DNA from: Cryobacterium levicorallinum
Lineage (GTDB): Bacteria; Actinomycetota; Actinomycetes; Actinomycetales; Microbacteriaceae
Reading direction: 5' to 3'
NCBI RefSeq assembly: GCF_004402405.1
Contig: NZ_SOFE01000022.1
Location: 62,001-126,000 of the forward strand
DNA length: 64,000 bases
Below the pieces are notes generated by a model. It saw only the letters and a program-made list of their open reading frames with translations, was not told the origin of the DNA and did not search any database. Of this stretch, positions 1 to 64,000 are shown piece by piece. Numbering within the stretch: position 1 is the stretch's first letter; each line of letters opens with the position of its first letter. A program made the translations under genes and the position numbers.

Positions 1-378
1 CGACCGCACCGGTCCGAGCTGATCGGGAATGCTTGACTGCCAGACCGCGACATAGCGGGTGATGCCGCCCTCGACCAGTTCTTCGAACACGACGTCGGTA
101 CGGTCAATGGCAACCTGCGGCCGGGCCGCAACGTGGTTGTCAATCTTGGCCGCCAGGGACGGGTGGGCCGACGAGCCGCCTTCGACGCTCAGCCCGGTTA
201 GCGGTGCGATCTCGGTCGCCGCCGGGGCGACATAGTCAGAGGTCCAGGCCTTGCTGGTCGGTGTCGAGGAGGGGGCCGGGGTGCTGCCGCTGCACGCGCT
301 CAGGAGCAGTGCCGGCAGCACGAGGGCGAGCAGCCCCGCTGCCCGAAGCGGTCGAGCGGTGCGGGCCGTATTTTTCAT
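1..378 (-). CDS. DUF3048-family lipoprotein (YerB-like), 3' part missing at window edge
   Basis: Reading leftwards from ATG at 378, the frame stays open to base 1 (126 codons), so only the N-terminal part is present. Residues 1-29 form a lipoprotein signal: MKNTARTARP, a hydrophobic core and the lipobox LLSAC. After a Ser/Thr/Pro linker comes PLTGLSVEGG and then KIDNHVAARPQVAIDRTDVV and FEELVEGGITRYVAVW, which match the start of the DUF3048 (YerB) domain. The family consists of secreted lipoproteins of unknown biochemical role. Family assignment is from recognised sequence; function is unknown. Confidence 0.85.
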   Translation of the reverse strand, partial: MKNTARTARPLRAAGLLALVLPALLLSACSGSTPAPSSTPTSKAWTSDYVAPAATEIAPLTGLSVEGGSSAHPSLAAKIDNHVAARPQVAIDRTDVVFEELVEGGITRYVAVWQSSIPDQLGPVRS

Positions 379-390
379 AGTCACCGGTAA

Positions 391-428
391 ACACTAACGC
401 CGCCCGTTGCAGCGGGCGGCGTTAGTGT
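391..428 (-). terminator. Terminator hairpin behind the cold-shock gene
   Basis: A perfect inverted repeat (CACTAACGCCGCCCG at 392-406, its complement at 413-427, 6-nt loop TTGCAG, extended by one pair) lies 16 nt past the cold-shock protein stop. It separates that gene from the DUF3048 gene, whose start codon is only 13 nt further on. There is no long T-run. Confidence 0.75.
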
Positions 429-443
429 GAACTGCGAGGCGGG

Positions 444-647
444 TTAGGCCGGTCGCACCGATTCAGCCTGCGGGCCTTTCGCTCCGGCACCGACCTCGAA
501 GACGACCTGCTGGCCTTCTTCAAGAACCTTGTACCCGCTCATGTCGATAGCGGAGTAGTGGACGAAGACGTCTTGCCCTCCCCCGTCGACAGTAATGAAG
601 CCGAAACCCTTTTCAGCGTTGAACCACTTTACGGTTCCGTTCGCCAT
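444..647 (-). CDS. cspA: Cold-shock protein, CspA family
   Basis: 67-residue single OB-fold protein of normal family length. RNP1 (KGFGFI, residues 13-18) and RNP2 (VFVHYSAI, 27-34) are intact. It binds single-stranded RNA/DNA and acts as an RNA chaperone in the cytoplasm. A good Shine-Dalgarno (AAGGAG) lies just before ATG 647. It is monocistronic: its own terminator follows, and a 284-nt gene-free stretch precedes it, which fits the long leaders of cold-shock mRNAs (family knowledge; the leader itself is not proven here). Confidence 0.95.
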
Positions 648-931
648 GTGTCACTCCTTGCTCAGTTTTCAACGGCAACCGCCCATTGGCTGTTCCGGGC
701 CGTGCCGCAGAGACTGCGTTCATCCTGTGCGAGCAGCAAATCCCCGAGAGCAAGACATCTGTTACAAGTTACCTACTGGTGCAAGTTTCCTTGGGCGAGC
801 TTTCTTGATCCGGGCGGGTATTGCCCGAACAAAATGTGTGACCAAAACGCACATTACTGAAATCGGAACAGAAGACTAGGGGCTTGACGAATCAAATCGT
901 GGCCGCTACGACCACGGCTTTCGCGTTTTGC
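648..931 (-). promoter_or_regulatory. Gene-free upstream region of cspA, probable promoter and long leader
   Basis: No convincing ORF on either strand. It begins with the terminator hairpin of the LytR_C gene (891-916) and then carries an AT-richer segment (about 760-870) in which a promoter is likely, but no consensus -35/-10 pair stands out. Length and position fit a cold-shock 5' leader. Regulatory role is inferred only. Confidence 0.3.
891..916 (-). terminator. Terminator of the LytR_C gene
   Basis: On the minus strand CGTGGTC-GTAGC-GGCCACG forms a 7-bp stem (898-904 with 910-916, one G-T pair) followed by ATTTGATT. It lies about 16 nt after the stop of the LytR_C gene. Confidence 0.55.
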
Positions 932-1495
932 TCAGTCAACCGGTGAAACATAGTCGTTGCCGACGACGACGGTCATACTGGCGCCGGAATCAACGAAATT
1001 GGTGGAGACCACGATCTGCGCTCCCGAAAGGGAGGCAGCGACGCCGCGGGCGGCGCCTTCCTGGCTCGCATCGGCGTAGTAGATCACTGTGGTCGCCTCA
1101 GTGTCCGTGCTGGCGTTCCCGGTGGCATTGACCACCCAGCCTGCAGCGGTGAGTGTGTCCCTGACGGATGCTGCGACGCCGTCGTTCGCGGACCCGTTGA
1201 GCACGTTGATGGTCTGCGCCGGGTCGACGGTGGCAACGGCAGTGGGGACGGCGGTCGCTGCGGGCGTCGCGGTTGCGCTGCTCGCGGGCAGCCCGGGAAT
1301 GTTGGAGAAGTCGAGGCGATTATTGATTGCTAGGATGCCGACTGCACCGATGGCGATCAACAGCCCGGTAGCCCCCAGCGCCCACCAGAATCCGATCCAG
1401 CCACGTCCACTCTTGCCGGGGGCGCGGTGGGCTCCCACCCGGTCGAGGGCATGCGTGTGGGTGTCGAAACGGTCTTTCGCAAATTTTTTCGCCAT
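932..1495 (-). CDS. Membrane-anchored LytR C-terminal domain protein (VirR-like)
   Basis: 187 residues. Basic cytoplasmic N-terminus, one membrane span (about 34-56, IGFWWALGATGLLIAIGAVG), an Ala/Thr/Pro linker (about 70-92), then a LytR_C domain beginning with INVLNGSANDGVAASV. The domain occurs in cell-envelope proteins; the neighbouring DUF3263 gene gives the same pair as Mycobacterium Rv0430-Rv0431 (VirR), so an envelope role at the outer face of the membrane is likely. It follows the DUF3263 gene on the same strand with an 84-nt gap. Exact function is not established. Confidence 0.85.
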   Translation of the reverse strand: MAKKFAKDRFDTHTHALDRVGAHRAPGKSGRGWIGFWWALGATGLLIAIGAVGILAINNRLDFSNIPGLPASSATATPAATAVPTAVATVDPAQTINVLNGSANDGVAASVRDTLTAAGWVVNATGNASTDTEATTVIYYADASQEGAARGVAASLSGAQIVVSTNFVDSGASMTVVVGNDYVSPVD

Positions 1496-1579
1496 GGTGG
1501 TGGAATCCTTGGTTGGCCGGCCGGGCCGGAATCGAGCTGCAGCGCAAGGTTCCGTGCTGGCCGAAAAGCGGGTGGGTGC

Positions 1580-1852
1580 CTAGTCGCGGGTGGGCAGCGA
1601 ACGACTGGCGCGTGCCTCGGATCGGACGGAACGCATCCGCTGCAATCGTTTCACCAGCATGGGATCAAAAGCCAACGCCAACGGTGAGTCGACCAGTGCG
1701 CCCAATAACTGATAGTACCGGGCGGTCGACAGGCTGAAGGTGGCCCGGATGGCCTCCTCCTTGGCGCCGACATGCCGCCACCATTGCCGTTCGAAGGCGA
1801 GCACGGCCTGGTCGCGTTCGCTCAACTGGGTTGTCGGGGCGTGCTCAGTCAT
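1580..1852 (-). CDS. DUF3263 domain protein, probable small DNA-binding protein
   Basis: 90 residues. The core (LSERDQAVLAFERQWWRHVG, then KEEAIRATFSLSTARYYQLL) is the DUF3263 signature and looks helix-turn-helix-like. The C-terminal tail is basic (RLQRMRSVRSEARASR). It is upstream of and probably co-transcribed with the LytR_C gene, an arrangement conserved in actinobacteria. A regulatory role is inferred from the fold and partner; no target is visible. Confidence 0.85.
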   Translation of the reverse strand: MTEHAPTTQLSERDQAVLAFERQWWRHVGAKEEAIRATFSLSTARYYQLLGALVDSPLALAFDPMLVKRLQRMRSVRSEARASRSLPTRD

Positions 1853-2033
1853 TGCTGCATCCCTCCCCCGGTTGGCTGTCCGTCAGGCTCATCCTATTTG
1901 CGGGCGGCTGAATGTTGCCTCCGGCACGCCCTGCCGCGGTGGGACACGCCGTGTGGAATGCGCGCGGGGCCAAGCGAGTTTAGGCTTAGTAGACGCGGCC
2001 AGTGCCCGGTCGCCGGAACGAAGGGATCTGAAC

Positions 2034-2435
2034 ATGGACTACGAAATCAAGAAGTCAGACAGCGAATGGCGCTCCGAACTGGGCGCGGAGAAATTTGCGG
2101 TGCTGCGCGAAGCCGGCACCGAACGCCCCGGCACCGGCGAGCTGCTCGACGAGGGTCGGGCCGGCCTCTACACCTGTGGCGCCTGCAACGCCGAGCTGTT
2201 TCAGAGTGGCACCAAGTTCGATTCCGGCTGCGGCTGGCCGAGCTTTTACGAGTCGGTTCGGCCCGAAGCGGTCGAACTGCTTGAGGACCGCTCCTTGGGA
2301 AGCGTGCGCACCGAGGTGCGCTGCGCGAACTGTGGCTCGCACCTCGGCCACGTTTTTCCCGACGGTTTCGGCACTCCGACCGGCGACCGGTACTGCATGA
2401 ATTCGCTGTCGCTCAACTTCACGCCCGCTGAGTAG
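2034..2435 (+). CDS. msrB: Peptide-methionine (R)-S-oxide reductase
   Basis: 133 residues from ATG 2034 (GGGA upstream); a longer in-frame reading to 1740 has no family similarity. Zinc-binding CxxC pairs (CGAC near 46, CANC near 95), GWPSFYE and the catalytic Cys in RYCMNSLSLNF are all present. It reduces methionine-R-sulfoxide in proteins using thioredoxin. The nitroreductase gene starts 4 nt after its stop, so the two are likely one operon. Confidence 0.95.
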   Translation: MDYEIKKSDSEWRSELGAEKFAVLREAGTERPGTGELLDEGRAGLYTCGACNAELFQSGTKFDSGCGWPSFYESVRPEAVELLEDRSLGSVRTEVRCANCGSHLGHVFPDGFGTPTGDRYCMNSLSLNFTPAE

Positions 2436-2439
2436 CGCG

Positions 2440-3087
2440 GTGTCGATGACGGGTGCGGTTGCCAGTTCGAAAGTGGCAGGTTCGGCCGGAGCGAATCCTG
2501 GTCTTCCCGGCCGGGACACGACCGGTTTCAGAACGGGTACCGCGGCGGTCTTCAAAGCTGTCGCTGACCGGCGCAGTTACTCCAAGGTGACGACACTCGC
2601 CCCCAGCCGGGCGGAGTTGCTGCCGCTCGTGGCGGCGGCCGCGCGGGTGGCGGATCACGGCGCGTTGCGTCCGTGGCGGCTGCTCGAGCTGCGCGGCGAC
2701 GCCCGCGACCGGCTCGGAGCGGCGTTTGTGGCGGCATCCGCTTGTGAGGGGCTCGAAGCGATCAAGCTGGCCGCCAAGCCGCTGCGCGCACCGCTGCTGA
2801 TCGCGATCGTCGCGTCACGGCAGGTGAACTTCAAGGTGGCTGGCTGGGAACAGGATGCCGCGGCTGCGGGCGTCGCGCACCTTCTCACGCTGCTGCTCGA
2901 AAACGCCGGCTGGGGGGCGATGTGGCGCACCGGGCCGTTGGTGCGATCGGCGCCGGTGCGAGCGTTGCATGGCCTTGCCGACGGGGAAGAGCTGCTTGGC
3001 TGGCTCTACGTTGGGGGAATTCCCGAGGAGTCGAAACCGTGCGTGCGGCTGTCGATTGATCCGGAGGAGTTTTTGGGGGTGCTGTAG
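2440..3087 (+). CDS. Nitroreductase-family oxidoreductase
   Basis: 215 residues from GTG 2440, or 213 from ATG 2446. N-terminal RRSYSKVTT, HGALRPWRLLEL and the late GWGAMWRTGPLVRS plus LLGWLYVGG segments match FMN-dependent nitroreductases of the NfnB/YdjA type. These reduce nitro compounds or quinones with NAD(P)H; the true substrate is unknown. A low-complexity stretch precedes the domain. It sits directly behind msrB, suggesting a redox or detoxification unit. Confidence 0.8.
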   Translation: MSMTGAVASSKVAGSAGANPGLPGRDTTGFRTGTAAVFKAVADRRSYSKVTTLAPSRAELLPLVAAAARVADHGALRPWRLLELRGDARDRLGAAFVAASACEGLEAIKLAAKPLRAPLLIAIVASRQVNFKVAGWEQDAAAAGVAHLLTLLLENAGWGAMWRTGPLVRSAPVRALHGLADGEELLGWLYVGGIPEESKPCVRLSIDPEEFLGVL

Positions 3088-3111
3088 CTCGGGGCCGTAC
3101 GCTTCTTCCCC

Positions 3112-3168
3112 GGCCCACCTTGGAGCGCCGGCCCGTGATCTATCAGGGGCCCCTTTCCGGGCCCGGGC
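3112..3168 (-). repeat. GGGCCC palindromic repeat, copy A (long form, reverse orientation)
   Basis: Between the convergent ends of the nitroreductase and DMT genes. Read on the minus strand: GCCCGGGCCCGG, AAAGGGGCCCC, TGATAGATCA, CGGGCC, then CCAAGGTGGGCC. This matches copies C, E and G, with a few mismatches in the central palindrome. Confidence 0.8.
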
Positions 3169-3197
3169 GGAAGGAACAGGACGTTCAAGGGCTGCGG

Positions 3198-4196
3198 TCA
3201 GGTGCGGGCGTGGCCGGGCCGGTGCCAGCGCACCGCGGCGATGACCACGGCGACGAGGGCGAGCGCGGTTCCGGCCAGGGTCGTTACGCCGACCGGATGC
3301 CCCTGAGTGGGCGCGAGCAGATCCAGCGCAAGGGCGCAGAGCAGCTGGCCGGCGACGATGCACAGGCCGAGCATGAGCACGCCGGTGGTACGCACGACGA
3401 GCGCGGCGCCGGCGATGAAGATGCAGCCGATGAGCCCGCCGGTATAGAGCCACGGGTTGCCCGGCAGATCGAGGGCGAAACCGACCAGCACACCGTGCAC
3501 GAGCGCCGCGAGTACGAGCGCGACGGATCCGGTGAGAAAGTTCAGAAAAGTTGCCGTGAGCGCACTTTGCGCGGTGACCCGCACCTGACCGTTCACGGCC
3601 TGCTGCCAGCCCTGGCCGATACCCGCCACGAGGGGTAGCACGAGCAGCCAGAGCGCGTCGCTGCCGCCCAATTCGCCGCTCACCGTCCAGGCTACGGCGA
3701 CCAAGGCGAGCACCGCGCCAACTATTTTGGACGCGTGCAGCGGTCGGCGCCCACCCGGACCGATGCCAAACCGGTCTATGAGCACACCGCTCACGGTCTG
3801 ACCGGCCACAACGGCGACAGTGAACAGGGCGATGCCGAGTGGCGCGGCGACAAGGCCCTGCGACAGTACGAACAGCGCGCCGGCCAGGCCGCCGAACAGG
3901 TGCCACCAGGACAGGGTTTTCGCTCGCACCGCGCGAGTGACGAGTTGCAGGCCGCGGCGCCCGCTTCGGAACACGACGAGGCCAAGGCTGAGAATGACCA
4001 GCCCGGAGCCGAAGGAGATGACGGCGGCAGTGAATCCGTCGCCGATTTGATGCCCGAGTTCGCCATTCACGCGCGATTGCACGGCATACATGGCCCCGAT
4101 CAGCACCGAGAACAGAAGCGCCAGCCAAATCGGCACAGAGGATGCCGCTGGCGCGGCCGAAGCATCCGTTCGGGTCCGTGCGCTGTCCTCTGTCAC
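3198..4196 (-). CDS. DMT-superfamily transporter, DUF606/YdcZ type (two-repeat form)
   Basis: 332 residues with about ten hydrophobic spans in two similar halves (PIWLALLFSVLIGAMYAVQS about 21-40; DALWLLVLPLVAGIGQGWQQ about 179-198), each starting with the YdcZ pattern followed by a V-N-G motif (RVNGELG, AVNGQVR). Small YdcZ proteins have a single five-span repeat; this is the fused double form. Substrate unknown. It is flanked on both sides by GGGCCC repeats A and B in the same orientation. Confidence 0.8.
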   Translation of the reverse strand: MTEDSARTRTDASAAPAASSVPIWLALLFSVLIGAMYAVQSRVNGELGHQIGDGFTAAVISFGSGLVILSLGLVVFRSGRRGLQLVTRAVRAKTLSWWHLFGGLAGALFVLSQGLVAAPLGIALFTVAVVAGQTVSGVLIDRFGIGPGGRRPLHASKIVGAVLALVAVAWTVSGELGGSDALWLLVLPLVAGIGQGWQQAVNGQVRVTAQSALTATFLNFLTGSVALVLAALVHGVLVGFALDLPGNPWLYTGGLIGCIFIAGAALVVRTTGVLMLGLCIVAGQLLCALALDLLAPTQGHPVGVTTLAGTALALVAVVIAAVRWHRPGHART

Positions 4197-4262
4197 TTGG
4201 CAATACTACGAGATGGGTGCGTGCGGGTTCTGCCCGGTGCTGCCCGGTCGGGCTCCGATTCG

Positions 4263-4293
4263 CCCGGGGCCCACCTTAGGTCGCCGGGCCCGG
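4263..4293 (-). repeat. GGGCCC palindromic repeat, copy B (short form, reverse orientation)
   Basis: Minus-strand reading CCGGGCCCGG, CGA, CCTAAGGTGGGCCCC. It has the two outer blocks of the long form but lacks the central GATAGATC palindrome. It lies downstream of the ABC-F gene and upstream of the DMT gene. Confidence 0.75.
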
Positions 4294-4326
4294 TCGAAAA
4301 CAGCGCGCGGGGCGAGGCTTGGCGCG

Positions 4327-5922
<1,596 letters not shown>

Positions 5923-6056
5923 GTGTGTTTCCTCCCGGGGTTTCTGCAGCGGGCATCCGCTCGAAAAACCCCAGCCATCAGTGTACGTGGCGGCCCTGTG
6001 AGACCTTGGCGGCACAAAGAAACCCCTACATCCCAGTGGGGAGTACGGGTTGAGAG

Positions 6057-6129
6057 GGCCGGCCACGGGACTTGAACCCGTAACCCCCACTTTACAAGAG
6101 TGGTGCGCTACCAATTGCGCCAGGCCGGC
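6057..6129 (-). tRNA. tRNA-Thr (anticodon TGT)
   Basis: 73 nt without encoded CCA. The acceptor GCCGGCC pairs perfectly with GGCCGGC (6058-6064 with 6123-6129). The anticodon arm is CCACT-CTTGTAA-AGTGG, giving TGT, which reads ACA. The T arm is ACGGG-TTCAAGT-CCCGT. All stems close without mismatches. Confidence 0.95.
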
Positions 6130-6236
6130 ATGAGACCAGGGCCTCGAAAGACCATCCTAAATGATTCCCGCGCCTTTGCCGCCATCGGCCAGGCGAAGCG
6201 GATGCAACGGCGCGAGCAGCAGCATCCGCTTAATAG

Positions 6237-7151
6237 CTACCCGGCGGGTGTCGGGGTGGGGGTCGGCGTCGAGGTCGAGTAGGTCTCGCCGAGGGCCTGC
6301 TGCACGAAGGAGGCGAATTCCTTGGGGTCATCGAGCGAGCCGGTGTAGGGCTTGCCATTGACCAGAACGGTCGGGGTGCCGGTGATGGCCTTGATCGACG
6401 AGTTGGCGATCGGACCGTCGAGGGATCGGTCGGTGGCGGCCTGAACCCAGGACTCGAAGGTTCCGTCGTCGATGCAGGTGTTGATGCTGGAGAGCGCGGT
6501 GCGCACTCCGGAATCCTTGACCACGGCCTTGAGCTCATCGTTGCTGCGGCCGGGCTTGTTTTCCTCGGGCTGGTCAACGAACAGCGCCGAGTTGAAGTCG
6601 AAGAAGTCATCGGGCGAGTAGTTGGCGACGCAAGCTGCAGCGTTGGCGGCTCGCAGGGAGTATTTGGTGCCGGCGGACTTGCTCTTGAGAATCGACACCG
6701 GGTGAATTTCGATGGTGGCGGCACCGGAGTCGACCCACTCGGCGATCTGCTCGGTATTGGCTGCTTCGAAGTCCGCACAGAACGGGCAGAGGTAGTCCAG
6801 GTAGACGCGAATGTTGGCGACGGCACCGGTGGGATCGGGTTCGGAGGGCCGAGCTGCGGCGTCGGGCTGCAGCGCCGGGGTGAGGGCCGTGATCATGCCT
6901 TCGCCGATGAGGACGCCATCGCTCGCCATGTTCCTGGGGCCGGGACCGGCCGGTTTGATCGAATTGACGATGATGACGGCAACGAGCACGACGATGGCGA
7001 TGCCCGCGATGCCGATTCCGCCCTGCAGGAAGACCTTGTTGCGGCGGTCCTTCTTCTTCTGGCTGACGCGCAGCTGCTTGGCCTTGATGCGGGCCGCGTC
7101 ACGGCGTCGGTTTTTTGAGGGACTGCTGTCGCTGGGTCCGCCAATAGTCAT
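6237..7151 (-). CDS. DsbA/thioredoxin-fold membrane-anchored oxidoreductase
   Basis: 304 residues from ATG 7151 (a further 26 in-frame upstream codons look non-coding). A Lys/Arg-rich cytoplasmic N-terminus (KNRRRDAARIKAKQLRVSQK), one membrane span (about 43-65) and an extracytoplasmic thioredoxin fold with active site CPFC, plus cis-Pro loop GTPTVLVNG. Two further Cys (ACVANY, NTCIDD) may form a structural disulfide. It probably catalyses disulfide exchange in exported proteins. The C-terminus ends in a Ser/Thr/Pro tail. It is divergent from the ugpC-type gene. Confidence 0.88.
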   Translation of the reverse strand: MTIGGPSDSSPSKNRRRDAARIKAKQLRVSQKKKDRRNKVFLQGGIGIAGIAIVVLVAVIIVNSIKPAGPGPRNMASDGVLIGEGMITALTPALQPDAAARPSEPDPTGAVANIRVYLDYLCPFCADFEAANTEQIAEWVDSGAATIEIHPVSILKSKSAGTKYSLRAANAAACVANYSPDDFFDFNSALFVDQPEENKPGRSNDELKAVVKDSGVRTALSSINTCIDDGTFESWVQAATDRSLDGPIANSSIKAITGTPTVLVNGKPYTGSLDDPKEFASFVQQALGETYSTSTPTPTPTPAG

Positions 7152-7308
7152 AAAGATCGCTTTCGAGAAGTGAGCGCGCGCGTTAGCGCACCTTTCGAAT
7201 AGTAGATCCCCTGACTGGGAATCGACCAAACGGGGCGGGCGGGCGAAAACCGGCAGCGAGGCATCCGTCGTGCAATAATAAAAAGGTCGTGTGCTTCGGC
7301 GTGCGGCA

Positions 7309-7314
7309 TATAAT
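7309..7314 (+). promoter_or_regulatory. Consensus -10 box of the ugpC-type ATPase gene
   Basis: TATAAT lies 55 nt before the start codon in an otherwise GC-rich spacer. No good -35 is seen at 16-18 nt upstream, so the site may rely on an activator. It is the only perfect -10 hexamer noticed in this divergent gap (7152-7368). Confidence 0.5.
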
Positions 7315-7368
7315 TCCTATTCACAACGGATCGTCCGGCACGTTCCTGCCGGTGAAGGAGTAATAATC

Positions 7369-8466
<1,098 letters not shown>

Positions 8467-8492
8467 TCAGCTTTTCGAGTATTTTGGCTTTC

Positions 8493-8525
8493 GGCTGGAG
8501 GGAGTTCGCTCCCTCCAGCCTTTTT
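8493..8525 (+). terminator. Intrinsic terminator with UUCG loop after ugpC
   Basis: GGCTGGAGGGAG (8493-8504), loop TTCG, CTCCCTCCAGCC (8509-8520), then TTTTT. A perfect 12-bp stem 27 nt past the stop and 15 nt before the DUF4032 start, so the two genes are partly insulated. Confidence 0.95.
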
Positions 8526-8539
8526 CTTAGGGTCACACT

Positions 8540-9850
8540 ATGAGCGGTTCCCTCAATATCACCGCGGCCACGGCCGACCCGGCGCTGCTCGACCTGCCGT
8601 GGCATCTGCCCCTGGACGCCTGGCCGAACGAGAACATCGCCTCGCTGCCCAAGGGCATTTCCCGGCACCTGGTGCGGTTCGCTCACCTGAGCGGGCGGGT
8701 GGTCGCCATCAAGGAGACCACGAGCGAGATGGCCAAGCGCGAGTACGACATGCTGCGCACCCTGGCCAACCTCGAGATTCCCTGTGTCGAGCCGGTCGCC
8801 GTCATCACCAATAGAACGGATGCCGACCTCGACCCCCTGAATTCGGTTCTGGTCACCCGGCACCTCAAGTTTTCACTCCCCTATCGCGCCCTGTATTCGC
8901 ACGCCCTGCGCCCGGATACTGCCACCCGGCTGGTCGACGCCCTCGCCGTTCTGCTGGTGCGGCTGCACATGATCGGATTCTTCTGGGGCGACGTGTCGCT
9001 ATCGAACACCCTGTTTCGGCGCGATGCCGGCGCCTTCGCGGCCTATCTCGTCGACGCCGAGACCGGACAGTTGTATTCCGGTGGGCTGTCGAACGGCCAG
9101 CGCGAGAACGATTTGGAAATCGCCCGGGTGAACATTGCCGGCGAATTGATGGACCTCGAAGCCGGCGGCCGCGTCGCCGACGAACTCGACCCGATCCGGG
9201 TCAGCAACGGCATCGTTGCGGCCTACCGGCTGCTCTGGAAGGAGCTCACCGGCTCCGAGTCGTTCTCCAGTTCCGAACGGTGGCGCATCACCGAACGCGT
9301 CGAGCGCCTCAATAACCTCGGCTTCGACATCGAGGAACTAGCGATCAAGACCGATGGGACCGGTTCGCGCGTGCGGATTCAGCCCAAGGTTGTCGACGCC
9401 GGCCACCATCAGCGTCGCCTGCTGCGCCTGACCGGCCTCGATGCCGAAGAGAACCAGGCTCGTCGGCTGCTCAACGACCTCGACTCCTACCGCGCTGCGT
9501 ATGGTTCGCCGGCCGCCGACGAGGAAATGGTCGCGCACGAGTGGCTCGTGCGCGTGTTCGAGCCGGTGGTGCGGGCGATACCCGTGGAGATGCAGGGCAA
9601 GCTCGAGCGGGCGCAGGTGTTCCACCAGCTGCTCGATCACCGCTGGTACATGGCGCAGAACCAGTCGCGGGACATTCCGCTGGCCGAGGCCGTGACCTCG
9701 TATGTGCAGGATGTGCTGCGGCACCGCCGCGACGAGGCAACCGTGCTGGACCCGCTGACTGGCGCAATCACGCTGCCGATCCGCGTGCAGCTCGGCGACG
9801 ATACCTCGGTCGACCCCGATGACGCCGACGACTGGACCCTCAAGGTCTAG
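8540..9850 (+). CDS. DUF4032 protein with kinase-like catalytic motifs
   Basis: 436 residues from ATG 8540. The N-terminal half resembles lipopolysaccharide/small-molecule kinases: VVAIKETTSEMAKREY (nucleotide-loop Lys and helix Glu), FFWGDVSLSNTLF (like the HGDxxxxN catalytic loop, with W in place of H) and AYLVDAETGQL (like the metal-binding DxG/DxE). The C-terminal part is the DUF4032 domain. The protein is soluble. Family function is unknown; the kinase idea is inference from motifs. It follows the ugpC-type gene. Confidence 0.8.
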   Translation: MSGSLNITAATADPALLDLPWHLPLDAWPNENIASLPKGISRHLVRFAHLSGRVVAIKETTSEMAKREYDMLRTLANLEIPCVEPVAVITNRTDADLDPLNSVLVTRHLKFSLPYRALYSHALRPDTATRLVDALAVLLVRLHMIGFFWGDVSLSNTLFRRDAGAFAAYLVDAETGQLYSGGLSNGQRENDLEIARVNIAGELMDLEAGGRVADELDPIRVSNGIVAAYRLLWKELTGSESFSSSERWRITERVERLNNLGFDIEELAIKTDGTGSRVRIQPKVVDAGHHQRRLLRLTGLDAEENQARRLLNDLDSYRAAYGSPAADEEMVAHEWLVRVFEPVVRAIPVEMQGKLERAQVFHQLLDHRWYMAQNQSRDIPLAEAVTSYVQDVLRHRRDEATVLDPLTGAITLPIRVQLGDDTSVDPDDADDWTLKV

Positions 9851-9870
9851 CTCCCTCCTCTTCTTCGACC

Positions 9871-9931
9871 GGGCCCGGGCCCGGAAACGGGGCCCATGAT
9901 AGATCATGGGCCCCATTCCGTAAGGTGGGCC
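9871..9931 (+). repeat. GGGCCC palindromic repeat, copy C (best long copy)
   Basis: Order: GGGCCCGGGCCCGG, AAAC, GGGGCCCATGAT, AG, ATCATGGGCCCC, ATT, CCGTAAGGTGGGCC. The central palindrome has perfect 12-bp arms around AG. It lies between the convergent ends of the DUF4032 and AbiEi-like genes. Confidence 0.9.
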
Positions 9932-9998
9932 TGGAGCACCAGAACACCACTCTGACGCCAAGGTCGGATCGTGAGGCGGCGGGCATCCGCTTGACTGA

Positions 9999-10985
9999 TT
10001 AGGCTCGGGGAACGTCGTGCTCGGTCAGGAATTCGTAAAACAGGCGGGGCGAGTAGGCCGTGTCCCAGTCCCACCGATCGAAGCTGCTGACACCGGGTCT
10101 CAGCAGGTTCTCGCGATCCTTTTCAACGGTGACAACTTCTGAGGGATGACGGTCCCCCAGAATGGCACCCCGGGTGTAATTAATTTCGCCGTCGAATTCG
10201 CCGATCTTGCGCACACTCTGCCAGAAGAAGTCGACCCAGTACTCGCGCCCCTTCACCACAAAACGCACCTGAAGGTCGGGAATCTCGAAGCCCAACTCGG
10301 CCATGCGAACGCGACTGAGGGACTCGCCCGGGTTAGCTGAGAGCGGATTCGTGAATTCAATTGCGCGGCGCGCCTGAGCGCCTCCGTTCCGCGGATGCAC
10401 ACTGGTGAGTTCGGCATACAGCGCGTCTTTGGTGAGGAGCGGGGGGCCAAGGGTTCCATGCCGGCGTTCCGCCTCCGCGCGCTCCTGCTCCACTCGTAGG
10501 GCGTGGTCCATCATCGTGACGCCGACGAGAAAAGTCGAATTGGCTGCCACGTCGATGAGGGTGCGGGGAAGGCTGGTGGCGGCGCATCCGTTCACCGTGA
10601 CTGTTTCGGGCTCGACCACGCTGCGATGACTCGTGGTGAATCGGGCACTGCTCCCGCCAGCGGTGTCATTGTTGATCGCGTGCACGACCTGCGGCCACGG
10701 GCCGATGATGGGCAGGCCATGCAGCACCGCCGCCGAATGATGCGAGAGTAGCAGCGGCTGCTCGGCCGCGAGGACGGTGGCACGTACAAAGAGTCGATAT
10801 CGGTCCTCGCTGTGGCCGGAGCGCCAGGCCGCCCCCAGGGCGTAAATTCCACGACGGATGCGCACCAGCTGCCCATTCGCAAGGAGTGCGCGCACGGCAT
10901 GGGTGGTGAGTCCCGACGCGAGCAGGGATTCGGCAAGAATGAGTCCCTCGTTGCGGGCATTTGGTAGATCCAGGCTGTCAAGCAT
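9999..10985 (-). CDS. AbiEi-like antitoxin domain fused to DUF559/Vsr-like nuclease-fold domain
   Basis: 328 residues. The N-terminus (about 15-60) has a winged-helix start like AbiEi family proteins (LTTHAVRALLANGQLVRIRR, then GIYALG). The C-terminal third carries a PD-(D/E)xK-like pattern, YWVDFFW followed by KIGEFDGEINY, resembling DUF559/Vsr-type domains. No AbiEii toxin gene is adjacent. Such stand-alone proteins are common in actinobacteria and of unknown role. The gene is bracketed by inverted copies of the GGGCCC repeat (C and D), suggesting an inserted cassette. Confidence 0.75.
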   Translation of the reverse strand: MLDSLDLPNARNEGLILAESLLASGLTTHAVRALLANGQLVRIRRGIYALGAAWRSGHSEDRYRLFVRATVLAAEQPLLLSHHSAAVLHGLPIIGPWPQVVHAINNDTAGGSSARFTTSHRSVVEPETVTVNGCAATSLPRTLIDVAANSTFLVGVTMMDHALRVEQERAEAERRHGTLGPPLLTKDALYAELTSVHPRNGGAQARRAIEFTNPLSANPGESLSRVRMAELGFEIPDLQVRFVVKGREYWVDFFWQSVRKIGEFDGEINYTRGAILGDRHPSEVVTVEKDRENLLRPGVSSFDRWDWDTAYSPRLFYEFLTEHDVPRA

Positions 10986-11121
10986 GGCTACTTTTTACCG
11001 GGTACGGGTCTCGAGCGTCGAAAAGTTGGCGGACTTGTGGGAACTGGATGGCGGCATCCGCTGCGGAGGAGAGCCGCGGGCCGCCGCGGAGCGCACGCCG
11101 ACCTCGCCCCGCTTGCCCGGC

Positions 11122-11154
11122 CGGGCCCACCTTACGGAACCGGGCCCGGGCCCC
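11122..11154 (-). repeat. GGGCCC palindromic repeat, copy D (short form, reverse orientation)
   Basis: Plus-strand CGGGCCCACCTTACGG, AAC, CGGGCCCGGGCCCC. Its 14-nt block GGCCCACCTTACGG (11124-11137) is the exact reverse complement of 9918-9931 in copy C, on the other side of the AbiEi-like gene. It lacks the central palindrome. It lies downstream of rlmB. Confidence 0.85.
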
Positions 11155-11202
11155 GTCGCAAAAGGACACGGCGGCAGGGGCGCGCGGGCTGCCGCGCAGG
11201 GG

Positions 11203-12339
11203 CTACTGCTTCGCGGCCTGCTTGGCCTTCTTGATCTCGGCGCGCAGGCGGGAGACCTCGTACAGGGTGACGCCGGCGGCGATTCCGGCGTTGAGCGACT
11301 CGGTCGAGGCGCTGATCGGAATCGAGACGATCGCGTCGCAGGTCTCGGTGACGAGGCGGGACAAGCCCTTACCCTCGCTGCCGACGACGATCACGATCGG
11401 GCGCTCGGCGAAACCGGTGCCGAGGTCGGGCAGCGACACATCGCCATCGCCGGCCAGGCCGAGCACGAACACGCCCTGCGCCTTGAGGGCCTTGAGCGTC
11501 TGGGTCAGGTTGCTCGCCATCGCGACGGGCGTTCGGGCGGCGGCGCCGGCGCTGGTCTTCCAGGCTGAGGCGGTGACGCCGACCGAGCGACGCTGCGGAA
11601 CGATGATGCCGTGGCCGCCGAACGCAGCGGTCGAACGGATGATCGCACCCAGGTTGCGCGGGTCGGTGATGCCGTCGAGGGCCACGAACAACGGCTTATG
11701 GCCGCGGCTGATGGTCAGTTCGAGCAACTCCATCGGGTGCGCGTACTCGTAGGCCGGAACCTTGAGCGCGAGGCCCTGGTGCACGGCGTCGCGACCGGCG
11801 AGACGGTCAAGCTCGGGGCGCATGACCTCGAGAATGGGGATGTTGCGGCTCGTCGCCATAAGCAGCACCTCTTTAACGCGCTCATCCATTTCGATGCGCG
11901 CCGCGATGTACAGAGTCAGCGCCGGAATCTTCGCGCGCAGCGCCTCCAGCACCGAGTTACGGCCGGTGACAATCTCGTGCTCGTCGATCTGCTGGGCGCG
12001 ACGGGTCGAAGAGCCACCGCCGCCGGTGTTGCCGGTGCCGCGCTGCGGGCCGCCCTGCGATGCGCCGCGGGCACCGCCGCGAGCAGCGGGGCCGCCGCGC
12101 GAGCCGCCGCGGTTGGCGGAAGCATCCGCTGCGGGGCGGGAGTTGAAGCCGCCGGCCGCGGTGAAGCGCTCGGCAGCAGCCTTGCGCTTGCCCGCGGGGT
12201 GGTACGGACGGTCTTCGGCCTTAGGCGTGGGCTTCTTGCCCTCGAGCGCCTGACGGCCCTGGCCGCCGGAGCCGACTTGGGCTCCACGGCTGCCCTTGCG
12301 CACCGCTCCGGTACGCGATTTGCGGTCTAAGTTCTTCAT
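11203..12339 (-). CDS. rlmB: 23S rRNA (guanosine-2'-O)-methyltransferase RlmB, TrmH/SPOUT family
   Basis: 378 residues. SPOUT knot motifs at the C-terminus: ALDGITDPRNLGAIIR, VVGSEGKGLSRLV and SIPISASTESLNAGIAAGV. It methylates G2251 (E. coli numbering) in the 23S P-loop using SAM. The first about 130 residues are a disordered Arg/Gly- and Lys-rich extension (GGSRGGPAARGGARG), which makes it longer than the usual about 250 residues and likely aids RNA binding. Its ATG overlaps the cysS stop (TGATG). Same order as Mycobacterium Rv3579c-Rv3583c. Confidence 0.92.
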   Translation of the reverse strand: MKNLDRKSRTGAVRKGSRGAQVGSGGQGRQALEGKKPTPKAEDRPYHPAGKRKAAAERFTAAGGFNSRPAADASANRGGSRGGPAARGGARGASQGGPQRGTGNTGGGGSSTRRAQQIDEHEIVTGRNSVLEALRAKIPALTLYIAARIEMDERVKEVLLMATSRNIPILEVMRPELDRLAGRDAVHQGLALKVPAYEYAHPMELLELTISRGHKPLFVALDGITDPRNLGAIIRSTAAFGGHGIIVPQRRSVGVTASAWKTSAGAAARTPVAMASNLTQTLKALKAQGVFVLGLAGDGDVSLPDLGTGFAERPIVIVVGSEGKGLSRLVTETCDAIVSIPISASTESLNAGIAAGVTLYEVSRLRAEIKKAKQAAKQ

Positions 12340-13748
12340 CAGTCAAAGCTCCAATGGGCACCCGACGGGGTGTCTTCGATGGTAATTCCGGCGGCGACGA
12401 GTTCGTCCCGGATTCGGTCTGCGGCCGCGTAGTCGCGGTTTTCCCTGGCGAGGTTGCGGTCGCCGAGCAGCCGCTCGACCAACGCACTCAGGGCCACCAT
12501 GGCCGGTTCGTCCGTCGCCACGGCCCAGCCGGGCGACAAAGGGTTGATTCCCAGCACTTCGCTCATCGCGAGTACTTCACTGCGAGCGGATGCCGCAGCG
12601 TGCAGGTCTTCGGCATCCAGCGCGGCGTTTCCGGCCCGCACGGTGTCGTGCAACACGCCGAGCGCCTGCGGAACGGCAAGGTCGTCGTCCATGGCCGCGG
12701 CGAACTCGTCGGGCACGACCTCGACGCCACTCCCGGCGAACCGGGTACCGGCGAGGCGCCGGTCTGCACGGTCGAGAAAACTTTCGACGCGCTCGAGGGC
12801 CGCTTCGGCCTCGGCCAGGGACCCGTCGTTGTAGTCAATGGTCGAGCGATAGTGGGCCGCGCCGAGAAAATAGCGAACGACGATGGCGCGAGCCTGGTCG
12901 AGCAGTTCGGCCGCGAACACGGAATTGCCGAGCGACTTGGACATCTTCTGCCCGTTCACGTTCACCAGGCCGTTGTGCACCCAGTAGTTCGCGAACTCGC
13001 TGCCGGCCGCGTTCGACTGAGCCATCTCGTTCTCGTGGTGCGGAAACCGCAGGTCGAGTCCGCCGCCGTGAATGTCGAACCGGTCGCCGAGATAGCGGGC
13101 TGCCATAGCCGAGCACTCGATGTGCCAGCCGGGGCGACCAACGCCCCACGGCGATGGCCAGGCGGCTGAGGTCGGCTCGCCCTCCTTGTGGGCCTTCCAC
13201 AGGGCGAAGTCGTGGGGGTCGCGCTTGCCGCGCGGCGAAGCATCCGCTGCCGCTTCCATATTGCCCGGCGACTGGTGCGTGAGCGCGCCATAGGCGGCCC
13301 AGCTCGCACTGGAAAAATACACGTCGGCCGAACCGTCAGCGGCCGGGTAGGCGTTGCCGCGTTCGATCAGGGCGGCGATGAGGGTCTGCATCTCGGTGAT
13401 GCTCGCCGTCGCGCGCGGCTCGTAGGTGGGGGCAAGAATGCCGAGGCGCTGATAGCCCGCGGTGAACTCCAGCTCGTAGCGGTAGGCCAGCGCCCACCAT
13501 TGCTCGCTCGAGCCCTTGGCGTTGATCAGAATTTTGTCGTCGATGTCGGTGACGTTGCGCACGAACGTGACGTTCAGTCCACGGTAGCTGAGCCAGCGGC
13601 GCAACTGGTCGTAGACCAGGGCGCTGCGCAGGTGACCGATGTGAGGGCTGGACTGCACAGTGGGTCCACACACGTACATTCCGACCTGGCCCGGTTCGAG
13701 GGGGACAAAGTCACGCAAGGCCTGGGCCTTCGAATCGTACAGTTGCAT
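12339..13748 (-). CDS. cysS: Cysteine--tRNA ligase
   Basis: 469 residues from ATG 13748, which has GGGAGG seven nt upstream; GTG 13754 is the alternative but lies too close to that SD. Class I motifs: PHIGH (HIGH) and QKMSKSLGN (KMSKS). Zinc-site residues include the Cys in MYVCGPTV and in WHIECSAM. It charges tRNA-Cys in the cytosol. It overlaps or abuts ispDF upstream and rlmB downstream in one operon. Confidence 0.95.
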   Translation of the reverse strand: MQLYDSKAQALRDFVPLEPGQVGMYVCGPTVQSSPHIGHLRSALVYDQLRRWLSYRGLNVTFVRNVTDIDDKILINAKGSSEQWWALAYRYELEFTAGYQRLGILAPTYEPRATASITEMQTLIAALIERGNAYPAADGSADVYFSSASWAAYGALTHQSPGNMEAAADASPRGKRDPHDFALWKAHKEGEPTSAAWPSPWGVGRPGWHIECSAMAARYLGDRFDIHGGGLDLRFPHHENEMAQSNAAGSEFANYWVHNGLVNVNGQKMSKSLGNSVFAAELLDQARAIVVRYFLGAAHYRSTIDYNDGSLAEAEAALERVESFLDRADRRLAGTRFAGSGVEVVPDEFAAAMDDDLAVPQALGVLHDTVRAGNAALDAEDLHAAASARSEVLAMSEVLGINPLSPGWAVATDEPAMVALSALVERLLGDRNLARENRDYAAADRIRDELVAAGITIEDTPSGAHWSFD

Positions 13749-13750
13749 GG

Positions 13751-15073
13751 TCACACCTCCCAGTTTAGGTCAGGGGTCTGACCCGGCTCTGGTGCCGCGG
13801 GCGGTAGCGGGTAGAGCAGCGCCGTGGCCGTCGCCGCGACGCCCTCGCCGCGACCGGTGAATCCGAGGGCGTCGGTCGTGGTCGCTGCGATATTGATCGG
13901 TGCAGCGAGGATGCCGGCGAGTCGCGTTTCGGCCTCGGCCCGACGCGGCGCGAACTTGGGGCGGTTGCCGATGATCTGCACCGAGACGTTGCCGATCTGG
14001 TAGCCGGCGGCTGCGACCAGGCGCACCGTTTCGGTGAGAAAAACGTCGCCGTGGGCGCCGCTGAACCGCGGATCAGTCGTGCCGAACACGCTGCCGATGT
14101 CACCGAGACCGGCGGCGCCGAGCAGGGCGTCGCAGATAGCGTGGCAGGCGACGTCGCCGTCGCTGTGCCCGCTGAGGCCGCGCTCCCCCGGCCAATACAG
14201 CCCGGCCAGCCAGAGCTCGGTGGTGCCGTCAGGCTCAGTGTCGGCGGCGAAGGCGTGCACGTCAAGGCCGGTCCCGATGCGCGGCAGGAGCGGGAGCAGC
14301 GGCGGGGTTGCGGCGGCGTGCAGGATCAAGTCAGCTCGGTCGAGGTCTTCCGGCGTGGTGATCTTGAAGGCGAGGGCGTCGCCGGCAATGACGGAGACCG
14401 GGTGACCGGCGTCGGCGACAAGGGCCGCATCGTCGGTGAGCGCCTCGAACCGACCGTTCTGCACGGCCCAGGCGCGGGCAGCGGCGAGCATGGCACGGGG
14501 AAATCCCTGCGGGGTCTGGACGGCGGAGAGTTCGGATCGGTCGACGGTGCCGAGGATGGCGCCGGAGGCGGCGACCCGTTTGATGGTGTCCACGACCGGG
14601 AGCCCCGGAATGATGCCGTGCCCGGTGGAGCGCACGGCGTCGACGACGGCATCGCACAAGCTGGCGGGGGTGAGAGCACGCGCGGCATCGTGTACGAGCA
14701 CCACGTCGACACCCGGCAGCAGGGCTGCGACGCCCAGGTCGACGGAGTCCTGGCGGGTGCGTCCGCCGGCAACGATCGTTAGGGCCGCCGCGGGCGACTC
14801 GTGACGAGCCGCAGCAGCGGCGGCGATGGCGCGGGCATCCGCTACCCGCTCGCTGGGGGCAACAACGATGATCTGCACGGGCGAACGCATTCCAAAAATG
14901 GAATCTAGGACGTGGTCGAGCAGGGGGCGCATATGCAGCAAAACGAATGCTTTAGGTTCGGCGTGCCCCAGACGAATTCCGCTGCCGGCAGCGACGATGA
15001 TCACGGCAACGGTGGGCGAATCGGGTGAGGGGTCGTCGAGCGGGCTGGCCGGCGGCAGGAGGGGAACAGTCAT
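13751..15073 (-). CDS. ispDF: Bifunctional IspD/IspF: MEP cytidylyltransferase and MECDP synthase
   Basis: 440 residues from ATG 15073 (no clear SD; start tentative). IspD half (about 20-245): [32 protein letters not shown]. IspF half (about 255-435): [30 protein letters not shown] and [14 protein letters not shown], giving the Asp/His zinc ligands. It catalyses two non-consecutive steps of the non-mevalonate isoprenoid pathway. The fusion is known from alpha-proteobacteria and some actinobacteria; Mycobacterium has separate adjacent genes. It lies between carD and cysS. Confidence 0.93.
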
Positions 15074-15117
15074 ATCTGGAGGGTATCTATCTGGGCGATG
15101 CAGCGGGATGGACAAGC

Positions 15118-15143
15118 AAAAGGCGGCACCTCGCGGCACCGCC
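15118..15143 (-). terminator. Terminator behind carD
   Basis: Minus strand GGCGGTGCC-GCGA-GGTGCCGCC (9-bp stem with two G-T pairs and a GNRA loop) followed by TTTT. It separates carD from the ispDF-cysS-rlmB operon. Confidence 0.75.
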
Positions 15144-15165
15144 CCTCACGAAGCAAAATAAAGAA

Positions 15166-15648
15166 TCAGGAAGCGAGGACTTCATCCAGAACGGTGGAGG
15201 CCCGCTCTTCATCGGTCTTCTCGGCCAGGGCCAACTCGCTGATCAGGATCTGCCGGGCCTTGGCCAACATGCGCTTCTCACCGGCGGACAGGCCGCGGTC
15301 CTGGTCACGACGCCACAGGTCGCGCACGACCTCCGATACCTTGATGACATCGCCGCTGGCGAGCTTCTCGAGGTTGGCCTTGTACCGGCGGGACCAGTTG
15401 GTGGGCTCCTCAGTGAACGGTGCCCGCAGCACTTCGAACACCTGGTCGAGGCCCTCCTGGCCGATCACGTCGCGCACGCCGACCAGGTCGACGTTCTCGG
15501 CGGGAACCTCAATTGTCAGATCACCCTGCGTGACGTTGAGCTTGAGGTAGAGCTTCTCTTCACCCTTGATGATGCGCGTTTTCACCTCGGTGATCGTCGC
15601 AGCGCCGTGGTGGGGATAAACAACAGTTTCGCCAACCTCAAACAGCAT
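15166..15648 (-). CDS. carD: CarD-family RNA polymerase-binding transcription factor
   Basis: 160 residues, the usual length. The N-terminal RNAP-interaction (Tudor-like) domain begins [19 protein letters not shown]; the C-terminal helical DNA-binding domain includes [13 protein letters not shown] and [20 protein letters not shown], with the Trp used to stabilise the open complex. It binds the RNAP beta lobe and stabilises promoter complexes, strongly at rRNA promoters. SD AAGGGAT precedes ATG. It is divergent from the LpqE-like gene, as in Mycobacterium. Confidence 0.95.
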
Positions 15649-15821
15649 AGGGATCCCTTCAGCAACGATAAGAATACCACATCAAGGTAGTGCTAAAGTA
15701 CGCGCGCCCCCGCGAGGCGCGGCGACGACATGTCACCGCCCAGACTCGCCGCTAAGCTAGTGCCAAAGCGAATTCTGCAGCGCCGGCCCACCGTCGAACG
15801 CTGCTTCGGTATGGAGGTCTT

Positions 15822-16337
15822 GTGAGAGCGCGCATCGCTGCATCCGTTGTACTGGCGGCCGGCATTCTGTTGGGCACGAGCGCATGCGGATTTTTCGCAC
15901 CGCAGGCCACCTCGATCGAATACAACGCGAGCGACGGAGTCAGTGGTGATGTTGGCGAGATCCACATTCGCAACGGTCTGCTGCTCTCGACCGACGGTGA
16001 ACTGGCGAACCTGATCGTGTCCGTCGTGAACACGACCGACTCCGAGCAGAACCTGGTCGTGCAGTACGAGTCCAGCACCGGCACGGTCACGCAGGATATT
16101 CCGGTCGAGGCCAACACGACCGTGACGTTCGGCACCGAGGGTGAAGAATCGGTCATTCTCGAGAACATGGACAGCCAGCCCGGCTCGCTATTTCCGGTGT
16201 TCTTCCAGTACGGCGAAGAGACCGGCGTCGAGCTGCTGTTGCCGGTGCTGACCGGCACTCAGGGTGAGTATTCGACCCTGCTGCCGACGCTCGCGCCGAC
16301 CGAGACCCCCGAGCCGGCTGAGACGCCCGCAGCGTAG
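15822..16337 (+). CDS. LpqE-like lipoprotein
   Basis: 171 residues from GTG 15822 with SD GGAGG. Residues 1-22 are a lipoprotein signal with lipobox GTSAC. The mature part looks like a beta-sandwich (HIRNGLLLSTDGELANLIVS, VVNTTDSEQNLVVQY), followed by a Thr/Pro/Glu tail. Position and orientation opposite carD match Mycobacterium Rv3583c/Rv3584 (lpqE), so orthology is inferred mainly from synteny. Function unknown; a metal-chaperone-like fold is possible. Confidence 0.7.
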   Translation: MRARIAASVVLAAGILLGTSACGFFAPQATSIEYNASDGVSGDVGEIHIRNGLLLSTDGELANLIVSVVNTTDSEQNLVVQYESSTGTVTQDIPVEANTTVTFGTEGEESVILENMDSQPGSLFPVFFQYGEETGVELLLPVLTGTQGEYSTLLPTLAPTETPEPAETPAA

Positions 16338-16352
16338 GTTTTTCGGCACACT

Positions 16353-16387
16353 GGCCGCCATTCTCTCGGGGACGGCGGCCTGTTTTA
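16353..16387 (+). terminator. Terminator of the LpqE-like gene
   Basis: GGCCGCC (16353-16359) pairs with GGCGGCC (16374-16380), 14-nt loop, followed by TGTTTTA. It lies 15 nt past the stop. Confidence 0.7.
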
Positions 16388-16485
16388 TGTCTGCGGCAGC
16401 CTGCGCCGCGCGGCCGGCGGGACGCGCGCGGGTGCGCGAATCCACTGCCCGCCTGGTCAAGCGGATGCCGCCCGTCCGTGACTGC

Positions 16486-17169
16486 TCAGGCCTCGAAGCG
16501 GTAACCGAGCCCGCGCACGGTGACGAGCATGGTCGGGTCAGACGGGACCGCCTCAATGCGCGAACGGATGCGTTTAATGTGCACGTCGAGCGTCTTGGTG
16601 TCGCCGAAGTAGTCCGTGCCCCAGACCCGGTCGATGAGCTGACCGCGGGTGAGCACCCGGCCGGCGTTGCGCAGTAGGAACTCGAGCAGCTCGAATTCCT
16701 TGAGCGGCATATTCACGAGTTCGCCGGACACTGAGACGGCGTGCCGCTCGACGTCCATGCGCACGGTGCCGGCGGCAAGCGTGGTGTCGTCGTCATCGCC
16801 GCCCTGATCGTCGTGGCGCCGGAGCACCGCACGGATGCGCGCAACGAGTTCGCGCGTCGAATACGGCTTGGTCACGTAGTCGTCGGCGCCGAGTTCCAGC
16901 CCGACGACGATATCGATTTCGGAGTCCTTGGCGGTGAGCATGATGATCGGCACCGTCGACCGGGTGCGGATCTCACGGCACACCTCGGTGCCCGGAATTC
17001 CGGGCAGCATGAGGTCGAGCAGGATGAGATCGCTGCCGTTCTGGTCGAATTCGCTGATCGCGCTCGGCCCGTCTTCGGCCACGACGACCTCGTAGCCCTC
17101 ACGTTCGAGCAGGAAGCTCAGCGGCTCGCTCAGCGCGCTCTCGTCTTCGACCAGAAGGATGCGTGTCAT
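16486..17169 (-). CDS. regX3: OmpR-family response regulator RegX3
   Basis: 227 residues. Receiver domain 1-120 with acidic pocket E8/D9, phospho-acceptor D52 (LLDLMLPG), T79 and switch K101. Winged helix about 130-225 (GRVLTRGQLIDRVWGTDYFG, HIKRIRSRIE, VRGLGYRFE). Closest in character and context to RegX3, which controls phosphate-starvation genes. It overlaps senX3 by 4 nt (ATGA), so it is translated in tandem with its kinase. Confidence 0.92.
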   Translation of the reverse strand: MTRILLVEDESALSEPLSFLLEREGYEVVVAEDGPSAISEFDQNGSDLILLDLMLPGIPGTEVCREIRTRSTVPIIMLTAKDSEIDIVVGLELGADDYVTKPYSTRELVARIRAVLRRHDDQGGDDDDTTLAAGTVRMDVERHAVSVSGELVNMPLKEFELLEFLLRNAGRVLTRGQLIDRVWGTDYFGDTKTLDVHIKRIRSRIEAVPSDPTMLVTVRGLGYRFEA

Positions 17170-18353
17170 GGTGTGTCTCCTGCGGCCGCACGTGCGGCTG
17201 GTTGCGGCTTCTTGGGGCCGGGTTCGATCGGCTGCGCCGCCTCGGGGAGACGGATGGTGAAGGTGGATCCGCTGCCCGGCTGGGACCAGACGCGAATGTC
17301 TCCGCCGTGGTTCTGCACGACGTGTTTGACGATGGACAGGCCCAGTCCGGTTCCGCCGGTGTGGCGCGAACGGGCTTGGTCGACCCGGAAAAACCGTTCG
17401 AAGACCCGGTCCAGATCGGCCTCGGCAATTCCGACGCCCTGATCGGTGACGGTGATTTCGACGATGCCCTTCTGCAGGCGCACGCCAACGCCCACGCGCG
17501 ATCCCTCGAGGGAGTAGTTCACCGCGTTGGCGACCAGGTTGTGCACGGCCACGATGAGCAGGGCTTCATCGCCGTAGACGTGGGCACCAGACTTCTTGCC
17601 CAGAACAATGGTGATGCGTTCCGCCTCGGCGACGACCCGACTCTGGTCGACGGCCGCGGCGACGATGTCGTCGACGCTGAGATTCTCCGGCTCGGCGAGC
17701 ACGTCCTGCGCCTGCAGCCGGGACAGTTCAATGATCTCCTGGGTGAGGCGGCCGAGCCTGGCCGACTCGGTCGTTAACCGGTTGGCGAAGCGGCGAACCT
17801 GCGCCGGTTCATCCGCTGCCTTGTCGAGCGCCTCGGCGAGCAGACCGACGGAGGCGATCGGGGTCTTCAGTTCGTGGCTGATGTTTGCGACGAAGTCGCG
17901 GCGCACCTCGTCGAGGCGGAAGGCTTCGGTGCGGTCTTCGGCCAGGAGCAGCACGTAGCGAGTGCCGAGCCGGGCCAGGCGCACCCGAAACCGCATGCTT
18001 GCGTCGCCGAACGGGCCGCGGGAGAGCACGAGGTCTTCGCTGATCGGCTCGCCGGTGCTGCGCACTCGTCGGGCGAGTTCGAGCAGTTCGGGATGCACGA
18101 GCTGATGGTTCCAGACCAGACCGAGAGTGAGGGCGCCCGGGCTGGTCTTGATGACGTTGTTGGACGGGTCGAGCACGACGCCGGCGGTCTCGAGGGCGTC
18201 GAGCACCTGGTCGATTCCGTCGGGCACGGCTGGGTTGACCACTTCGCTGGCGCGGCGTCCGTGCCGTTCGGCGACGTGCAACAGGGTCACGAAGCCAGCC
18301 CCGACGCCGAGGCCGAGTGCCAGCGACAGCAACACCAGCAACGTCGATTCCAT
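17166..18353 (-). CDS. senX3: Sensor histidine kinase SenX3
   Basis: 395 residues. One N-terminal membrane span (about 4-26), a PAS-like segment (about 48-145), dimerisation/phospho-acceptor helix with H160 (FVANISHELKTPIASVG), N box NLVANAVNYS, G1 DQGVGIA, F box RFFRVD and G2 GGTGLGLSIVKH. A single span rather than two is as in mycobacterial SenX3. It phosphorylates RegX3. It is divergent from phoU, whose product is known in other bacteria to hold such kinases inactive when phosphate is plentiful. Confidence 0.93.
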   Translation of the reverse strand: MESTLLVLLSLALGLGVGAGFVTLLHVAERHGRRASEVVNPAVPDGIDQVLDALETAGVVLDPSNNVIKTSPGALTLGLVWNHQLVHPELLELARRVRSTGEPISEDLVLSRGPFGDASMRFRVRLARLGTRYVLLLAEDRTEAFRLDEVRRDFVANISHELKTPIASVGLLAEALDKAADEPAQVRRFANRLTTESARLGRLTQEIIELSRLQAQDVLAEPENLSVDDIVAAAVDQSRVVAEAERITIVLGKKSGAHVYGDEALLIVAVHNLVANAVNYSLEGSRVGVGVRLQKGIVEITVTDQGVGIAEADLDRVFERFFRVDQARSRHTGGTGLGLSIVKHVVQNHGGDIRVWSQPGSGSTFTIRLPEAAQPIEPGPKKPQPAARAAAGDTP

Positions 18354-18426
18354 AACCTACAGGTTACTGACACTCTGGGGCTCTACTTCGCAGCGAAGGC
18401 CGCCGGAGACCTGTACTTTAGAAAGT

Positions 18427-18455
18427 GTTCAAGACCACGGCACCTGCCGTTAACC
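18427..18455 (+). promoter_or_regulatory. Possible PHO-box-like direct repeat between senX3 and phoU
   Basis: GTTCAAG (18427-18433) and GTTAACC (18449-18455) are spaced exactly 22 nt apart, i.e. two 11-nt units, in the divergent senX3/phoU gap. Actinobacterial PhoP/RegX3 sites are built of 11-nt direct repeats resembling GTTCACC. Only two half-matches are seen, so this is a suggestion. Confidence 0.3.
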
Positions 18456-18535
18456 TAAATCCGGCATTCTAGGTCGGAGGCCAAGGCGGGTCTCACAGGC
18501 CCGTGCGTGCCCGCGCGGCAAGGAAGGACCACAGC

Positions 18536-19192
18536 ATGCGCGACGTATTCCAGCAGGAGCTGGCAGAAGTTCAACAACGATTAGTCGAGATCTCTCGGCT
18601 CGTCGCCATCTCGATGGACAAGGCCACTCGCGCCTTCAACGAGAGTGACGTCAGCCTCGCCGAAGAGGCCATCACCGAAGACGAGAAGATCGACGAACTC
18701 ACGGTCGAGCTCGACGAGCTCGCGATCACCATTTTGGCCCGCCAGCAGCCGGTCGCCCGTGACCTGCGAATTGTCGTGAGTGCCCTGCGCATCAGCGCCT
18801 CCCTTGAGCGGATGGGCGACCTTTCGACGCACATCGCCCAGCTGGCCCGCTACCGTTTTCCCGACAAGGTCATTCCCAAGGGGCTGCGCGGCACGTTCGC
18901 CGAAATGGGCACGCTCGACGTGGTCATCGCGAATATGCTCACCGAGCTACTCCTGCATCAGGACATGGCCCTCGCCGAGACCATTCGCAATGAAGACGAC
19001 AAGGTCGACGCGCTGCACGTGAGCGTGTTCGACGCCGTGCTCGGCGAAACCTGGAAGGGGCTCGCCGCCGACACCGTCGATGCGACCCTGGCCAGCCGGT
19101 ACCACGAGCGATTCGCCGACCACGCGGTGTCCATCGCGAAGAAGGTGCAGTACCTCGGCACGGGGGCCTGGCACCAGGACAACAACGACTGA
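18536..19192 (+). CDS. phoU: Phosphate-signalling protein PhoU
   Basis: 218 residues from ATG 18536 with SD AAGGAAGG (18521-18528); an 11-codon upstream extension is unlikely. Two PhoU three-helix repeats carry the E/DxxxD metal motifs (EDEKIDEL, NEDDKVDAL). PhoU links the Pst phosphate importer to the sensor kinase and represses the Pho response. It is divergent from senX3-regX3, and no pst genes are in the window. A terminator follows. Confidence 0.93.
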   Translation: MRDVFQQELAEVQQRLVEISRLVAISMDKATRAFNESDVSLAEEAITEDEKIDELTVELDELAITILARQQPVARDLRIVVSALRISASLERMGDLSTHIAQLARYRFPDKVIPKGLRGTFAEMGTLDVVIANMLTELLLHQDMALAETIRNEDDKVDALHVSVFDAVLGETWKGLAADTVDATLASRYHERFADHAVSIAKKVQYLGTGAWHQDNND

Positions 19193-19207
19193 CTTATTGC
19201 ACGTGAG

Positions 19208-19239
19208 AGGCCCCGGAGCATGCGCTCGCGGGGCCTTTT
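19208..19239 (+). terminator. Intrinsic terminator of phoU
   Basis: AGGCCCCG (19208-19215) pairs with CGGGGCCT (19229-19236), then TTTT. Located 15 nt past the stop. Confidence 0.85.
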
Positions 19240-19277
19240 GCGTGAAACTGATGCCCCGCCCGGTTGCGGCACGGGTG

Positions 19278-19379
19278 AGCGCACCCGATATGGGTGGCCG
19301 CGCTCGGTTTGGCGGCGCGGCACGCAGGACCGCGCCCGATATCGGTAGCCGCTACGGTAACGGGCGTAGCGCGCACCAG
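19278..19379. repeat. Imperfect tandem direct repeat, two units of about 48 nt
   Basis: Unit 1 (about 19278-19325) and unit 2 (about 19328-19379) share GC-CCCGATAT-GGT-GCCGC, a later GGT, and a GCGC/CACCAG-like end, with scattered mismatches. Unit 2 contains the palindrome CCGATATCGG. It lies in the convergent gap between phoU and gpmA. No ORF is convincing there. Confidence 0.5.
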
Positions 19380-19407
19380 TTTCGGGCGCGCTCATAACCT
19401 GCGGGCA

Positions 19408-19447
19408 CATAGAAGGCCCCGGAGCACCTGCTCCGGGGCCTTCTATG
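19408..19447. terminator. Long perfect palindrome behind gpmA, probable bidirectional terminator
   Basis: CATAGAAGGCCCCGGAGCA (19408-19426), 2-nt loop, and its exact complement to 19447: 19-bp arms. It sits 5 nt past the gpmA stop and faces the phoU terminator across the convergent gap. Short T-rich ends occur on both sides. Confidence 0.75.
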
Positions 19448-19451
19448 GGGG

Positions 19452-20204
19452 CTACTTCTTGTTGCCCTGGGCTGCGACGGCGGCAGCTCCGGCGGCAGCG
19501 GCCTCGGCGTCGAGGTATTCCCCCGGGCCAAGCGGCATGAAGTCTTCGCCGAGCCGATATACCAGCGGGATTCCGGTGGGGATGTTCAGTTCGGCGATGT
19601 CGGCGTCGCTGATGCCGTCGAGGTGCTTGACCAGGGCACGCAGGGAGTTGCCGTGCGCGGTCACCAGGACGGTCTTGTTCGCCTGCAGGTCGGGCACGAT
19701 GTCGGACTGCCAGTAGGGCAGCATCCGCTCGACGACGTCTTTGAGGCATTCGGTGCGGGGAAGGTCGTCGCCGAGGTCGGCGTAGCGCGCGTCGTGCGCC
19801 TGCGAGAACTCGCTGGAGTCGTCGAGCACGGGCGGCGGGGTGTCGTAGGAGCGGCGCCACAGCATGAACTGCTCCTGGCCGAACTTGGCCTGGGTGGCCG
19901 CCTTGTCGAGGCCCTGCAGTCCGCCGTAGTGGCGTTCGTTGAGGCGCCAGGAGCGCTTGACCGGGATCCACGAGCGGTCGGCTTCTTCGAGCGCGAGGTT
20001 CGCCGTCTGGATGGCGCGGGACAGCAGGCTGGTGTGCAGCACGTCGGGCAGTAGGCCGGCGTCCTTGAGCAGTACACCGGCGCGCGCGGCTTCGGTGGCA
20101 CCCTGCTCGCTGAGGCGAACGTCCACCCAGCCGGTGAACAGGTTCTGCTGATTCCAGGTGCTTTGGCCGTGGCGGAGGAGGACGAGTGTGTAGGGGGCAG
20201 ACAT
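19452..20204 (-). CDS. gpmA: 2,3-bisphosphoglycerate-dependent phosphoglycerate mutase
   Basis: 250 residues. Histidine-phosphatase core [15 protein letters not shown] with the phospho-acceptor His, [22 protein letters not shown], and second His in [14 protein letters not shown]. It interconverts 3- and 2-phosphoglycerate in glycolysis and gluconeogenesis. The C-terminal tail is Ala-rich. Its closeness to senX3-regX3 matches Mycobacterium gpm1-senX3-regX3, here with phoU inserted between. Confidence 0.95.
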
Positions 20205-20267
20205 GTGCCCACTCTATCGAGCGTGCGTGACGCAATTGCGCCGGAGCGCACCCGCCGGCGGGGGCTA

Positions 20268-20350
20268 ATTCAGGAAAACTGGTCACAACGGGTGCCGCCA
20301 CCCGCGCCTACACGCGGGAAGCAGCATCCGTCACAGAGGATTTCCTGAAT
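20268..20350. repeat. Nested inverted repeats upstream of gpmA
   Basis: Outer arms ATTCAGGAAA (20268-20277) and TTTCCTGAAT (20341-20350) are perfect over 10 bp, spaced 63 nt apart. Inside is a second perfect hairpin CCCGCG-CCTACA-CGCGGG (20301-20318) and one GCATCCG word (20324-20330). It lies between ygfZ and gpmA on the minus strand, so it may be a terminator, leader element or small mobile repeat. Confidence 0.5.
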
Positions 20351-20389
20351 AAGCCATCGAAAGTCGGCGAGCCCGGGGACCCTGGAAGG

Positions 20390-21658
20390 TCAGCGAACGG
20401 GGGTGCGAACTCCGAGGCGGGGCAGACGGGGAATGTCGGCGACCGACCCGGCGGACTGCGGCACGATGATCTCCTGGCCGGCCGAGATGGAGATGCCCTC
20501 GGACTCGACGTAGAGCGTCGATGCGCCCGGGATGGTGCGCTTGATCACGGCGAGCGCGATCGGTCCGAGCTCATAGTGGATGGCACTCGACGTGATGCTG
20601 CCGACAACGACCCGTTCGGGCTCGGCTTCGGGCCGGACGCGGTCGGCCTGCACCGGGTCGCCGGGCGCGGGCAGCACGCCTTCCGACCCGTCGAGGTGCA
20701 GCATGACGAGGCGGCGCGGCGGGTGGCCGAGGTTGTGCACCTTGGCCACGGTTTCCTGTCCGCGGTAGCAGCCCTTGCTGAGGTGCACGGCGGTGCGCAG
20801 CCAGTCCAGCTCGTGCGGGATGCTCTTCTCATCGACCTCCCGGGCCCGGCGCGGACGCCACGCGGCGATGCGCAGCGCCTCGAGCGCGAGCAGTCCGGCC
20901 GATTTTACCAGTGAAGCTGATGCTGCAGCGCCGGTTGGGACTGGGGCGGCCGGGTCGGAGGCGGGCGCGGTTGCGGCGGGCGTGGCGGACTCGGGCCTGA
21001 CGGTGAGGGCGCCGGCGGCGAGTGCGTCACGCAGGGCGGGGAGGCTGGCGCGGGCCACGAGGGTCTCGGTGTAGGTCCAGCGGGTTCCGGGATGCTCGGG
21101 CGCCTCGGCATACTGATAGCCGCCTCGGGCGACAGTGGCCCAAGGATCCAGCCAGGTCAGCGGCACGCCGTTCGGGGCGGCGGCGGTGATGCCAACGGAG
21201 GCGGGGGCATCCGTCATGGCGCCGATGGTGGCGTAGGCGAGGGTGTGGTCGACGACCTGCACCCGCAGCATGAACTTCATGCGGTCGAGGAAGGTTTGCA
21301 GGCCGGGCAGCTCGGCGGCCTCAACGAGGAGCCAGGTTTCGACGCCGTCATCGAGCACGCGGACGGCGTACTGAAGGTGTCCGTTGGGGTCGAGCAACAG
21401 CATCTCGGTGGATTCGCCGGGGGCGAGGGTTTTGAGTTCCTGGCTGGCGATGGAGTTGAGCCAGCTGAGACGGTCGGGGCCGGCGACGGAAAGCACGCCG
21501 CGGTGCGAGAGGTCGACGATGGCGTGTCCGGCAACGAGCGAGCGTTGTTCGATCATGGGGTTGCCGTAGTGCGCGGCGACGCCGGCATCGATTCCCGCGG
21601 ACTGCACCGCGCCGGGCAGTCCGAGCAGCGGTGAGACGGTTGTTGCCGGGTCAGTCAT
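20390..21658 (-). CDS. ygfZ: YgfZ/GcvT-domain folate-binding Fe-S assembly protein
   Basis: 422 residues from ATG 21658; a 22-codon upstream extension is improbable. The diagnostic YgfZ motif KGCYRGQE is present near residue 292, and the GcvT-like N-terminal domain starts VDLSHRGVLSVAGPDRLSWL. It helps assemble or repair some Fe-S enzymes with folate as cofactor. An Ala/Pro-rich insertion (TPAATAPASDPAAPVPTGAA) of about 30 residues sits between the domains, absent from short homologues. Confidence 0.9.
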   Translation of the reverse strand: MTDPATTVSPLLGLPGAVQSAGIDAGVAAHYGNPMIEQRSLVAGHAIVDLSHRGVLSVAGPDRLSWLNSIASQELKTLAPGESTEMLLLDPNGHLQYAVRVLDDGVETWLLVEAAELPGLQTFLDRMKFMLRVQVVDHTLAYATIGAMTDAPASVGITAAAPNGVPLTWLDPWATVARGGYQYAEAPEHPGTRWTYTETLVARASLPALRDALAAGALTVRPESATPAATAPASDPAAPVPTGAAASASLVKSAGLLALEALRIAAWRPRRAREVDEKSIPHELDWLRTAVHLSKGCYRGQETVAKVHNLGHPPRRLVMLHLDGSEGVLPAPGDPVQADRVRPEAEPERVVVGSITSSAIHYELGPIALAVIKRTIPGASTLYVESEGISISAGQEIIVPQSAGSVADIPRLPRLGVRTPVR

Positions 21659-21889
21659 GGCACTCAATTCTGCCGATCCGGGTTGACGGTCGGCGATCGT
21701 GCTTGGGGGCGTGCTCGTTGGCACGGCTCATGCACTAACAACACTACGGCCCGCGGATTTATTCGACAGGCGTGGGGCGTCGGATGACTCGTGGCACTCG
21801 TTCACGTTGAGAACACTCCTACGAACAAGTCCCGCCAGCCTTTACCAGTGCCACGACGCGTCGGCAACCCAGATGGCACAGAAGCAGGG

Positions 21890-22657
21890 CTAGGAGACCC
21901 GGGCGAGGCGGCCGGAGGCGTGGGTGCGCAGGTCCTGGCCCAGGGCGGCGATGTCCCAGGCCCAAAGCAGGTCATTGTCGACCAAGCCGTAGAGGCGGGT
22001 GGCGGCCGCGTAGGGCTTGGATCCGGCGGTGCGCAGCACGGCATCCGTGGCGAGGTCGATACGGGGGCCCTTTACCTGGCCGAGGTAGAGTTCGGCGACG
22101 CCGCCGGGATGCACGAGCGTGACCTCGATGTCGAAACCACCGTCACGATTGCGCAACGTTTCAACGGCCGCCGCCGAGGTGAACGGGCGCTCCCCCATGC
22201 CCGGCAGCATGCCGGGCCCCGGGTCGCCGTCACTCTGGTGACGACTGAGCCGCCAATACCCGGTTTCGGTGACCAGCGGGAGCTTCTCGTCGGACAGCAT
22301 CTCGGGCGGCAGCGTCGGGGCCGGCGTGGCGACATCCGTTTCAGAGGGAACGTTTTGTTCAGCCAAAGCGGATGCGGCATCCGCCTCAAAAGCAGCGCCA
22401 GAACCAGAAGCGCCCTCGGACTCGGGCACAGCGGTATCCGATTTAGAGGCGGCCGCAGCCAGCGGCTCCAGCCAGGTATACGAGCTGTAGTTCAGGTGCG
22501 GCAGACCGTCGTGGCTGAAGCTGATGCGGTGGCCGAAGGTACGGCTGACCGACTCCTCGCCGATTTTGTATTCGAGCACACCGGAACCTTCCCAGACTCC
22601 GATCAACCAGGAGAGTGGAACAAGTTCGGACGGCAAACCGACCGGAAGGTCAAACAT
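21890..22657 (-). CDS. Nitrobindin-like (FABP-family) heme-binding protein with a low-complexity insert
   Basis: 255 residues. The N-terminus PLSWLIGVWEGSGVLEY carries the nitrobindin GxWxGxG signature (20-26); YWRLSRH, VETLRN, VELYLG-type strands and a C-terminal His (about 246) fit the ten-stranded beta-barrel that binds heme in the family. An insert of about 60 residues (66-127), rich in Ala, Ser, Glu and Pro, interrupts the barrel. Mycobacterium Rv0813c is the likely counterpart, near glnR and mshD as here. Its role may be in nitric oxide or peroxynitrite chemistry. Confidence 0.8.
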   Translation of the reverse strand: MFDLPVGLPSELVPLSWLIGVWEGSGVLEYKIGEESVSRTFGHRISFSHDGLPHLNYSSYTWLEPLAAAASKSDTAVPESEGASGSGAAFEADAASALAEQNVPSETDVATPAPTLPPEMLSDEKLPLVTETGYWRLSRHQSDGDPGPGMLPGMGERPFTSAAAVETLRNRDGGFDIEVTLVHPGGVAELYLGQVKGPRIDLATDAVLRTAGSKPYAAATRLYGLVDNDLLWAWDIAALGQDLRTHASGRLARVS

Positions 22658-22663
22658 GCGTAC

Positions 22664-22777
22664 TTACCGCTGCCCCCGGAACAGCTTGAAAACGACCATG
22701 CCGGATACCCAGGCGATCGACAAGCTGGCCAGTCCGAGCAGGCCTAAAAAGAAAAGTTCCAGTGCTAACAGATCCAT
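22664..22777 (-). CDS. Small single-span membrane protein (37 residues)
   Basis: ATG 22777 to TAA 22664. The sequence starts MDLLALELFFLGLLGLASLS and ends FKLFRGQR: one long hydrophobic helix with a basic C-terminal tail. It stops 6 nt before the nitrobindin-like ATG, so coupled translation is likely. No clear SD. It is too short for most gene callers; coding is inferred from composition, topology and spacing. Function unknown. Confidence 0.5.
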   Translation of the reverse strand: MDLLALELFFLGLLGLASLSIAWVSGMVVFKLFRGQR

Positions 22778-22797
22778 GCTGCGAGTCTAGCGGGAGC

Positions 22798-23079
22798 TCA
22801 GAGCAGAGCGACCACAATCGTCGCCGCGACGAGGATCACGAGGGCGCCGGCGATGCTCAGCGTGACCCGTTTCACGTAACCTTCTTTGGTTCCGGTGGCG
22901 ATCTGCAGTCCGAGCGTGACGAGCGTGCAGCCGGCCAGGGTGAGCCCGAACCAGCCGAGCGCCGACGCCGGCGTGGCGAGCAATCCGGTGAGAATGGCCC
23001 CCACAATCGCCAGTAACCACACGGTCGCGATCGTTCTCCAGTGCCAGCTCACGTCTCTATTGTGCCTGAACGGTCGCAT
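22798..23079 (-). CDS. Small conserved-type membrane protein, unknown function
   Basis: 93 residues from ATG 23079 (GTG 23052 is an alternative start). Three hydrophobic spans (about 17-38, 41-61, 72-92) with a basic loop GTKEGYVKRV between the last two. It lies upstream of the 37-residue gene and divergent from the glnR-like gene. Not recognised as a named family. Confidence 0.65.
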   Translation of the reverse strand: MRPFRHNRDVSWHWRTIATVWLLAIVGAILTGLLATPASALGWFGLTLAGCTLVTLGLQIATGTKEGYVKRVTLSIAGALVILVAATIVVALL

Positions 23080-23124
23080 CCCGTGGCACGCTAGTATGAA
23101 ATTCGAGACACTTGGAGGGCGCCC

Positions 23125-23817
23125 GTGGCGCAGTTGTTGATCCTGACCTCGGCGGCCAACAATGACGTACTCCCCGCCCTGGCGTTGCTGTCACACAGCG
23201 CGAAACTGATTCCCGCCCAAGCGGATCAGCTCCTTCACGCCCCGGATTCTGATCTGATTTTGGTGGATGCCCGCAGCAACCTTGCCGCGGCCAAGTCGCT
23301 CTGCCAGATTCTGCGCACGATGGGCACCATTACTCCCCTGCTTCTCGTCATCACCGAGGGCGGACTGGCCGCGGTCAGTCCGGACTGGGGCGTCGACGAT
23401 GTCATTCTCGACACGGCCGGCCCAGCCGAAGTGGATGCCCGTATCCGCCTGAGCATCGGCCGGCTCGCCCAGACGGTGCCCTCGAACACGATCCGCGCGG
23501 CCGGAGTCGTGATCGACGAGGCGAGCTACTCGGCCAAGGTGCACGGAAAACCGCTCGACCTCACCTATAAGGAGTTCGAACTGCTGCGGTTCCTGGCCGC
23601 GCATCCGTCACGGGTGTTCACCCGTGAACAGCTCTTGAGCGAGGTTTGGGGCTACGACTATTTCGGCGGCACTCGCACGGTCGACGTGCACGTGCGGCGC
23701 CTGCGCGCCAAGCTGGGCGACCAGGAATCGCTCATCGGCACCGTACGCAACGTCGGCTACCGGTTCAATGTGCACGAGGAAAACGATGAGCGAGTTCCCA
23801 ATTCTCTCCGCGCTTAG
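23125..23817 (+). CDS. glnR: GlnR-type orphan OmpR-family regulator
   Basis: 230 residues from GTG 23125 with SD GGAGGGC. The receiver-like domain is atypical: residues 8-9 are T/S instead of the acidic pair, and TAGP replaces the usual T-K-P switch, though D48 remains. The winged helix (about 135-220: [40 protein letters not shown]) is intact. Mycobacterial GlnR is likewise phosphorylation-independent and precedes mshD, so this is probably the global nitrogen regulator. It overlaps mshD by 32 nt. Confidence 0.8.
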
Positions 23818-24661
23818 TAAAACGGATGCCGCCGGGCTGACCGAATTCCACCGCATCGCCGCGGAGGCGCTCGCCTTCGACGGCTACGCGCCCTTCAACG
23901 AGCAGGGGCTGTTCGACCTGCACAGCGGCCTGCGGACCGCCTATTTGGTGCGATCGAACGACCTTCTGGTGGGGGCGGCGCTGGCTGGGCGCGGCGAAAT
24001 CGACCTGGTTATTACGCCGGAGTGTCGCCGACGCGGGTACGGACGGGCGGCATGGGGCGAACTCGGCGCGCTCGAGCCCGGCGAAGTGACCGCGTGGTCG
24101 CACGGCGACCACCCCGGCGCGCGCGCCCTGGCGGTCGAGCTGAACTTCGTCGCGGTGCGAACCCTTTTGGAATTGCGCAAGACATTGGCGGACACCATGG
24201 AGTCGGCATCCGTTTCCCTGGATGGCGCAGGCATTTCGGCATTTCGGCCAGGCCTGGACGATGCGGAGTGGGTTGACCTGAACGCGCTCGTGTTTGCGAC
24301 GCACCCGGAACAGGGCGCTATTACCGAGGCCGACCTGGCAGCGCGACAGGCCGAGTCGTGGTTCAGCAGCGACGACTTTCTGATTCTGCGGGACGTTGAG
24401 GGTCGCATGATCGGCTACAACTGGCTGAAAATTGACGGGGCGATCGGCGAGATCTATGTGATCGGGGTGTATCCGGATGCCGCCGGTCACGGCTTCGGCC
24501 GCGCGCTCATGCAGGCGGGGCTTCAGCGCTTGCACGCTGCCGGCTGCAGTACAGCCGCCCTCTACGTGGAGGCCGACAGCGCCGGCGCCGTGCACCTGTA
24601 TCGGTCGCTCGGTTTCACCGACCACACGGTCGACGTGCAGTACCGCCGCCTCGCCGGCTGA
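23786..24661 (+). CDS. mshD: Mycothiol synthase MshD
   Basis: 291 residues from ATG 23786 (GAGG upstream), starting inside the end of the glnR-like gene. Two GNAT folds: the first about 45-130 and the active C-terminal one about 145-291, with acetyl-CoA loop [15 protein letters not shown] and [20 protein letters not shown]. It adds acetyl from acetyl-CoA to Cys-GlcN-Ins, the last step of mycothiol synthesis. Mycothiol is restricted to actinobacteria. Confidence 0.92.
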
Positions 24662-24812
24662 GGCCATTTCATCCGGTCGGAGCCGACTCGCAGGGTAACA
24701 CCGGCGAGTTAATCTGGGCGACGCGCCGAAAAGTCAACGGCTCAGAGAATATTTCGTCAGACGTTCACCCGGTTCGTCGCGGTGGCGTGACCAAGGGTGT
24801 CAGGATGGACAG

Positions 24813-26987
24813 ATGGACGGCGAAATCACTCAAGCGGACTCGGGTCTCGGAACGGACTTCGATGACGACTTCGACCCACTCTTCTCAAAACTCGATCCGG
24901 CGCTGCCCGACGACCGTTACCTCGACCGCGAGCTGAGCTGGCTCGCCTTCAACCAGCGCGTGCTCGAACTGGCCGAGGACGAGTCCCTTCCGGTGCTGGA
25001 ACGCACCAACTTTCTCGCCATCTTCGCCAGTAACCTCGACGAATTCTTCATGGTGCGCGTCGCCGGCCTGAAGCGCCGCATCCTCACCGGTCTGGCCGTT
25101 CCGACGAACGTCGGCCGGGCCCCGCAGGACGTACTGAGCGACATCTCGGCGGCCGCCCACGCCCTGCAGGATCGCCACGCCCTCGCTTTTCAGAACCTCG
25201 TGCGGCCCGCCCTCGCCACGGCCGGCGTCGACGTCGTCGACTGGCAGAGCCTCGGCGACGCCGACCGTCGCTCGCTGCGCACCTACTTCTCCAACCAGAT
25301 ATTTCCGGTGCTGATGCCCCTGGCCGTCGACCCCGCGCATCCGTTCCCCTATATCTCCGGCCTCTCCCTCAACCTGGCCGTGCGGGTGCGCAACACCAAA
25401 ACGGGCAAGCAAGAGTTCGCCCGGCTCAAGGTGCCACCGATGCTGCCGCGCTTCGTGCGGGTCGACCGCACCGAGTCGGTCGATCGCATCCGCTATATCG
25501 CGCTCGAAGACCTCATCGCCAACCAGCTCGGCGACCTGTTTCCGGGCATGGAAATTCTGGAACACCACGTGTTTCGGGTCACCCGTAACGAAGACGTCGA
25601 AATCGACGAGGACGAAACCGAGAACCTGATCAAAGCTCTCGAGAAGGAGCTGCTGCGGCGCCGGTTCGGCCCGCCCATTCGACTGGAGATCACCGAGGAC
25701 ATGGACGAGGTCACCCTCGGGCTGCTCGTGCGCGAACTCGACGTGACCGAGCAGGAGGTCTACCACCTGCCGGCGCCGCTCGACCTCGGCGGGCTGTTCG
25801 ACCTGCGCATCGACCGCCCCGACCTGCACTTCGCCAAGCACTTACCGACCACGGCCGCGCAGCTGCTGCCGAGCGAGCCGAACGCCGAGCAGGACATCTT
25901 TACGGCGGTCGCACGGCGCGACGTGCTGCTGCACCACCCCTACGAGTCATTCGCCACGAGCGTGCAGGCGTTTCTGGAGCAGGCCGCGGCCGACCCGAAC
26001 GTGCTCGCCATTAAACAGACGCTGTACCGCACAAGCGGAGACAGCCCCATCGTCGAGGCGCTCATCGCCGCCGCCGACAGCGGCAAGCAGGTGCTCGCCC
26101 TGGTCGAGATCAAGGCACGGTTCGACGAGCAGGCCAACATCACCTGGGCACGCAAGCTGGAAAAGGCCGGCGTGCACGTCGTCTACGGACTGGTCGGCCT
26201 CAAGACGCACTGCAAGCTCGCCCTCGTGGTGCGCTACGAGAAGGGCGTTTTGCGGCACTACAGCCACATCGGCACCGGAAACTACAACCCGAAGACCAGC
26301 CGCATCTACGAAGACCTCGGCTTGCTGACAGCGGATGCCCAGGTCGGCAAGGACCTCACCCGCCTGTTCAACGAGTTGTCGGGTTACGCCATCGAGAAGA
26401 AGTTCAAGCGACTGCTCGTGGCTCCCCTGCATTTGCGCAAGGCCCTGCTCAAGCAGATCCAGGCGGAAACCGACAACGCCCTCTCGGGGGCGACCAGCGG
26501 CATCCGCATCAAGGTCAACTCGATGGTCGACGAGGACATCATCGACGCGCTGTACCGGGCCAGCCAGGCCGGCGTGCACGTCGACGTCTGGGTGCGCGGC
26601 ATTTGCAGCCTCAAGCCGGGCGTTCCCGGCATGAGCGAGAATATTCGGGTGCGGTCGATTCTCGGCCGGTACCTCGAGCACTCGCGCATCTTCTCCTTTC
26701 ACAACCTCGGGGACACGCAGGTGTTCATCGGCAGCGCCGACATGATGCACCGCAACCTCGACCGCCGGGTGGAGGCGCTCGTGCGACTGGTCGACCCGGA
26801 ACATCTGCTCGAGATCGAGGCGCTGTTCGAACGGGCCATGGACGATCGAACCTCCAGTTGGTGGCTCGATGACACCGGTCACTGGACCCGCCACGACGTC
26901 GACGAGAACGGCGTGCACCTCAGCGACATGCAGAACCGGTTGATGCAGCAGATCAGTGCCCGCAAACGACCGCCGGCGCGGCGCTGA
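24813..26987 (+). CDS. ppk1: Polyphosphate kinase 1
   Basis: 724 residues. N-terminal domain [19 protein letters not shown], head domain, and two PLD-like catalytic domains with [13 protein letters not shown] (catalytic His), [20 protein letters not shown] and [13 protein letters not shown]. It reversibly polymerises ATP gamma-phosphate into polyphosphate at the membrane or cytosol. A GTTCACC half-site (24763-24769) upstream may tie it to RegX3. It overlaps mutT1 by one base (TGATG), as in the Mycobacterium ppk-mutT1 pair. Confidence 0.95.
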
Positions 26988-27934
26988 TGGCGGTCAAGAC
27001 CACCGACCCGAACGTGTACGCCGCCGGAGCCGTCTGCTGGCGCCTGATCGACGGCCGCATGCACGTGCTGCTCATTCACCGCACCGTGCACGGCGATGTC
27101 ACCATCCCCAAGGGCAAGGTGGATCCTGGCGAGTCACTGCCCCGCACCGCGGTCCGCGAGGTCGCGGAAGAGACCGGGCTGGACGTGGCGCTCGGGGTTC
27201 CGCTCGGGGTGTCGCACTACGACATGCCCGACGGCCGCACCAAGATTGTGCACTACTGGGCCGCCGAAATCACGCCGGACGCGATCGCGCGGTCAACCTT
27301 CGTTCCCAACGGTGAGGTCGCCGCGATCGAGTGGGTGACCATCAAAAAGGCCCGCAGCTACCTGAGCTACCCGGCCGATGTCGAGATTCTCGAGACGTTC
27401 TCCGCCCTCGTCGAGTCCGGCGTCACCCGCACGTTCGCGCTGATCGCGCTGCGCCATGGCAAGGCCGCGCCGCGCACCGGCGCCGGCCCCGATGCGCGTC
27501 GTCCACTGACGGCACGCGGGGTCACGCAGGCAACGGACCTCGTGGCCACGATCACGGCCTGGCGCCCGCTGCGCATTATCTCGAGCACGGCCGTGCGGTG
27601 CGTCACGACGGTGGCTCCGCTCGCCGCCGCTACGGGCATCCCGATCAAGCAGACGGATCTGATCTGCCAGGACGCGCTCGAAAGCGGTGAAGCGGATGTT
27701 CGCTCCATCGTCGGCAAGCGCGTACGCTCCCGCAAAACCGCTGTTTTGTGCAGCCACGGTCCGGTGCTGCCTGAGATCATGCGGGAAATCGCGTTGGCTA
27801 CCGGGAGTCAGCCGACCACGGCGCTGTTCGACGCCGCAGACCTCGACACCGGCGGGTTCTCGATCGTGCACCTGTCGTCGGAGAACCCGGCCGCGGGCAT
27901 CCTGGCCATCGAGACGTTCCGCGCGACCGCCTGA
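26987..27934 (+). CDS. mutT1: MutT1-type Nudix hydrolase fused to a histidine phosphatase domain
   Basis: 315 residues. A complete Nudix box runs G43 to L65 (GKVDPGESLPRTAVREVAEE, then TGL). The C-terminal half (about 150-315) is a SixA-like phosphoglycerate-mutase fold with ALRHGKAAP and CSHGPVLPE histidines. The mycobacterial homologue hydrolyses 8-oxo-GTP and diadenosine polyphosphates. It is translationally coupled to ppk1 and convergent with map (55-nt gap). Confidence 0.92.
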   Translation: MAVKTTDPNVYAAGAVCWRLIDGRMHVLLIHRTVHGDVTIPKGKVDPGESLPRTAVREVAEETGLDVALGVPLGVSHYDMPDGRTKIVHYWAAEITPDAIARSTFVPNGEVAAIEWVTIKKARSYLSYPADVEILETFSALVESGVTRTFALIALRHGKAAPRTGAGPDARRPLTARGVTQATDLVATITAWRPLRIISSTAVRCVTTVAPLAAATGIPIKQTDLICQDALESGEADVRSIVGKRVRSRKTAVLCSHGPVLPEIMREIALATGSQPTTALFDAADLDTGGFSIVHLSSENPAAGILAIETFRATA

Positions 27935-27989
27935 CCCGCTTTTCGCGGGGGGCGCTCGCTTTGGTCGACGGCGGTCTCGCGAAGCGGCG

Positions 27990-28820
27990 CTACGGGATCG
28001 GGACCGGGGTGATGCCGAACTGGGCGAGGCCGGCTACGCCGCCGTCTTCGGCGGTGAGCACCCAGATGCCGTCCTTGTGCACGGCAATGCTGTGTTCCCA
28101 GTGCGCTGCTGCCTTGCCGTCGCTGGTGGCGACGGTCCAGTCGTCGTCCCGGGTGTAGGTATCGATCGATCCGAGCACGACCATCGGCTCGATCGCGACG
28201 ACGAGGCCCGGCTTCACATCCGGACCCTTGGGGCGTACGCGGTAGTTGAACACGGGCGGAGCCTCGTGCATCGAACGGCCGATGCCGTGGCCGACATAGT
28301 CGGTCAGGATTCCGTAGCTGCCCTGCGACTCCACGTAATCTTCGATGGCTTCGCCGACCTCGTTCAGGTGGCGTGCGGTGTGCAGCCGGGCGATGCCGTG
28401 CCACAGGGACTGCTCGGTGACATCGGACAGCTTCTGACGCTCGGCCACGACCTCGGGCCGCGACGCGTCCGGCAGCACGAAGCTGAACGCGGCGTCGCCG
28501 TTCCAGCCCTCGATAATGGCTCCGCTGTCGATCGAGACGATGTCACCGGCCGCGAGGCGTCGCCCGGAGGGGATGCCGTGCACGACGTCGTCGTTCACTG
28601 AGGCGCACACAGTGTGGTGATATCCGGCTTCGAGCTTGAAGTTCGGCTTGCCGCCGAGCGCGACGATGGCGGCCTCGGCCGCAGCGTCGAGTTCGAGGGT
28701 TGTGGCCCCGATCACCATGGCCGCGCGGGCGGCCGCGAGCGATGCCGCGGTGGCCAGGCCCGGCGCGACCATGAGGCGCAGCTGGGCGGGGTTCTTGTAG
28801 ATGGAACGACGAAAACTCAC
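27990..28820 (-). CDS. map: Type I methionine aminopeptidase
   Basis: 276 residues from GTG 28820 with SD GGAA. Metal ligands are in place: D in VSIDSGAI and GWNGDAAF, H in GHGIGRSMHEAP, E in VAIEPM and the E of HWEHSIAV. It removes N-terminal Met from nascent chains. It is the last gene of the spc-type operon here; infA, rpmJ, rpsM, rpsK, rpoA and rplQ, which usually follow, are absent. Confidence 0.95.
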   Translation of the reverse strand: MSFRRSIYKNPAQLRLMVAPGLATAASLAAARAAMVIGATTLELDAAAEAAIVALGGKPNFKLEAGYHHTVCASVNDDVVHGIPSGRRLAAGDIVSIDSGAIIEGWNGDAAFSFVLPDASRPEVVAERQKLSDVTEQSLWHGIARLHTARHLNEVGEAIEDYVESQGSYGILTDYVGHGIGRSMHEAPPVFNYRVRPKGPDVKPGLVVAIEPMVVLGSIDTYTRDDDWTVATSDGKAAAHWEHSIAVHKDGIWVLTAEDGGVAGLAQFGITPVPIP

Positions 28821-28922
28821 TGATTTCCTACAAACTAGCTCCGAGAAGGGGAGCGATCTTTTCTTATTTACGTGGTGGTGCAGATGATGATGGGCCGAGT
28901 CAGGCCCGGCCCCAAACGGGTA

Positions 28923-29519
28923 TTAGAGCGTGCTGCTGTCGGGGCGCAGGCCGCCCTCGGCCAGGGCCGCGAGAATGCGGTCGGTGACCGCCTCAACGGC
29001 ACCGAGGCCATCGATCGTGACGACGAGGCCACGAGCGCTGTACACATCGATCAGCGGAGCGGTCTGCTCCGCGTAGACGTCCAGACGATGACGGATGACG
29101 TCGGCCGTATCGTCCGCGCGGCCCTGCTCGGCCGCACGCTTCAGCAGCCGCGCGACGACCTCGTCAGTGTCGGCGGTGATGAGAACGACGAAGTCGAGCT
29201 GGGTACCCGCTGCACTTAGCAGACGGTCGAGCTCAGCGACCTGGTCGGTCGTGCGCGGGTAGCCGTCAAGCAGAAAGCCGTCGGCAGCATCCGCTTCGTT
29301 GAGCCGGTCAGCGACAATGGCGTTGGTGAGGGTGTCGGGAACGTATGCCCCGGCGTCCATGAACGACTTGACCTCGATCCCCAGCGGGGTGTTGTTGGTC
29401 ACGTTGTAGCGAAAAATGTCGCCGGTGGAGATGGCGGGAATATCGAAGGCGAGCGCCAAGCGCTCCGCCTGGGTGCCTTTGCCAGCGCCGGGCGGGCCGA
29501 TCAGTAGTAAGCGCGTCAT
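28923..29519 (-). CDS. adk: Adenylate kinase
   Basis: 198 residues. P-loop [10 protein letters not shown] (8-17), STGDIFR, LDGYPRT. It is the short-lid form without a zinc finger. It converts ATP + AMP to 2 ADP. It overlaps the secY stop by 4 nt. The 102-nt gap to map contains a GC-rich hairpin (GGGCC...GGCCC at about 28890-28912). Confidence 0.96.
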
Positions 29520-30838
29520 TTAAGAAGCCCCTCATAGTGTCGCTGTTGCAGTTGCGAGTCGATCTGCTTGACCGTCTCGAGCCCCACGCCGACGATGATG
29601 AGAATGCTCGCGCCGCCGAACGGAAAGTTCTGGTCGGCGCCGATAACCGAGAATGCTACGAGTGGAATCAAGGCGATAAAGCCCAGGTAGAGCGAGCCCG
29701 GAAGCGTGATGCGGGTCAGCACGAAGTCGAGGTACTCGGCGGTCGGGCGGCCGGCGCGGATGCCGGGAATGAATCCGCCATACTTCTTCATATTGTCGGC
29801 GACTTCTTCGGGGTTGAACGTGATCGCCACGTAGAAGTAGGTGAAGCCGATGATCAGGAAGAAGTACATGGCCATGTACAGCGGCTGGTCCCCACCGGTG
29901 AGGTTGTTGGAGATCCAGACGACCCAGGCCGGAGCCTCGGTGCCAGCGGCCGGCTGGTTGAACTGCGCAAGCAGGGCGGGCAGGTACAGCAGAGAGGAGG
30001 CGAAGATGACGGGGATCACGCCGGCCATGTTGACCTTGATCGGAATATAGGTGTTGTTGCCGCCGTAGGTGCGGCGCCCCACCATGCGTTTGGCGTACTG
30101 CACCGGAATTCGCCGCTGGGATTGCTCGACGAAGACCACGCCGGCGACCACCAGAATTCCGACGATCAGCACGATGATGAGGGTGTCGAGGCCCTGCTGC
30201 TGCCCGATGGAGCCGAGCGATCCGGGGAACAAAGCTGCGATCGAGATAAAGATCATGAGCGACATGCCGTTGCCGACGCCGCGTTCGGTGACGAGCTCAC
30301 CCATCCACATGATGACGCCGGTGCCGGCGGTCATCGTGATGACCATGAGCATGATGGCGTACCAGGCGTCGTTGGTGATCAGTTGCGTGCACTCGGTGCT
30401 GGCGGATGTGCCAAACAGGGCGCCGCTGCGGGCGACAGTGATCAACGTGGTCGACTGCAGAATGCCGAGGGCGATCGTGAGGTACCGGGTGTACTGGGTC
30501 AGTGTGCTCTGACCGGAGGCACCCTCCTTGTAGAGGGTGTCGAAGTGGGGGATGACCACGCGCAGCAGCTGCACGATGATCGAGGCCGTGATGTACGGCA
30601 TAATGCCGAGGGCGAACACGCTGAGCTGGAGCAGGGCGCCACCGCTGAACAGGTTGACGAGCTCGTAGAGGCCGCTCGATCCCTGGTTGGCTGCCAGACA
30701 CATCTGCACGTTGCCGAAGTCCACGAACGGGGCCGGGATGAACGAGCCCAGGCGGAACAGAGCAATAATGCCCAGGGTGAAGCCGATCTTCTTGCGAAGG
30801 TCGGGTGTGCGGAAGATCCGCGCAATGGCGCTGAACAA
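29516..30838 (-). CDS. secY: Preprotein translocase subunit SecY
   Basis: 440 residues from TTG 30838 with SD GGAGG. Ten membrane spans; start [20 protein letters not shown], pore-plug region and late motif [13 protein letters not shown] are typical. It forms the SecYEG channel. It is separated from rplO by a 128-nt gap holding a long inverted repeat. Confidence 0.96.
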
Positions 30839-30890
30839 AAAGGCCTCCAGATATTTACGCAGACCGACCCGCGCGGGTCGACTTAAAACG

Positions 30891-30951
30891 ATCGAGCTTG
30901 TCGAATCACACCAAACGATTTAACTCGATTGACGGATTCGACAAGCTCGAT
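30891..30951. repeat. 17-bp inverted repeat between rplO and secY
   Basis: ATCGAGCTTGTCGAATC (30891-30907) and its exact complement (30935-30951), 27-nt spacer. The arm contains TCGACAAGCTCGA-type sequence seen in widespread actinobacterial intergenic palindromes (recalled, not searched). It lies within an operon, so it may attenuate secY or be an inserted repeat. Confidence 0.75.
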
Positions 30952-30966
30952 GGAGCGTCTACGGGT

Positions 30967-31527
30967 TTACTTTACAGTTCCGCCCGCGGCAACAATTTTC
31001 TGCTCAGCTGAAGCAGAGACCTTGTCGACCGTCACGTTCAGCTTAACGGTAATCTCACCGGTACCGAGAACCTTGACTTTTTCGTTGTCACGAACCGCAC
31101 CCTTGGCGATCAGGCTGGCGATGGTGACATCGCCGCCGTTCGGGTAGAGCAGTTCGAGCTTTTCCAGGTTGACAACCTGGTACTCGACGCGGAACGGGTT
31201 CTTGAATCCACGCAGTTTCGGGGTGCGCATGTGCAGAGGCATCTGCCCACCCTCGAAGCCGACGCGTACGCTGTAACGCGCTTTCGTGCCCTTGGTGCCT
31301 CGACCCGCGGTTTTACCCTTGGATCCTTCACCACGGCCAACGCGCATGCGGGCCTTCTTCGCTCCGGGAGCCGGGCGAAGGTGGTGTACCTTCAGCACGT
31401 GCTCGCGGGGCTCAGTCGGCTCGGCTGCAACGGGGGCCTTCTTCGGTGCTGCGGCCTTTTTGGGGGCAGCGGCCTTCTTCGCGGCGGGCTTGTCGGCTAC
31501 CTTGGTAGCTTCCTTCTCGTCAGCCAT
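30967..31527 (-). CDS. rplO: 50S ribosomal protein L15
   Basis: 186 residues. Typical core ([38 protein letters not shown]). It has an N-terminal Lys/Ala/Pro-rich extension of about 40 residues ([13 protein letters not shown]). The start overlaps the rpmD stop (TAATG). Confidence 0.96.
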
Positions 31528-31709
31528 TAGTCAATCTCCTCGACCTTTACGAGGTGAGCGACGGTGTTGACGTAGCCACGGTTCTGCGAGTTGTCCTCGC
31601 GGATCGTAACGGCGCCAATGCGTCGCAGACCCAAGCTGCGAAGAGTGTCGCGCTGGTTCTGCTTCTCACTAATTTTGGACTTGATCTGTGTGATCTTCAG
31701 CTGGGCCAT
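31527..31709 (-). CDS. rpmD: 50S ribosomal protein L30
   Basis: 60 residues, normal length. [20 protein letters not shown] and LRRIGAVTI are characteristic. It overlaps rpsE and rplO by one base each. Confidence 0.96.
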
Positions 31710-32416
31710 CAGGCACCTGCCTTCGCGGTTGCGGCTGCTGCAGCTGCAGCAGCGTCGGCACGCAGGAAACGGGCCGGAGCCACGTCTTCATAGGCCAGGC
31801 CGCGGCGAGCCGCAACCGCACGCGGCTCTTCGAGCTGGTGCAGTGCCTCGACCGTGGCGTGCACGATGTTGATGGTGTTCGACGAACCGAGCGACTTGCT
31901 CAGCACGTCGTGGATGCCAGCGCATTCGAGTACGGCGCGCACCGGGCCACCGGCGATAACGCCGGTACCTGCTGCTGCCGGACGAAGCAGAACGACGCCG
32001 GCTGCGGCCTCACCCTGTACGGGGTGAGGGATGGTCAGGCCAACGCGAGGAACGCGGAAGAAGTTCTTCTTCGCCTCTTCGACGCCCTTGGAGATAGCGG
32101 TCGGGACCTCGCGGGCCTTACCGTATCCAACGCCGACCAGTCCGTTACCGTCGCCGACAACGACGAGAGCGGTGAAGCTGAAGCGACGACCACCCTTGAC
32201 GACCTTCGACACGCGGTTGATGGTGACGACGCGCTCCAGGAACTGGCTCTTGTCGGCATCGCGGCTTCCGCGGTCCTTGTTCGGGTTGCGCTCACGGCCA
32301 CCACGACGAGCCTCGCGGGGCTCGTTCTGCGGCGGGGTCGTGGACGCAGCGGTTTCAACCGGTGCAACCGCTTCGGCAGCAACAGGTGCTGTGGTTTCGA
32401 TCTTTTCAGTGCTCAC
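31709..32416 (-). CDS. rpsE: 30S ribosomal protein S5
   Basis: 235 residues from GTG 32416. The dsRNA-binding-like S5 N domain ([20 protein letters not shown]) and C domain ([20 protein letters not shown]) are intact. An N-terminal disordered extension of about 55 residues and a C-terminal Ala-rich tail make it longer than E. coli S5 (about 167). GTGA overlap with rplR. Confidence 0.96.
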
Positions 32417-32784
32417 AGGTTCAATCCACCCTCTCGAGCTCCTTCAGCGATGGCTGCGACGCGTCCTGCGTACTTGCTGCCACCACGGTCAAATACAACG
32501 GCTTCGATGCCGGCGGCTTTCGCACGTTCAGCAACGAGCTCACCGACCTTGCGGGCCTTGGCGGTCTTGTCACCATCGAAGGTGCGCAAGTCCGTTTCGA
32601 GCGTGGATGCCGACGCAAGGGTGAATCCCTTGCTGTCGTCGACGACCTGCACGAATACGTGGCGAGCCGAGCGCGTGACGACGAGGCGCGGGCGAAGCGC
32701 CGTTCCCTCGATCTTCTTGCGAAGACGGGTGTGTCGACGTCCGCGGGCGGCGGCCTTGCTCTTGCCTCTAGTTCCGAGTCCCAT
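32413..32784 (-). CDS. rplR: 50S ribosomal protein L18
   Basis: 123 residues. [20 protein letters not shown] and [13 protein letters not shown] motifs; it binds 5S rRNA. It lies 2 nt after rplF. Confidence 0.96.
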
Positions 32785-32786
32785 GG

Positions 32787-33323
32787 CTACTTACCGCTCT
32801 TTCCGGCCTTGCGGCGAACAATCTCGCCGGCGTAACGCACACCCTTGCCCTTGTAGGGCTCTGGCTTGCGAATCTTACGGATGTTGGCGGCAACCTCGCC
32901 GACGGCCTGCTTGTCGATTCCGCTGACCGTGAGCTTGTTGACGCTCTCCACGGTCAGAACGATGCCGACGGGCGGCTCGACGACGACCGGGTGCGAGAAG
33001 CCGAGGGCGAACTCAACAGAGGTGCCCTTCTGCGCCGCGCGGTAACCGGTACCGACGATTTCGAGACCCTTGGTGTAACCAACGGTTACGCCGATGATCT
33101 GGTTGTTGATCAGGGTGCGAGTCAGACCGTGCAGCGAACGCGACTGGCGTTCGTCGTTCGGACGGGTGACGAGAACGTGACCGTCCTCGATCGACACCGT
33201 GATGGGGTTGGAAACGACGAGCGCGAGCTCGCCCTTCGGGCCCTTGACGGAGACGGCCTGGCCGTCAGCCACAACCGTGACCCCGGCAGGGATCGGGATG
33301 GGGAGTCTTCCAATACGTGACAT
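32787..33323 (-). CDS. rplF: 50S ribosomal protein L6
   Basis: 178 residues, standard length. Starts [16 protein letters not shown]-terminal [15 protein letters not shown] loop is present. It lies 6 nt after rpsH. Confidence 0.96.
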
Positions 33324-33329
33324 TCTCAG

Positions 33330-33728
33330 TTACCACACGTAGGCGAGAACTTCTCCGCCTACGCCCTTCTTCTCAGCCTGGCGGTCGGTAAGCAAACCGC
33401 TGGAGGTGGACAGGATGGCAACGCCGAGGCCGCCGAGAACCGTGGGGATCTCAGTCGACTTTGCGTACACGCGCAGGCCGGGCTTGGAAACCCGCTTGAT
33501 GCCGACGATGGAACGCTCACGGTTCGGACCGAACTTGAGGTCCAGCGTGAGGGTCTTGCCTACTGTTGCATCCTTGACGGTCCAGGCAGAGATATAACCC
33601 TGTGCCTTGAGGATGTCAGCGATGTGCGCTTTCAATTTGCTATGCGGCATCGACACTGTGTCGTGGTACGCCGAGTTAGCGTTGCGCAGTCTGGTCAGCA
33701 TGTCTGCGACCGGATCTGTCATTGTCAT
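33330..33728 (-). CDS. rpsH: 30S ribosomal protein S8
   Basis: 132 residues from ATG 33728 (AGAAAGG nine nt upstream); ATG 33722 is an alternative. [20 protein letters not shown] and the C-terminal [20 protein letters not shown] are typical. The 187-nt gap upstream, where rpsN is usually found, holds only a hairpin. Confidence 0.96.
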
Positions 33729-33868
33729 TTTGTGGTGCCTTTCTCGCCTGGTTTCATCATCCGTTACGCGAATGACGACCTGTGGTGGTGAGGAAACCGA
33801 TCGGTTGAACGGCTTCCGGGGTGAAAATCTGTGTGCGCCTGGCATTTCTGCAGGGCGGGGCCAACCAT

Positions 33869-33902
33869 GAGTTGGGAGCTCGCAAGCGCAAGCTCCCAAC
33901 TC
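33869..33902 (-). promoter_or_regulatory. Intercistronic hairpin in the rplE-rpsH gap
   Basis: GAGTTGGGAGCT (33869-33880) and its exact complement (33891-33902), 10-nt loop. It starts 13 nt past the rplE stop. No T-run follows on the minus strand, so it may be an mRNA-processing or autoregulatory structure rather than a terminator. Confidence 0.6.
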
Positions 33903-33915
33903 TAGTTGAAAAACG

Positions 33916-34524
33916 CTACTTCTGTGCGTCGGCCGTCTTGAACGGGAAGCCGAGCGCCTTGAGCAGCGCGCGACCCTCATCGTTGGACTTCGCGGTCGTA
34001 ACAACCGTGATGTCCATACCGCGAACGCGGTCAATGCGGTCCTGGTCGATTTCGTGGAACATAACCTGCTCGGTCAGACCGAAGGTGTAGTTGCCCGCAC
34101 CATCGAACTGCTTGTCGGACAGGCCGCGGAAGTCACGGATGCGAGGAAGGGCCAGGCTGAGCAGCCGGTCCAGGAACTCCCACATGCGGTCGCCACGAAG
34201 GGTGACGTGGGCGCCGATGGGCTGTCCCTCACGCAGTTTGAACTGCGCGATGGACTTGCGAGCCTTGGTGACCTGCGGCTTCTGGCCGGTGATCTTGGTG
34301 AGGTCAGAAACCGCACCGTCCATCACCTTGCCGTCGCGTGCTGCTTCTCCGACACCCATGTTGACGACAATCTTCGTCAGGGTGGGGATACGGTGCACGT
34401 TGGTGAAGCCGAGTTCCTCGGAGAGCTTGGCACTGATCTCATCGCGGTACTTCTGCTTCAGACGCGGCAGGGCCTTGACGGGCGCGGTGCCCTCAGGGGC
34501 GGTGCCGGTAACGGTGTCAGTCAT
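33916..34524 (-). CDS. rplE: 50S ribosomal protein L5
   Basis: 202 residues. [40 protein letters not shown] and [20 protein letters not shown] are typical. A short Thr/Ala-rich N-terminal extension is present. It shares an ATGA-type junction with rplX. Confidence 0.96.
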
Positions 34525-34883
34525 TAGAGGTCCTTCCCTGACTTCTTGGCGTAACGAATGCGGACCGTCTTGGTGACGCCGTCCTTCGTTACCTCTTCCT
34601 GGCGGAAACCGACGCGGGTCGGCTTCTTGGTCTCCGGGTCGACGATGGCAACGTTGGACACGTGGATGGCGGCTTCGAAGGTCTCGATGCCACCCGTCTT
34701 GGTGCCGCGCTGGGTCTGTCCGACGCGAACGTGCTTGGTCACGAAGTTGATGCCCTCAACGAGGACACGGTTCTTCTCGACGTCGACGGAGATGATCTTG
34801 CCCTGCTTGCCACGGTCTCCGCCGCGAGCCTGGCTGCGGCCGCTGATGACCTGTACGAGGTCACCCTTTTTGATTCTGGCCAT
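34524..34883 (-). CDS. rplX: 50S ribosomal protein L24
   Basis: 119 residues. KOW motif region [20 protein letters not shown]. Normal length for actinobacteria. It lies 2 nt after rplN. Confidence 0.96.
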
Positions 34884-34885
34884 GA

Positions 34886-35254
34886 TTAAATAACCTCCGG
34901 TGCCAGCGAGATGATCTTCATGAACTTCTTGTCGCGAAGCTCGCGACCGACCGGTCCGAAGATTCGGGTGCCGCGGGGGTCACCGTCTGCCTTCAAGATC
35001 ACTGCAGCGTTCTCATCGAACTTGATGTAGGAGCCGTCTGGACGACGGGTTTCCTTCTTGGTGCGAACGATGACAGCTTTGACGATGTCACCCTTCTTGA
35101 CGTTTCCGCCCGGGATTGCATCCTTGACCGTGGCGACGATGACGTCGCCCAGGCCGGCGTAACGACGGCCGGAGCCACCGAGAACGCGGATGGTCAAGAG
35201 TTCCTTGGCGCCGCTGTTGTCGGCAACCCGTACTCGTGATTCTTGCTGAAGCAC
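34886..35254 (-). CDS. rplN: 50S ribosomal protein L14
   Basis: 122 residues from GTG 35254. [20 protein letters not shown] is the classic N-terminus. First gene after a 34-nt gap from rpsQ. Confidence 0.97.
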
Positions 35255-35288
35255 TTTATAACTCCTTTACGTCAAGTAAGCGCGAGGC

Positions 35289-35588
35289 TTACTTGGCCTT
35301 CTCAAGAATCTCGACCAGGCGCCAGCGCTTGGAGGCGCTAAGCGGACGGGTCTCACTGATCAGGACCAGGTCGCCGATGCCGGCGGAGTTCGCCTCATCG
35401 TGCGCCTTCAGCTTGGATGTACGGCGGATGACCTTACCGTACAACGGGTGCTTCACGCGGTCTTCGACAACGACAATGATGGTTTTGTTCATCTTGTCGC
35501 TGGTCACGTAACCACGCAGCGTCTTGCGGTAACCGCGAACGAGAGCTTCTGCCTCGGCTGCGACGACCGTTTCGTCAGTCTTCGCCAT
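35289..35588 (-). CDS. rpsQ: 30S ribosomal protein S17
   Basis: 99 residues. [20 protein letters not shown] and [20 protein letters not shown] are diagnostic. It lies 2 nt after rpmC. Confidence 0.96.
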
Positions 35589-35590
35589 GA

Positions 35591-35935
35591 CTAGGCCTCC
35601 TTCGTCTCGACGGTCTCGGCTGCAGCGTCGTCCGTGGACTCGTCTGCGGCCTTGGCCTTCTTGGTTTTCTTGTCGGCCTTCTCAGCCTTGGCCGGAGCCG
35701 GGGCTACGACCGGGGTTGCACGAATGCCCAGCTCGCGCTCACGGAGAACCGTGTAGATGCGAGCGATGTCGCGCTTGACCGCGCGGAGGCGGCCGTGGCT
35801 CTCGAGCTGACCGGTGGCCGACTGGAAGCGCAGGTTGAACAGCTCTTCCTTGGCCTTCTTCAGCTCTTCGAACAGCTTCTCATTGTCAAAAGTGTCGAGC
35901 TCGACTGGGGCGAGCTCCTTGGTTCCGATCGCCAT
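35591..35935 (-). CDS. rpmC: 50S ribosomal protein L29 with C-terminal extension
   Basis: 114 residues from ATG 35935, against about 65-75 in most bacteria. The core ([40 protein letters not shown]) is complete by residue 70. The remaining about 44 residues are Ala/Lys/Glu/Thr-rich. It overlaps rplP by one base. Confidence 0.95.
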
Positions 35936-36354
35936 TATGCGTCGCCCTCCTCGCGCTTGATGATGCGTGCCTTGAGGGGCAGCTTGTGAATTGCACGGGT
36001 AAGTGCCTCTTTCGCAACGGCGTCGGTGACACCACTGAGCTCGAAGAGAACGCGTCCCGGCTTGACGTTGGCAACCCACCACTCGACCGAACCCTTACCG
36101 GAACCCATGCGGGTTTCGGCCGGCTTCTTGGTCAGCGGGCGGTCGGGGTAGATGTTGATCCACACCTTTCCACCACGCTTGATGTGACGTGTCATAGCGA
36201 TACGAGCGGACTCGATCTGACGGTTGGTCACGTACGCGGGGGTCAGCGCCTGGATGCCATAGTCACCGAAGGAGACCGTGGTGCCACCAGTAGCGTGGCC
36301 GGTACGACCCGGGTGGTGCTGCTTGCGGTGCTTGACTCTACGTGGAATCAACAT
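35935..36354 (-). CDS. rplP: 50S ribosomal protein L16
   Basis: 139 residues. [20 protein letters not shown] and [20 protein letters not shown] are diagnostic. It overlaps rpsC and rpmC by one base each. Confidence 0.97.
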
Positions 36355-37124
36355 TATTTAGCCTCAACTCCTGCTGCGACCGGTGCCGCTGCCGGAGCAT
36401 CTGCACGAGGTGCACGGCGCGGTCGATCGTCACGACGCTCGGGGCGGGACGACTTAGCGTTGGCCTGCTCGCGAGCGAGTTCCTTGTTGGTGATGTCGCC
36501 CTTGTAGATCCAGACCTTCACGCCGATGCGGCCGAAGGTGGTCTTGGCTTCGTAGAAGCCGTAGTCGATGTTCGCGCGAAGCGTGTGCAGGGGCACCCGG
36601 CCTTCGCGGTAGAACTCGCTGCGGCTCATCTCGGCGCCACCCAGACGACCGGACACCTGGATACGAACACCCTTGGCGCCGGCGCGCTGTGCGCCCTGCA
36701 GGCCCTTACGCATCGCGCGGCGGAAGGCCACACGTGCGCTGAGCTGCTCGGCAATACCCTGCGCGACCAGCTGGGCATCCTGCTCGGGGTTCTTGACCTC
36801 GAGGATGTTCAGCTGAATCTGCTTGGCGGTGAGCTTCTCCAGGTCAGAGCGGATGCGCTCGGCCTCCGCGCCGCGGCGACCAATCACAATGCCCGGACGG
36901 GCAGTGTGGATGTCAACGCGAACGCGGTCACGAGTGCGCTCGATTTCGATGCGGCTGACGCCGGCACGGTCGAGGCTGGTGCTCAGCAGGCGACGGATCT
37001 TGACGTCTTCTGCGACAAAGTCAGCGTAACGCTGACCCGGCTTGGTCGAGTCAGAGAACCAACGCGATACGTGATCGGTGGTGATTCCCAGACGGAAGCC
37101 ATAGGGGTTTACTTTCTGACCCAT
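36354..37124 (-). CDS. rpsC: 30S ribosomal protein S3
   Basis: 256 residues. KH-2 motif [16 protein letters not shown] and [14 protein letters not shown] start. The C-terminal tail (after about 215) is Arg/Pro/Ala-rich and disordered. Abuts rplV. Confidence 0.97.
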
Positions 37125-37489
37125 TACTTCGTACCCTCCTCAGGAGTGGTGAGCACAACCGTGATGTGGCTGGTGCGCTTCTTGATTTCGAATGCGCGAC
37201 CCTGGGCACGAGCCTGGAAACGCTTGAGGGTCGTACCCTCGTCAACGAATGCCCGGCTGATGAACAGGTCCTGCTCGTCCAGATACGTGTTGGCTGCATC
37301 TGCCTTGACCCGGGCGTTGGCGATGGCCGAGGCCACCAGCTTGTACACCGGATCGGATGCGCCCTGGGGCGCAAACTTCAGAATTCCCAGCGCTTCATGC
37401 GCCTGCTTGCCGCGGATCATGTCAACGACGCGACGAGCCTTCTGGGGGGTAACGCGGATGTGACGCACGCGTGCGATCGACTCCACCAT
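37124..37489 (-). CDS. rplV: 50S ribosomal protein L22
   Basis: 121 residues. [20 protein letters not shown] and the beta-hairpin region [20 protein letters not shown] are intact; the hairpin lines the exit tunnel and is where macrolide-resistance mutations occur. Confidence 0.97.
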
Positions 37490-37515
37490 TTCTTCTCCTC
37501 CTTCACGTCCCCGCG

Positions 37516-37797
37516 CTAGCGGCGACGGCCCTTCTTGTCGTCCTTCACGTGTCCACGGAAGGTGCGGGTGGGCGCAAACTCGCCGAGCTTGTGGCCGACC
37601 ATGCTCTCGGTGACGAACACCGGGATGTGCTTGCGTCCGTCGTGCACTGCGATGGTGTGTCCGAGCATGTCGGGGATGATCATCGAGCGGCGCGACCAGG
37701 TCTTGATTACGTTCTTGCTCTTGGCTTCGTTCGCCGCGAACACCTTGCGAAGCAGGTGGTCGTCAACGAAAGGGCCTTTCTTAAGACTTCTTGGCAT
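37516..37797 (-). CDS. rpsS: 30S ribosomal protein S19
   Basis: 93 residues. [19 protein letters not shown] and [16 protein letters not shown] are diagnostic. It lies between rplB (9-nt gap) and rplV. Confidence 0.97.
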
Positions 37798-37806
37798 CGT
37801 CTACTC

Positions 37807-38646
37807 CTACTTACGCTTCTTGCCGACGGTGCGGCGACGAACAATGAGCTTGTCGCTTTCCTTATTCGGGTGGCGGGTGCGCCCTTCCTTCTGGCCCCAG
37901 GGGCTGACGGGGTGACGTCCACCGGACGTCTTACCCTCACCACCACCGTGCGGGTGATCGACCGGGTTCATGGCAACACCACGAACGGTCGGGCGAACGC
38001 CTTTCCAGCGCATACGTCCGGCCTTGCCCCAGTTGATGTTCGACTGCTCGGCGTTACCGACCTCGCCGATCGTCGCGCGGCAGCGAGCATCCACGTTGCG
38101 GATTTCACCAGACGGCAGACGAAGCTGGGCGTAAACGCCCTCCTTCGCGACCAGACGAACGGATGCTCCGGCGGAACGGGCCATCTTGGCGCCGCCACCC
38201 GGACGCAGCTCGATCGCGTGAATGATGGTACCGGTGGGGATGTTCTTCAACGGCAGGTTATTGCCGGGCTTGATGTCAGCCCCGGCTCCCGACTCGATGA
38301 TGTCGCCCTGGCTGAGCTTGTTCGGCGCGATGATGTAACGCTTCGTGCCGTCGATGAAGTGCAGGAGCGCGATGCGCGCCGTGCGGTTCGGGTCGTATTC
38401 AATTTCAGCGACGCGGGCGTTGACGCCGTCCTTGTCGTTGCGCTTGAAGTCGATCACGCGGTACTGGCGCTTGTGGCCACCACCGATGTGACGGGTCGTG
38501 ATGCGGCCCTGGTTGTTACGTCCACCGGTCTTGGAGAGGGGACGCAGAAGCGACTTCTCCGGGGTGGAACGCGTGATTTCCGCGAAGTCGGCAACGGATG
38601 AACCGCGTCGACCCGGGGTCGTGGGCTTGTACTTACGAATAGCCAT
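37807..38646 (-). CDS. rplB: 50S ribosomal protein L2
   Basis: 279 residues. [20 protein letters not shown] contains the conserved peptidyl-transferase-associated His. Normal length. Confidence 0.97.
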
Positions 38647-38668
38647 TAGTTATCCCTCTGCCTGTCGC

Positions 38669-38971
38669 TTAGCCGACGGCCGTGAAGATGTCGATGGAGC
38701 CAGACTTGAGCGTGACAATGGCACGCTTGGTGTCCTTGCGCTTGCCCATGCCGAACTTGGTGCGGCGAGTCTTGCCCACGCGGTTCAGGGTGTTGATCGA
38801 AGCGACCTGCACCTTGAAGATCTTTTCGATCGCGAGCTTGATCTCCGTCTTGTTCGAGCGGGGGTCAACGATGAAGGTGTACTTACCCTCGTCAATCAGG
38901 CCGTAGCTCTTCTCAGAGACAACCGGAGAGATGATGATGTCGCGGGGGTCCTTGTTGGTCGCGATAGTCAT
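38669..38971 (-). CDS. rplW: 50S ribosomal protein L23
   Basis: 100 residues from ATG 38971. [20 protein letters not shown] and [20 protein letters not shown] are typical. A longer upstream frame lies inside rplD and is rejected. It overlaps the rplD stop by one base. Confidence 0.96.
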
Positions 38972-39621
38972 TATGCGGCCACCTCTTCCTTCTTGGTCTT
39001 GCTCTCCACAAACGCGTTGAACGCGGCGGTGGTGAAGACAATGTCGTCGCTGACGAGCACGTCGTAGGCGTTGAGCTGGTCCCACGAGAGGATGTGCACC
39101 GTCGGGATGTTGCGAATGCTGCGCAACGTGATCTCGTCGGTACGCTCAAGAACAACCAGCACGTGCTTGCTCGTGGCAATCTGCGAGAGCAGCTCCAGGG
39201 CAATCTTCGTGTTGGGGGTCTCAGCCGTGAACAGTGCCTCGACGATGTGCAGGCGGCCACCGCGGGCGCGGTCGCTCAGTGCACCCTTGAGGGCTGCGGC
39301 AATCATCTTTTTCGGGGTGCGCTGGTCGTAGCTGCGCGGGGTCGGTCCGTGGACGATTCCACCACCGGTCATCTGAGGAGCGCGGATCGAGCCCTGACGA
39401 GCGCGACCGGTTCCTTTCTGCTTGAACGGCTTGCGGCCGGCACCGGAAACTTCTCCACGGCGCTTGACCTTGCTCGTTCCCTGGCGTGCGGCAGCAAGCT
39501 GCGCAACAACGACCTGGTGGATGAGAGGAATGTTGGCGGGAACGTCGAAGAGCTCGTCGGGAAGCTCGGCAGAGCCTGCCTTCTTGCCCTTGGCGTCAAT
39601 GATGTCGAGTGCTGTAGCCAT
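38971..39621 (-). CDS. rplD: 50S ribosomal protein L4
   Basis: 216 residues. Loop [20 protein letters not shown] and [10 protein letters not shown] are diagnostic. In E. coli L4 autoregulates the S10 operon; no such leader is recognised here. Confidence 0.97.
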
Positions 39622-39626
39622 AAGGA

Positions 39627-40286
39627 CTACGCTCCCTTCACTGCGTTGCGAACGAATACGAGGCGGCCACGAGCACCGGGAACGGCACCCTTGACGAGCA
39701 TGAGGCCCTTATCGGCGTCAATAGCGTGCACCTTGAGGTTCAGCACGGTTACGCGCTCGCCACCCATACGACCAGCCATGCGCATGCCCTTGAAGACACG
39801 GCTCGGGGTCGAAGAAGCACCGATGGAACCGGGCTTGCGGTGGTTACGGTGCGAACCGTGTGAAGAGGAAACACCCTTGAAGTTGTGACGCTTCATAACA
39901 CCGGCGAAGCCCTTACCCTTGCTGGTGCCCATGACGTCAACCTTGGTGCCGGCAGCGAAAACACCGTCAACGGTGAGCTCCTGGCCGAGGTTGTAGTCAG
40001 CGGCATCCGCGGTGCGGAGCTCGGTGATGTGGCGACGCGGCGTGACGCCGGCCTTGTCGAAGTGACCGGCAAGGGGCTTGTTGACCTTGCGCGGGTCGAT
40101 GGGGCCAGCGGCGATCTGAACGCCGTTGTAGCCGTCGACGGCCTTGGTACGAACCTGCGTGACAACGTTCGGCGCGATTTCGATGACGGTAACGGGAACA
40201 AGTTTGTTGTTCTCGTCCCACACCTGGGTCATGCCGAGCTTCTTGCCAAGGAGACCCTTGGTGGTTTTGGTATCTGCGTAAGACAT
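39627..40286 (-). CDS. rplC: 50S ribosomal protein L3
   Basis: 219 residues. [20 protein letters not shown] start and [20 protein letters not shown] loop. Normal length. Confidence 0.97.
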
Positions 40287-40294
40287 CGCGGGCC

Positions 40295-40603
40295 CTAGAG
40301 CTTGATCTCGATGTTGACGTCGGCCGGAAGGTCGAGGCGCATGAGCGAGTCAACAGCCTTCGGGGTCGGGTCGATGATGTCGATCAGACGCTTGTGGGTG
40401 CGCATTTCAAAGTGCTCCCGGCTGTCCTTGTACTTGTGAGGAGAACGGATGACACACACCACGTTCTTCTCGGTCGGAAGCGGCACCGGGCCGACGACTG
40501 TAGCGCCCGCACGGGTCACTGTGTCGACGATCTTGCGCGCCGAAATGTCGATGACCTCGTGGTCATACGACTTAAGTCGAATGCGGATCTTCTGTCCCGC
40601 CAT
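40295..40603 (-). CDS. rpsJ: 30S ribosomal protein S10 (NusE)
   Basis: 102 residues. [20 protein letters not shown] and [20 protein letters not shown] are diagnostic. First gene of the S10 operon; it also acts in NusB/NusG antitermination. Confidence 0.97.
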
Positions 40604-41044
40604 GTCGAACTCTCTCTCTGTCGAGGCGTCTTACAGACAACGGCACTGTTTGCCGAGGTTGCATTGGACGCCGTAGTAGCACTGCTGCTGAAAGCACCAC
40701 TGTTCAAATGTCAATTTGATTCACGTACGAATAAACGACGCTCATCATCAACGCCGACTCCCAGAGCAGAACCTGGGGGACGACACGGTTTTACCCACGC
40801 CGACCAGATCGTTGATTTATGCTGCGCTCTGCTCCCTGCGGCCTAGCCTGCGATCGTTGCTCTTGCGACAAGTGTTCTTCGTAGAGGGTGACGCGACTAT
40901 GCACTGCCTGGCAGTGATTCCGGCGACGCGTAGCGCACGCCGAAAGTGTTGAACTAGAAGAGTCTGCCACACAGTTACCACTTCATGCAACCCGGGCGTG
41001 TCGCACGCGTCTCGTCGGCTCGTTCTTGTCGGGCGATTCGCAGA
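40604..41044 (-). promoter_or_regulatory. Gene-free S10-operon leader and promoter region
   Basis: No convincing ORF on either strand over about 440 nt, with an AT-richer centre (40700-40735). On the minus strand a perfect -35 hexamer TTGACA occurs at 40714-40709, but no good TANNNT -10 lies 16-19 nt downstream. The length leaves room for a long structured leader. At its far end is the palindrome 41045-41074. Confidence 0.4.
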
Positions 41045-41074
41045 CGTAGGCCCGCGGCCGGCCGCGGGCCTACG
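41045..41074. terminator. Perfect 30-nt palindrome after the 152-residue gene
   Basis: CGTAGGCCCGCGGCC followed directly by its reverse complement. It begins 20 nt past the stop of the hypothetical gene and separates it from the S10 operon. No T-run is visible, so factor-independent termination is uncertain. Confidence 0.6.
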
Positions 41075-41094
41075 CTCTGCTGCGCTGTGCGGGG

Positions 41095-41553
41095 CTAGCC
41101 CTGAATGCCGGCGGCGACGCGCGGGCTCTGGTCGGCGCAGCTCTTGGCGGCGGACTCGGTCAGCACTCGCTCGGCCATGATTTGACGCGACTGGCCGGAG
41201 AGGCCCGATGTCGGGTATTCGGCCAGCACCTTGGAGATGATTTCGGGGACCGACAGGGCGGCGTACTCGTCGAGACTGTTGCAGACCAACATGCTGTAGA
41301 CGCTGACCGTGCTCGCCACGATGTCGTCGAGGATCTGCTGTTCCGTCTTCGCAGTCGGCGAGGAAATGGGTGTCGGCGCAAGCGTCGGGGTAGGGATCGT
41401 GCTCGGCGCCGGCGCGGACGCTCCCGGCCCAACGGCCGATTGGGCAGCGGGGGCGGACCCGACCAGTCGCGGCACGATCACCACGGCGAGGATGCCGACC
41501 ACCAGGATCGCGATCGCCATCAGGATGCGCACTTCGAGCTTAGATATCTGCAT
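41095..41553 (-). CDS. Hypothetical membrane-anchored protein between str and S10 operons
   Basis: 152 residues from ATG 41553 (no clear SD). One N-terminal span (about 8-30, ILMAIAILVVGILAVVIVPR), a Pro/Thr/Ser linker (about 40-70), then an extracytoplasmic helical domain with two Cys (MLVCNSLDEY, SAAKSCADQS) that could form a disulfide. Not recognised as a named family. It is isolated by the tuf terminator upstream and a palindrome downstream. Confidence 0.65.
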   Translation of the reverse strand: MQISKLEVRILMAIAILVVGILAVVIVPRLVGSAPAAQSAVGPGASAPAPSTIPTPTLAPTPISSPTAKTEQQILDDIVASTVSVYSMLVCNSLDEYAALSVPEIISKVLAEYPTSGLSGQSRQIMAERVLTESAAKSCADQSPRVAAGIQG

Positions 41554-41691
41554 GGGCAGACCATAACCGAAAACTGAGGATCCTGCAGGGAACCGGGCGC
41601 AACGCCATTCGCCGGAACCCAGACCCTGACATCCTCGCGACGAGCGGGGCCGAGGCATCCGTCTGCAAAGTGCCGACAGCCGCGTGGGTAC

Positions 41692-41723
41692 AAAAAAGGG
41701 GCCGGGCCCGAAGGCCCGACCCC
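41692..41723 (-). terminator. Intrinsic terminator of the str operon
   Basis: Minus strand GGGGTCGGGCC-TTCG-GGCCCGGCCCC (11-bp stem, one G-T pair, UUCG loop) followed by TTTTTT. It lies 28 nt past the tuf stop. Confidence 0.95.
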
Positions 41724-41750
41724 TTTCAGGAGATCAGTAGGTGAAAAAGA

Positions 41751-42944
41751 CTACTTGATGATCTTGGTCACCGTGCCGGCGCCGACGGTGCGGCCACCTT
41801 CACGGATAGCGAAGCCGAGGCCCTCTTCCATGGCGATCGGCTGAATCAGCGCGACAGTCAGGTCGGTGGTGTCGCCAGGCATAACCATCTCGGTGCCCTC
41901 GGGCAGCGTGATGACGCCGGTGACGTCCGTGGTGCGGAAGTAGAACTGCGGGCGGTAGTTCGCGTAGAACGGGTTGTGACGCCCACCCTCGTTCTTGCTG
42001 AGGATGTACGCGGTGCCCTCGAAGTCGGTGTGCGGCGTAACCGAACCCGGCTTGACGACGACCTGGCCGCGCTCAACGTCTTCGCGCTTGGTGCCACGAA
42101 GAAGAAGTCCACAGTTCTCGCCGGCCCACGCCTCGTCGAGCTGCTTGTGGAACATCTCAATACCGGTAACCGTGGTCTTCTGCGTCGGGCGGATGCCGAC
42201 GATCTCGACCTCAGAGTTGATCTTGAGGGTTCCACGCTCGGCGCGGCCCGTAACAACGGTTCCACGGCCGGTGATCGTGAAGACGTCCTCGATCGGCATC
42301 AAGAACGGCTTGTCCTTGTCGCGGATCGGGTCCGGGATGTACTCGTCAACGGCCTTCATGAGCTCAAGGATGTTGGCGGTCCACTTCTCGTCGCCCTCAA
42401 GCGCCTTGAGTGCGGAGACCTGGATAACGGGGGCGTTGTCGCCATCGAAACCCTGGCTGGAGAGAAGTTCACGAACTTCGAGCTCAACGAGCTCCATGAT
42501 CTCTTCGTCGTCAACCATGTCGGCCTTGTTCAGCGCGACCATGAGGGTCGGCACGCCGACCTGCTTGGCGAGAAGAACGTGCTCACGGGTCTGAGCCATC
42601 GGGCCGTCAGTAGCGGCAACCACGAGGATTGCGCCGTCCATCTGAGCAGCACCGGTGATCATGTTCTTGATGTAGTCAGCGTGGCCGGGAGCATCGACGT
42701 GAGCATAGTGACGCTTGTCGGTCTCGTACTCAACATGCGAAATGTTGATCGTGATGCCGCGCTGGCGTTCTTCCGGAGCCGAGTCAATCGACGCGAAGTC
42801 GCGCTGAACGTTGATCTTGGACGGGAACTTATCGGCAAGAACCTTGGAGATCGCTGCAGTCAGCGTGGTCTTTCCGTGGTCAACGTGACCGATCGTTCCG
42901 ATGTTTACGTGCGGCTTTGTCCGCTCGAACTTGGCCTTGGCCAC
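41751..42944 (-). CDS. tuf: Elongation factor Tu
   Basis: 397 residues from GTG 42944 with SD GAGGAGG. G1 [12 protein letters not shown]3 DAPGHADY, G4 NKAD, plus domains 2 and 3. It delivers aminoacyl-tRNA to the ribosome. It is the last gene of the str operon, 134 nt after fusA; the gap carries hairpin GGCCGAA-GCGA-TTCGGCC (43042-43059). Confidence 0.97.
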
Positions 42945-43078
42945 TGTGGGTCCTCCTCAGGACTCGCGTGCAAATTCACGGCCGCCGTTATGAGCGGCCG
43001 GTATGCGCTGGATGTGTCTACTTATGTTACTCGGGCCAGGTGGCCGAAGCGATTCGGCCCGAAGGCCAGAATAGAGGG

Positions 43079-45193
43079 CTATTCGCCCTTGTTCTTGTTG
43101 ATGATCTCGTCGGCAACAGCCTTCGGGACCTCCGCATAGCTCTCGAACGTCATCGAGTACACCGCACGGCCGCTGGTCTTCGACCGCAGGTCACCGATGT
43201 ATCCGAACATCTCCGACAGTGGAACGTGAGCGCGAATTACCTTCACGCCCTGCGCATCCTCCATGGTCTGGATCTGCCCACGACGCGAGTTGAGGTCTCC
43301 GATTACGTCACCCATGTATTCCTCAGGGGTACGAACTTCGACGGCCATCAGCGGCTCGAGCAGAACGGGGTTCGCCTTACGAACGGCTTCTTTGAAGCCC
43401 ATCGATCCGGCAATCTTGAACGCCATCTCCGAGGAGTCAACGTCGTGCGCAGCGCCGTCAAGCAGGCTGGCTCGAACGCCCACCATCGGGTAGCCGGCCA
43501 GGACGCCTACGCGGAGCGCATCCTGAATTCCAGCATCCACCGAGGGGATGTACTCACGCGGGATACGGCCACCAGTGACCTTGTTCAGGAACTCGTACGA
43601 CTTTTCAGCAGTGATTTCCATCGGCTCGATCGCGATCTGAATCTTCGCGAACTGGCCGGATCCACCGGTCTGCTTCTTGTGCGTGTAGTCGTGACGCTCG
43701 ACGGCCTTGCGGATCGTCTCGCGGTACGCGACCTGGGGCTTGCCGACGTTCGCCTCAACGTTGAATTCACGCTTCATGCGGTCGACCAGGATGTCCAGGT
43801 GAAGTTCACCCATTCCCTTGATTACCGTCTGGCCAGTTTCCTGGTTCTGTTCGGTACGGAAGGTGGGGTCTTCTTCGGCGAGCTTCTGAATGGCAAGGCC
43901 CAGCTTTTCCTGGTCCTGCTTGGTCTTCGGCTCAATCGCGACCTCGATAACCGGGTCAGGGAACGTCATGGACTCAAGTACGACCTGGGCGTTCGGGTCG
44001 CACAGGGTGTCGCCCGTGGTGGTGTCCTTGAGGCCGATGACCGCGTAGATGTGACCGGCGGTCACGAAGGCCACCGGGTTCTCCTTGTTGGCGTGCATCT
44101 GGAAGATCTTGCCGATGCGCTCCTTCTTGCCCTTGGTCGAGTTGATGACCTGGGCTCCGGAGTCGAGACGGCCCGAGTACACGCGAACATAGGTGAGGCG
44201 ACCGAAGAACGGGTGCACCGCAACCTTGAACGCGAGAGCCGTGAAGGGCTCCTCGGCGTCGGGGTGACGCATGATGACCTTTTCTTCGTCGCGCGGGTCG
44301 TGTGCCTCAATGGCAGGCACGTCGAGCGGCGTCGGAAGGTAATCGATGACAGCGTCGAGCATCGGCTGAACGCCGCGGTTCTTGAATGCAGAACCACAGA
44401 GAACCGGGTAGATCTCGCTGTTGATGGTGAGCTTGCGAATGGCGCCCTTGATCTCGGCAACCGTCAGCTCTTCGCCGGCGAAGTAACGCTCCATGAGGTC
44501 ATCGTCGGTTTCGGCAACGGTCTCGAGCAGAAGCTTGCGGTACTCAGCAGCCTTCTCGACGAGGTCGGCGGGGATCTCTTCGATGGCGTACTTCGAGCCC
44601 ATCTCCACGTCACCCTTGGAGTCGCCACGCCAGGTCAGTGCGCGCATCTGAACGAGGTCAACGACACCCTCGAAGTCAGACTCTGCACCGATCGGCAGCT
44701 GGATGACCAGCGGCTTGGCGCCGAGGCGCTTGATGATGGTGTCGACCGTGAAGTAGAAGTCGGCGCCGAGCTTGTCCATCTTGTTGACGAAGCAAATGCG
44801 GGGAACGTCGTACTTGTCGGCCTGACGCCACACGGTTTCGGACTGGGGCTCAACGCCCTCCTTGCCGTCGAACACGGCAACAGCACCGTCGAGGACGCGG
44901 AGCGAACGCTCCACCTCCACGGTGAAGTCCACGTGTCCGGGGGTGTCGATGATGTTGATCTGGTTGTTGTCCCAGAAACAGGTCGTCGCAGCGGAGGTGA
45001 TCGTGATGCCACGTTCCTGCTCCTGCGCCATCCAGTCCATCGTCGAGGCGCCGTCGTGGGTCTCGCCGATCTTGTGGTTGACACCCGTGTAGAACAGGAT
45101 GCGCTCAGTCGTGGTGGTCTTGCCAGCATCAATGTGAGCCATGATGCCGATATTGCGGACCTTACTCAGGTCGGTGAGCACGTCAAGTGCCAC
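43079..45193 (-). CDS. fusA: Elongation factor G
   Basis: 704 residues from GTG 45193 with SD GGAGG; an upstream in-frame ATG is less likely. G1 [20 protein letters not shown]3 DTPGHVDF, G4 NKMDK, and domain IV. It catalyses ribosomal translocation. It is preceded by an intercistronic hairpin after rpsG. Confidence 0.97.
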
Positions 45194-45252
45194 GGGGGTC
45201 CTCCAGCGGGTAGGGGTGGAAATGCAGAACAGGGCCGTAAGCATCCGCTTCT

Positions 45253-45303
45253 CAGCTGTGTTCAGGCGCGCGCCGACTATGCCGACACGCGCCTGAACAG
45301 CTG
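45253..45303 (-). promoter_or_regulatory. Intercistronic hairpin between rpsG and fusA
   Basis: CAGCTGTGTTCAGGCGCG (45253-45270) pairs with CGCGCCTGAACAGCTG (45288-45303) apart from a 2-nt bulge. About 16 bp of stem with a 17-nt loop inside the str operon. It could set the rpsG:fusA ratio by attenuation, processing or S7 binding; the mechanism is inferred. Confidence 0.6.
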
Positions 45304-45327
45304 ATCAGGAATGCTCGATGGAGCTAG

Positions 45328-45798
45328 CTACCAGCGGTAGTGAGCGAAGGCCTTGTTCGCTTCAGCCATCTTGTGAGTGTCTTCACGACGCTTGACAGCG
45401 GCACCGAGGCCGTTGCTCGCGTCGAGGATCTCGTTGGTGAGACGCTCGGTCATGGTCTTCTCGCGACGCGCCTTGGCGTAGCTGGTCAACCAGCGCAGCG
45501 CCAGGGTGTTGGCGCGGTGCGGCTTGACCTCAACCGGAACCTGGTAGGTGGAACCACCGACGCGGCGCGAACGCACCTCGAGGGTCGGACGGACGTTGTC
45601 GAGTGCCTTCTTCAGCGTGACAACGGCATCCAGCTCGTTCTTGGCGGACACTCCGGCGAGGGCATCGTAAACGATGCGCTCGGCGAGGCCCTTTTTGCCA
45701 TCGAGAAGGATCTTGTTGACGAGCTGGCTGACGATGGGTGCACCGTAAACCGGGTCGGCAATGACAGGGCGCTTGGGAGCGGGTCCTTTACGGGGCAT
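45328..45798 (-). CDS. rpsG: 30S ribosomal protein S7
   Basis: 156 residues. [20 protein letters not shown] and [14 protein letters not shown] end are typical. It shares TAATG with the rpsL stop. Confidence 0.97.
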
Positions 45799-46172
45799 TA
45801 CTTCTTCTCCATCTTTGCGCCGTAGCGGCTACGTGCCTGCTTACGGTTCTTGACGGCCTGGGTGTCCAGTGCGCCGCGAATGATTTTGTAACGCACACCG
45901 GGGAGGTCCTTAACACGGCCTCCGCGCACGAGCACCATGGAGTGCTCCTGCAGGTTGTGGCCCTCGCCGGGAATGTAGGCGGTGACCTCGGTGCCGTTGG
46001 AAAGCTTGACGCGGGCGACCTTGCGAAGAGCCGAGTTCGGCTTCTTCGGGGTGGTGGTGTAGACGCGGGTGCAAACGCCGCGCTGCTGCGGGTTGGACTT
46101 CAGGGCGGGAGCCTTGGTCTTGGTGACCTTGGGGCTACGGCCCTTCCTGACCAACTGCTGAATGGTGGGCAC
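45798..46172 (-). CDS. rpsL: 30S ribosomal protein S12
   Basis: 124 residues from GTG 46172 (SD AAGGAG); a longer in-frame ATG start at 46223 is rejected. [22 protein letters not shown] and [11 protein letters not shown] are present; the Lys residues tied to streptomycin response are the wild-type ones. Confidence 0.97.
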
Positions 46173-46409
46173 TAAATACTCCTTGATATTGCTGCACGGT
46201 GACAGCTTTGTGATGGTTAGCATTCGACTTAGCTCTTGCGAGTTAGGTCGAGTTCATCTGGACCCGCTTGAACCCACACGATTGCTCGCGCGTGTTTTGG
46301 TGGGTATGCCGTGGGGGCATGGCCTTCGACCAGCCCTACATGTGTGGAATCTCGGCCTGTGCTCTCAGGAGGGCATAATTCAGGCGCACGACAAAGCGCA
46401 CACCGGGTA

Positions 46410-46439
46410 ATTCTAGCCCGGTGGGGCCTTGACGGTCAA
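46410..46439 (-). promoter_or_regulatory. Promoter of the str operon (rpsL-rpsG-fusA-tuf)
   Basis: Minus strand TTGACC (46439-46434), 18-nt spacer, TAGAAT (46415-46410). This is the best sigma-70-type promoter seen in the window. It implies a 5' leader of roughly 230 nt before rpsL. Confidence 0.75.
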
Positions 46440-46500
46440 ATGGGTTGTGCCCCGCGTCGCAGGTGCCGCCGCGCGCCCCTTCTCCTGCACTTCTACTTCC

Positions 46501-46565
46501 CGGGCCTGGGCCCGGTCGCTGGGCCCATAATCTATCGTGGGCCCAGTTTCCCGGCCCGGGCCCGG
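46501..46565 (+). repeat. GGGCCC palindromic repeat, copy E (long form)
   Basis: CGGGCCTGGGCCCGG, TCG, CTGGGCCCAT, AATCTATC, GTGGGCCCAG, TTT, CCCGGCCCGGGCCCGG. The central palindrome is kept with compensating changes (CTGGGCCCA with TGGGCCCAG), so pairing is conserved although sequence differs from copy C. Confidence 0.85.
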
Positions 46566-46607
46566 TCGGTATTTGCTTCTCGTATCAGAGCGGATGCGCG
46601 GGCTCGG

Positions 46608-47366
46608 CTAGGGATTGCGCGGCCAGAGCGGGGAGTCGAGGGTGCTGTCGAGGTCGGCGAGCAGGGCCTGCACCTGGGGCTCGACGTGCTCGGCGATCGC
46701 GGCGAGCAGGCGAGACTGCTGTTGCCGGAGTTGGGCACAGACCCGGCGGCCGACCTGGGTGGCGAACTCGTCGGCGAGGCCGATTTCTACCCGGAGGGCG
46801 GCCTTTTCTTCGGGGGTGAGCGGCGGGAGGCGCTCCTTTGCTGTTTCGTCTGGGTCGTGGTCGGCCTGGGGGTTCCGGCCGGGACCTTGACCGGGTTCGG
46901 ACTCGAAATCACCGCCCGGGGCGGCAGGCTTGGGGGCCGCAGGCGGTGAGTCGGGGGGTTCCAGGCCGGCGAGCTCGCTGAAGGTGAAGAGGTAGGGCGC
47001 ATCCGCTGCCGGTTGCGGGTCAAGGTCGAGGCCGCGAAATTCCGGCTCGAGTCCTTCGGCCGGGCGATACGCCTGCGCGGATTGGCGGCGCTCGCTCAGG
47101 TTGAGTTCGTGCGCGAGCAGCGGGAGGTTGCGCTCGGTGTATTCATCGACCGATGCGTCGATGACGATCTTCATGCGCATGGAGAGGGCGTGCTGCACGA
47201 CGTGGGGCACGTCGACGGCAAGTCCGGCCGACGCGATGATCGGCGAGCCGAAGCACTGACGGCAAAGCCGTGCGCGGCCGCGGTGCGTTGCGGGCCGCCA
47301 CCGGGTGATCCAACGCAGCCAGTTCTCAACCTCATGGTTGACGCGCGATTCGATGGACCCTTCCAT
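46608..47366 (-). CDS. Conserved-type hypothetical protein with a CxxC knuckle and coiled C-terminus
   Basis: 252 residues from ATG 47366. The N-terminal third (about 1-95) is folded, with LCRQCFGSPI and IDASVDEYTERNLPLLAHEL. The middle (about 100-175) is Pro/Asp-rich and disordered. The C-terminus is helical (LRQQQSRLLAAIAEHVEPQV, then QALLADLDS). No family name is recognised. It sits upstream of the str operon between repeats E and F. Confidence 0.65.
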   Translation of the reverse strand: MEGSIESRVNHEVENWLRWITRWRPATHRGRARLCRQCFGSPIIASAGLAVDVPHVVQHALSMRMKIVIDASVDEYTERNLPLLAHELNLSERRQSAQAYRPAEGLEPEFRGLDLDPQPAADAPYLFTFSELAGLEPPDSPPAAPKPAAPGGDFESEPGQGPGRNPQADHDPDETAKERLPPLTPEEKAALRVEIGLADEFATQVGRRVCAQLRQQQSRLLAAIAEHVEPQVQALLADLDSTLDSPLWPRNP

Positions 47367-47420
47367 ACTGCACAAGGGTACTCGACCGGCGTTACCCGCG
47401 AGGGGCCACGAACGACCCCA

Positions 47421-47921
47421 TCATCGGGGCTCGTTGTCGTCGTCCTTCTGCCAGGGCCACTCGGGAGTGCCGGATCCGTCGGGCTTGGCCAGCAGCACGA
47501 CGAAGTAGAGAAACGCGATGAGCCAGCCGCAGACCGCGACGGAGATCGCGAAGGGGCTCGTCATCTCGCCGCCGATGAAGATTACCGAGCGAAAGAGTTC
47601 GCCGGCGCCGAGGCTGTAGAAGACTCCCCCGAAGACGCAATAGGTCAGGTAGGCAGCGACTCCGGCGAGGAAGATCGGCAGCGGCGGCACCTGGGTGAGG
47701 CGCTCGGGCGAGCGCAGCACTGCGGAGAGAATGACCCAGACCAGGGCGAGGACCGCGGTCGTGACCATGAGGGGGCCGAGGAGGGCACCGGCATCCGTTT
47801 CGTTGATGACGTCGCGATTGAGCAGCAGGCTGAGCACCCCGAATGACGCCACGATGAGGGCCACATAGAGGACGACCGAAAAGGCCGCCATGGTGATCGC
47901 GTACTTTCGGTATTCCCGCAT
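47421..47921 (-). CDS. Four-span membrane protein, unknown function (possibly DUF6121)
   Basis: 166 residues from ATG 47921 (upstream GTG 47963 is in frame but less likely). Four hydrophobic spans at about 10-35, 50-73, 80-102 and 120-147, with a charged acidic tail KPDGSGTPEWPWQKDDD. The pattern resembles small membrane proteins of Microbacteriaceae; the DUF number is from memory and uncertain. Confidence 0.6.
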   Translation of the reverse strand: MREYRKYAITMAAFSVVLYVALIVASFGVLSLLLNRDVINETDAGALLGPLMVTTAVLALVWVILSAVLRSPERLTQVPPLPIFLAGVAAYLTYCVFGGVFYSLGAGELFRSVIFIGGEMTSPFAISVAVCGWLIAFLYFVVLLAKPDGSGTPEWPWQKDDDNEPR

Positions 47922-48022
47922 GGCTCTAGCGTAGGCCCGCGGGCGCAGCGCGAGCCGCCGCACACGGTGCAGCGAAGCGGATGCCGCGGCTGGCGTGAAG
48001 ACCGGGCCACCCTGTGAACCCA

Positions 48023-48057
48023 GGCCCAGTTTCTAAACTGGGCCCACGACCGGGGCC
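48023..48057 (+). repeat. GGGCCC repeat, copy F (divergent, partial)
   Basis: GGCCCAGTTT-CT-AAACTGGGCC is a perfect palindrome with 10-bp arms, followed by CACGACCGGGGCC. It shares the GGGCCCAGTTT block with copy E but has a different centre. Membership in the family is less certain. Confidence 0.55.
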
Positions 48058-48069
48058 AAAAACAGAACG

Positions 48070-49158
48070 CTACGGGCGGGTGGGGTGGGGGCCGTCGGCG
48101 AGCAGGCGCTCGTACTCGGTGCGGGCCTCAAGGTTGCGGGCGGTGACGCGGCGTCCGCGACGGGCGATCCAGGCGCCGGCCCAGATCGGAACCTCGCGGG
48201 CGATGAGTCCGGCGGCGATCGCGCCCGGGTTCAGCCAGAGCGAGGACACGAAGCGACTGAGGTCGGCGGCACCGACCGTGTCGGCCGTTCCATCGAAGAC
48301 GAGGCCGAGCAGCGCCCCGCCGATGTAAGAGAAGTAGACGACGACGGCGACGATGAATCCGAACAGCACGTACGCCCACCAGCCGCCCCGGTTGACCAGA
48401 GCGATCAGTCCGACATAGGCGAGGAAGAAGAACAGGATGGGAATGTAGAAGACCGGCAGTGCGGCAAAGGTGGTGAACCCGGTCACGGTCGCGGCGACGC
48501 TGGTGCTGGTCACTCCGATGATGATGAAGGCTGCTGCAGCGTAGAGCAGGGCGAAAACCACCGTGGCGAGCAAGGCGATCAGGATGCCACCGCCCCGGTT
48601 GCTGCGCAGGCGCGGCTTGGTCGGCGCCTGCACGTAGATCGGCGACTGGGCTGCGGGCGCGGCGTAAGCCGGAGCAGCAGGCGCCGGCGCGGCGACCGGC
48701 ACGTCATCGACCGGCACGTCATCGACCGGCACAGTGGAAGCGGCGGCGGGCGTTCCGACAACGAGAAGAGCCGACGGGGTGACCACGGGTTCTGAATCGA
48801 TGGCCGTGCTCCGGGCCGGCACGGTGGCCGCCGGAGTATAGGAGTCGGCGTAGTCGTCGGCGAGGCTCGGGGCGTCAACGTCGGCCGATGCAACCGGCTC
48901 GGCCGTCGACATCGGCGACAGGTTGCGAGAGTTCGCCGAAGCGGTCGCGGCATCGGCACGTTCGGCCGCGGTCAGGTTGGCGTTGATGGCGTCATAGTCG
49001 ATGACGAGGGGCTCCTGCACCGGCTCAGGCGAAGCTGCCTCCGCTGAAAGTACTTCTGCAGGCTCCGGCACGGCCTGCCCGCGAGCGGTCTCGTCGGGCG
49101 ACGCCGTTGCATCCGTTTCAGAATTCTTCTTGCCGTCAAGTGGCGTGTTGTCGCTCAT
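48070..49158 (-). CDS. Membrane protein with long acidic Ala/Pro-rich N-terminal region
   Basis: 362 residues from ATG 49158 with SD GAGGAG. Residues 1-185 are low complexity (Ala, Pro, Asp, Val), including a 5-residue tandem repeat DDVPV encoded by 15-bp units (48694-48732). Residues about 190-320 contain four hydrophobic spans, followed by a basic C-terminus (ARRGRRVTARNLEARTEYER). No family recognised. Confidence 0.65.
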   Translation of the reverse strand: MSDNTPLDGKKNSETDATASPDETARGQAVPEPAEVLSAEAASPEPVQEPLVIDYDAINANLTAAERADAATASANSRNLSPMSTAEPVASADVDAPSLADDYADSYTPAATVPARSTAIDSEPVVTPSALLVVGTPAAASTVPVDDVPVDDVPVAAPAPAAPAYAAPAAQSPIYVQAPTKPRLRSNRGGGILIALLATVVFALLYAAAAFIIIGVTSTSVAATVTGFTTFAALPVFYIPILFFFLAYVGLIALVNRGGWWAYVLFGFIVAVVVYFSYIGGALLGLVFDGTADTVGAADLSRFVSSLWLNPGAIAAGLIAREVPIWAGAWIARRGRRVTARNLEARTEYERLLADGPHPTRP

Positions 49159-49245
49159 GCTGAACTCCTCGTGGCCTTCGCCGTGACTGGCCTTTATTGT
49201 ACCAAGGGCACGGCAAATGCCACGGAGACTCGGCGTGCCGCGCCA

Positions 49246-49932
49246 TTATCCAACGGATGTCGTCGCCGCTACCAGCGAATACACCAGTCCAGAGATGGTC
49301 GCGTCCACCAAGGTCTCTTCGCCGGAGGCCTGCGCGGTATCGATCCCGTGCACGAGGAACAACCGGCTCCCGGATTGCACACTGGCCACGAATTCAAGCA
49401 CCTGGGCGTAGGTTCCCGTCACGGTGATCTGCAGCGGGAAGGCGGCGAAGTTGCTCTCCGTGATCAGCGCGACGGGCGCTGGCGTTGCAGCCGCCGCGGC
49501 CGAAGAAGCCGCCGCAGACGCGCCTTCTGAATCCGGCGCAGCCGACCCCGTAGAAGTCGCAGCCGCCGGAACCTCGGGCAGCAAAGGCACATAGGCTTGC
49601 GCCTCGGTCACGGTCATTCCGGTGAGGGTGAGGCCCACCGCCTGGGCCTGGGCGTCGAGCTGGTCAACGAAGGCCGGCATGGCCGAGCCGCTCGGCACGG
49701 ATTCGGCGAGCGCCTCAGCCGTCGCGGTCAGCGCGTCCAGGTCTTCGAAGTCGTGCTTGAGGCGGGCGAGCAGGGCGACGTGCCCGGCATTCGTACTCTG
49801 CACGGCCGCCCGGCTCGCGTCGGCGGCGTTCATGCTGTCCAGCTGCGGCTGCACTCCGAGAAGCACGCCGAGAACGACGATGACGCTCGTCACCAGCACC
49901 GAACCGATGAGCCAGAGCTTGTTCTTGTCCAT
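49246..49932 (-). CDS. pilO: PilO-like type IV pilus alignment protein (set 1)
   Basis: 228 residues. Short cytoplasmic start MDKNK, one span (about 6-26), coiled-coil (about 33-75), and a ferredoxin-like PilO fold (PAFVDQLDAQAQAVGLTLTG, FPLQITVTGTYAQVLEFVAS). An Ala/Ser-rich loop (about 128-150) interrupts the domain. It pairs with PilN at the outer face of the membrane. It lies 2 nt after pilN and is last in the pilus operon. Confidence 0.85.
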   Translation of the reverse strand: MDKNKLWLIGSVLVTSVIVVLGVLLGVQPQLDSMNAADASRAAVQSTNAGHVALLARLKHDFEDLDALTATAEALAESVPSGSAMPAFVDQLDAQAQAVGLTLTGMTVTEAQAYVPLLPEVPAAATSTGSAAPDSEGASAAASSAAAAATPAPVALITESNFAAFPLQITVTGTYAQVLEFVASVQSGSRLFLVHGIDTAQASGEETLVDATISGLVYSLVAATTSVG

Positions 49933-49934
49933 GG

Positions 49935-50603
49935 CTAGTCCTTTTTCGGCGGGTCGAAGCGGTGCGCGAACGCCACGTCATTGACGTGCATCGTGATGAT
50001 AACGGTATAGCTGCCCAAGTTTTGGTCGAGCGAGACCGAGCCCGGCAGCGCGTCGGCAAAGCCGTCGAGCGTACTGAGCGCGTTCAGCCAGGCTGGAATG
50101 TCCGGCAGCACGGCGCTCGTCGCGGTGAACGACACGGTCGCCACCCGCAGTCCCTGCAGCGGTGCGGTCGCCTGGGTGTATGCCGCGAGCGGGGTCGCCG
50201 AATCCACCTGTACCGTGCCGATCGCGACGCTGCTCGGCAGGGTGCCCTGCACTGCGTCGAGGTAGCCCTTCCAGTCAATTTCAGTCGAGGCGCCCAGCTG
50301 CTGCGCCGCCTCGCTCAGCGCGATCTGGTGTTGCAACGACCGCACGGCGAAGTACTTGCCCTGTTCGGTCAGCAGGGTTTCGGTGCGGGCCTGCTCGGTC
50401 GCGAGTTTGGTTTGGGCGCTCAGCGCGAGCGCCGTTGACGCGCCGACTCCGAGGGCGACGAGCACGGCGATGCCCGTGACGCCGAGGGCGAGGCTGCGCC
50501 GTTGCCGCTGGCCGCGCCGCTCGGCTCGCACCTCCGGCGGCAGCAGGTCGACCCGTTGGTCGCCGCCGATGACGGGCACATCGTCGTTCGAAGCTCGTCT
50601 CAT
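49935..50603 (-). CDS. pilN: PilN-like type IV pilus protein (set 1)
   Basis: 222 residues from ATG 50603 within the pilM end (ATGA). The N-terminal motif RVDLLPPEVRAERRG resembles the PilN N-terminus that binds PilM. One membrane span about 40-60, coiled-coil, then a ferredoxin-like domain (IDWKGYLDAVQGTLPSSVAI). A longer frame extending to 51530 is a shadow inside pilM and is rejected. Confidence 0.85.
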   Translation of the reverse strand: MRRASNDDVPVIGGDQRVDLLPPEVRAERRGQRQRRSLALGVTGIAVLVALGVGASTALALSAQTKLATEQARTETLLTEQGKYFAVRSLQHQIALSEAAQQLGASTEIDWKGYLDAVQGTLPSSVAIGTVQVDSATPLAAYTQATAPLQGLRVATVSFTATSAVLPDIPAWLNALSTLDGFADALPGSVSLDQNLGSYTVIITMHVNDVAFAHRFDPPKKD

Positions 50604-51712
50604 GCTGCACGCCCGAGCGCGAGGCCGAGGGCCACGGTGTAGGCGGAGCCGCTCAGCCGCAGCGCTTGAGTATCGATAACGGATGCGAGACCCACCGTTG
50701 CGAGCGGATCCCCCCGGGTCACGCCGAGGCGGGTCAATTTCGAGACCGCCTCGGCCAGGCCGGGAAGCTCGGCTCCCCCACCGCTGAGTATGATGGCCGA
50801 CACTGGATCGCTCGGCCGGGTGTTGGCGAAGTAGCTGAGCGTGTTGACGATGCTGCCGAGCTGGTCGTGCATGGTGTCCGCAATGATGCGGGCGGCGGCC
50901 GCCTCGATCGGGCTGGAATCCGGCACTGCGGCGGCGAACAGCACTGCGGCGGCGAACAGCACTGCGGCGGCGGACGATTCGGTCGCGGCCGGCAGACCGA
51001 CGCGCCGTTTCAGCTGCTCGGCGGCGGCGGCATCCGTTTGCAAACCGTCGCTGAGAGCCTGGGTGAGATCGTTGGCTCCGGTGGGGATGATGCGCACGAA
51101 CTGGGGTACACCGTTGCGGGTGATCACGATGCTCGTGGTCGTCGCGCCGAGGTCGATGACGGCCACGACGCCGTCGATGCCGGGGCGGGTGACCAGCAGG
51201 CGGCTGACCGCGAAGGGGATCAGGTCGACGTCGATGGTTCTGAGTCCCGCCAGACGTACCGCGGAGACATTGGCGACGACGGCCGCCTTGACGGCCGCTA
51301 TGAGCAGCCCGTTCACGGTTTGGCCGTGCTCGGTCGTCGACTCCGAGATGGGATAGAAGTCGAGCAGTGCGTCGGCGACCGGTACCGGCAGCAGGTCCTG
51401 CACCTCGAACGGGAGCGCTTGTCGAATGCGCGCGAGCGACATTTTGGGCACGCTCAGGTCGCGGGCCAGCACGCGCTGGTTGCCCATGCCGAGTACTACC
51501 TGGCGGGAACGGAACCCACCGCCAGACCACAGCGCTTTGAGCGCGGCGGCCACCGTATTCGGCTCGATCACCTCGCCGGCGATGACGGCTCCAGGCGGCA
51601 GCGACACCTCGTGATAGCGCAGCAGCATCGGCCGGGGCTTGCCGGGACCCCGCACCTCGACGGCGCGCAGGTGCGCGGTGCCGATGTCTATTCCGACGAT
51701 GCTCTGAGTCAC
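50600..51712 (-). CDS. pilM: PilM-like actin-fold ATPase (set 1)
   Basis: 370 residues from GTG 51712 with SD AAGGAG. Actin-fold phosphate loops IVGIDIGTAHLRAVEVRG and VAVIDLGATTTSIVITRNG; VPKMSLARIRQALPFEVQDL is characteristic of PilM. It is cytoplasmic and binds the PilN N-terminus. An internal AVLFAA repeat is encoded by 18-bp units at 50924-50972 and inserts hydrophobic residues in a loop after about residue 250. Confidence 0.9.
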   Translation of the reverse strand: MTQSIVGIDIGTAHLRAVEVRGPGKPRPMLLRYHEVSLPPGAVIAGEVIEPNTVAAALKALWSGGGFRSRQVVLGMGNQRVLARDLSVPKMSLARIRQALPFEVQDLLPVPVADALLDFYPISESTTEHGQTVNGLLIAAVKAAVVANVSAVRLAGLRTIDVDLIPFAVSRLLVTRPGIDGVVAVIDLGATTTSIVITRNGVPQFVRIIPTGANDLTQALSDGLQTDAAAAEQLKRRVGLPAATESSAAAVLFAAAVLFAAAVPDSSPIEAAAARIIADTMHDQLGSIVNTLSYFANTRPSDPVSAIILSGGGAELPGLAEAVSKLTRLGVTRGDPLATVGLASVIDTQALRLSGSAYTVALGLALGRAA

Positions 51713-51776
51713 GAGAAGTGCTCCTTATAAATAGGGATGGGTGAACTGACGAGTGGATGCTGGGCGCGGCCGGTCA

Positions 51777-53642
51777 TTACGGAACCGTCGCTCCCCGCGC
51801 GGTGAACGCCGAACTCACTTCAACCAGCAGGTTCACGCTGTAGCGGGCCGACACCGGTGAGAGGAATTTGGGCGGCGCAATGTAGCGAAAGCGCGGATCG
51901 TAGGTGTAGTTCTTGCTGTACCCGTTGGCGCCGCCGCTGTTGGTCATTCGCACGGAGCCGCGATATTTCTGGGCGAGCGACCCGTTGATGGTCAGCACGC
52001 CCTGATTGCCGCCGCGATCGTAGTTCTGCACCTGAATGGTGTGGTCGAGCGAGAGCATGGCCGCGTCGATGCGCCGATTGTCAGGCAGGATGGCGCCACC
52101 TTCACCGAGGCCAACCCCCGGGCAAACCTCCCCATGCGTACTGTCGCAGTACGGGTTCCAAACCCAGATGGCATTCTGCGCGACCAGCCCGAGCACGTCG
52201 GTGGATGCATCCGAATAAATGATGTCGCCGGTGACGTAGAGAAAGTTGTCGGTGGCGATGGTCATCGTGCCGTCCAGGGTGCCCATCACGAAGGCATCCC
52301 CCTTGCGGCAGTCATAGGACCGGGCGCTTGGCGCGGTTTCATGCGTCACGGGAAAGCCGATACCGTTGCCGACGGAGCAGGTGGCCGCGCTTTGGCCGCT
52401 GGGCCAATCGGTGCTGCTCATATAGTTCGGATCAGTGACGACGCCCGGAACGCTCTGGACAAAGAGCAGGTTCGCGTTCAACACCGGGACGGTGGCGCCG
52501 GCCGTCGAGCCAAGCTGGCCATTGGCCGTTCCCGGCAGGCCGCAGGCCGCCGGCGTGCTGCCCGACGTCGCCGGGTCCCCGACGATGCGGGTCTTCTTGG
52601 TCCAGGGCGAACGGATGGTCATGGTGCCCGAGCTGTTCAGTACGATGCTGGTCGGGCCGGTGTAGAGGCAACCCGGAGCGTCGATACCGGCGTCCGTCCG
52701 GGTTTCCTGCTTGAGCTGCATGTTGGTAGCCGGCATCGCGATGACCGGGCTGGTCGTCGGCTGGCCGCCGTTGAAAACCTGCCCAGAGCAGTCGCTGCCG
52801 TCGGAGGCTTTCTTGAGGTAATTCGCACCGGGCGCTCCCGGATCGCCCGTCGTGATCGTGCCGTTGAACGTGGCCCCGCAGATGCGCATGGTGTCGTTGG
52901 AGTGCGCCGGACCGTTGACGACGTCGCTGCTGCCGAAGGCGATGTCGCCGCACACGCTCGTGCCGCCGGAGGGCATCGGCCGACCGGCCCAGGCGTAGGT
53001 GTCGGCGCAGCCGGACGTCGTGATTCCGCTCTGCGCCGGGTCCTGCATCTCATACACGGTGAAGTAGAGGTAGTCGATGAAGCCGTCCTGCCGGATATTG
53101 GCGACGATGCTGCGGGCCACGGCTCCCACCCGCCCGGTGGAGCGGATGCGCAACACTCCCGACGACGCATAGGCCGCGTTGTCGACCTCGTAGCGGAAAG
53201 ACGCGGTGCCGTCGCTGCCGGTGACGGTGTCCCAGGCGCCGTCGGTGCCGAGGCCGAATGCCGGGTTCTCGGTGGCCGCCGAGGGCGCAGTGACTGTGCT
53301 GCCCGCGCTGAAGCTTGCCGCCGGGTTGCCGAACCGGTAGTAGGTGTTGTCGTTGGCGAGGCGGCTTTCGTAGTCGGCCACACCGGCATAGGCGGCGGCC
53401 ATGGCGCCGTTCCAGTTCTGGTCGCTCGAGGCTTTGAGGCTGCCGCTGACGGAGAACGTCATCGCGGTAGCGACGAGGGTGAGCAGCAGCAGGCCGAGGC
53501 CGATCACGACGACGAGGGCGGCGCCGCGTTCGTCCGGTTCTCGGCGGATGAGGCGACGAAAGACGCTCAGCAACGCGAATCGCTTTCGGGGCGTCCAGGT
53601 GCTCCGGCGCCGGGAGGGGCGCCAGAACGGGTAGGCGCTCAT
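51777..53642 (-). CDS. Large PilX-like pilus assembly protein
   Basis: 621 residues. An N-terminal basic stretch, then RGAALVVVIGLGLLLLTLVA (about 39-58), the hydrophobic segment of PilX-type proteins, and DQNWNGAMAAAYAGVADYES. The remaining about 520 residues are extracellular, Gly/Ser/Thr/Asn-rich with several Cys (SGCADTYAW, MRICGATFNG, DSTHGEVCPG), suggesting disulfide-stabilised beta structure. It probably acts as a minor pilin or adhesin. ATGA overlap with the upstream pilW-like gene. Confidence 0.75.
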   Translation of the reverse strand: MSAYPFWRPSRRRSTWTPRKRFALLSVFRRLIRREPDERGAALVVVIGLGLLLLTLVATAMTFSVSGSLKASSDQNWNGAMAAAYAGVADYESRLANDNTYYRFGNPAASFSAGSTVTAPSAATENPAFGLGTDGAWDTVTGSDGTASFRYEVDNAAYASSGVLRIRSTGRVGAVARSIVANIRQDGFIDYLYFTVYEMQDPAQSGITTSGCADTYAWAGRPMPSGGTSVCGDIAFGSSDVVNGPAHSNDTMRICGATFNGTITTGDPGAPGANYLKKASDGSDCSGQVFNGGQPTTSPVIAMPATNMQLKQETRTDAGIDAPGCLYTGPTSIVLNSSGTMTIRSPWTKKTRIVGDPATSGSTPAACGLPGTANGQLGSTAGATVPVLNANLLFVQSVPGVVTDPNYMSSTDWPSGQSAATCSVGNGIGFPVTHETAPSARSYDCRKGDAFVMGTLDGTMTIATDNFLYVTGDIIYSDASTDVLGLVAQNAIWVWNPYCDSTHGEVCPGVGLGEGGAILPDNRRIDAAMLSLDHTIQVQNYDRGGNQGVLTINGSLAQKYRGSVRMTNSGGANGYSKNYTYDPRFRYIAPPKFLSPVSARYSVNLLVEVSSAFTARGATVP

Positions 53643-54319
53643 GACGCCCCCGCCGCGACGGCAACGTTGGGCATGCCGACGGTATTGTGCAGGGTGACCG
53701 CGCTGCGGGCATCCGTCACGGTGGCCTGCACCGTGAGATTCACCGAAACGGATGCGACGCTGCGTAGCTCGGTACTGGTGAGCAGCCTGCCGTCGCCCCC
53801 CGAGCCGAGCAGAGGCAGGCCGGCGGCGTCACGGTAGCCGAACAGAAATGTGCCGGGGTCGCCCGGCGCCACGGTTTCGGCGATGATGCGCGACGATTCC
53901 GGCTCGCCGGAAAACCCGAAATACCCGCCGCTGAGGGCGGTGGCTGCCCAGCGGGTCTCGACCAGTCGCCGGTCGGCGTCGAGGGACAGGCGAATCTTCA
54001 CCGGCTGTTGGGTGGGCATTCCGAGGTTGACGTAGGCATAGAGGGTCACCACTTCCGGGGTCGCTTCGACGAGGGCCGGGTCGGGCAGCGGATGCCCGGA
54101 CACCGGGTTCTCGGTGGCCGCACGGATGACCCGGGCGACCTCGTTCATGCCGTTGGACACCTGCCGGGTGTTCACGGTGAGCAGCTTGGCCTGGCCGAGC
54201 GAGCGGGAGGCGCTCAGATAGAGGCTCGAGATCATGGTCATGAACATGCCGAGCAGCAGCATCGCCACGAGCAGCTCGACCAGCGACAGACCGGCCTCGT
54301 TGGTGCGGGACGGCATCAT
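53639..54319 (-). CDS. PilW-like prepilin (minor pilin)
   Basis: 226 residues. Prepilin leader MMPSRTNEAG, cleaved before L (G|LSLVELLVAMLLLGMFMTMI) with the conserved Glu at mature position 5. The rest is a beta-rich head. ATG ATG at 54319/54316 overlaps the pilV stop. Minor pilins of this class prime pilus assembly at the tip. Confidence 0.82.
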   Translation of the reverse strand: MMPSRTNEAGLSLVELLVAMLLLGMFMTMISSLYLSASRSLGQAKLLTVNTRQVSNGMNEVARVIRAATENPVSGHPLPDPALVEATPEVVTLYAYVNLGMPTQQPVKIRLSLDADRRLVETRWAATALSGGYFGFSGEPESSRIIAETVAPGDPGTFLFGYRDAAGLPLLGSGGDGRLLTSTELRSVASVSVNLTVQATVTDARSAVTLHNTVGMPNVAVAAGAS

Positions 54320-55689
54320 GGCGCCACCGCTCGCGGGTCGAGGGTGACGACGCCGCCGGCGGCCACGCCCCGGGTGAGCACGGCGAGGTTTGCAGCGGGC
54401 ACGGGCGTCGTCTCGGAGCCGCTGGTGGCACCGGAGAAGAAGGTCCAGGAGCCAAACGGCAGGCCGAGTTGGGTCGTGGCGTCGGCGGGGAGCTGCCCGA
54501 AGTTGTAGGTCGTGGCGACTCCGCAGCCCGGATCTCCGCTGCCGGCCGGGGCGGTCGTCGTCTCGGCCCGCAAGAATTGCCCGGCCAGGCCGGTCACGGA
54601 CAGCACGCCGAGCGGCACGTCGACGGTGGCACTGCCGCCGGGAAGGATACCGATGGAGGCGGCCGCGGTGCCGATGGCCCCATCGGCGGCCGCGGTGGTC
54701 CAGGCAGCAGGGTCGACCGATACGCAGCCGGGGGCGACCGGGGTAGCCGCTATGAAACGGCCGGCGAAGACCTCATAGCCGAACGGGTGCAGTCGAAAGG
54801 TCTGCACGTTCGCGCTGCTCGGGTTGACAGCTGCGTAGGGCTCGTACGCGCTGCGAAAGGTGGTGCTCAGGTTGCTCGGCAGCAGCGTCGTGCCCTCCGA
54901 ATAGTTGGTGCCGTAGTGGGCCGTGACGGTTCCGGCCAGATCGTAGGCGAAGGCGACGGATGCCGCTCCTCCGGCCGCGACACCGACCGTCTGCGCCCCG
55001 CTGGTCGCCTGATTTTTGTCGACGAAGTTGGGGCGGGAGACGGTGACGTCATAGGTACCGGGCTGCACCTTGAGCAGATAACTGCAACCCTCGGCATCCG
55101 TTGCCGCTGGTGCATCGCTGAGCATCGCAGCGCCTTTCGGGACGACACCCGGCGCTGCGGAGATGGCCACGCCGGCGGCGCCGCTGCCGGAGGCGGTCAG
55201 CACCGACACCAGGATGGTGCCGAGTGCTGGATCGTTGATGCGGCTGCCGGGGGCGAGTGCGCTGTCGGCGCGCACGACCGGAGTCGTGGCGCGCATGCTA
55301 TCCCAGGTGACGGTGACGTTGACGCGGCGGTAACGCAGCTGGCCGCCGCCGGAACCGCAGTTGCCGTCGGCACCGGTGGTGGTTTCCCAGTCGGTGGAGC
55401 GGTGCAGGGTGAAGGTCGTGCCGTTTTGTACGACCGTGCTGGTGCTTTCGAGCACGGCGAATACGTTTCCGGCCGAGCGGGCGAGGTCGATCTCCTGCGC
55501 GGCCAGGTTGACGGCCGATTCGCGGGACCGTGCGTCGTTGCCGAGATAGAGGGAGGTGACGAGTCCGTAGCCGACACCGACGGCGATAATGGCGAAGATC
55601 AGCATGGCCACGAGCACTTCGATGAGACTGACGCCGTCGTCGTTTCGGGCGAGGCGGCGGCCCAGGCTGAGCTGTTTTGGAGCGTGCAC
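54316..55689 (-). CDS. PilV-like prepilin with carboxypeptidase-regulatory-like domain
   Basis: 457 residues from GTG 55689 with SD GGAGG. Prepilin signal ARNDDG|VSLIEVLVAMLIFA with Glu5. After the head comes a Cna-B/carboxypeptidase-regulatory-like segment (about 165-245: GAAGVAISAAPG, DAEGCSYLLKVQPGTYDVTV) and a second beta-rich half with paired Cys (GCVSV, DPGCG). The domain is common in surface adhesins, so a tip adhesin role is plausible. ATGA coupling to pilW. Confidence 0.78.
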   Translation of the reverse strand: MHAPKQLSLGRRLARNDDGVSLIEVLVAMLIFAIIAVGVGYGLVTSLYLGNDARSRESAVNLAAQEIDLARSAGNVFAVLESTSTVVQNGTTFTLHRSTDWETTTGADGNCGSGGGQLRYRRVNVTVTWDSMRATTPVVRADSALAPGSRINDPALGTILVSVLTASGSGAAGVAISAAPGVVPKGAAMLSDAPAATDAEGCSYLLKVQPGTYDVTVSRPNFVDKNQATSGAQTVGVAAGGAASVAFAYDLAGTVTAHYGTNYSEGTTLLPSNLSTTFRSAYEPYAAVNPSSANVQTFRLHPFGYEVFAGRFIAATPVAPGCVSVDPAAWTTAAADGAIGTAAASIGILPGGSATVDVPLGVLSVTGLAGQFLRAETTTAPAGSGDPGCGVATTYNFGQLPADATTQLGLPFGSWTFFSGATSGSETTPVPAANLAVLTRGVAAGGVVTLDPRAVAP

Positions 55690-55738
55690 GAGGGCCTCCT
55701 TCGCGAGAATCAGGTCGAGGTGTTGCAGAACCGGGTGG

Positions 55739-55766
55739 CCGGGGCGGCCCGAAGGGGTGGCCCCGG
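55739..55766 (-). terminator. Hairpin between major pilin and minor pilin genes
   Basis: CCGGGGC (55739-55745 in plus reading) pairs with GCCCCGG (55760-55766), with an inner CCC/GGG pairing. It lies 18 nt past the major pilin stop and has no T-run. It may let pilA be transcribed more than the downstream minor pilins. Confidence 0.5.
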
Positions 55767-55784
55767 CTCACGCCGGTGGGGCTG

Positions 55785-56255
55785 TTACTCGAAGACGCAA
55801 CCGGTCGGTGCTGCGTCCGTTGCATCGTTGGTGATACCCAGGAGGTCGGTCACGTAGAACTTCGCTGCTGTCGAGCTCGTGGCGCCGATGCAGAATGTGG
55901 GATCGCCAGTTGCCGCGACTGTGAGTACTTTGTATCCGATCGACTCAGTGTTGGGGCCGTCGGTGTAGCCATAATTGACAATGCCCGGCATAGAAGCAAT
56001 CGCAGTGGCGTCGTCCACCATCTCACCGGCTTCCGTCTGCAGCGCGATGATCGCGGTCTTGGCGTTGGCGAGGTCGCTCTTGACGCTTGCGTCCTTGGCG
56101 TTGTTCTGCACGCCGAGGTACACCGGGATGGCGATGGCGGCGAGGATGCCGATGATGATTACGACGACGAGCAGCTCGATCAACGTGAACCCTTTCTGGT
56201 TCTCGGTGAAGCGTGCGCGGCGCTGGTTCAGTGAAGCGAGCAGGCGAATAATCAT
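55785..56255 (-). CDS. pilA: Major type IV pilin (PilA-like)
   Basis: 156 residues. Leader of 22 residues ending ENQKG, cleavage before F (GFTLIELLVVVIIIGILAAI), Glu5 present. The mature head is small, with Cys pair PTFCIG and PTGCVF near the C-terminus forming the likely D-loop. Polymerises into the pilus fibre. It sits alone between gaps of 236 nt (upstream) and 95 nt, consistent with its own promoter and high expression. No clear SD. Confidence 0.9.
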   Translation of the reverse strand: MIIRLLASLNQRRARFTENQKGFTLIELLVVVIIIGILAAIAIPVYLGVQNNAKDASVKSDLANAKTAIIALQTEAGEMVDDATAIASMPGIVNYGYTDGPNTESIGYKVLTVAATGDPTFCIGATSSTAAKFYVTDLLGITNDATDAAPTGCVFE

Positions 56256-56491
56256 GGTGTGTCCATTCGGGTTGGAAGTGGGCCGTACAAAGCGAGCCGG
56301 GTAAGGGCTCGTGATGCTGTGTTTCTTGGCGACCGAGGGTGCGATCGGAGCTTCAGATTAGGGGGCCATTTTTCTTCCGCACGACCCACAAGTGAGGGTG
56401 ATTTTGGGTATTACCCACCCCCACAACGGGATCGTTCGCACTCCGCGGGCACACCAAACGCCCCACACTGCGGGTCGAGGGCAGTGCTGGC

Positions 56492-57721
56492 TTACTTGAT
56501 CATGCTGGCGATGCTGAAGATGGGCAGGTAGAGGGCGATCACCATGCCGCCGATGACGACGCCGAGAAAGGCGATCAGCAGCGGTTCGATCATGGCGGTG
56601 AGCTGCTCGGTGGCAGATTGCACCTCCTGGTCGTAGAAGTCGGCGATTTTGTCGAGCATCAACTCGAGCGTTCCGGCATCCTCTCCTACGGCGATCATCT
56701 GCACGACCATGGCCGGAAAGACCGGGTGTTCGAGCAGCGGCTCCGAGACGGACTTTCCGCGCCGCACCGCCTCGCCGACCTCGGTCAACGCATTTTCGAT
56801 GGCCCAGTTGCCGCTGGTCTCCCCCACGATCTTCAGCGCCTGCAAAATGGGGACACCGGCGCCGAGCATGTTGGAGAAGTTGCGGCTGAACCGTGCCACC
56901 GCGATCTTCTTGAGCAGCAACCCGAACACCGGCAGTTTCAGCCGCAACGGGTCGAGTCGACGGCGCACGGCCTCGGTGTGTTTGCTGCGTCGCCACCAGA
57001 GGGCGAAGGCGACGCCGAGCACCGCGCCGATCGGTACAACGTAGATCATCGATTCCGAGAGGGTGACGAGTAGTTGGGTGGGCAGCGGCAGGGCGCCGCC
57101 CAGGCCGGTGAACATGTCTTGAAAGATCGGCACGATGAAGATCAGCATGATCAGCACGGCGGCGAACGACATTGCCAGCACGATCACCGGGTAGGTCATC
57201 GCCGACTTGATGGTGCCGCGCAGCTTGACCTCCTTCTCGAAGTTCTCGGCGATCGAGTTCAGCGCGCCGTCGAGAAAGCCGCCGGTCTCACCGGCGCGAA
57301 CCATGTTCACCATGATCGGCGGAAAGGTCAGCGGATGCTTCGCGAGCGACTCCGAGATCGACTGCCCGGCTTCGACGTCGTCGCGGACCAGGGCGAGCAC
57401 AGCCGCGAGGGGTTTACTCTCGGTCTGCTCGGTGAGGATGCTCAGGGCGCGCAGCAGCGACAGCCCGGCCCCGATCATGGTGGCGAACTGCCGGCTCATG
57501 ATGGCGAGGTCCTTCAGGCGCACTCCGCGCGCGAAGACCGACAGAGTCAGTGACCGCCCGAGCCCGGTTCCCGGCACGACCGGGGCGATCGAGATGGGGG
57601 CGATACCCAGGGTGTTCAGCCGGGACGCCACCTGGGACTCACTCAGGGCATCGAGTTGCCCCTTCACGTTCTTGCCGGCGGTGTCCCGCCCGGTGTAAGA
57701 AAAAGCGACGGCGGTCGACAT
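56492..57721 (-). CDS. pilC: Type IV pilus inner-membrane platform protein PilC
   Basis: 409 residues. Two T2SF/GspF domains (about 70-195 and 275-400), each a helical bundle with a membrane span (VIVLAMSFAAVLIMLIFIVP; LTAMIEPLLIAFLGVVIGGM). N-terminal FSYTGRDTAGKNVKGQLDA is typical. It links the PilB/PilT ATPases to pilin assembly. It shares TGATG with the pilT stop. Confidence 0.92.
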   Translation of the reverse strand: MSTAVAFSYTGRDTAGKNVKGQLDALSESQVASRLNTLGIAPISIAPVVPGTGLGRSLTLSVFARGVRLKDLAIMSRQFATMIGAGLSLLRALSILTEQTESKPLAAVLALVRDDVEAGQSISESLAKHPLTFPPIMVNMVRAGETGGFLDGALNSIAENFEKEVKLRGTIKSAMTYPVIVLAMSFAAVLIMLIFIVPIFQDMFTGLGGALPLPTQLLVTLSESMIYVVPIGAVLGVAFALWWRRSKHTEAVRRRLDPLRLKLPVFGLLLKKIAVARFSRNFSNMLGAGVPILQALKIVGETSGNWAIENALTEVGEAVRRGKSVSEPLLEHPVFPAMVVQMIAVGEDAGTLELMLDKIADFYDQEVQSATEQLTAMIEPLLIAFLGVVIGGMVIALYLPIFSIASMIK

Positions 57722-59376
57722 CAGCTCGCCGACCGGGCGAGGTCAGCGGTCGCAGCCGTCGGGCTGTCCGCCGCGGCCACGCCGTTCGCGCCGGGCAGGC
57801 CGGCCGCCGCCTCACGAAAGCTGGTCTGCCTAAAGCTGGGCTCGACAAACGGCTTCTCCGCAAATCCAGACGGCGCAAATCCCGCCGGCGCAAATCCCGC
57901 CGGCGCAAGTCCAGCCGCAGCGAAACCGGCCTCCACGAAGCCCGGATCGGCGGCGAACGAGAAGCCGCCGGTCTGTCTTGGCGTGTCGCTGCGACGAATG
58001 AGTTTCTCGAGTCCCACGGCGTTTTGGGCCTTCTCCAGCGCGGCCTGGCGCGTGACCTGTCCTCTGTTCACGAGTTCGGCGAGGTGCTGATCCAGGGTGT
58101 GCATGCCACGCTCGCGCCCGGTTTGCATCATCGATTCGATCTGGTGTGTCTTGCCCTCGCGAATGAGGTTGGCGATCGCCGGAGTCGTCACGAGAATCTC
58201 GGTGGCCGCCACACGCCCGATGCCGGTCGCCGACTTGACCAGGGCCTGGCAGATCACTCCCTGCAGCGTCTGGGCCAGTTGCGCGCGCACCTGGTTTTGC
58301 TGGTGCGGCGGAAAAACATCCACGATGCGGTCGACGGTCTGGGCCGCGCTCTGCGTGTGCAGGGTCGCGAAGACGAGATGCCCGGTCTCGGCGGCGGTCA
58401 GCGCCACCTGAATTGTCTCAAGATCCCGCAGCTCGCCGATCAAAATCACGTCGGGGTCCTGCCGCAACACGTGCTTCAAAGCGGATGCGAAACTGGCCGT
58501 ATCCGCTCCCACCTCGCGCTGGGTCACCACTGACTTCTTGTGCGCGTGCAGAAACTCAATTGGATCCTCCACGGTCACGATATGGTCGGCCCGCGTGCTG
58601 TTGACGAGGTCGACGAGCGCGGCGAGGGTGGTCGACTTTCCCGAGCCGGTCGGCCCCGCCACGAGCACGAGCCCGCGGGGAAGCTGCGCGAACTCGGCCA
58701 CGGACTCGGGGATACCGAGCGACTTGAGGTCTTGGATCTCGCTCGGAATCAGTCGAAAGGCCGCCCCGGGCGTTCCCCGCTGCTGGTGCACATTGACCCG
58801 AAACCGGCTGGCTTTCCGGCCTGCGCCGTGCAGCGTGTAGGCGAAGTCCAGCTCGTGATCGCGGTCGAAGATGTTCTGCTGCGGGGCAGAGAGGATGCTG
58901 CGGATCGCCCGGCTCGCCTTCTTCGCCGACCAGATCGGCGCATTGTCGATCGAGCCCAGACCCCCGTCCCGGCGGATCTTCGGCGGGGACCCCACGGTGA
59001 CGTGCAGGTCGGAACCGTGCTGCGCGACGACACACTCGAGCGCCGCGAGCAGGTCAGCGTCGATCGGACCGAGCGCTTTATCGGCCGGCTCGAGCGGGTG
59101 CACCGGCTGAGGCTGGTCGGCGGATGGCAACGGTGGCTCCTCGTCGAACGGCGCGGCATGGACGTGGCGCTGCTCCGGCACTGTGCCGGTCGTGGCGTCG
59201 GCGAGTGACCGGGTGCGGGCACGGAGCTGGGGCAGCACCTGCACCTCACCGGGGCGGCTCTCGTCCAGCGCATCGCGGGCCGAAACGGGGTGCCAGTCGA
59301 TGGCGTCGCTCGCCGCGGGGGTCTCGTGCCTGCCCGCATTGTCGGTCGGCGACGGGGGCATTTTCGGGTCGTCCAT
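57721..59376 (-). CDS. pilT: PilT-family retraction ATPase with N- and C-terminal extensions
   Basis: 551 residues from ATG 59376 with SD GAGAAGGA. Core about 105-455: GSDLHVTVGSPP, Walker A GPTGSGKSTT, Asp box VEDPIEFLH, Walker B DVILIGELRDLETI, His box TLHTQSAAQT, and ANLIREGKTHQIESMMQTG, all PilT hallmarks. The first about 100 residues are a disordered acidic/Pro extension. The last about 80 include tandem AGFAP pentapeptides from 15-bp repeats (57871-57915). Usual PilT is about 350 residues. Confidence 0.9.
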   Translation of the reverse strand: MDDPKMPPSPTDNAGRHETPAASDAIDWHPVSARDALDESRPGEVQVLPQLRARTRSLADATTGTVPEQRHVHAAPFDEEPPLPSADQPQPVHPLEPADKALGPIDADLLAALECVVAQHGSDLHVTVGSPPKIRRDGGLGSIDNAPIWSAKKASRAIRSILSAPQQNIFDRDHELDFAYTLHGAGRKASRFRVNVHQQRGTPGAAFRLIPSEIQDLKSLGIPESVAEFAQLPRGLVLVAGPTGSGKSTTLAALVDLVNSTRADHIVTVEDPIEFLHAHKKSVVTQREVGADTASFASALKHVLRQDPDVILIGELRDLETIQVALTAAETGHLVFATLHTQSAAQTVDRIVDVFPPHQQNQVRAQLAQTLQGVICQALVKSATGIGRVAATEILVTTPAIANLIREGKTHQIESMMQTGRERGMHTLDQHLAELVNRGQVTRQAALEKAQNAVGLEKLIRRSDTPRQTGGFSFAADPGFVEAGFAAAGLAPAGFAPAGFAPSGFAEKPFVEPSFRQTSFREAAAGLPGANGVAAADSPTAATADLARSAS

Positions 59377-60092
59377 GGGATCCTTCTCGCAAAGCAATGG
59401 CGTCGGGTACTGATTGCCGCGAAAGACACGGCCGCGCTGGTTGTTCGGGGCAAGACGACCGGTCATCGAGGGTGCGGTGACCGAGGCTGGCAGGCTTGGC
59501 GCTACGAGGGTAAGTCGTGTTCGCCGAGGTCTACGTAAGCCGTAACGCTAACGACGCGACTGCCGGCTCGGTAGTCCCGCGATCTGGGGGTCTGCACCCG
59601 GTATGTCACTGTTTTCCCGATCTCTCGCTGAGCGCCGCAGCGTTCAGTGGACTCTCGCTGAGCGCCGAGACTCTTGCCCTGCCTCCCCGCAGTGTCCGTG
59701 GGGCCTCGTCCTGCTCCATGCCCCTTGCCGCGTTTCACACCCTGCATTTTGTCCCGGGCCCGAACAGCGGGCCCACGATAGATCATGGGCCCGCTTTCGC
59801 AATATGGGCCCGGCATGCCCGCACACGCTGTTTGTGGATCGGGACGCCATTCCAATCGCCCGAATCCGCCCTGCTTAAAATGGTGACAGAGTTTCGATAG
59901 TTATTTTTATTTGTCTTTCGCGTCACCGCAACGCCTCCGAGGGCACGAACCTTTCAATTGAACGTGATTCAGGGCCTTCCAGCGCGGGGGAAGCTCCGCC
60001 AATTCGCTGTAGCACCGAAATTCGTGTAGAAATTTACCTGAGTTTCTCTCGCTTTTGTGTTCGGTTTGGGGTAGAATCATGGGGAGGAGGCA
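59377..60092. other. Gene-free region between pilT and the HNH pseudogene
   Basis: About 700 nt. It holds repeat G (59755-59812) and, near its right end, a TAGAAT -10-like box (60072-60077) with SD GGGAGGAGG before the pseudogene ATG. Several short ORFs exist but none is recognisable. The pilT promoter should also lie here but was not identified. Confidence 0.6.
59755..59812 (+). repeat. GGGCCC palindromic repeat, copy G (long form)
   Basis: CGGGCCCGAACA, GCGGGCCCAC, GATAGATC, ATGGGCCCGC, TTTCGCAATATGGGCCCGG. The central palindrome GCGGGCCCA.../...TGGGCCCGC is kept; the right block is diverged (CGCAATATGGGCCC against CCGTAAGGTGGGCC). Confidence 0.85.
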
Positions 60093-61099
60093 ATGGCGCC
60101 CATGTTCATGGAAAACCCGAGCGACGTCAGTGTGAACCCCACTATTGTGGCGGTGGAGCAGGCGCGGGAGGCGTTGTTGGCGGCGTTGGGTGGGGTGTCG
60201 TTCGGGCTGCTCGGTGATGACGAGTCCTTGAGCATGTTGCTTGCGTTGGAGGGTGTGGGTCGGGTTGTTGATGGGGCCCGGGTGCTGTCGACGACGGATG
60301 TGCTGCGTCGTTCCGAGTACTTTGATGAGTCCGTGGCGAAGACGGCAGCGGCGATGACCGACGGGCAGGCCGACAGCCAGCACGGCCGGCACGCAGGCCG
60401 CGCCGAGCAGGCTGGAGCAAGGGCGGCCAGGTGCTCAGTCCTTGCCCGCAGGAACCCGGCGACATCCGCTCGATTGGTGAGAAGCAGGCCGGCATCCTCC
60501 GCGCGGTGTTCGAAGCGGCCGCTCGACAGCCGGGAACCCCGACGATGGGCGGCGCGGCACCAACGGTGCTGGTGCACATCCACATCGACGACCTCCTCGC
60601 CGGGCGCGGCGCCGGCTGGATCGACGGCATCAACGGCCCCCTCAGCGTCAAACAAGTCGAAGAACTCGTCTGCGCCGGCGGCTATCAGCCCGTGTTGTTC
60701 GGCCACCAGGGTCAGGTTGTGCACCTCGGCACCACCAACCGATTCTTCACCAACAGCCAACGCCGAGCATTAGCGGCCCGTGATGGTGGCTGTGTCATCC
60801 CCGGCTGCACCGTGCCACCCCACCTCACGCAGGTTCACCACGTTATTCCCTGGAATAAGGGCGGTCTGACAAATATCGACAACGCCGTTCTCATCTGCAA
60901 CGCCGTTCTCATCTGCAACGCCGTTCTCATCTGCAACGCCGCGCATGCCAGCATCGAAACATCCGGATAAAACATCGACATGCGACACGGACGCCCCTGG
61001 GTCCGCGGACCCCTCATCTTCGACCCCACCCAAACCTGGCGCCCCGCCGGCCAAAACCGCGCCGCCACCCCAGCCGAGAAACCCCACTGGGAAAAGTGA
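60093..61099 (+). pseudogene. DUF222/13E12-type HNH endonuclease pseudogene
   Basis: The first about 100 codons (frame of 60093, MAPMFMENPSDVSVNPTIVA) read as a DUF222 N-terminus. After about 60390 similarity moves to the frame of 60431 (DIRSIGEKQAGILRAVFEAA, HLGTTNRFFTNSQRRALAAR, GGCVIPGC, HHVIPWNKGGLTNIDNAVLI), showing a frameshift plus loss of most of the central DUF222 region. The HNH motif is disrupted by three copies of an 18-bp unit (60881-60934). A TAA at 60968 replaces the usual Trp codon; beyond it the frame continues (NIDMRHGRPWVRGPLIFDPT) to TGA 61097. Confidence 0.85.
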
Positions 61100-61157
61100 G
61101 CGCCACCGCGATGGGCGCGACGCCCCGGTCGCGGTGTCCACCAGTGCCTGGCAGGTG

Positions 61158-61871
61158 CTACTGGGCGAGAGCCAGGGCGCTGGGATCCAGAAGCACGTAG
61201 ATCATCCCGGTGATAGCCAGCTCCGTGGTGTCTGTTCCCTGGGGGGCCTCGGTCACCAACGTGGAAATGGACACGGTTCGCTCGCCATGCTGCAGACCGG
61301 CAACGAAGTCAAAGAGATTACTCTGGGCTCCCTGAACCGACATAGTGATGGGAAGCGCGAGGTAGGCGCCGTCGCTAAACGAGTTCGCCGCGGCGTTGGC
61401 TGAGTCGGCAGAGTCCGCATCCGGCACTGGCATCCCTGGTGGCGGCACAGCGTCGTCACCAGCGTCACCAGCACCAGCACCAGCACCAGCACCAGCACCA
61501 GCCGACAGCGCGGCCCCCGCTACTTGTTCATATGCCACCGCGTCGCCGAGGGTCAACGACTCAAGGATCACATTGTTCTGATGAGCGATGACTTCGAGCT
61601 GCCCGACGAATGCCGGAATCGCCGCGTCGGGAGGGACAGCCGTCTGCAGCGTGCCCAGATAGGTGCGGAATTCGGCGATGCCGTCAAAGTCGTGTTGCAA
61701 GCTCTCGAGGGCGATCTCATACTCGGCGTTCTGCGCGTCCACGACCTCGCGGTGGGCGGTCAAGGCTCGCACCTCCTCGAGCTTCGGCGCAATCCCCAGG
61801 AGCCCGCCCAGAACTACGGCGGCGCTCACGGTAGACGCCATCACTGCACCGAATAGTCGATTTCGATTCAT
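61158..61871 (-). CDS. PilO-like type IV pilus protein (set 2)
   Basis: 237 residues. One span (about 9-27), coiled-coil (about 30-70) and PilO fold (PAFVGQLEVIAHQNNVILES, LPITMSVQGAQSNLFDFVAG). An Ala-Gly repeat tract (about 123-135) is encoded by hexanucleotide repeats near 61471-61502. It is clearly paralogous to the set 1 PilO but diverged. Third gene of pilM2-N2-O2. Confidence 0.82.
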   Translation of the reverse strand: MNRNRLFGAVMASTVSAAVVLGGLLGIAPKLEEVRALTAHREVVDAQNAEYEIALESLQHDFDGIAEFRTYLGTLQTAVPPDAAIPAFVGQLEVIAHQNNVILESLTLGDAVAYEQVAGAALSAGAGAGAGAGAGDAGDDAVPPPGMPVPDADSADSANAAANSFSDGAYLALPITMSVQGAQSNLFDFVAGLQHGERTVSISTLVTEAPQGTDTTELAITGMIYVLLDPSALALAQ

Positions 61872-61873
61872 GA

Positions 61874-62533
61874 TCAGTTTCCCCCGCCTACGCGATTCGC
61901 ACGGGCATCCGCATTGATGTTGATTTCAATGTCCACGACGTAGGTACCCGATTCTGAGCGCGTGATCGAACCGAGGCTGGCATCAGCAAACCCGGGCAGC
62001 ATCTTCAGATTCGTCAGCCATTGCGGTACGGCCGGCAATGATGGACTGGTCAGGCTGAGGGTGAGAGTGGCCACGCGGGGGTTGTGCAGGGCAACGGTGC
62101 TTTGGGCGTAGTCCTCCCACGGCGAGCCGGAGTCAATCGTCACCGCATCGATGGTGACCACGCTGGGCAAAATTACGCGCACTTCAGCCAGGTAGGCTCG
62201 CCAGTCGATTTCGGTTTTGGTTCCGACCGTTCGTGCGGCCGCCGTCAGGTCGATCTGTGCCTGAACACTCCGCACCTGCGAATACTTGGCAGATTCCAGA
62301 AGCAACTCGTTGGTGCGCGCCTCAGCGTGCGCGAGATCGGCTTGGGCAACCCCGGCTTGCACGGAGACCGCCCCGATCGATGCCGCCATGAAGAAGACGA
62401 CTCCAGCGGAGGCGGCCAGAATGATGCGGCGCAGCATTTTGCCCTTGCGTTTGGCCTTAAGTTCAAGGGGCAGCAGGTTGGCTCGAGGCTCGCCGCCGTA
62501 AACCAGCTCGCGCCGGTTGCTGCGGTGCTTCAT
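61874..62533 (-). CDS. PilN-like type IV pilus protein (set 2)
   Basis: 219 residues from ATG 62533 (ATGA overlap with pilM2). N-terminal ANLLPLELKAKRKGKMLRR matches the PilM-binding region of PilN; one span about 34-56; periplasmic-type ferredoxin fold with TEIDWRAYLAEVRVILPSVV, similar to set 1 TEIDWKGYLDAVQGTLPSSV. Confidence 0.83.
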   Translation of the reverse strand: MKHRSNRRELVYGGEPRANLLPLELKAKRKGKMLRRIILAASAGVVFFMAASIGAVSVQAGVAQADLAHAEARTNELLLESAKYSQVRSVQAQIDLTAAARTVGTKTEIDWRAYLAEVRVILPSVVTIDAVTIDSGSPWEDYAQSTVALHNPRVATLTLSLTSPSLPAVPQWLTNLKMLPGFADASLGSITRSESGTYVVDIEININADARANRVGGGN

Positions 62534-63582
62534 GCTTTGCTCCCCAGGGCCAGCCCGAGAGCTGCAACGAAAGTGCACTCCGATTCTTGCAATGCGGCCC
62601 GATCCACATCGGGCCCCAATTCCAGACCTCCGAAGGGCTGAGCCGTCAGCACCGGAAAGCCGGTGACTTCGCGCAGAGCGGTTGGAAACCCACCGAGCCG
62701 AGCTCCACCGCCCATGAGCACGATGTGATCGATCGGCAGCTCCGGCCAATTGTTGGTGAAGTACTGCACCGTATTGCGCAGGCTTTCGAGCAATTCGGCC
62801 GTGACCTCGCGGATGACCGTGGCAGCGATCGCGTCGTGCGGTGCCACCACGTCCGTCAGACCGAGCTTCATTTTGAGCACTTCAGCTGCCTCCTCGTCAA
62901 TACCGAGGCGCGCACGCAATGCCTTGGTCAGCTGGTTGCCGCCCGAGGGAATGACCCGCACAAACTGCGGTACACCTCCAGAGGAAATGAGCACACTCGA
63001 TGAGCCACCACCAATATCGATCTGTGCGATCACACCGGGAGCCGTGACCCCGCGGTGAATGGCCCGGCTGCGCGCAAACGCCATAATGTCGACGTTGATG
63101 CTGCGCAGCCCAGCGAGTTTTGCGGCCTTGATGTGGGCCTGCACGACGTCCTTCGTCGCGGCGATCAAGAGTCCGGAAACTTGCGGCTCTGACTCGCCTT
63201 CACCGTCGACCTCGTTGATGGGGTAGAAATCGAGCAGCGCTTCGGCCGTGGGGAACGACAGCAGGTCCTGCACCTGAAACGGCAGCGACTCACGAATGCG
63301 TCGCAGCGACATTTTCGGCACGGTCAGGTTTCGCACCACCATGCGGTGATAGCCCATTCCGAGCACAACGTCTTTGCTCGTGAACCCGCCGGTCGACCAG
63401 AGACGCTTGAGGGCAGCGCCGACGACGGCCGGTTCGAGTACCTCGCCGCGGCTGACCGCGCCGAACGGCAGTGGATGCTCATGGCACCGCAGCAACACGG
63501 GATTCTCCGTTTCGGCGTCGCGCACCTCGACGGCGCGCACGGCGGTGGTGCCGATATCGATTCCGACCACACGTGGCGTCAT
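62530..63582 (-). CDS. PilM-like actin-fold ATPase (set 2)
   Basis: 350 residues from ATG 63582. VVGIDIGTTAVRAVEVRD, VPKMSLRRIRESLPFQVQDL, AQIDIGGGSSSVLISSGGVP and IVLMGGGARLGGFPTAL give a full actin-like fold. Strongly similar in layout to set 1 PilM but without its AVLFAA insertion. First gene of the second alignment-complex operon, 57 nt after the prepilin peptidase. Confidence 0.88.
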   Translation of the reverse strand: MTPRVVGIDIGTTAVRAVEVRDAETENPVLLRCHEHPLPFGAVSRGEVLEPAVVGAALKRLWSTGGFTSKDVVLGMGYHRMVVRNLTVPKMSLRRIRESLPFQVQDLLSFPTAEALLDFYPINEVDGEGESEPQVSGLLIAATKDVVQAHIKAAKLAGLRSINVDIMAFARSRAIHRGVTAPGVIAQIDIGGGSSSVLISSGGVPQFVRVIPSGGNQLTKALRARLGIDEEAAEVLKMKLGLTDVVAPHDAIAATVIREVTAELLESLRNTVQYFTNNWPELPIDHIVLMGGGARLGGFPTALREVTGFPVLTAQPFGGLELGPDVDRAALQESECTFVAALGLALGSKA

Positions 63583-63639
63583 TGTTGTTCCCCCGGTGAA
63601 ATGTGAGTGTGCAAGGTAAAGGTAGTGAGGCGCGAGCGT

Positions 63640-64000
63640 CTAGGTGAGTCCGTACAGAGTCAGGTAGCCGGCGGCTATCGACTGACCGAACACGGCGCCG
63701 AGCCAGGCGGCCAGGAGCATCCAGGGGCCAAACGGAATGCTGCTGCGCCGCCCGGCCTTGCGGGATACCAGCAGCCCGATTCCGAAGAGCCCCCCGAGCA
63801 GAAATGCCCCAAATGCGCCCACGATCAGCGGTGCCCAGCCGAGCCAGCCGAGATAGAGGCCGAGCACACCGGCGAGTTTCACGTCGCCGAGGCCCATGCC
63901 GCCTGGGCTGATCAGGGCCAGCGCAAGGTAGAGGCCGAACAGGGCGGCCGCACCGATCAGGGCGCTCAGCAGACGGCCCGGTTCTCCAGAGACGAGAGCG
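63640..64000 (-). CDS. pilD: Prepilin peptidase PilD (A24 family), N-terminal part outside window
   Basis: Frame open from the window edge to TAG 63640 (about 119 codons seen). Contains the second catalytic motif GMGLGDVKLAG and several membrane spans (LLSALIGAAALFGLYLALAL, VGAFGAFLLGGLFGIGLLVS). RSSIPFGPWMLLAAWLGAVF is typical of the C-terminal end. It cleaves and N-methylates prepilins such as PilA here. Confidence 0.9.
   Translation of the reverse strand, partial: ALVSGEPGRLLSALIGAAALFGLYLALALISPGGMGLGDVKLAGVLGLYLGWLGWAPLIVGAFGAFLLGGLFGIGLLVSRKAGRRSSIPFGPWMLLAAWLGAVFGQSIAAGYLTLYGLT

Follow-up and report, generated by a model that had tools for sequence, protein, structure and literature searches.

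Why does a single AbiEi-like gene in Cryobacterium levicorallinum lie between two inverted copies of a short repeat, and is it the cargo of these repeats or their partner? In this study, we addressed this question in a 64,000-nucleotide stretch of the genome (the window). A first-pass annotation had pointed to a 14-base block, CCGTAAGGTGGGCC, at 9918-9931, with its exact complement at 11124-11137, enclosing only this gene. Both observations were confirmed. The block was found exactly at these two places, on the plus and the minus strand, respectively (mean exact matches in 100 shuffles, 0.00), and the AbiEi-like gene was alone between the two copies, designated C and D. The block was not enriched in the window when 3 mismatches were allowed (6 found versus 7.2 expected). 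The 14-base block is the tip of a larger repeat, and the pattern GGGCCC-N7-13-GGGCCC occurred 11 times in the window against 0.15 expected. The features are listed below.

3109-3168 (about), minus strand: degenerate copy in the convergent gap between a nitroreductase gene and the DMT gene
4267-4291, minus strand: partial copy (13-side), 35 nt past the stop of the ABC ATPase gene at 4327-5922
8540-9850, plus strand: DUF4032 gene, the left anchor, with its 3' end towards copy C
9867-9936, plus strand: copy C, a full four-box hairpin of 62-66 bp, CC-GGGCCC GGGCCC GGAAACG GGGCCC ATGATAGATCAT GGGCCC CATTCCG TAAGGT GGGCCT
9918-9931, plus strand: 14-base block in copy C, at the 13-side tip of the hairpin
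9999-10985, minus strand: AbiEi-like gene (328 aa), the sole gene between copies C and D and the candidate repeat partner
11121-11155, minus strand: copy D, a core-less hairpin, GGGCCC GGGCCC GGTTCCGTAAGGT GGGCCC
11124-11137, minus strand: 14-base block in copy D
11203-12339, minus strand: rlmB (SpoU-type methylase), the right anchor, with its 3' end towards copy D
46502-46563, plus strand: full copy ahead of rpsL, 44 nt past the stop of the gene at 46608-47210
59750-59811, plus strand: full copy in the divergent gap separating a T2SSE gene from a DUF222/HNH gene

The consensus layout of the element is GGGCCC GGGCCC N7 GGGCCC N12 GGGCCC N7 TAAGGT GGGCCC. It is self-folding, about 62-66 bp long, and its four boxes are spaced 19/18/19 bases. 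The distances between neighbouring GGGCCC boxes on contigs C29 and C21 (609 kb) peaked at 0, 7, 12, and 13 bases (13, 15, 18, and 23 cases), and the whole genome from which the window was taken (G000) held 44 GGGCCC-N12-GGGCCC sites versus 3 of the reversed pattern. In one survey of copies, 40 of 58 element candidates were scored. In copy D, both outer parts are kept and the inner ~31 nt are gone; the copy at the same place is full in genomes G020 and G035. Local expansion of box and spacer was seen at C21:118271-118389 of G000 (L073), a hairpin with four tandem 19-base outer modules.

Copy C folded at -48.6 kcal/mol (z -5.4). We then examined covariation in alignment A4, which holds 75 copies from eleven genomes (55 of 90 listed references and 20 copies from alignment A1). 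Hairpin positions paired in 90.0% of cells versus 78.3% with shuffled partners. The covariation score was 0.277 versus 0.102 after shuffling, was equalled in 0 of 500 shuffles, and fell to 0.12 or less when partners were slid by one base, with the caveat that kinship among copies can beat shuffles even without structure. Two inner-spacer subtypes, ATGATnnATCAT and AGTTTnnAAACT, were found, and the differences between them are paired changes. In DNA palindromes, one arm can be corrected to match the other, and covariation does not separate RNA from DNA because of such arm-to-arm correction. These results support a palindrome that is under selection or copied, at either level.

To describe where the copies sit, genes on C29 and C21 were taken from our own gene caller. 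The 22 elements on these contigs comprised 1 intragenic copy and 21 between genes, of which 10 occupied convergent, 9 tandem, and 2 divergent gaps; convergent gaps made up 53 of the 347 gaps of at least 30 nt. Orientation was determined with 31 asymmetric copies from four stretches of three genomes, 28 of which could be placed. The 7-side pointed towards the 3' end of a gene in 24 of these 28 (10 to 2 in tandem gaps), 17 of the 24 lay 12-40 nt from the stop codon, and a pyrimidine-rich or T tract stood before the hairpin on the 7-side. The counts for placement and orientation therefore indicate that the repeats are mostly behind the 3' ends of ordinary genes. The annotation had taken the repeats to mark the edges of accessory genes, and this view did not hold for the 21 intergenic copies; in the window, copies adjoin rlmB and an ABC ATPase gene, and one lies in the gap preceding rpsL. 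Hairpins in a preferred orientation behind stop codons may shape transcript ends. Intrinsic terminators were ruled out, as the tract precedes the hairpin instead of following it and no terminator-like site was called at copy C or D. No Rfam family was matched at the hairpins, the only matches in the window being tRNA and msiK RNA.

Within the window, the DMT transporter gene (3198-4136, DMT_YdcZ) had been described as lying between two copies of the same orientation, and this was borne out by the degenerate and partial copies at 3109-3168 and 4267-4291, both on the minus strand. Two further copies had been said to enclose two hypothetical genes; if these are the copies at 46502-46563 and 59750-59811, 12 called genes lie between them. 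The AbiEi gene was the only one among 547 genes with a strict element in both adjacent gaps, which is not significant within one genome (P = 0.14). The DMT gene misses this strict bracketing because its left copy is degenerate. When orthologous gaps were compared between G000 and G020, and likewise between G000 and G035, 4 had elements in both genomes, 1 in the other genome only, and 41 in neither; between G020 and G035, 5 had elements in both and 46 in neither, numbers too small for insertion statistics.

We next examined the DUF4032-rlmB locus across the genus. In 12 named Cryobacterium species, DUF4032 and rlmB (94-99% identity) enclosed the gene (74-85%), and elements stood on either side of it; for some species, above all C. 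glaciale, those on one side were all degenerate. Among 41 genomes of the genus, the gene was at this locus in 11, and GGGCCC elements were on both sides in 11 of 11. The two sets overlap in nine and together represent 14 species. Hairpins or their remnants were on both sides of the gene in all 14, and they were inverted wherever the box spacing gives a direction. In G035 (L175), on the 3' side of AbiEi, a hairpin with about 110 nt of flank was tandemly duplicated, and the outer copy, like copy D, no longer had its inner part. Of the 30 genomes without the gene at the locus, 3 break off there at a contig end and 27 have complete intervals, 25 of which span 35-750 nt; none of the 27 intervals contained an AbiEi homologue or a GGGCCC element. 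In G003 (L143) and G040 (L180), the DUF4032-rlmB gap was filled by an unrelated reading frame (about 1.1 kb) whose product resembles a membrane protein.

The annotation had suggested that repeats capture or excise gene cassettes, leaving strains that lack the gene and keep one fused repeat. Two genomes of the same clade were examined at their empty sites, G029 with 80 nt and G036 with 165 nt. Neither a GGGCCC repeat nor a fused repeat was present, and the G029 site is a simple stem-loop. The locus alignments inspected showed no clean insertion, and by eye there was no sign of a target duplication. The same annotation had named relatives with the gene and without repeats, or repeats equally common around core genes, as observations against its view. 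No gene without repeats was found at DUF4032-rlmB; homologues without GGGCCC repeats were at other loci, many with hairpins of their own. Repeats next to core genes were found, for example beside rlmB and in the rpsL gap. The inverted bracketing of AbiEi is meaningful, because the gene has copies or remnants to its left and right in each of the 14 species that carry it at this locus. Capture or excision as a cassette was not seen.

The relationship between the gene and the number of repeats was then investigated with a covariance model, whose counts are relative measures (strict filters, 131 candidates scored per genome, and a palindrome that can be matched on both strands). The 11 gene-bearing genomes had 86, 70, 84, 106, 96, 70, 114, 71, 62, 105, and 21 matches. 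The 30 genomes without the gene had 0-22, the highest being G040 (22), G029 (20), and G008 (18). A related class of repeat and gene probably explains the matches of G040 and G008. For G029, in which no AbiEi homologue was found by genome search, we assume that the copies are relics after gene loss.

At 52-61% identity, most homologues were found at other loci, with flanking hairpins that share the design and have GGCGCA or GGCAC boxes. Within the genus, L116, L118, and L126-L128 had no clear pair of four-box hairpins, and at L111, L121, and L122 box pairs were present and the strong palindrome was absent. GGCGCA-N10-TGCGCC occurred 34, 21, 20, 19, and 15 times in the five genomes with a gene so flanked and at most 11 times elsewhere. 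The GGCAC pattern occurred 4-38 times in the 15 genomes with a GGCAC-flanked gene and at most 10 times in the other 26. Repeats without a matching labelled gene were also present, in lower numbers, in G030 (10), G038 (8), G002, G014, and G037 (6 each), and G000 (5) for GGCAC, and in G039 (11), G030 (7), and G025 (6) for GGCGCA. With the broken genes of G003 and G018 scored as present, each of the three repeat classes was associated with its own gene class (P = 5.7e-7, 1.5e-4, and 1.1e-6; 2.5e-7 for the GGGCCC class by covariance model), an association that is partly circular because class labels were read from the gene flanks. Among the six off-diagonal pairings, significance was reached once (P = 0.0066), when the GGGCCC gene class was set against GGCAC repeats; a GGCAC-class gene is also present in 7 of the 11 genomes concerned. 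Several of the hairpin pairs flanking GGCAC-class genes were in direct orientation. A single contig of G040 carried two paralogues, one bracketed by GGCGCA hairpins and the other by GGCAC hairpins. More distant paralogues (L196, L197, and L200; 35-37% identity) were adjoined by hairpins of 64-72 bp, and L197 (G013) had a near-identical 70-bp pair on both sides.

Across the family, an AbiEi homologue was found in 100 of 150 genomes, a set that includes 3 from Cryobacterium. Bracketing was tested at 27 loci in other genera against 316 control genes drawn from 20 of the genomes concerned, counting hairpins with arms of at least 25 within 350 nt. Hairpins were on both sides of 8 of 27 homologues versus 0 of 316 controls (Fisher, 5e-10), and on at least one side of 17 of 27 versus 20 of 316; 10 of the 27 homologues had no qualifying hairpin. 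Among 41 isolated control genes, 0 had hairpins on both sides and 4 on any side (both-sides comparison, 3e-4). When both strands were counted, the hairpin family of G103 matched 35 times in the genome of G103, compared with 0-1 times in 11 other genomes, one of them congeneric. The search for viral relatives with two pattern scans of IMG/VR, which reach close relatives only, gave none.

We also compared the repeats with the phylogeny of the proteins. The AbiEi tree was built without seven rows (L181 and L190, duplicates; L189, L191, L192, L193, and L194, broken or in pieces). The five box-class labels needed 9 changes on it versus 24.1 when shuffled, and the GGGCCC class formed one clade. G037, which is outside the main clade, carried the gene and 21 model matches, and its nearest relatives, G016 and G017, had no gene of this class and 0 matches. 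The markers of G037 grouped with those of G016 and G017 at full support, while its AbiEi fell in the GGGCCC-class clade (100*), nested there in the quick tree and without a fixed place in the careful tree. The G037 protein is 76.5% identical to that of the window, like several main-clade ones, while its markers are at 85-88% versus 92-99%. Since the protein is close while the markers are distant, transfer of the gene with its repeats is favoured. These comparisons suggest that the gene and repeats of G037 were acquired by transfer, although joint loss of both in G016 and G017 may be the explanation instead.

Both flanks shared the same inner subtype in the 14 species wherever both keep one; copy D of G000 has lost its inner part, and the right-flank subtype of C. 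glaciale comes from a stricter scan, the looser one having picked an unclear frame. The ATGAT and AGTTT subtypes each needed 2 changes on the AbiEi tree, against 5 and 7, respectively, on the species tree. With a third label for outgroup and no-gene rows, the AbiEi tree needed 3 changes (shuffled 7.2; 0 of 200 as low) and the species tree 9 (shuffled 9.4; 107 of 200). The inner-spacer subtype tracks the AbiEi tree and not the species tree, a correspondence that is explained in part by linkage between flank and gene. Among the dispersed copies of G035, 9 of 10 sampled were ATGAT, the sample being the top of the list of an ATGAT-rich covariance model that favours this subtype; an unselected 180 kb, flanking copies included, held 7 ATGAT, 0 AGTTT, and 1 unclear. 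In its sister G018, AGTTT was found in 3 of 4 and in 5 of 6 copies and in nearly all of the pattern matches listed. The dispersed copies of G035 and G018 are thus mainly of opposite subtypes, each as in its own AbiEi flanks. Those of G020 and G014 were of mixed subtypes.

The protein matched Pfam AbiEi_4 (E 1.9e-6) and PADLOC AbiEi (2.7e-11). Residues 1-213 of the predicted model matched PDB 6y8q, the S. agalactiae AbiEi antitoxin (Foldseek probability 0.97, E 4e-3), and the same residues aligned to the AbiEi structure with Z 8.4 and rmsd 6.7 over 172 residues. Profile and structure together identify an AbiEi-type antitoxin fold, in which a winged helix and an AbiEi antitoxin-like part (about 1-213) are followed by about 115 extra residues. 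The fold search gave a clear match for residues 1-213 only; the C-terminal ~115 residues had no Pfam, NCBIfam, or PDB sequence match, and model confidence there was <50. Of the 19 columns invariant among 47 homologues (down to 35% identity), 13 are past residue 213: E221, R225, P236, Q239, D252, E263, D265, G266, Y270, E288, K289, E292, and R304. The order of motifs in this part, E-x-D-G...K-Y and then E-K-x-x-E, is one that we take to resemble DUF559/Vsr-like nucleases. Considered as a candidate PD-(D/E)XK nuclease, the C-terminal part has invariant acidic and lysine residues in a low-confidence model with no profile match. No AbiEii nucleotidyltransferase toxin was found in a bicistronic operon with the gene; DUF4032 and rlmB adjoin it in 11 genomes, leaving no room for a second gene.

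AbiEi and Rv2827c are reported to bind inverted 23-bp repeats in pairs, four repeats in the case of Rv2827c, and AbiEi antitoxins to autoregulate via inverted repeats (PMC7319586). A hairpin arm, from outer to inner box, measures 25 bp, and each hairpin therefore has two inverted sites of about this 23-bp size. We are highly confident, judging from the sequence comparisons, that the protein and the hairpin form a matched pair, in which the AbiEi-like protein would recognise its own four-box hairpin. By analogy with the biochemistry of AbiEi, the winged-helix part is likely to bind the boxes, with two inverted 25-bp sites predicted per hairpin. The best reading is probably that an AbiEi-type DNA binder and a dispersed hairpin make up a REP/RAYT-like pair, the binder having a conserved extra domain. 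Copies C and D are members of a family of about 40 hairpins scattered through the genome. More tentatively, the conserved residues, turnover, and co-occurrence suggest that the protein itself may spread the hairpins, a step that we put forward with some doubt. Its extra C-terminal domain would act on DNA, probably by cutting, as the conserved residues suggest, and the action of the protein would spread and homogenise hairpins that settle behind gene 3' ends. Each protein would thereby bracket its own gene with its own hairpin and seed further copies behind 3' ends. It is roughly as likely as not that such self-spreading palindromes are widespread in Microbacteriaceae, that AbiEi-type proteins to which a DNA-cutting domain has been added drive them, and that repeat and protein co-diversify even within one genome.

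The protein might instead be a regulator only, with the adjoining hairpins as operators, the dispersed ones as further binding sites (global regulation, transcript ends, or the nucleoid), and spread by ordinary duplication or recombination. This is in keeping with the autoregulation of AbiEi antitoxins through inverted repeats (PMC7319586), as well as with a C-terminal part that has no catalytic family match, the fixed orientation to gene 3' ends (24 of 28), and the tandem duplication of hairpin and flank in G035. We consider it unlikely, however, as the dispersed copies avoid promoter-only gaps (divergent gaps contain 2 of the 21 intergenic copies), the 3' end of the AbiEi gene is itself followed by a second copy, and the extra domain has invariant acidic and lysine residues. 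If the hairpins were generic terminators or stabilisers of mRNA 3' ends, the bracketing of AbiEi would be incidental, the locus being a convergent gap. Strong folding and the position and orientation at 3' ends would fit, but abundance depends on the AbiEi gene class, copies flank the gene left and right in all 14 species and also surround many paralogues elsewhere with other boxes, and the pyrimidine tract before rather than after the hairpin, with no terminator-like site at C or D, makes this very unlikely.

Inverted copies around one gene, and the absence of that gene from the same site in 27 relatives with a complete interval, would also be expected if the repeats were the ends of passenger cassettes, captured or excised by recombination between them. 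This is extremely improbable, as 14 species carry the gene at this one site, the empty sites of G029 and G036 have no fused repeat, and no other gene among 547 is strictly bracketed. Another enzyme might spread the repeats, with the AbiEi gene as a passenger inside a repeat pair. The flanking pair and gene appear to travel together, in agreement with this idea, and spread by the AbiEi-like protein is itself a proposal. However, the pairing is class-specific in three classes and recurs in other genera, which would need a passenger of the same family every time, and a Y1 transposase was found in 0 of 28 genomes, so that this too has very little probability. The Y1 tyrosine transposase profile (PF01797) was searched in genomes that included 10 repeat-rich ones (G037 not among these 10), and a positive control gave matches in 5 of 14 genomes, including E. 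coli. Mobilisation by a RAYT was ruled out on this result. Taken together, these comparisons make the gene look like a partner to the repeats rather than their cargo.

RAYTs and REPs diversify together, and to our knowledge RAYTs are the sole protein family tied to REP-like repeats. RAYT genes have been described as flanked by two inverted REPs (PMC2817692). The present pair is similar in having dispersed extragenic palindromes and a partner gene between two copies, inverted in the GGGCCC class (PMC2817692, PMC3733652). It differs in that the partner is AbiEi-type and not an HUH tyrosine transposase, and the repeat is a 62-66 bp, four-box element of Microbacteriaceae. By inspection, a GTAG (or GTGG) foot was absent from the consensus of 75 copies and from the feet of copies C and D. 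By analogy, then, the AbiEi/hairpin pair would resemble REP/RAYT in its working and is not a member of it. CGTC-tagged REPs are likewise dispersed palindromes without a RAYT of their own, and the description of them in PMC3733652 names no partner gene or candidate protein, whereas one is proposed here; sequence and architecture also differ. With the AbiEi antitoxins of type IV toxin-antitoxin systems (S. agalactiae AbiEi and M. tuberculosis Rv2827c), the protein has the winged helix and AbiEi fold in common. Unlike type IV AbiE, it has no neighbouring toxin gene at this locus, and it differs further in its dispersed repeats and in about 115 additional residues at the C-terminus.

In the open-licence literature, we recognised no report tying AbiEi proteins or Cryobacterium to dispersed palindromes, which is weak evidence of novelty. 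The different hairpins around AbiEi-family genes point to a partnership between a protein and a genomic repeat that has not been described so far. An unrelated family with the REP/RAYT signature in several specificities makes the co-diversification of repeats and proteins directly testable, and a function is offered for AbiEi-like genes without an adjoining toxin. If the self-spreading reading is true, it would describe a REP/RAYT analogue of independent origin, with a role for many toxin-less AbiEi-like genes in Microbacteriaceae.

Two further observations were made in the window. At 60875-60941, three overlapping copies in 18-base steps form a tandem repeat within the DUF222/HNH gene at 60431-60970. 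An msiK RNA motif (Rfam RF01747, 62 bits) was found at 7309-7366, ahead of an ABC transporter ATPase gene at 7369-8466.
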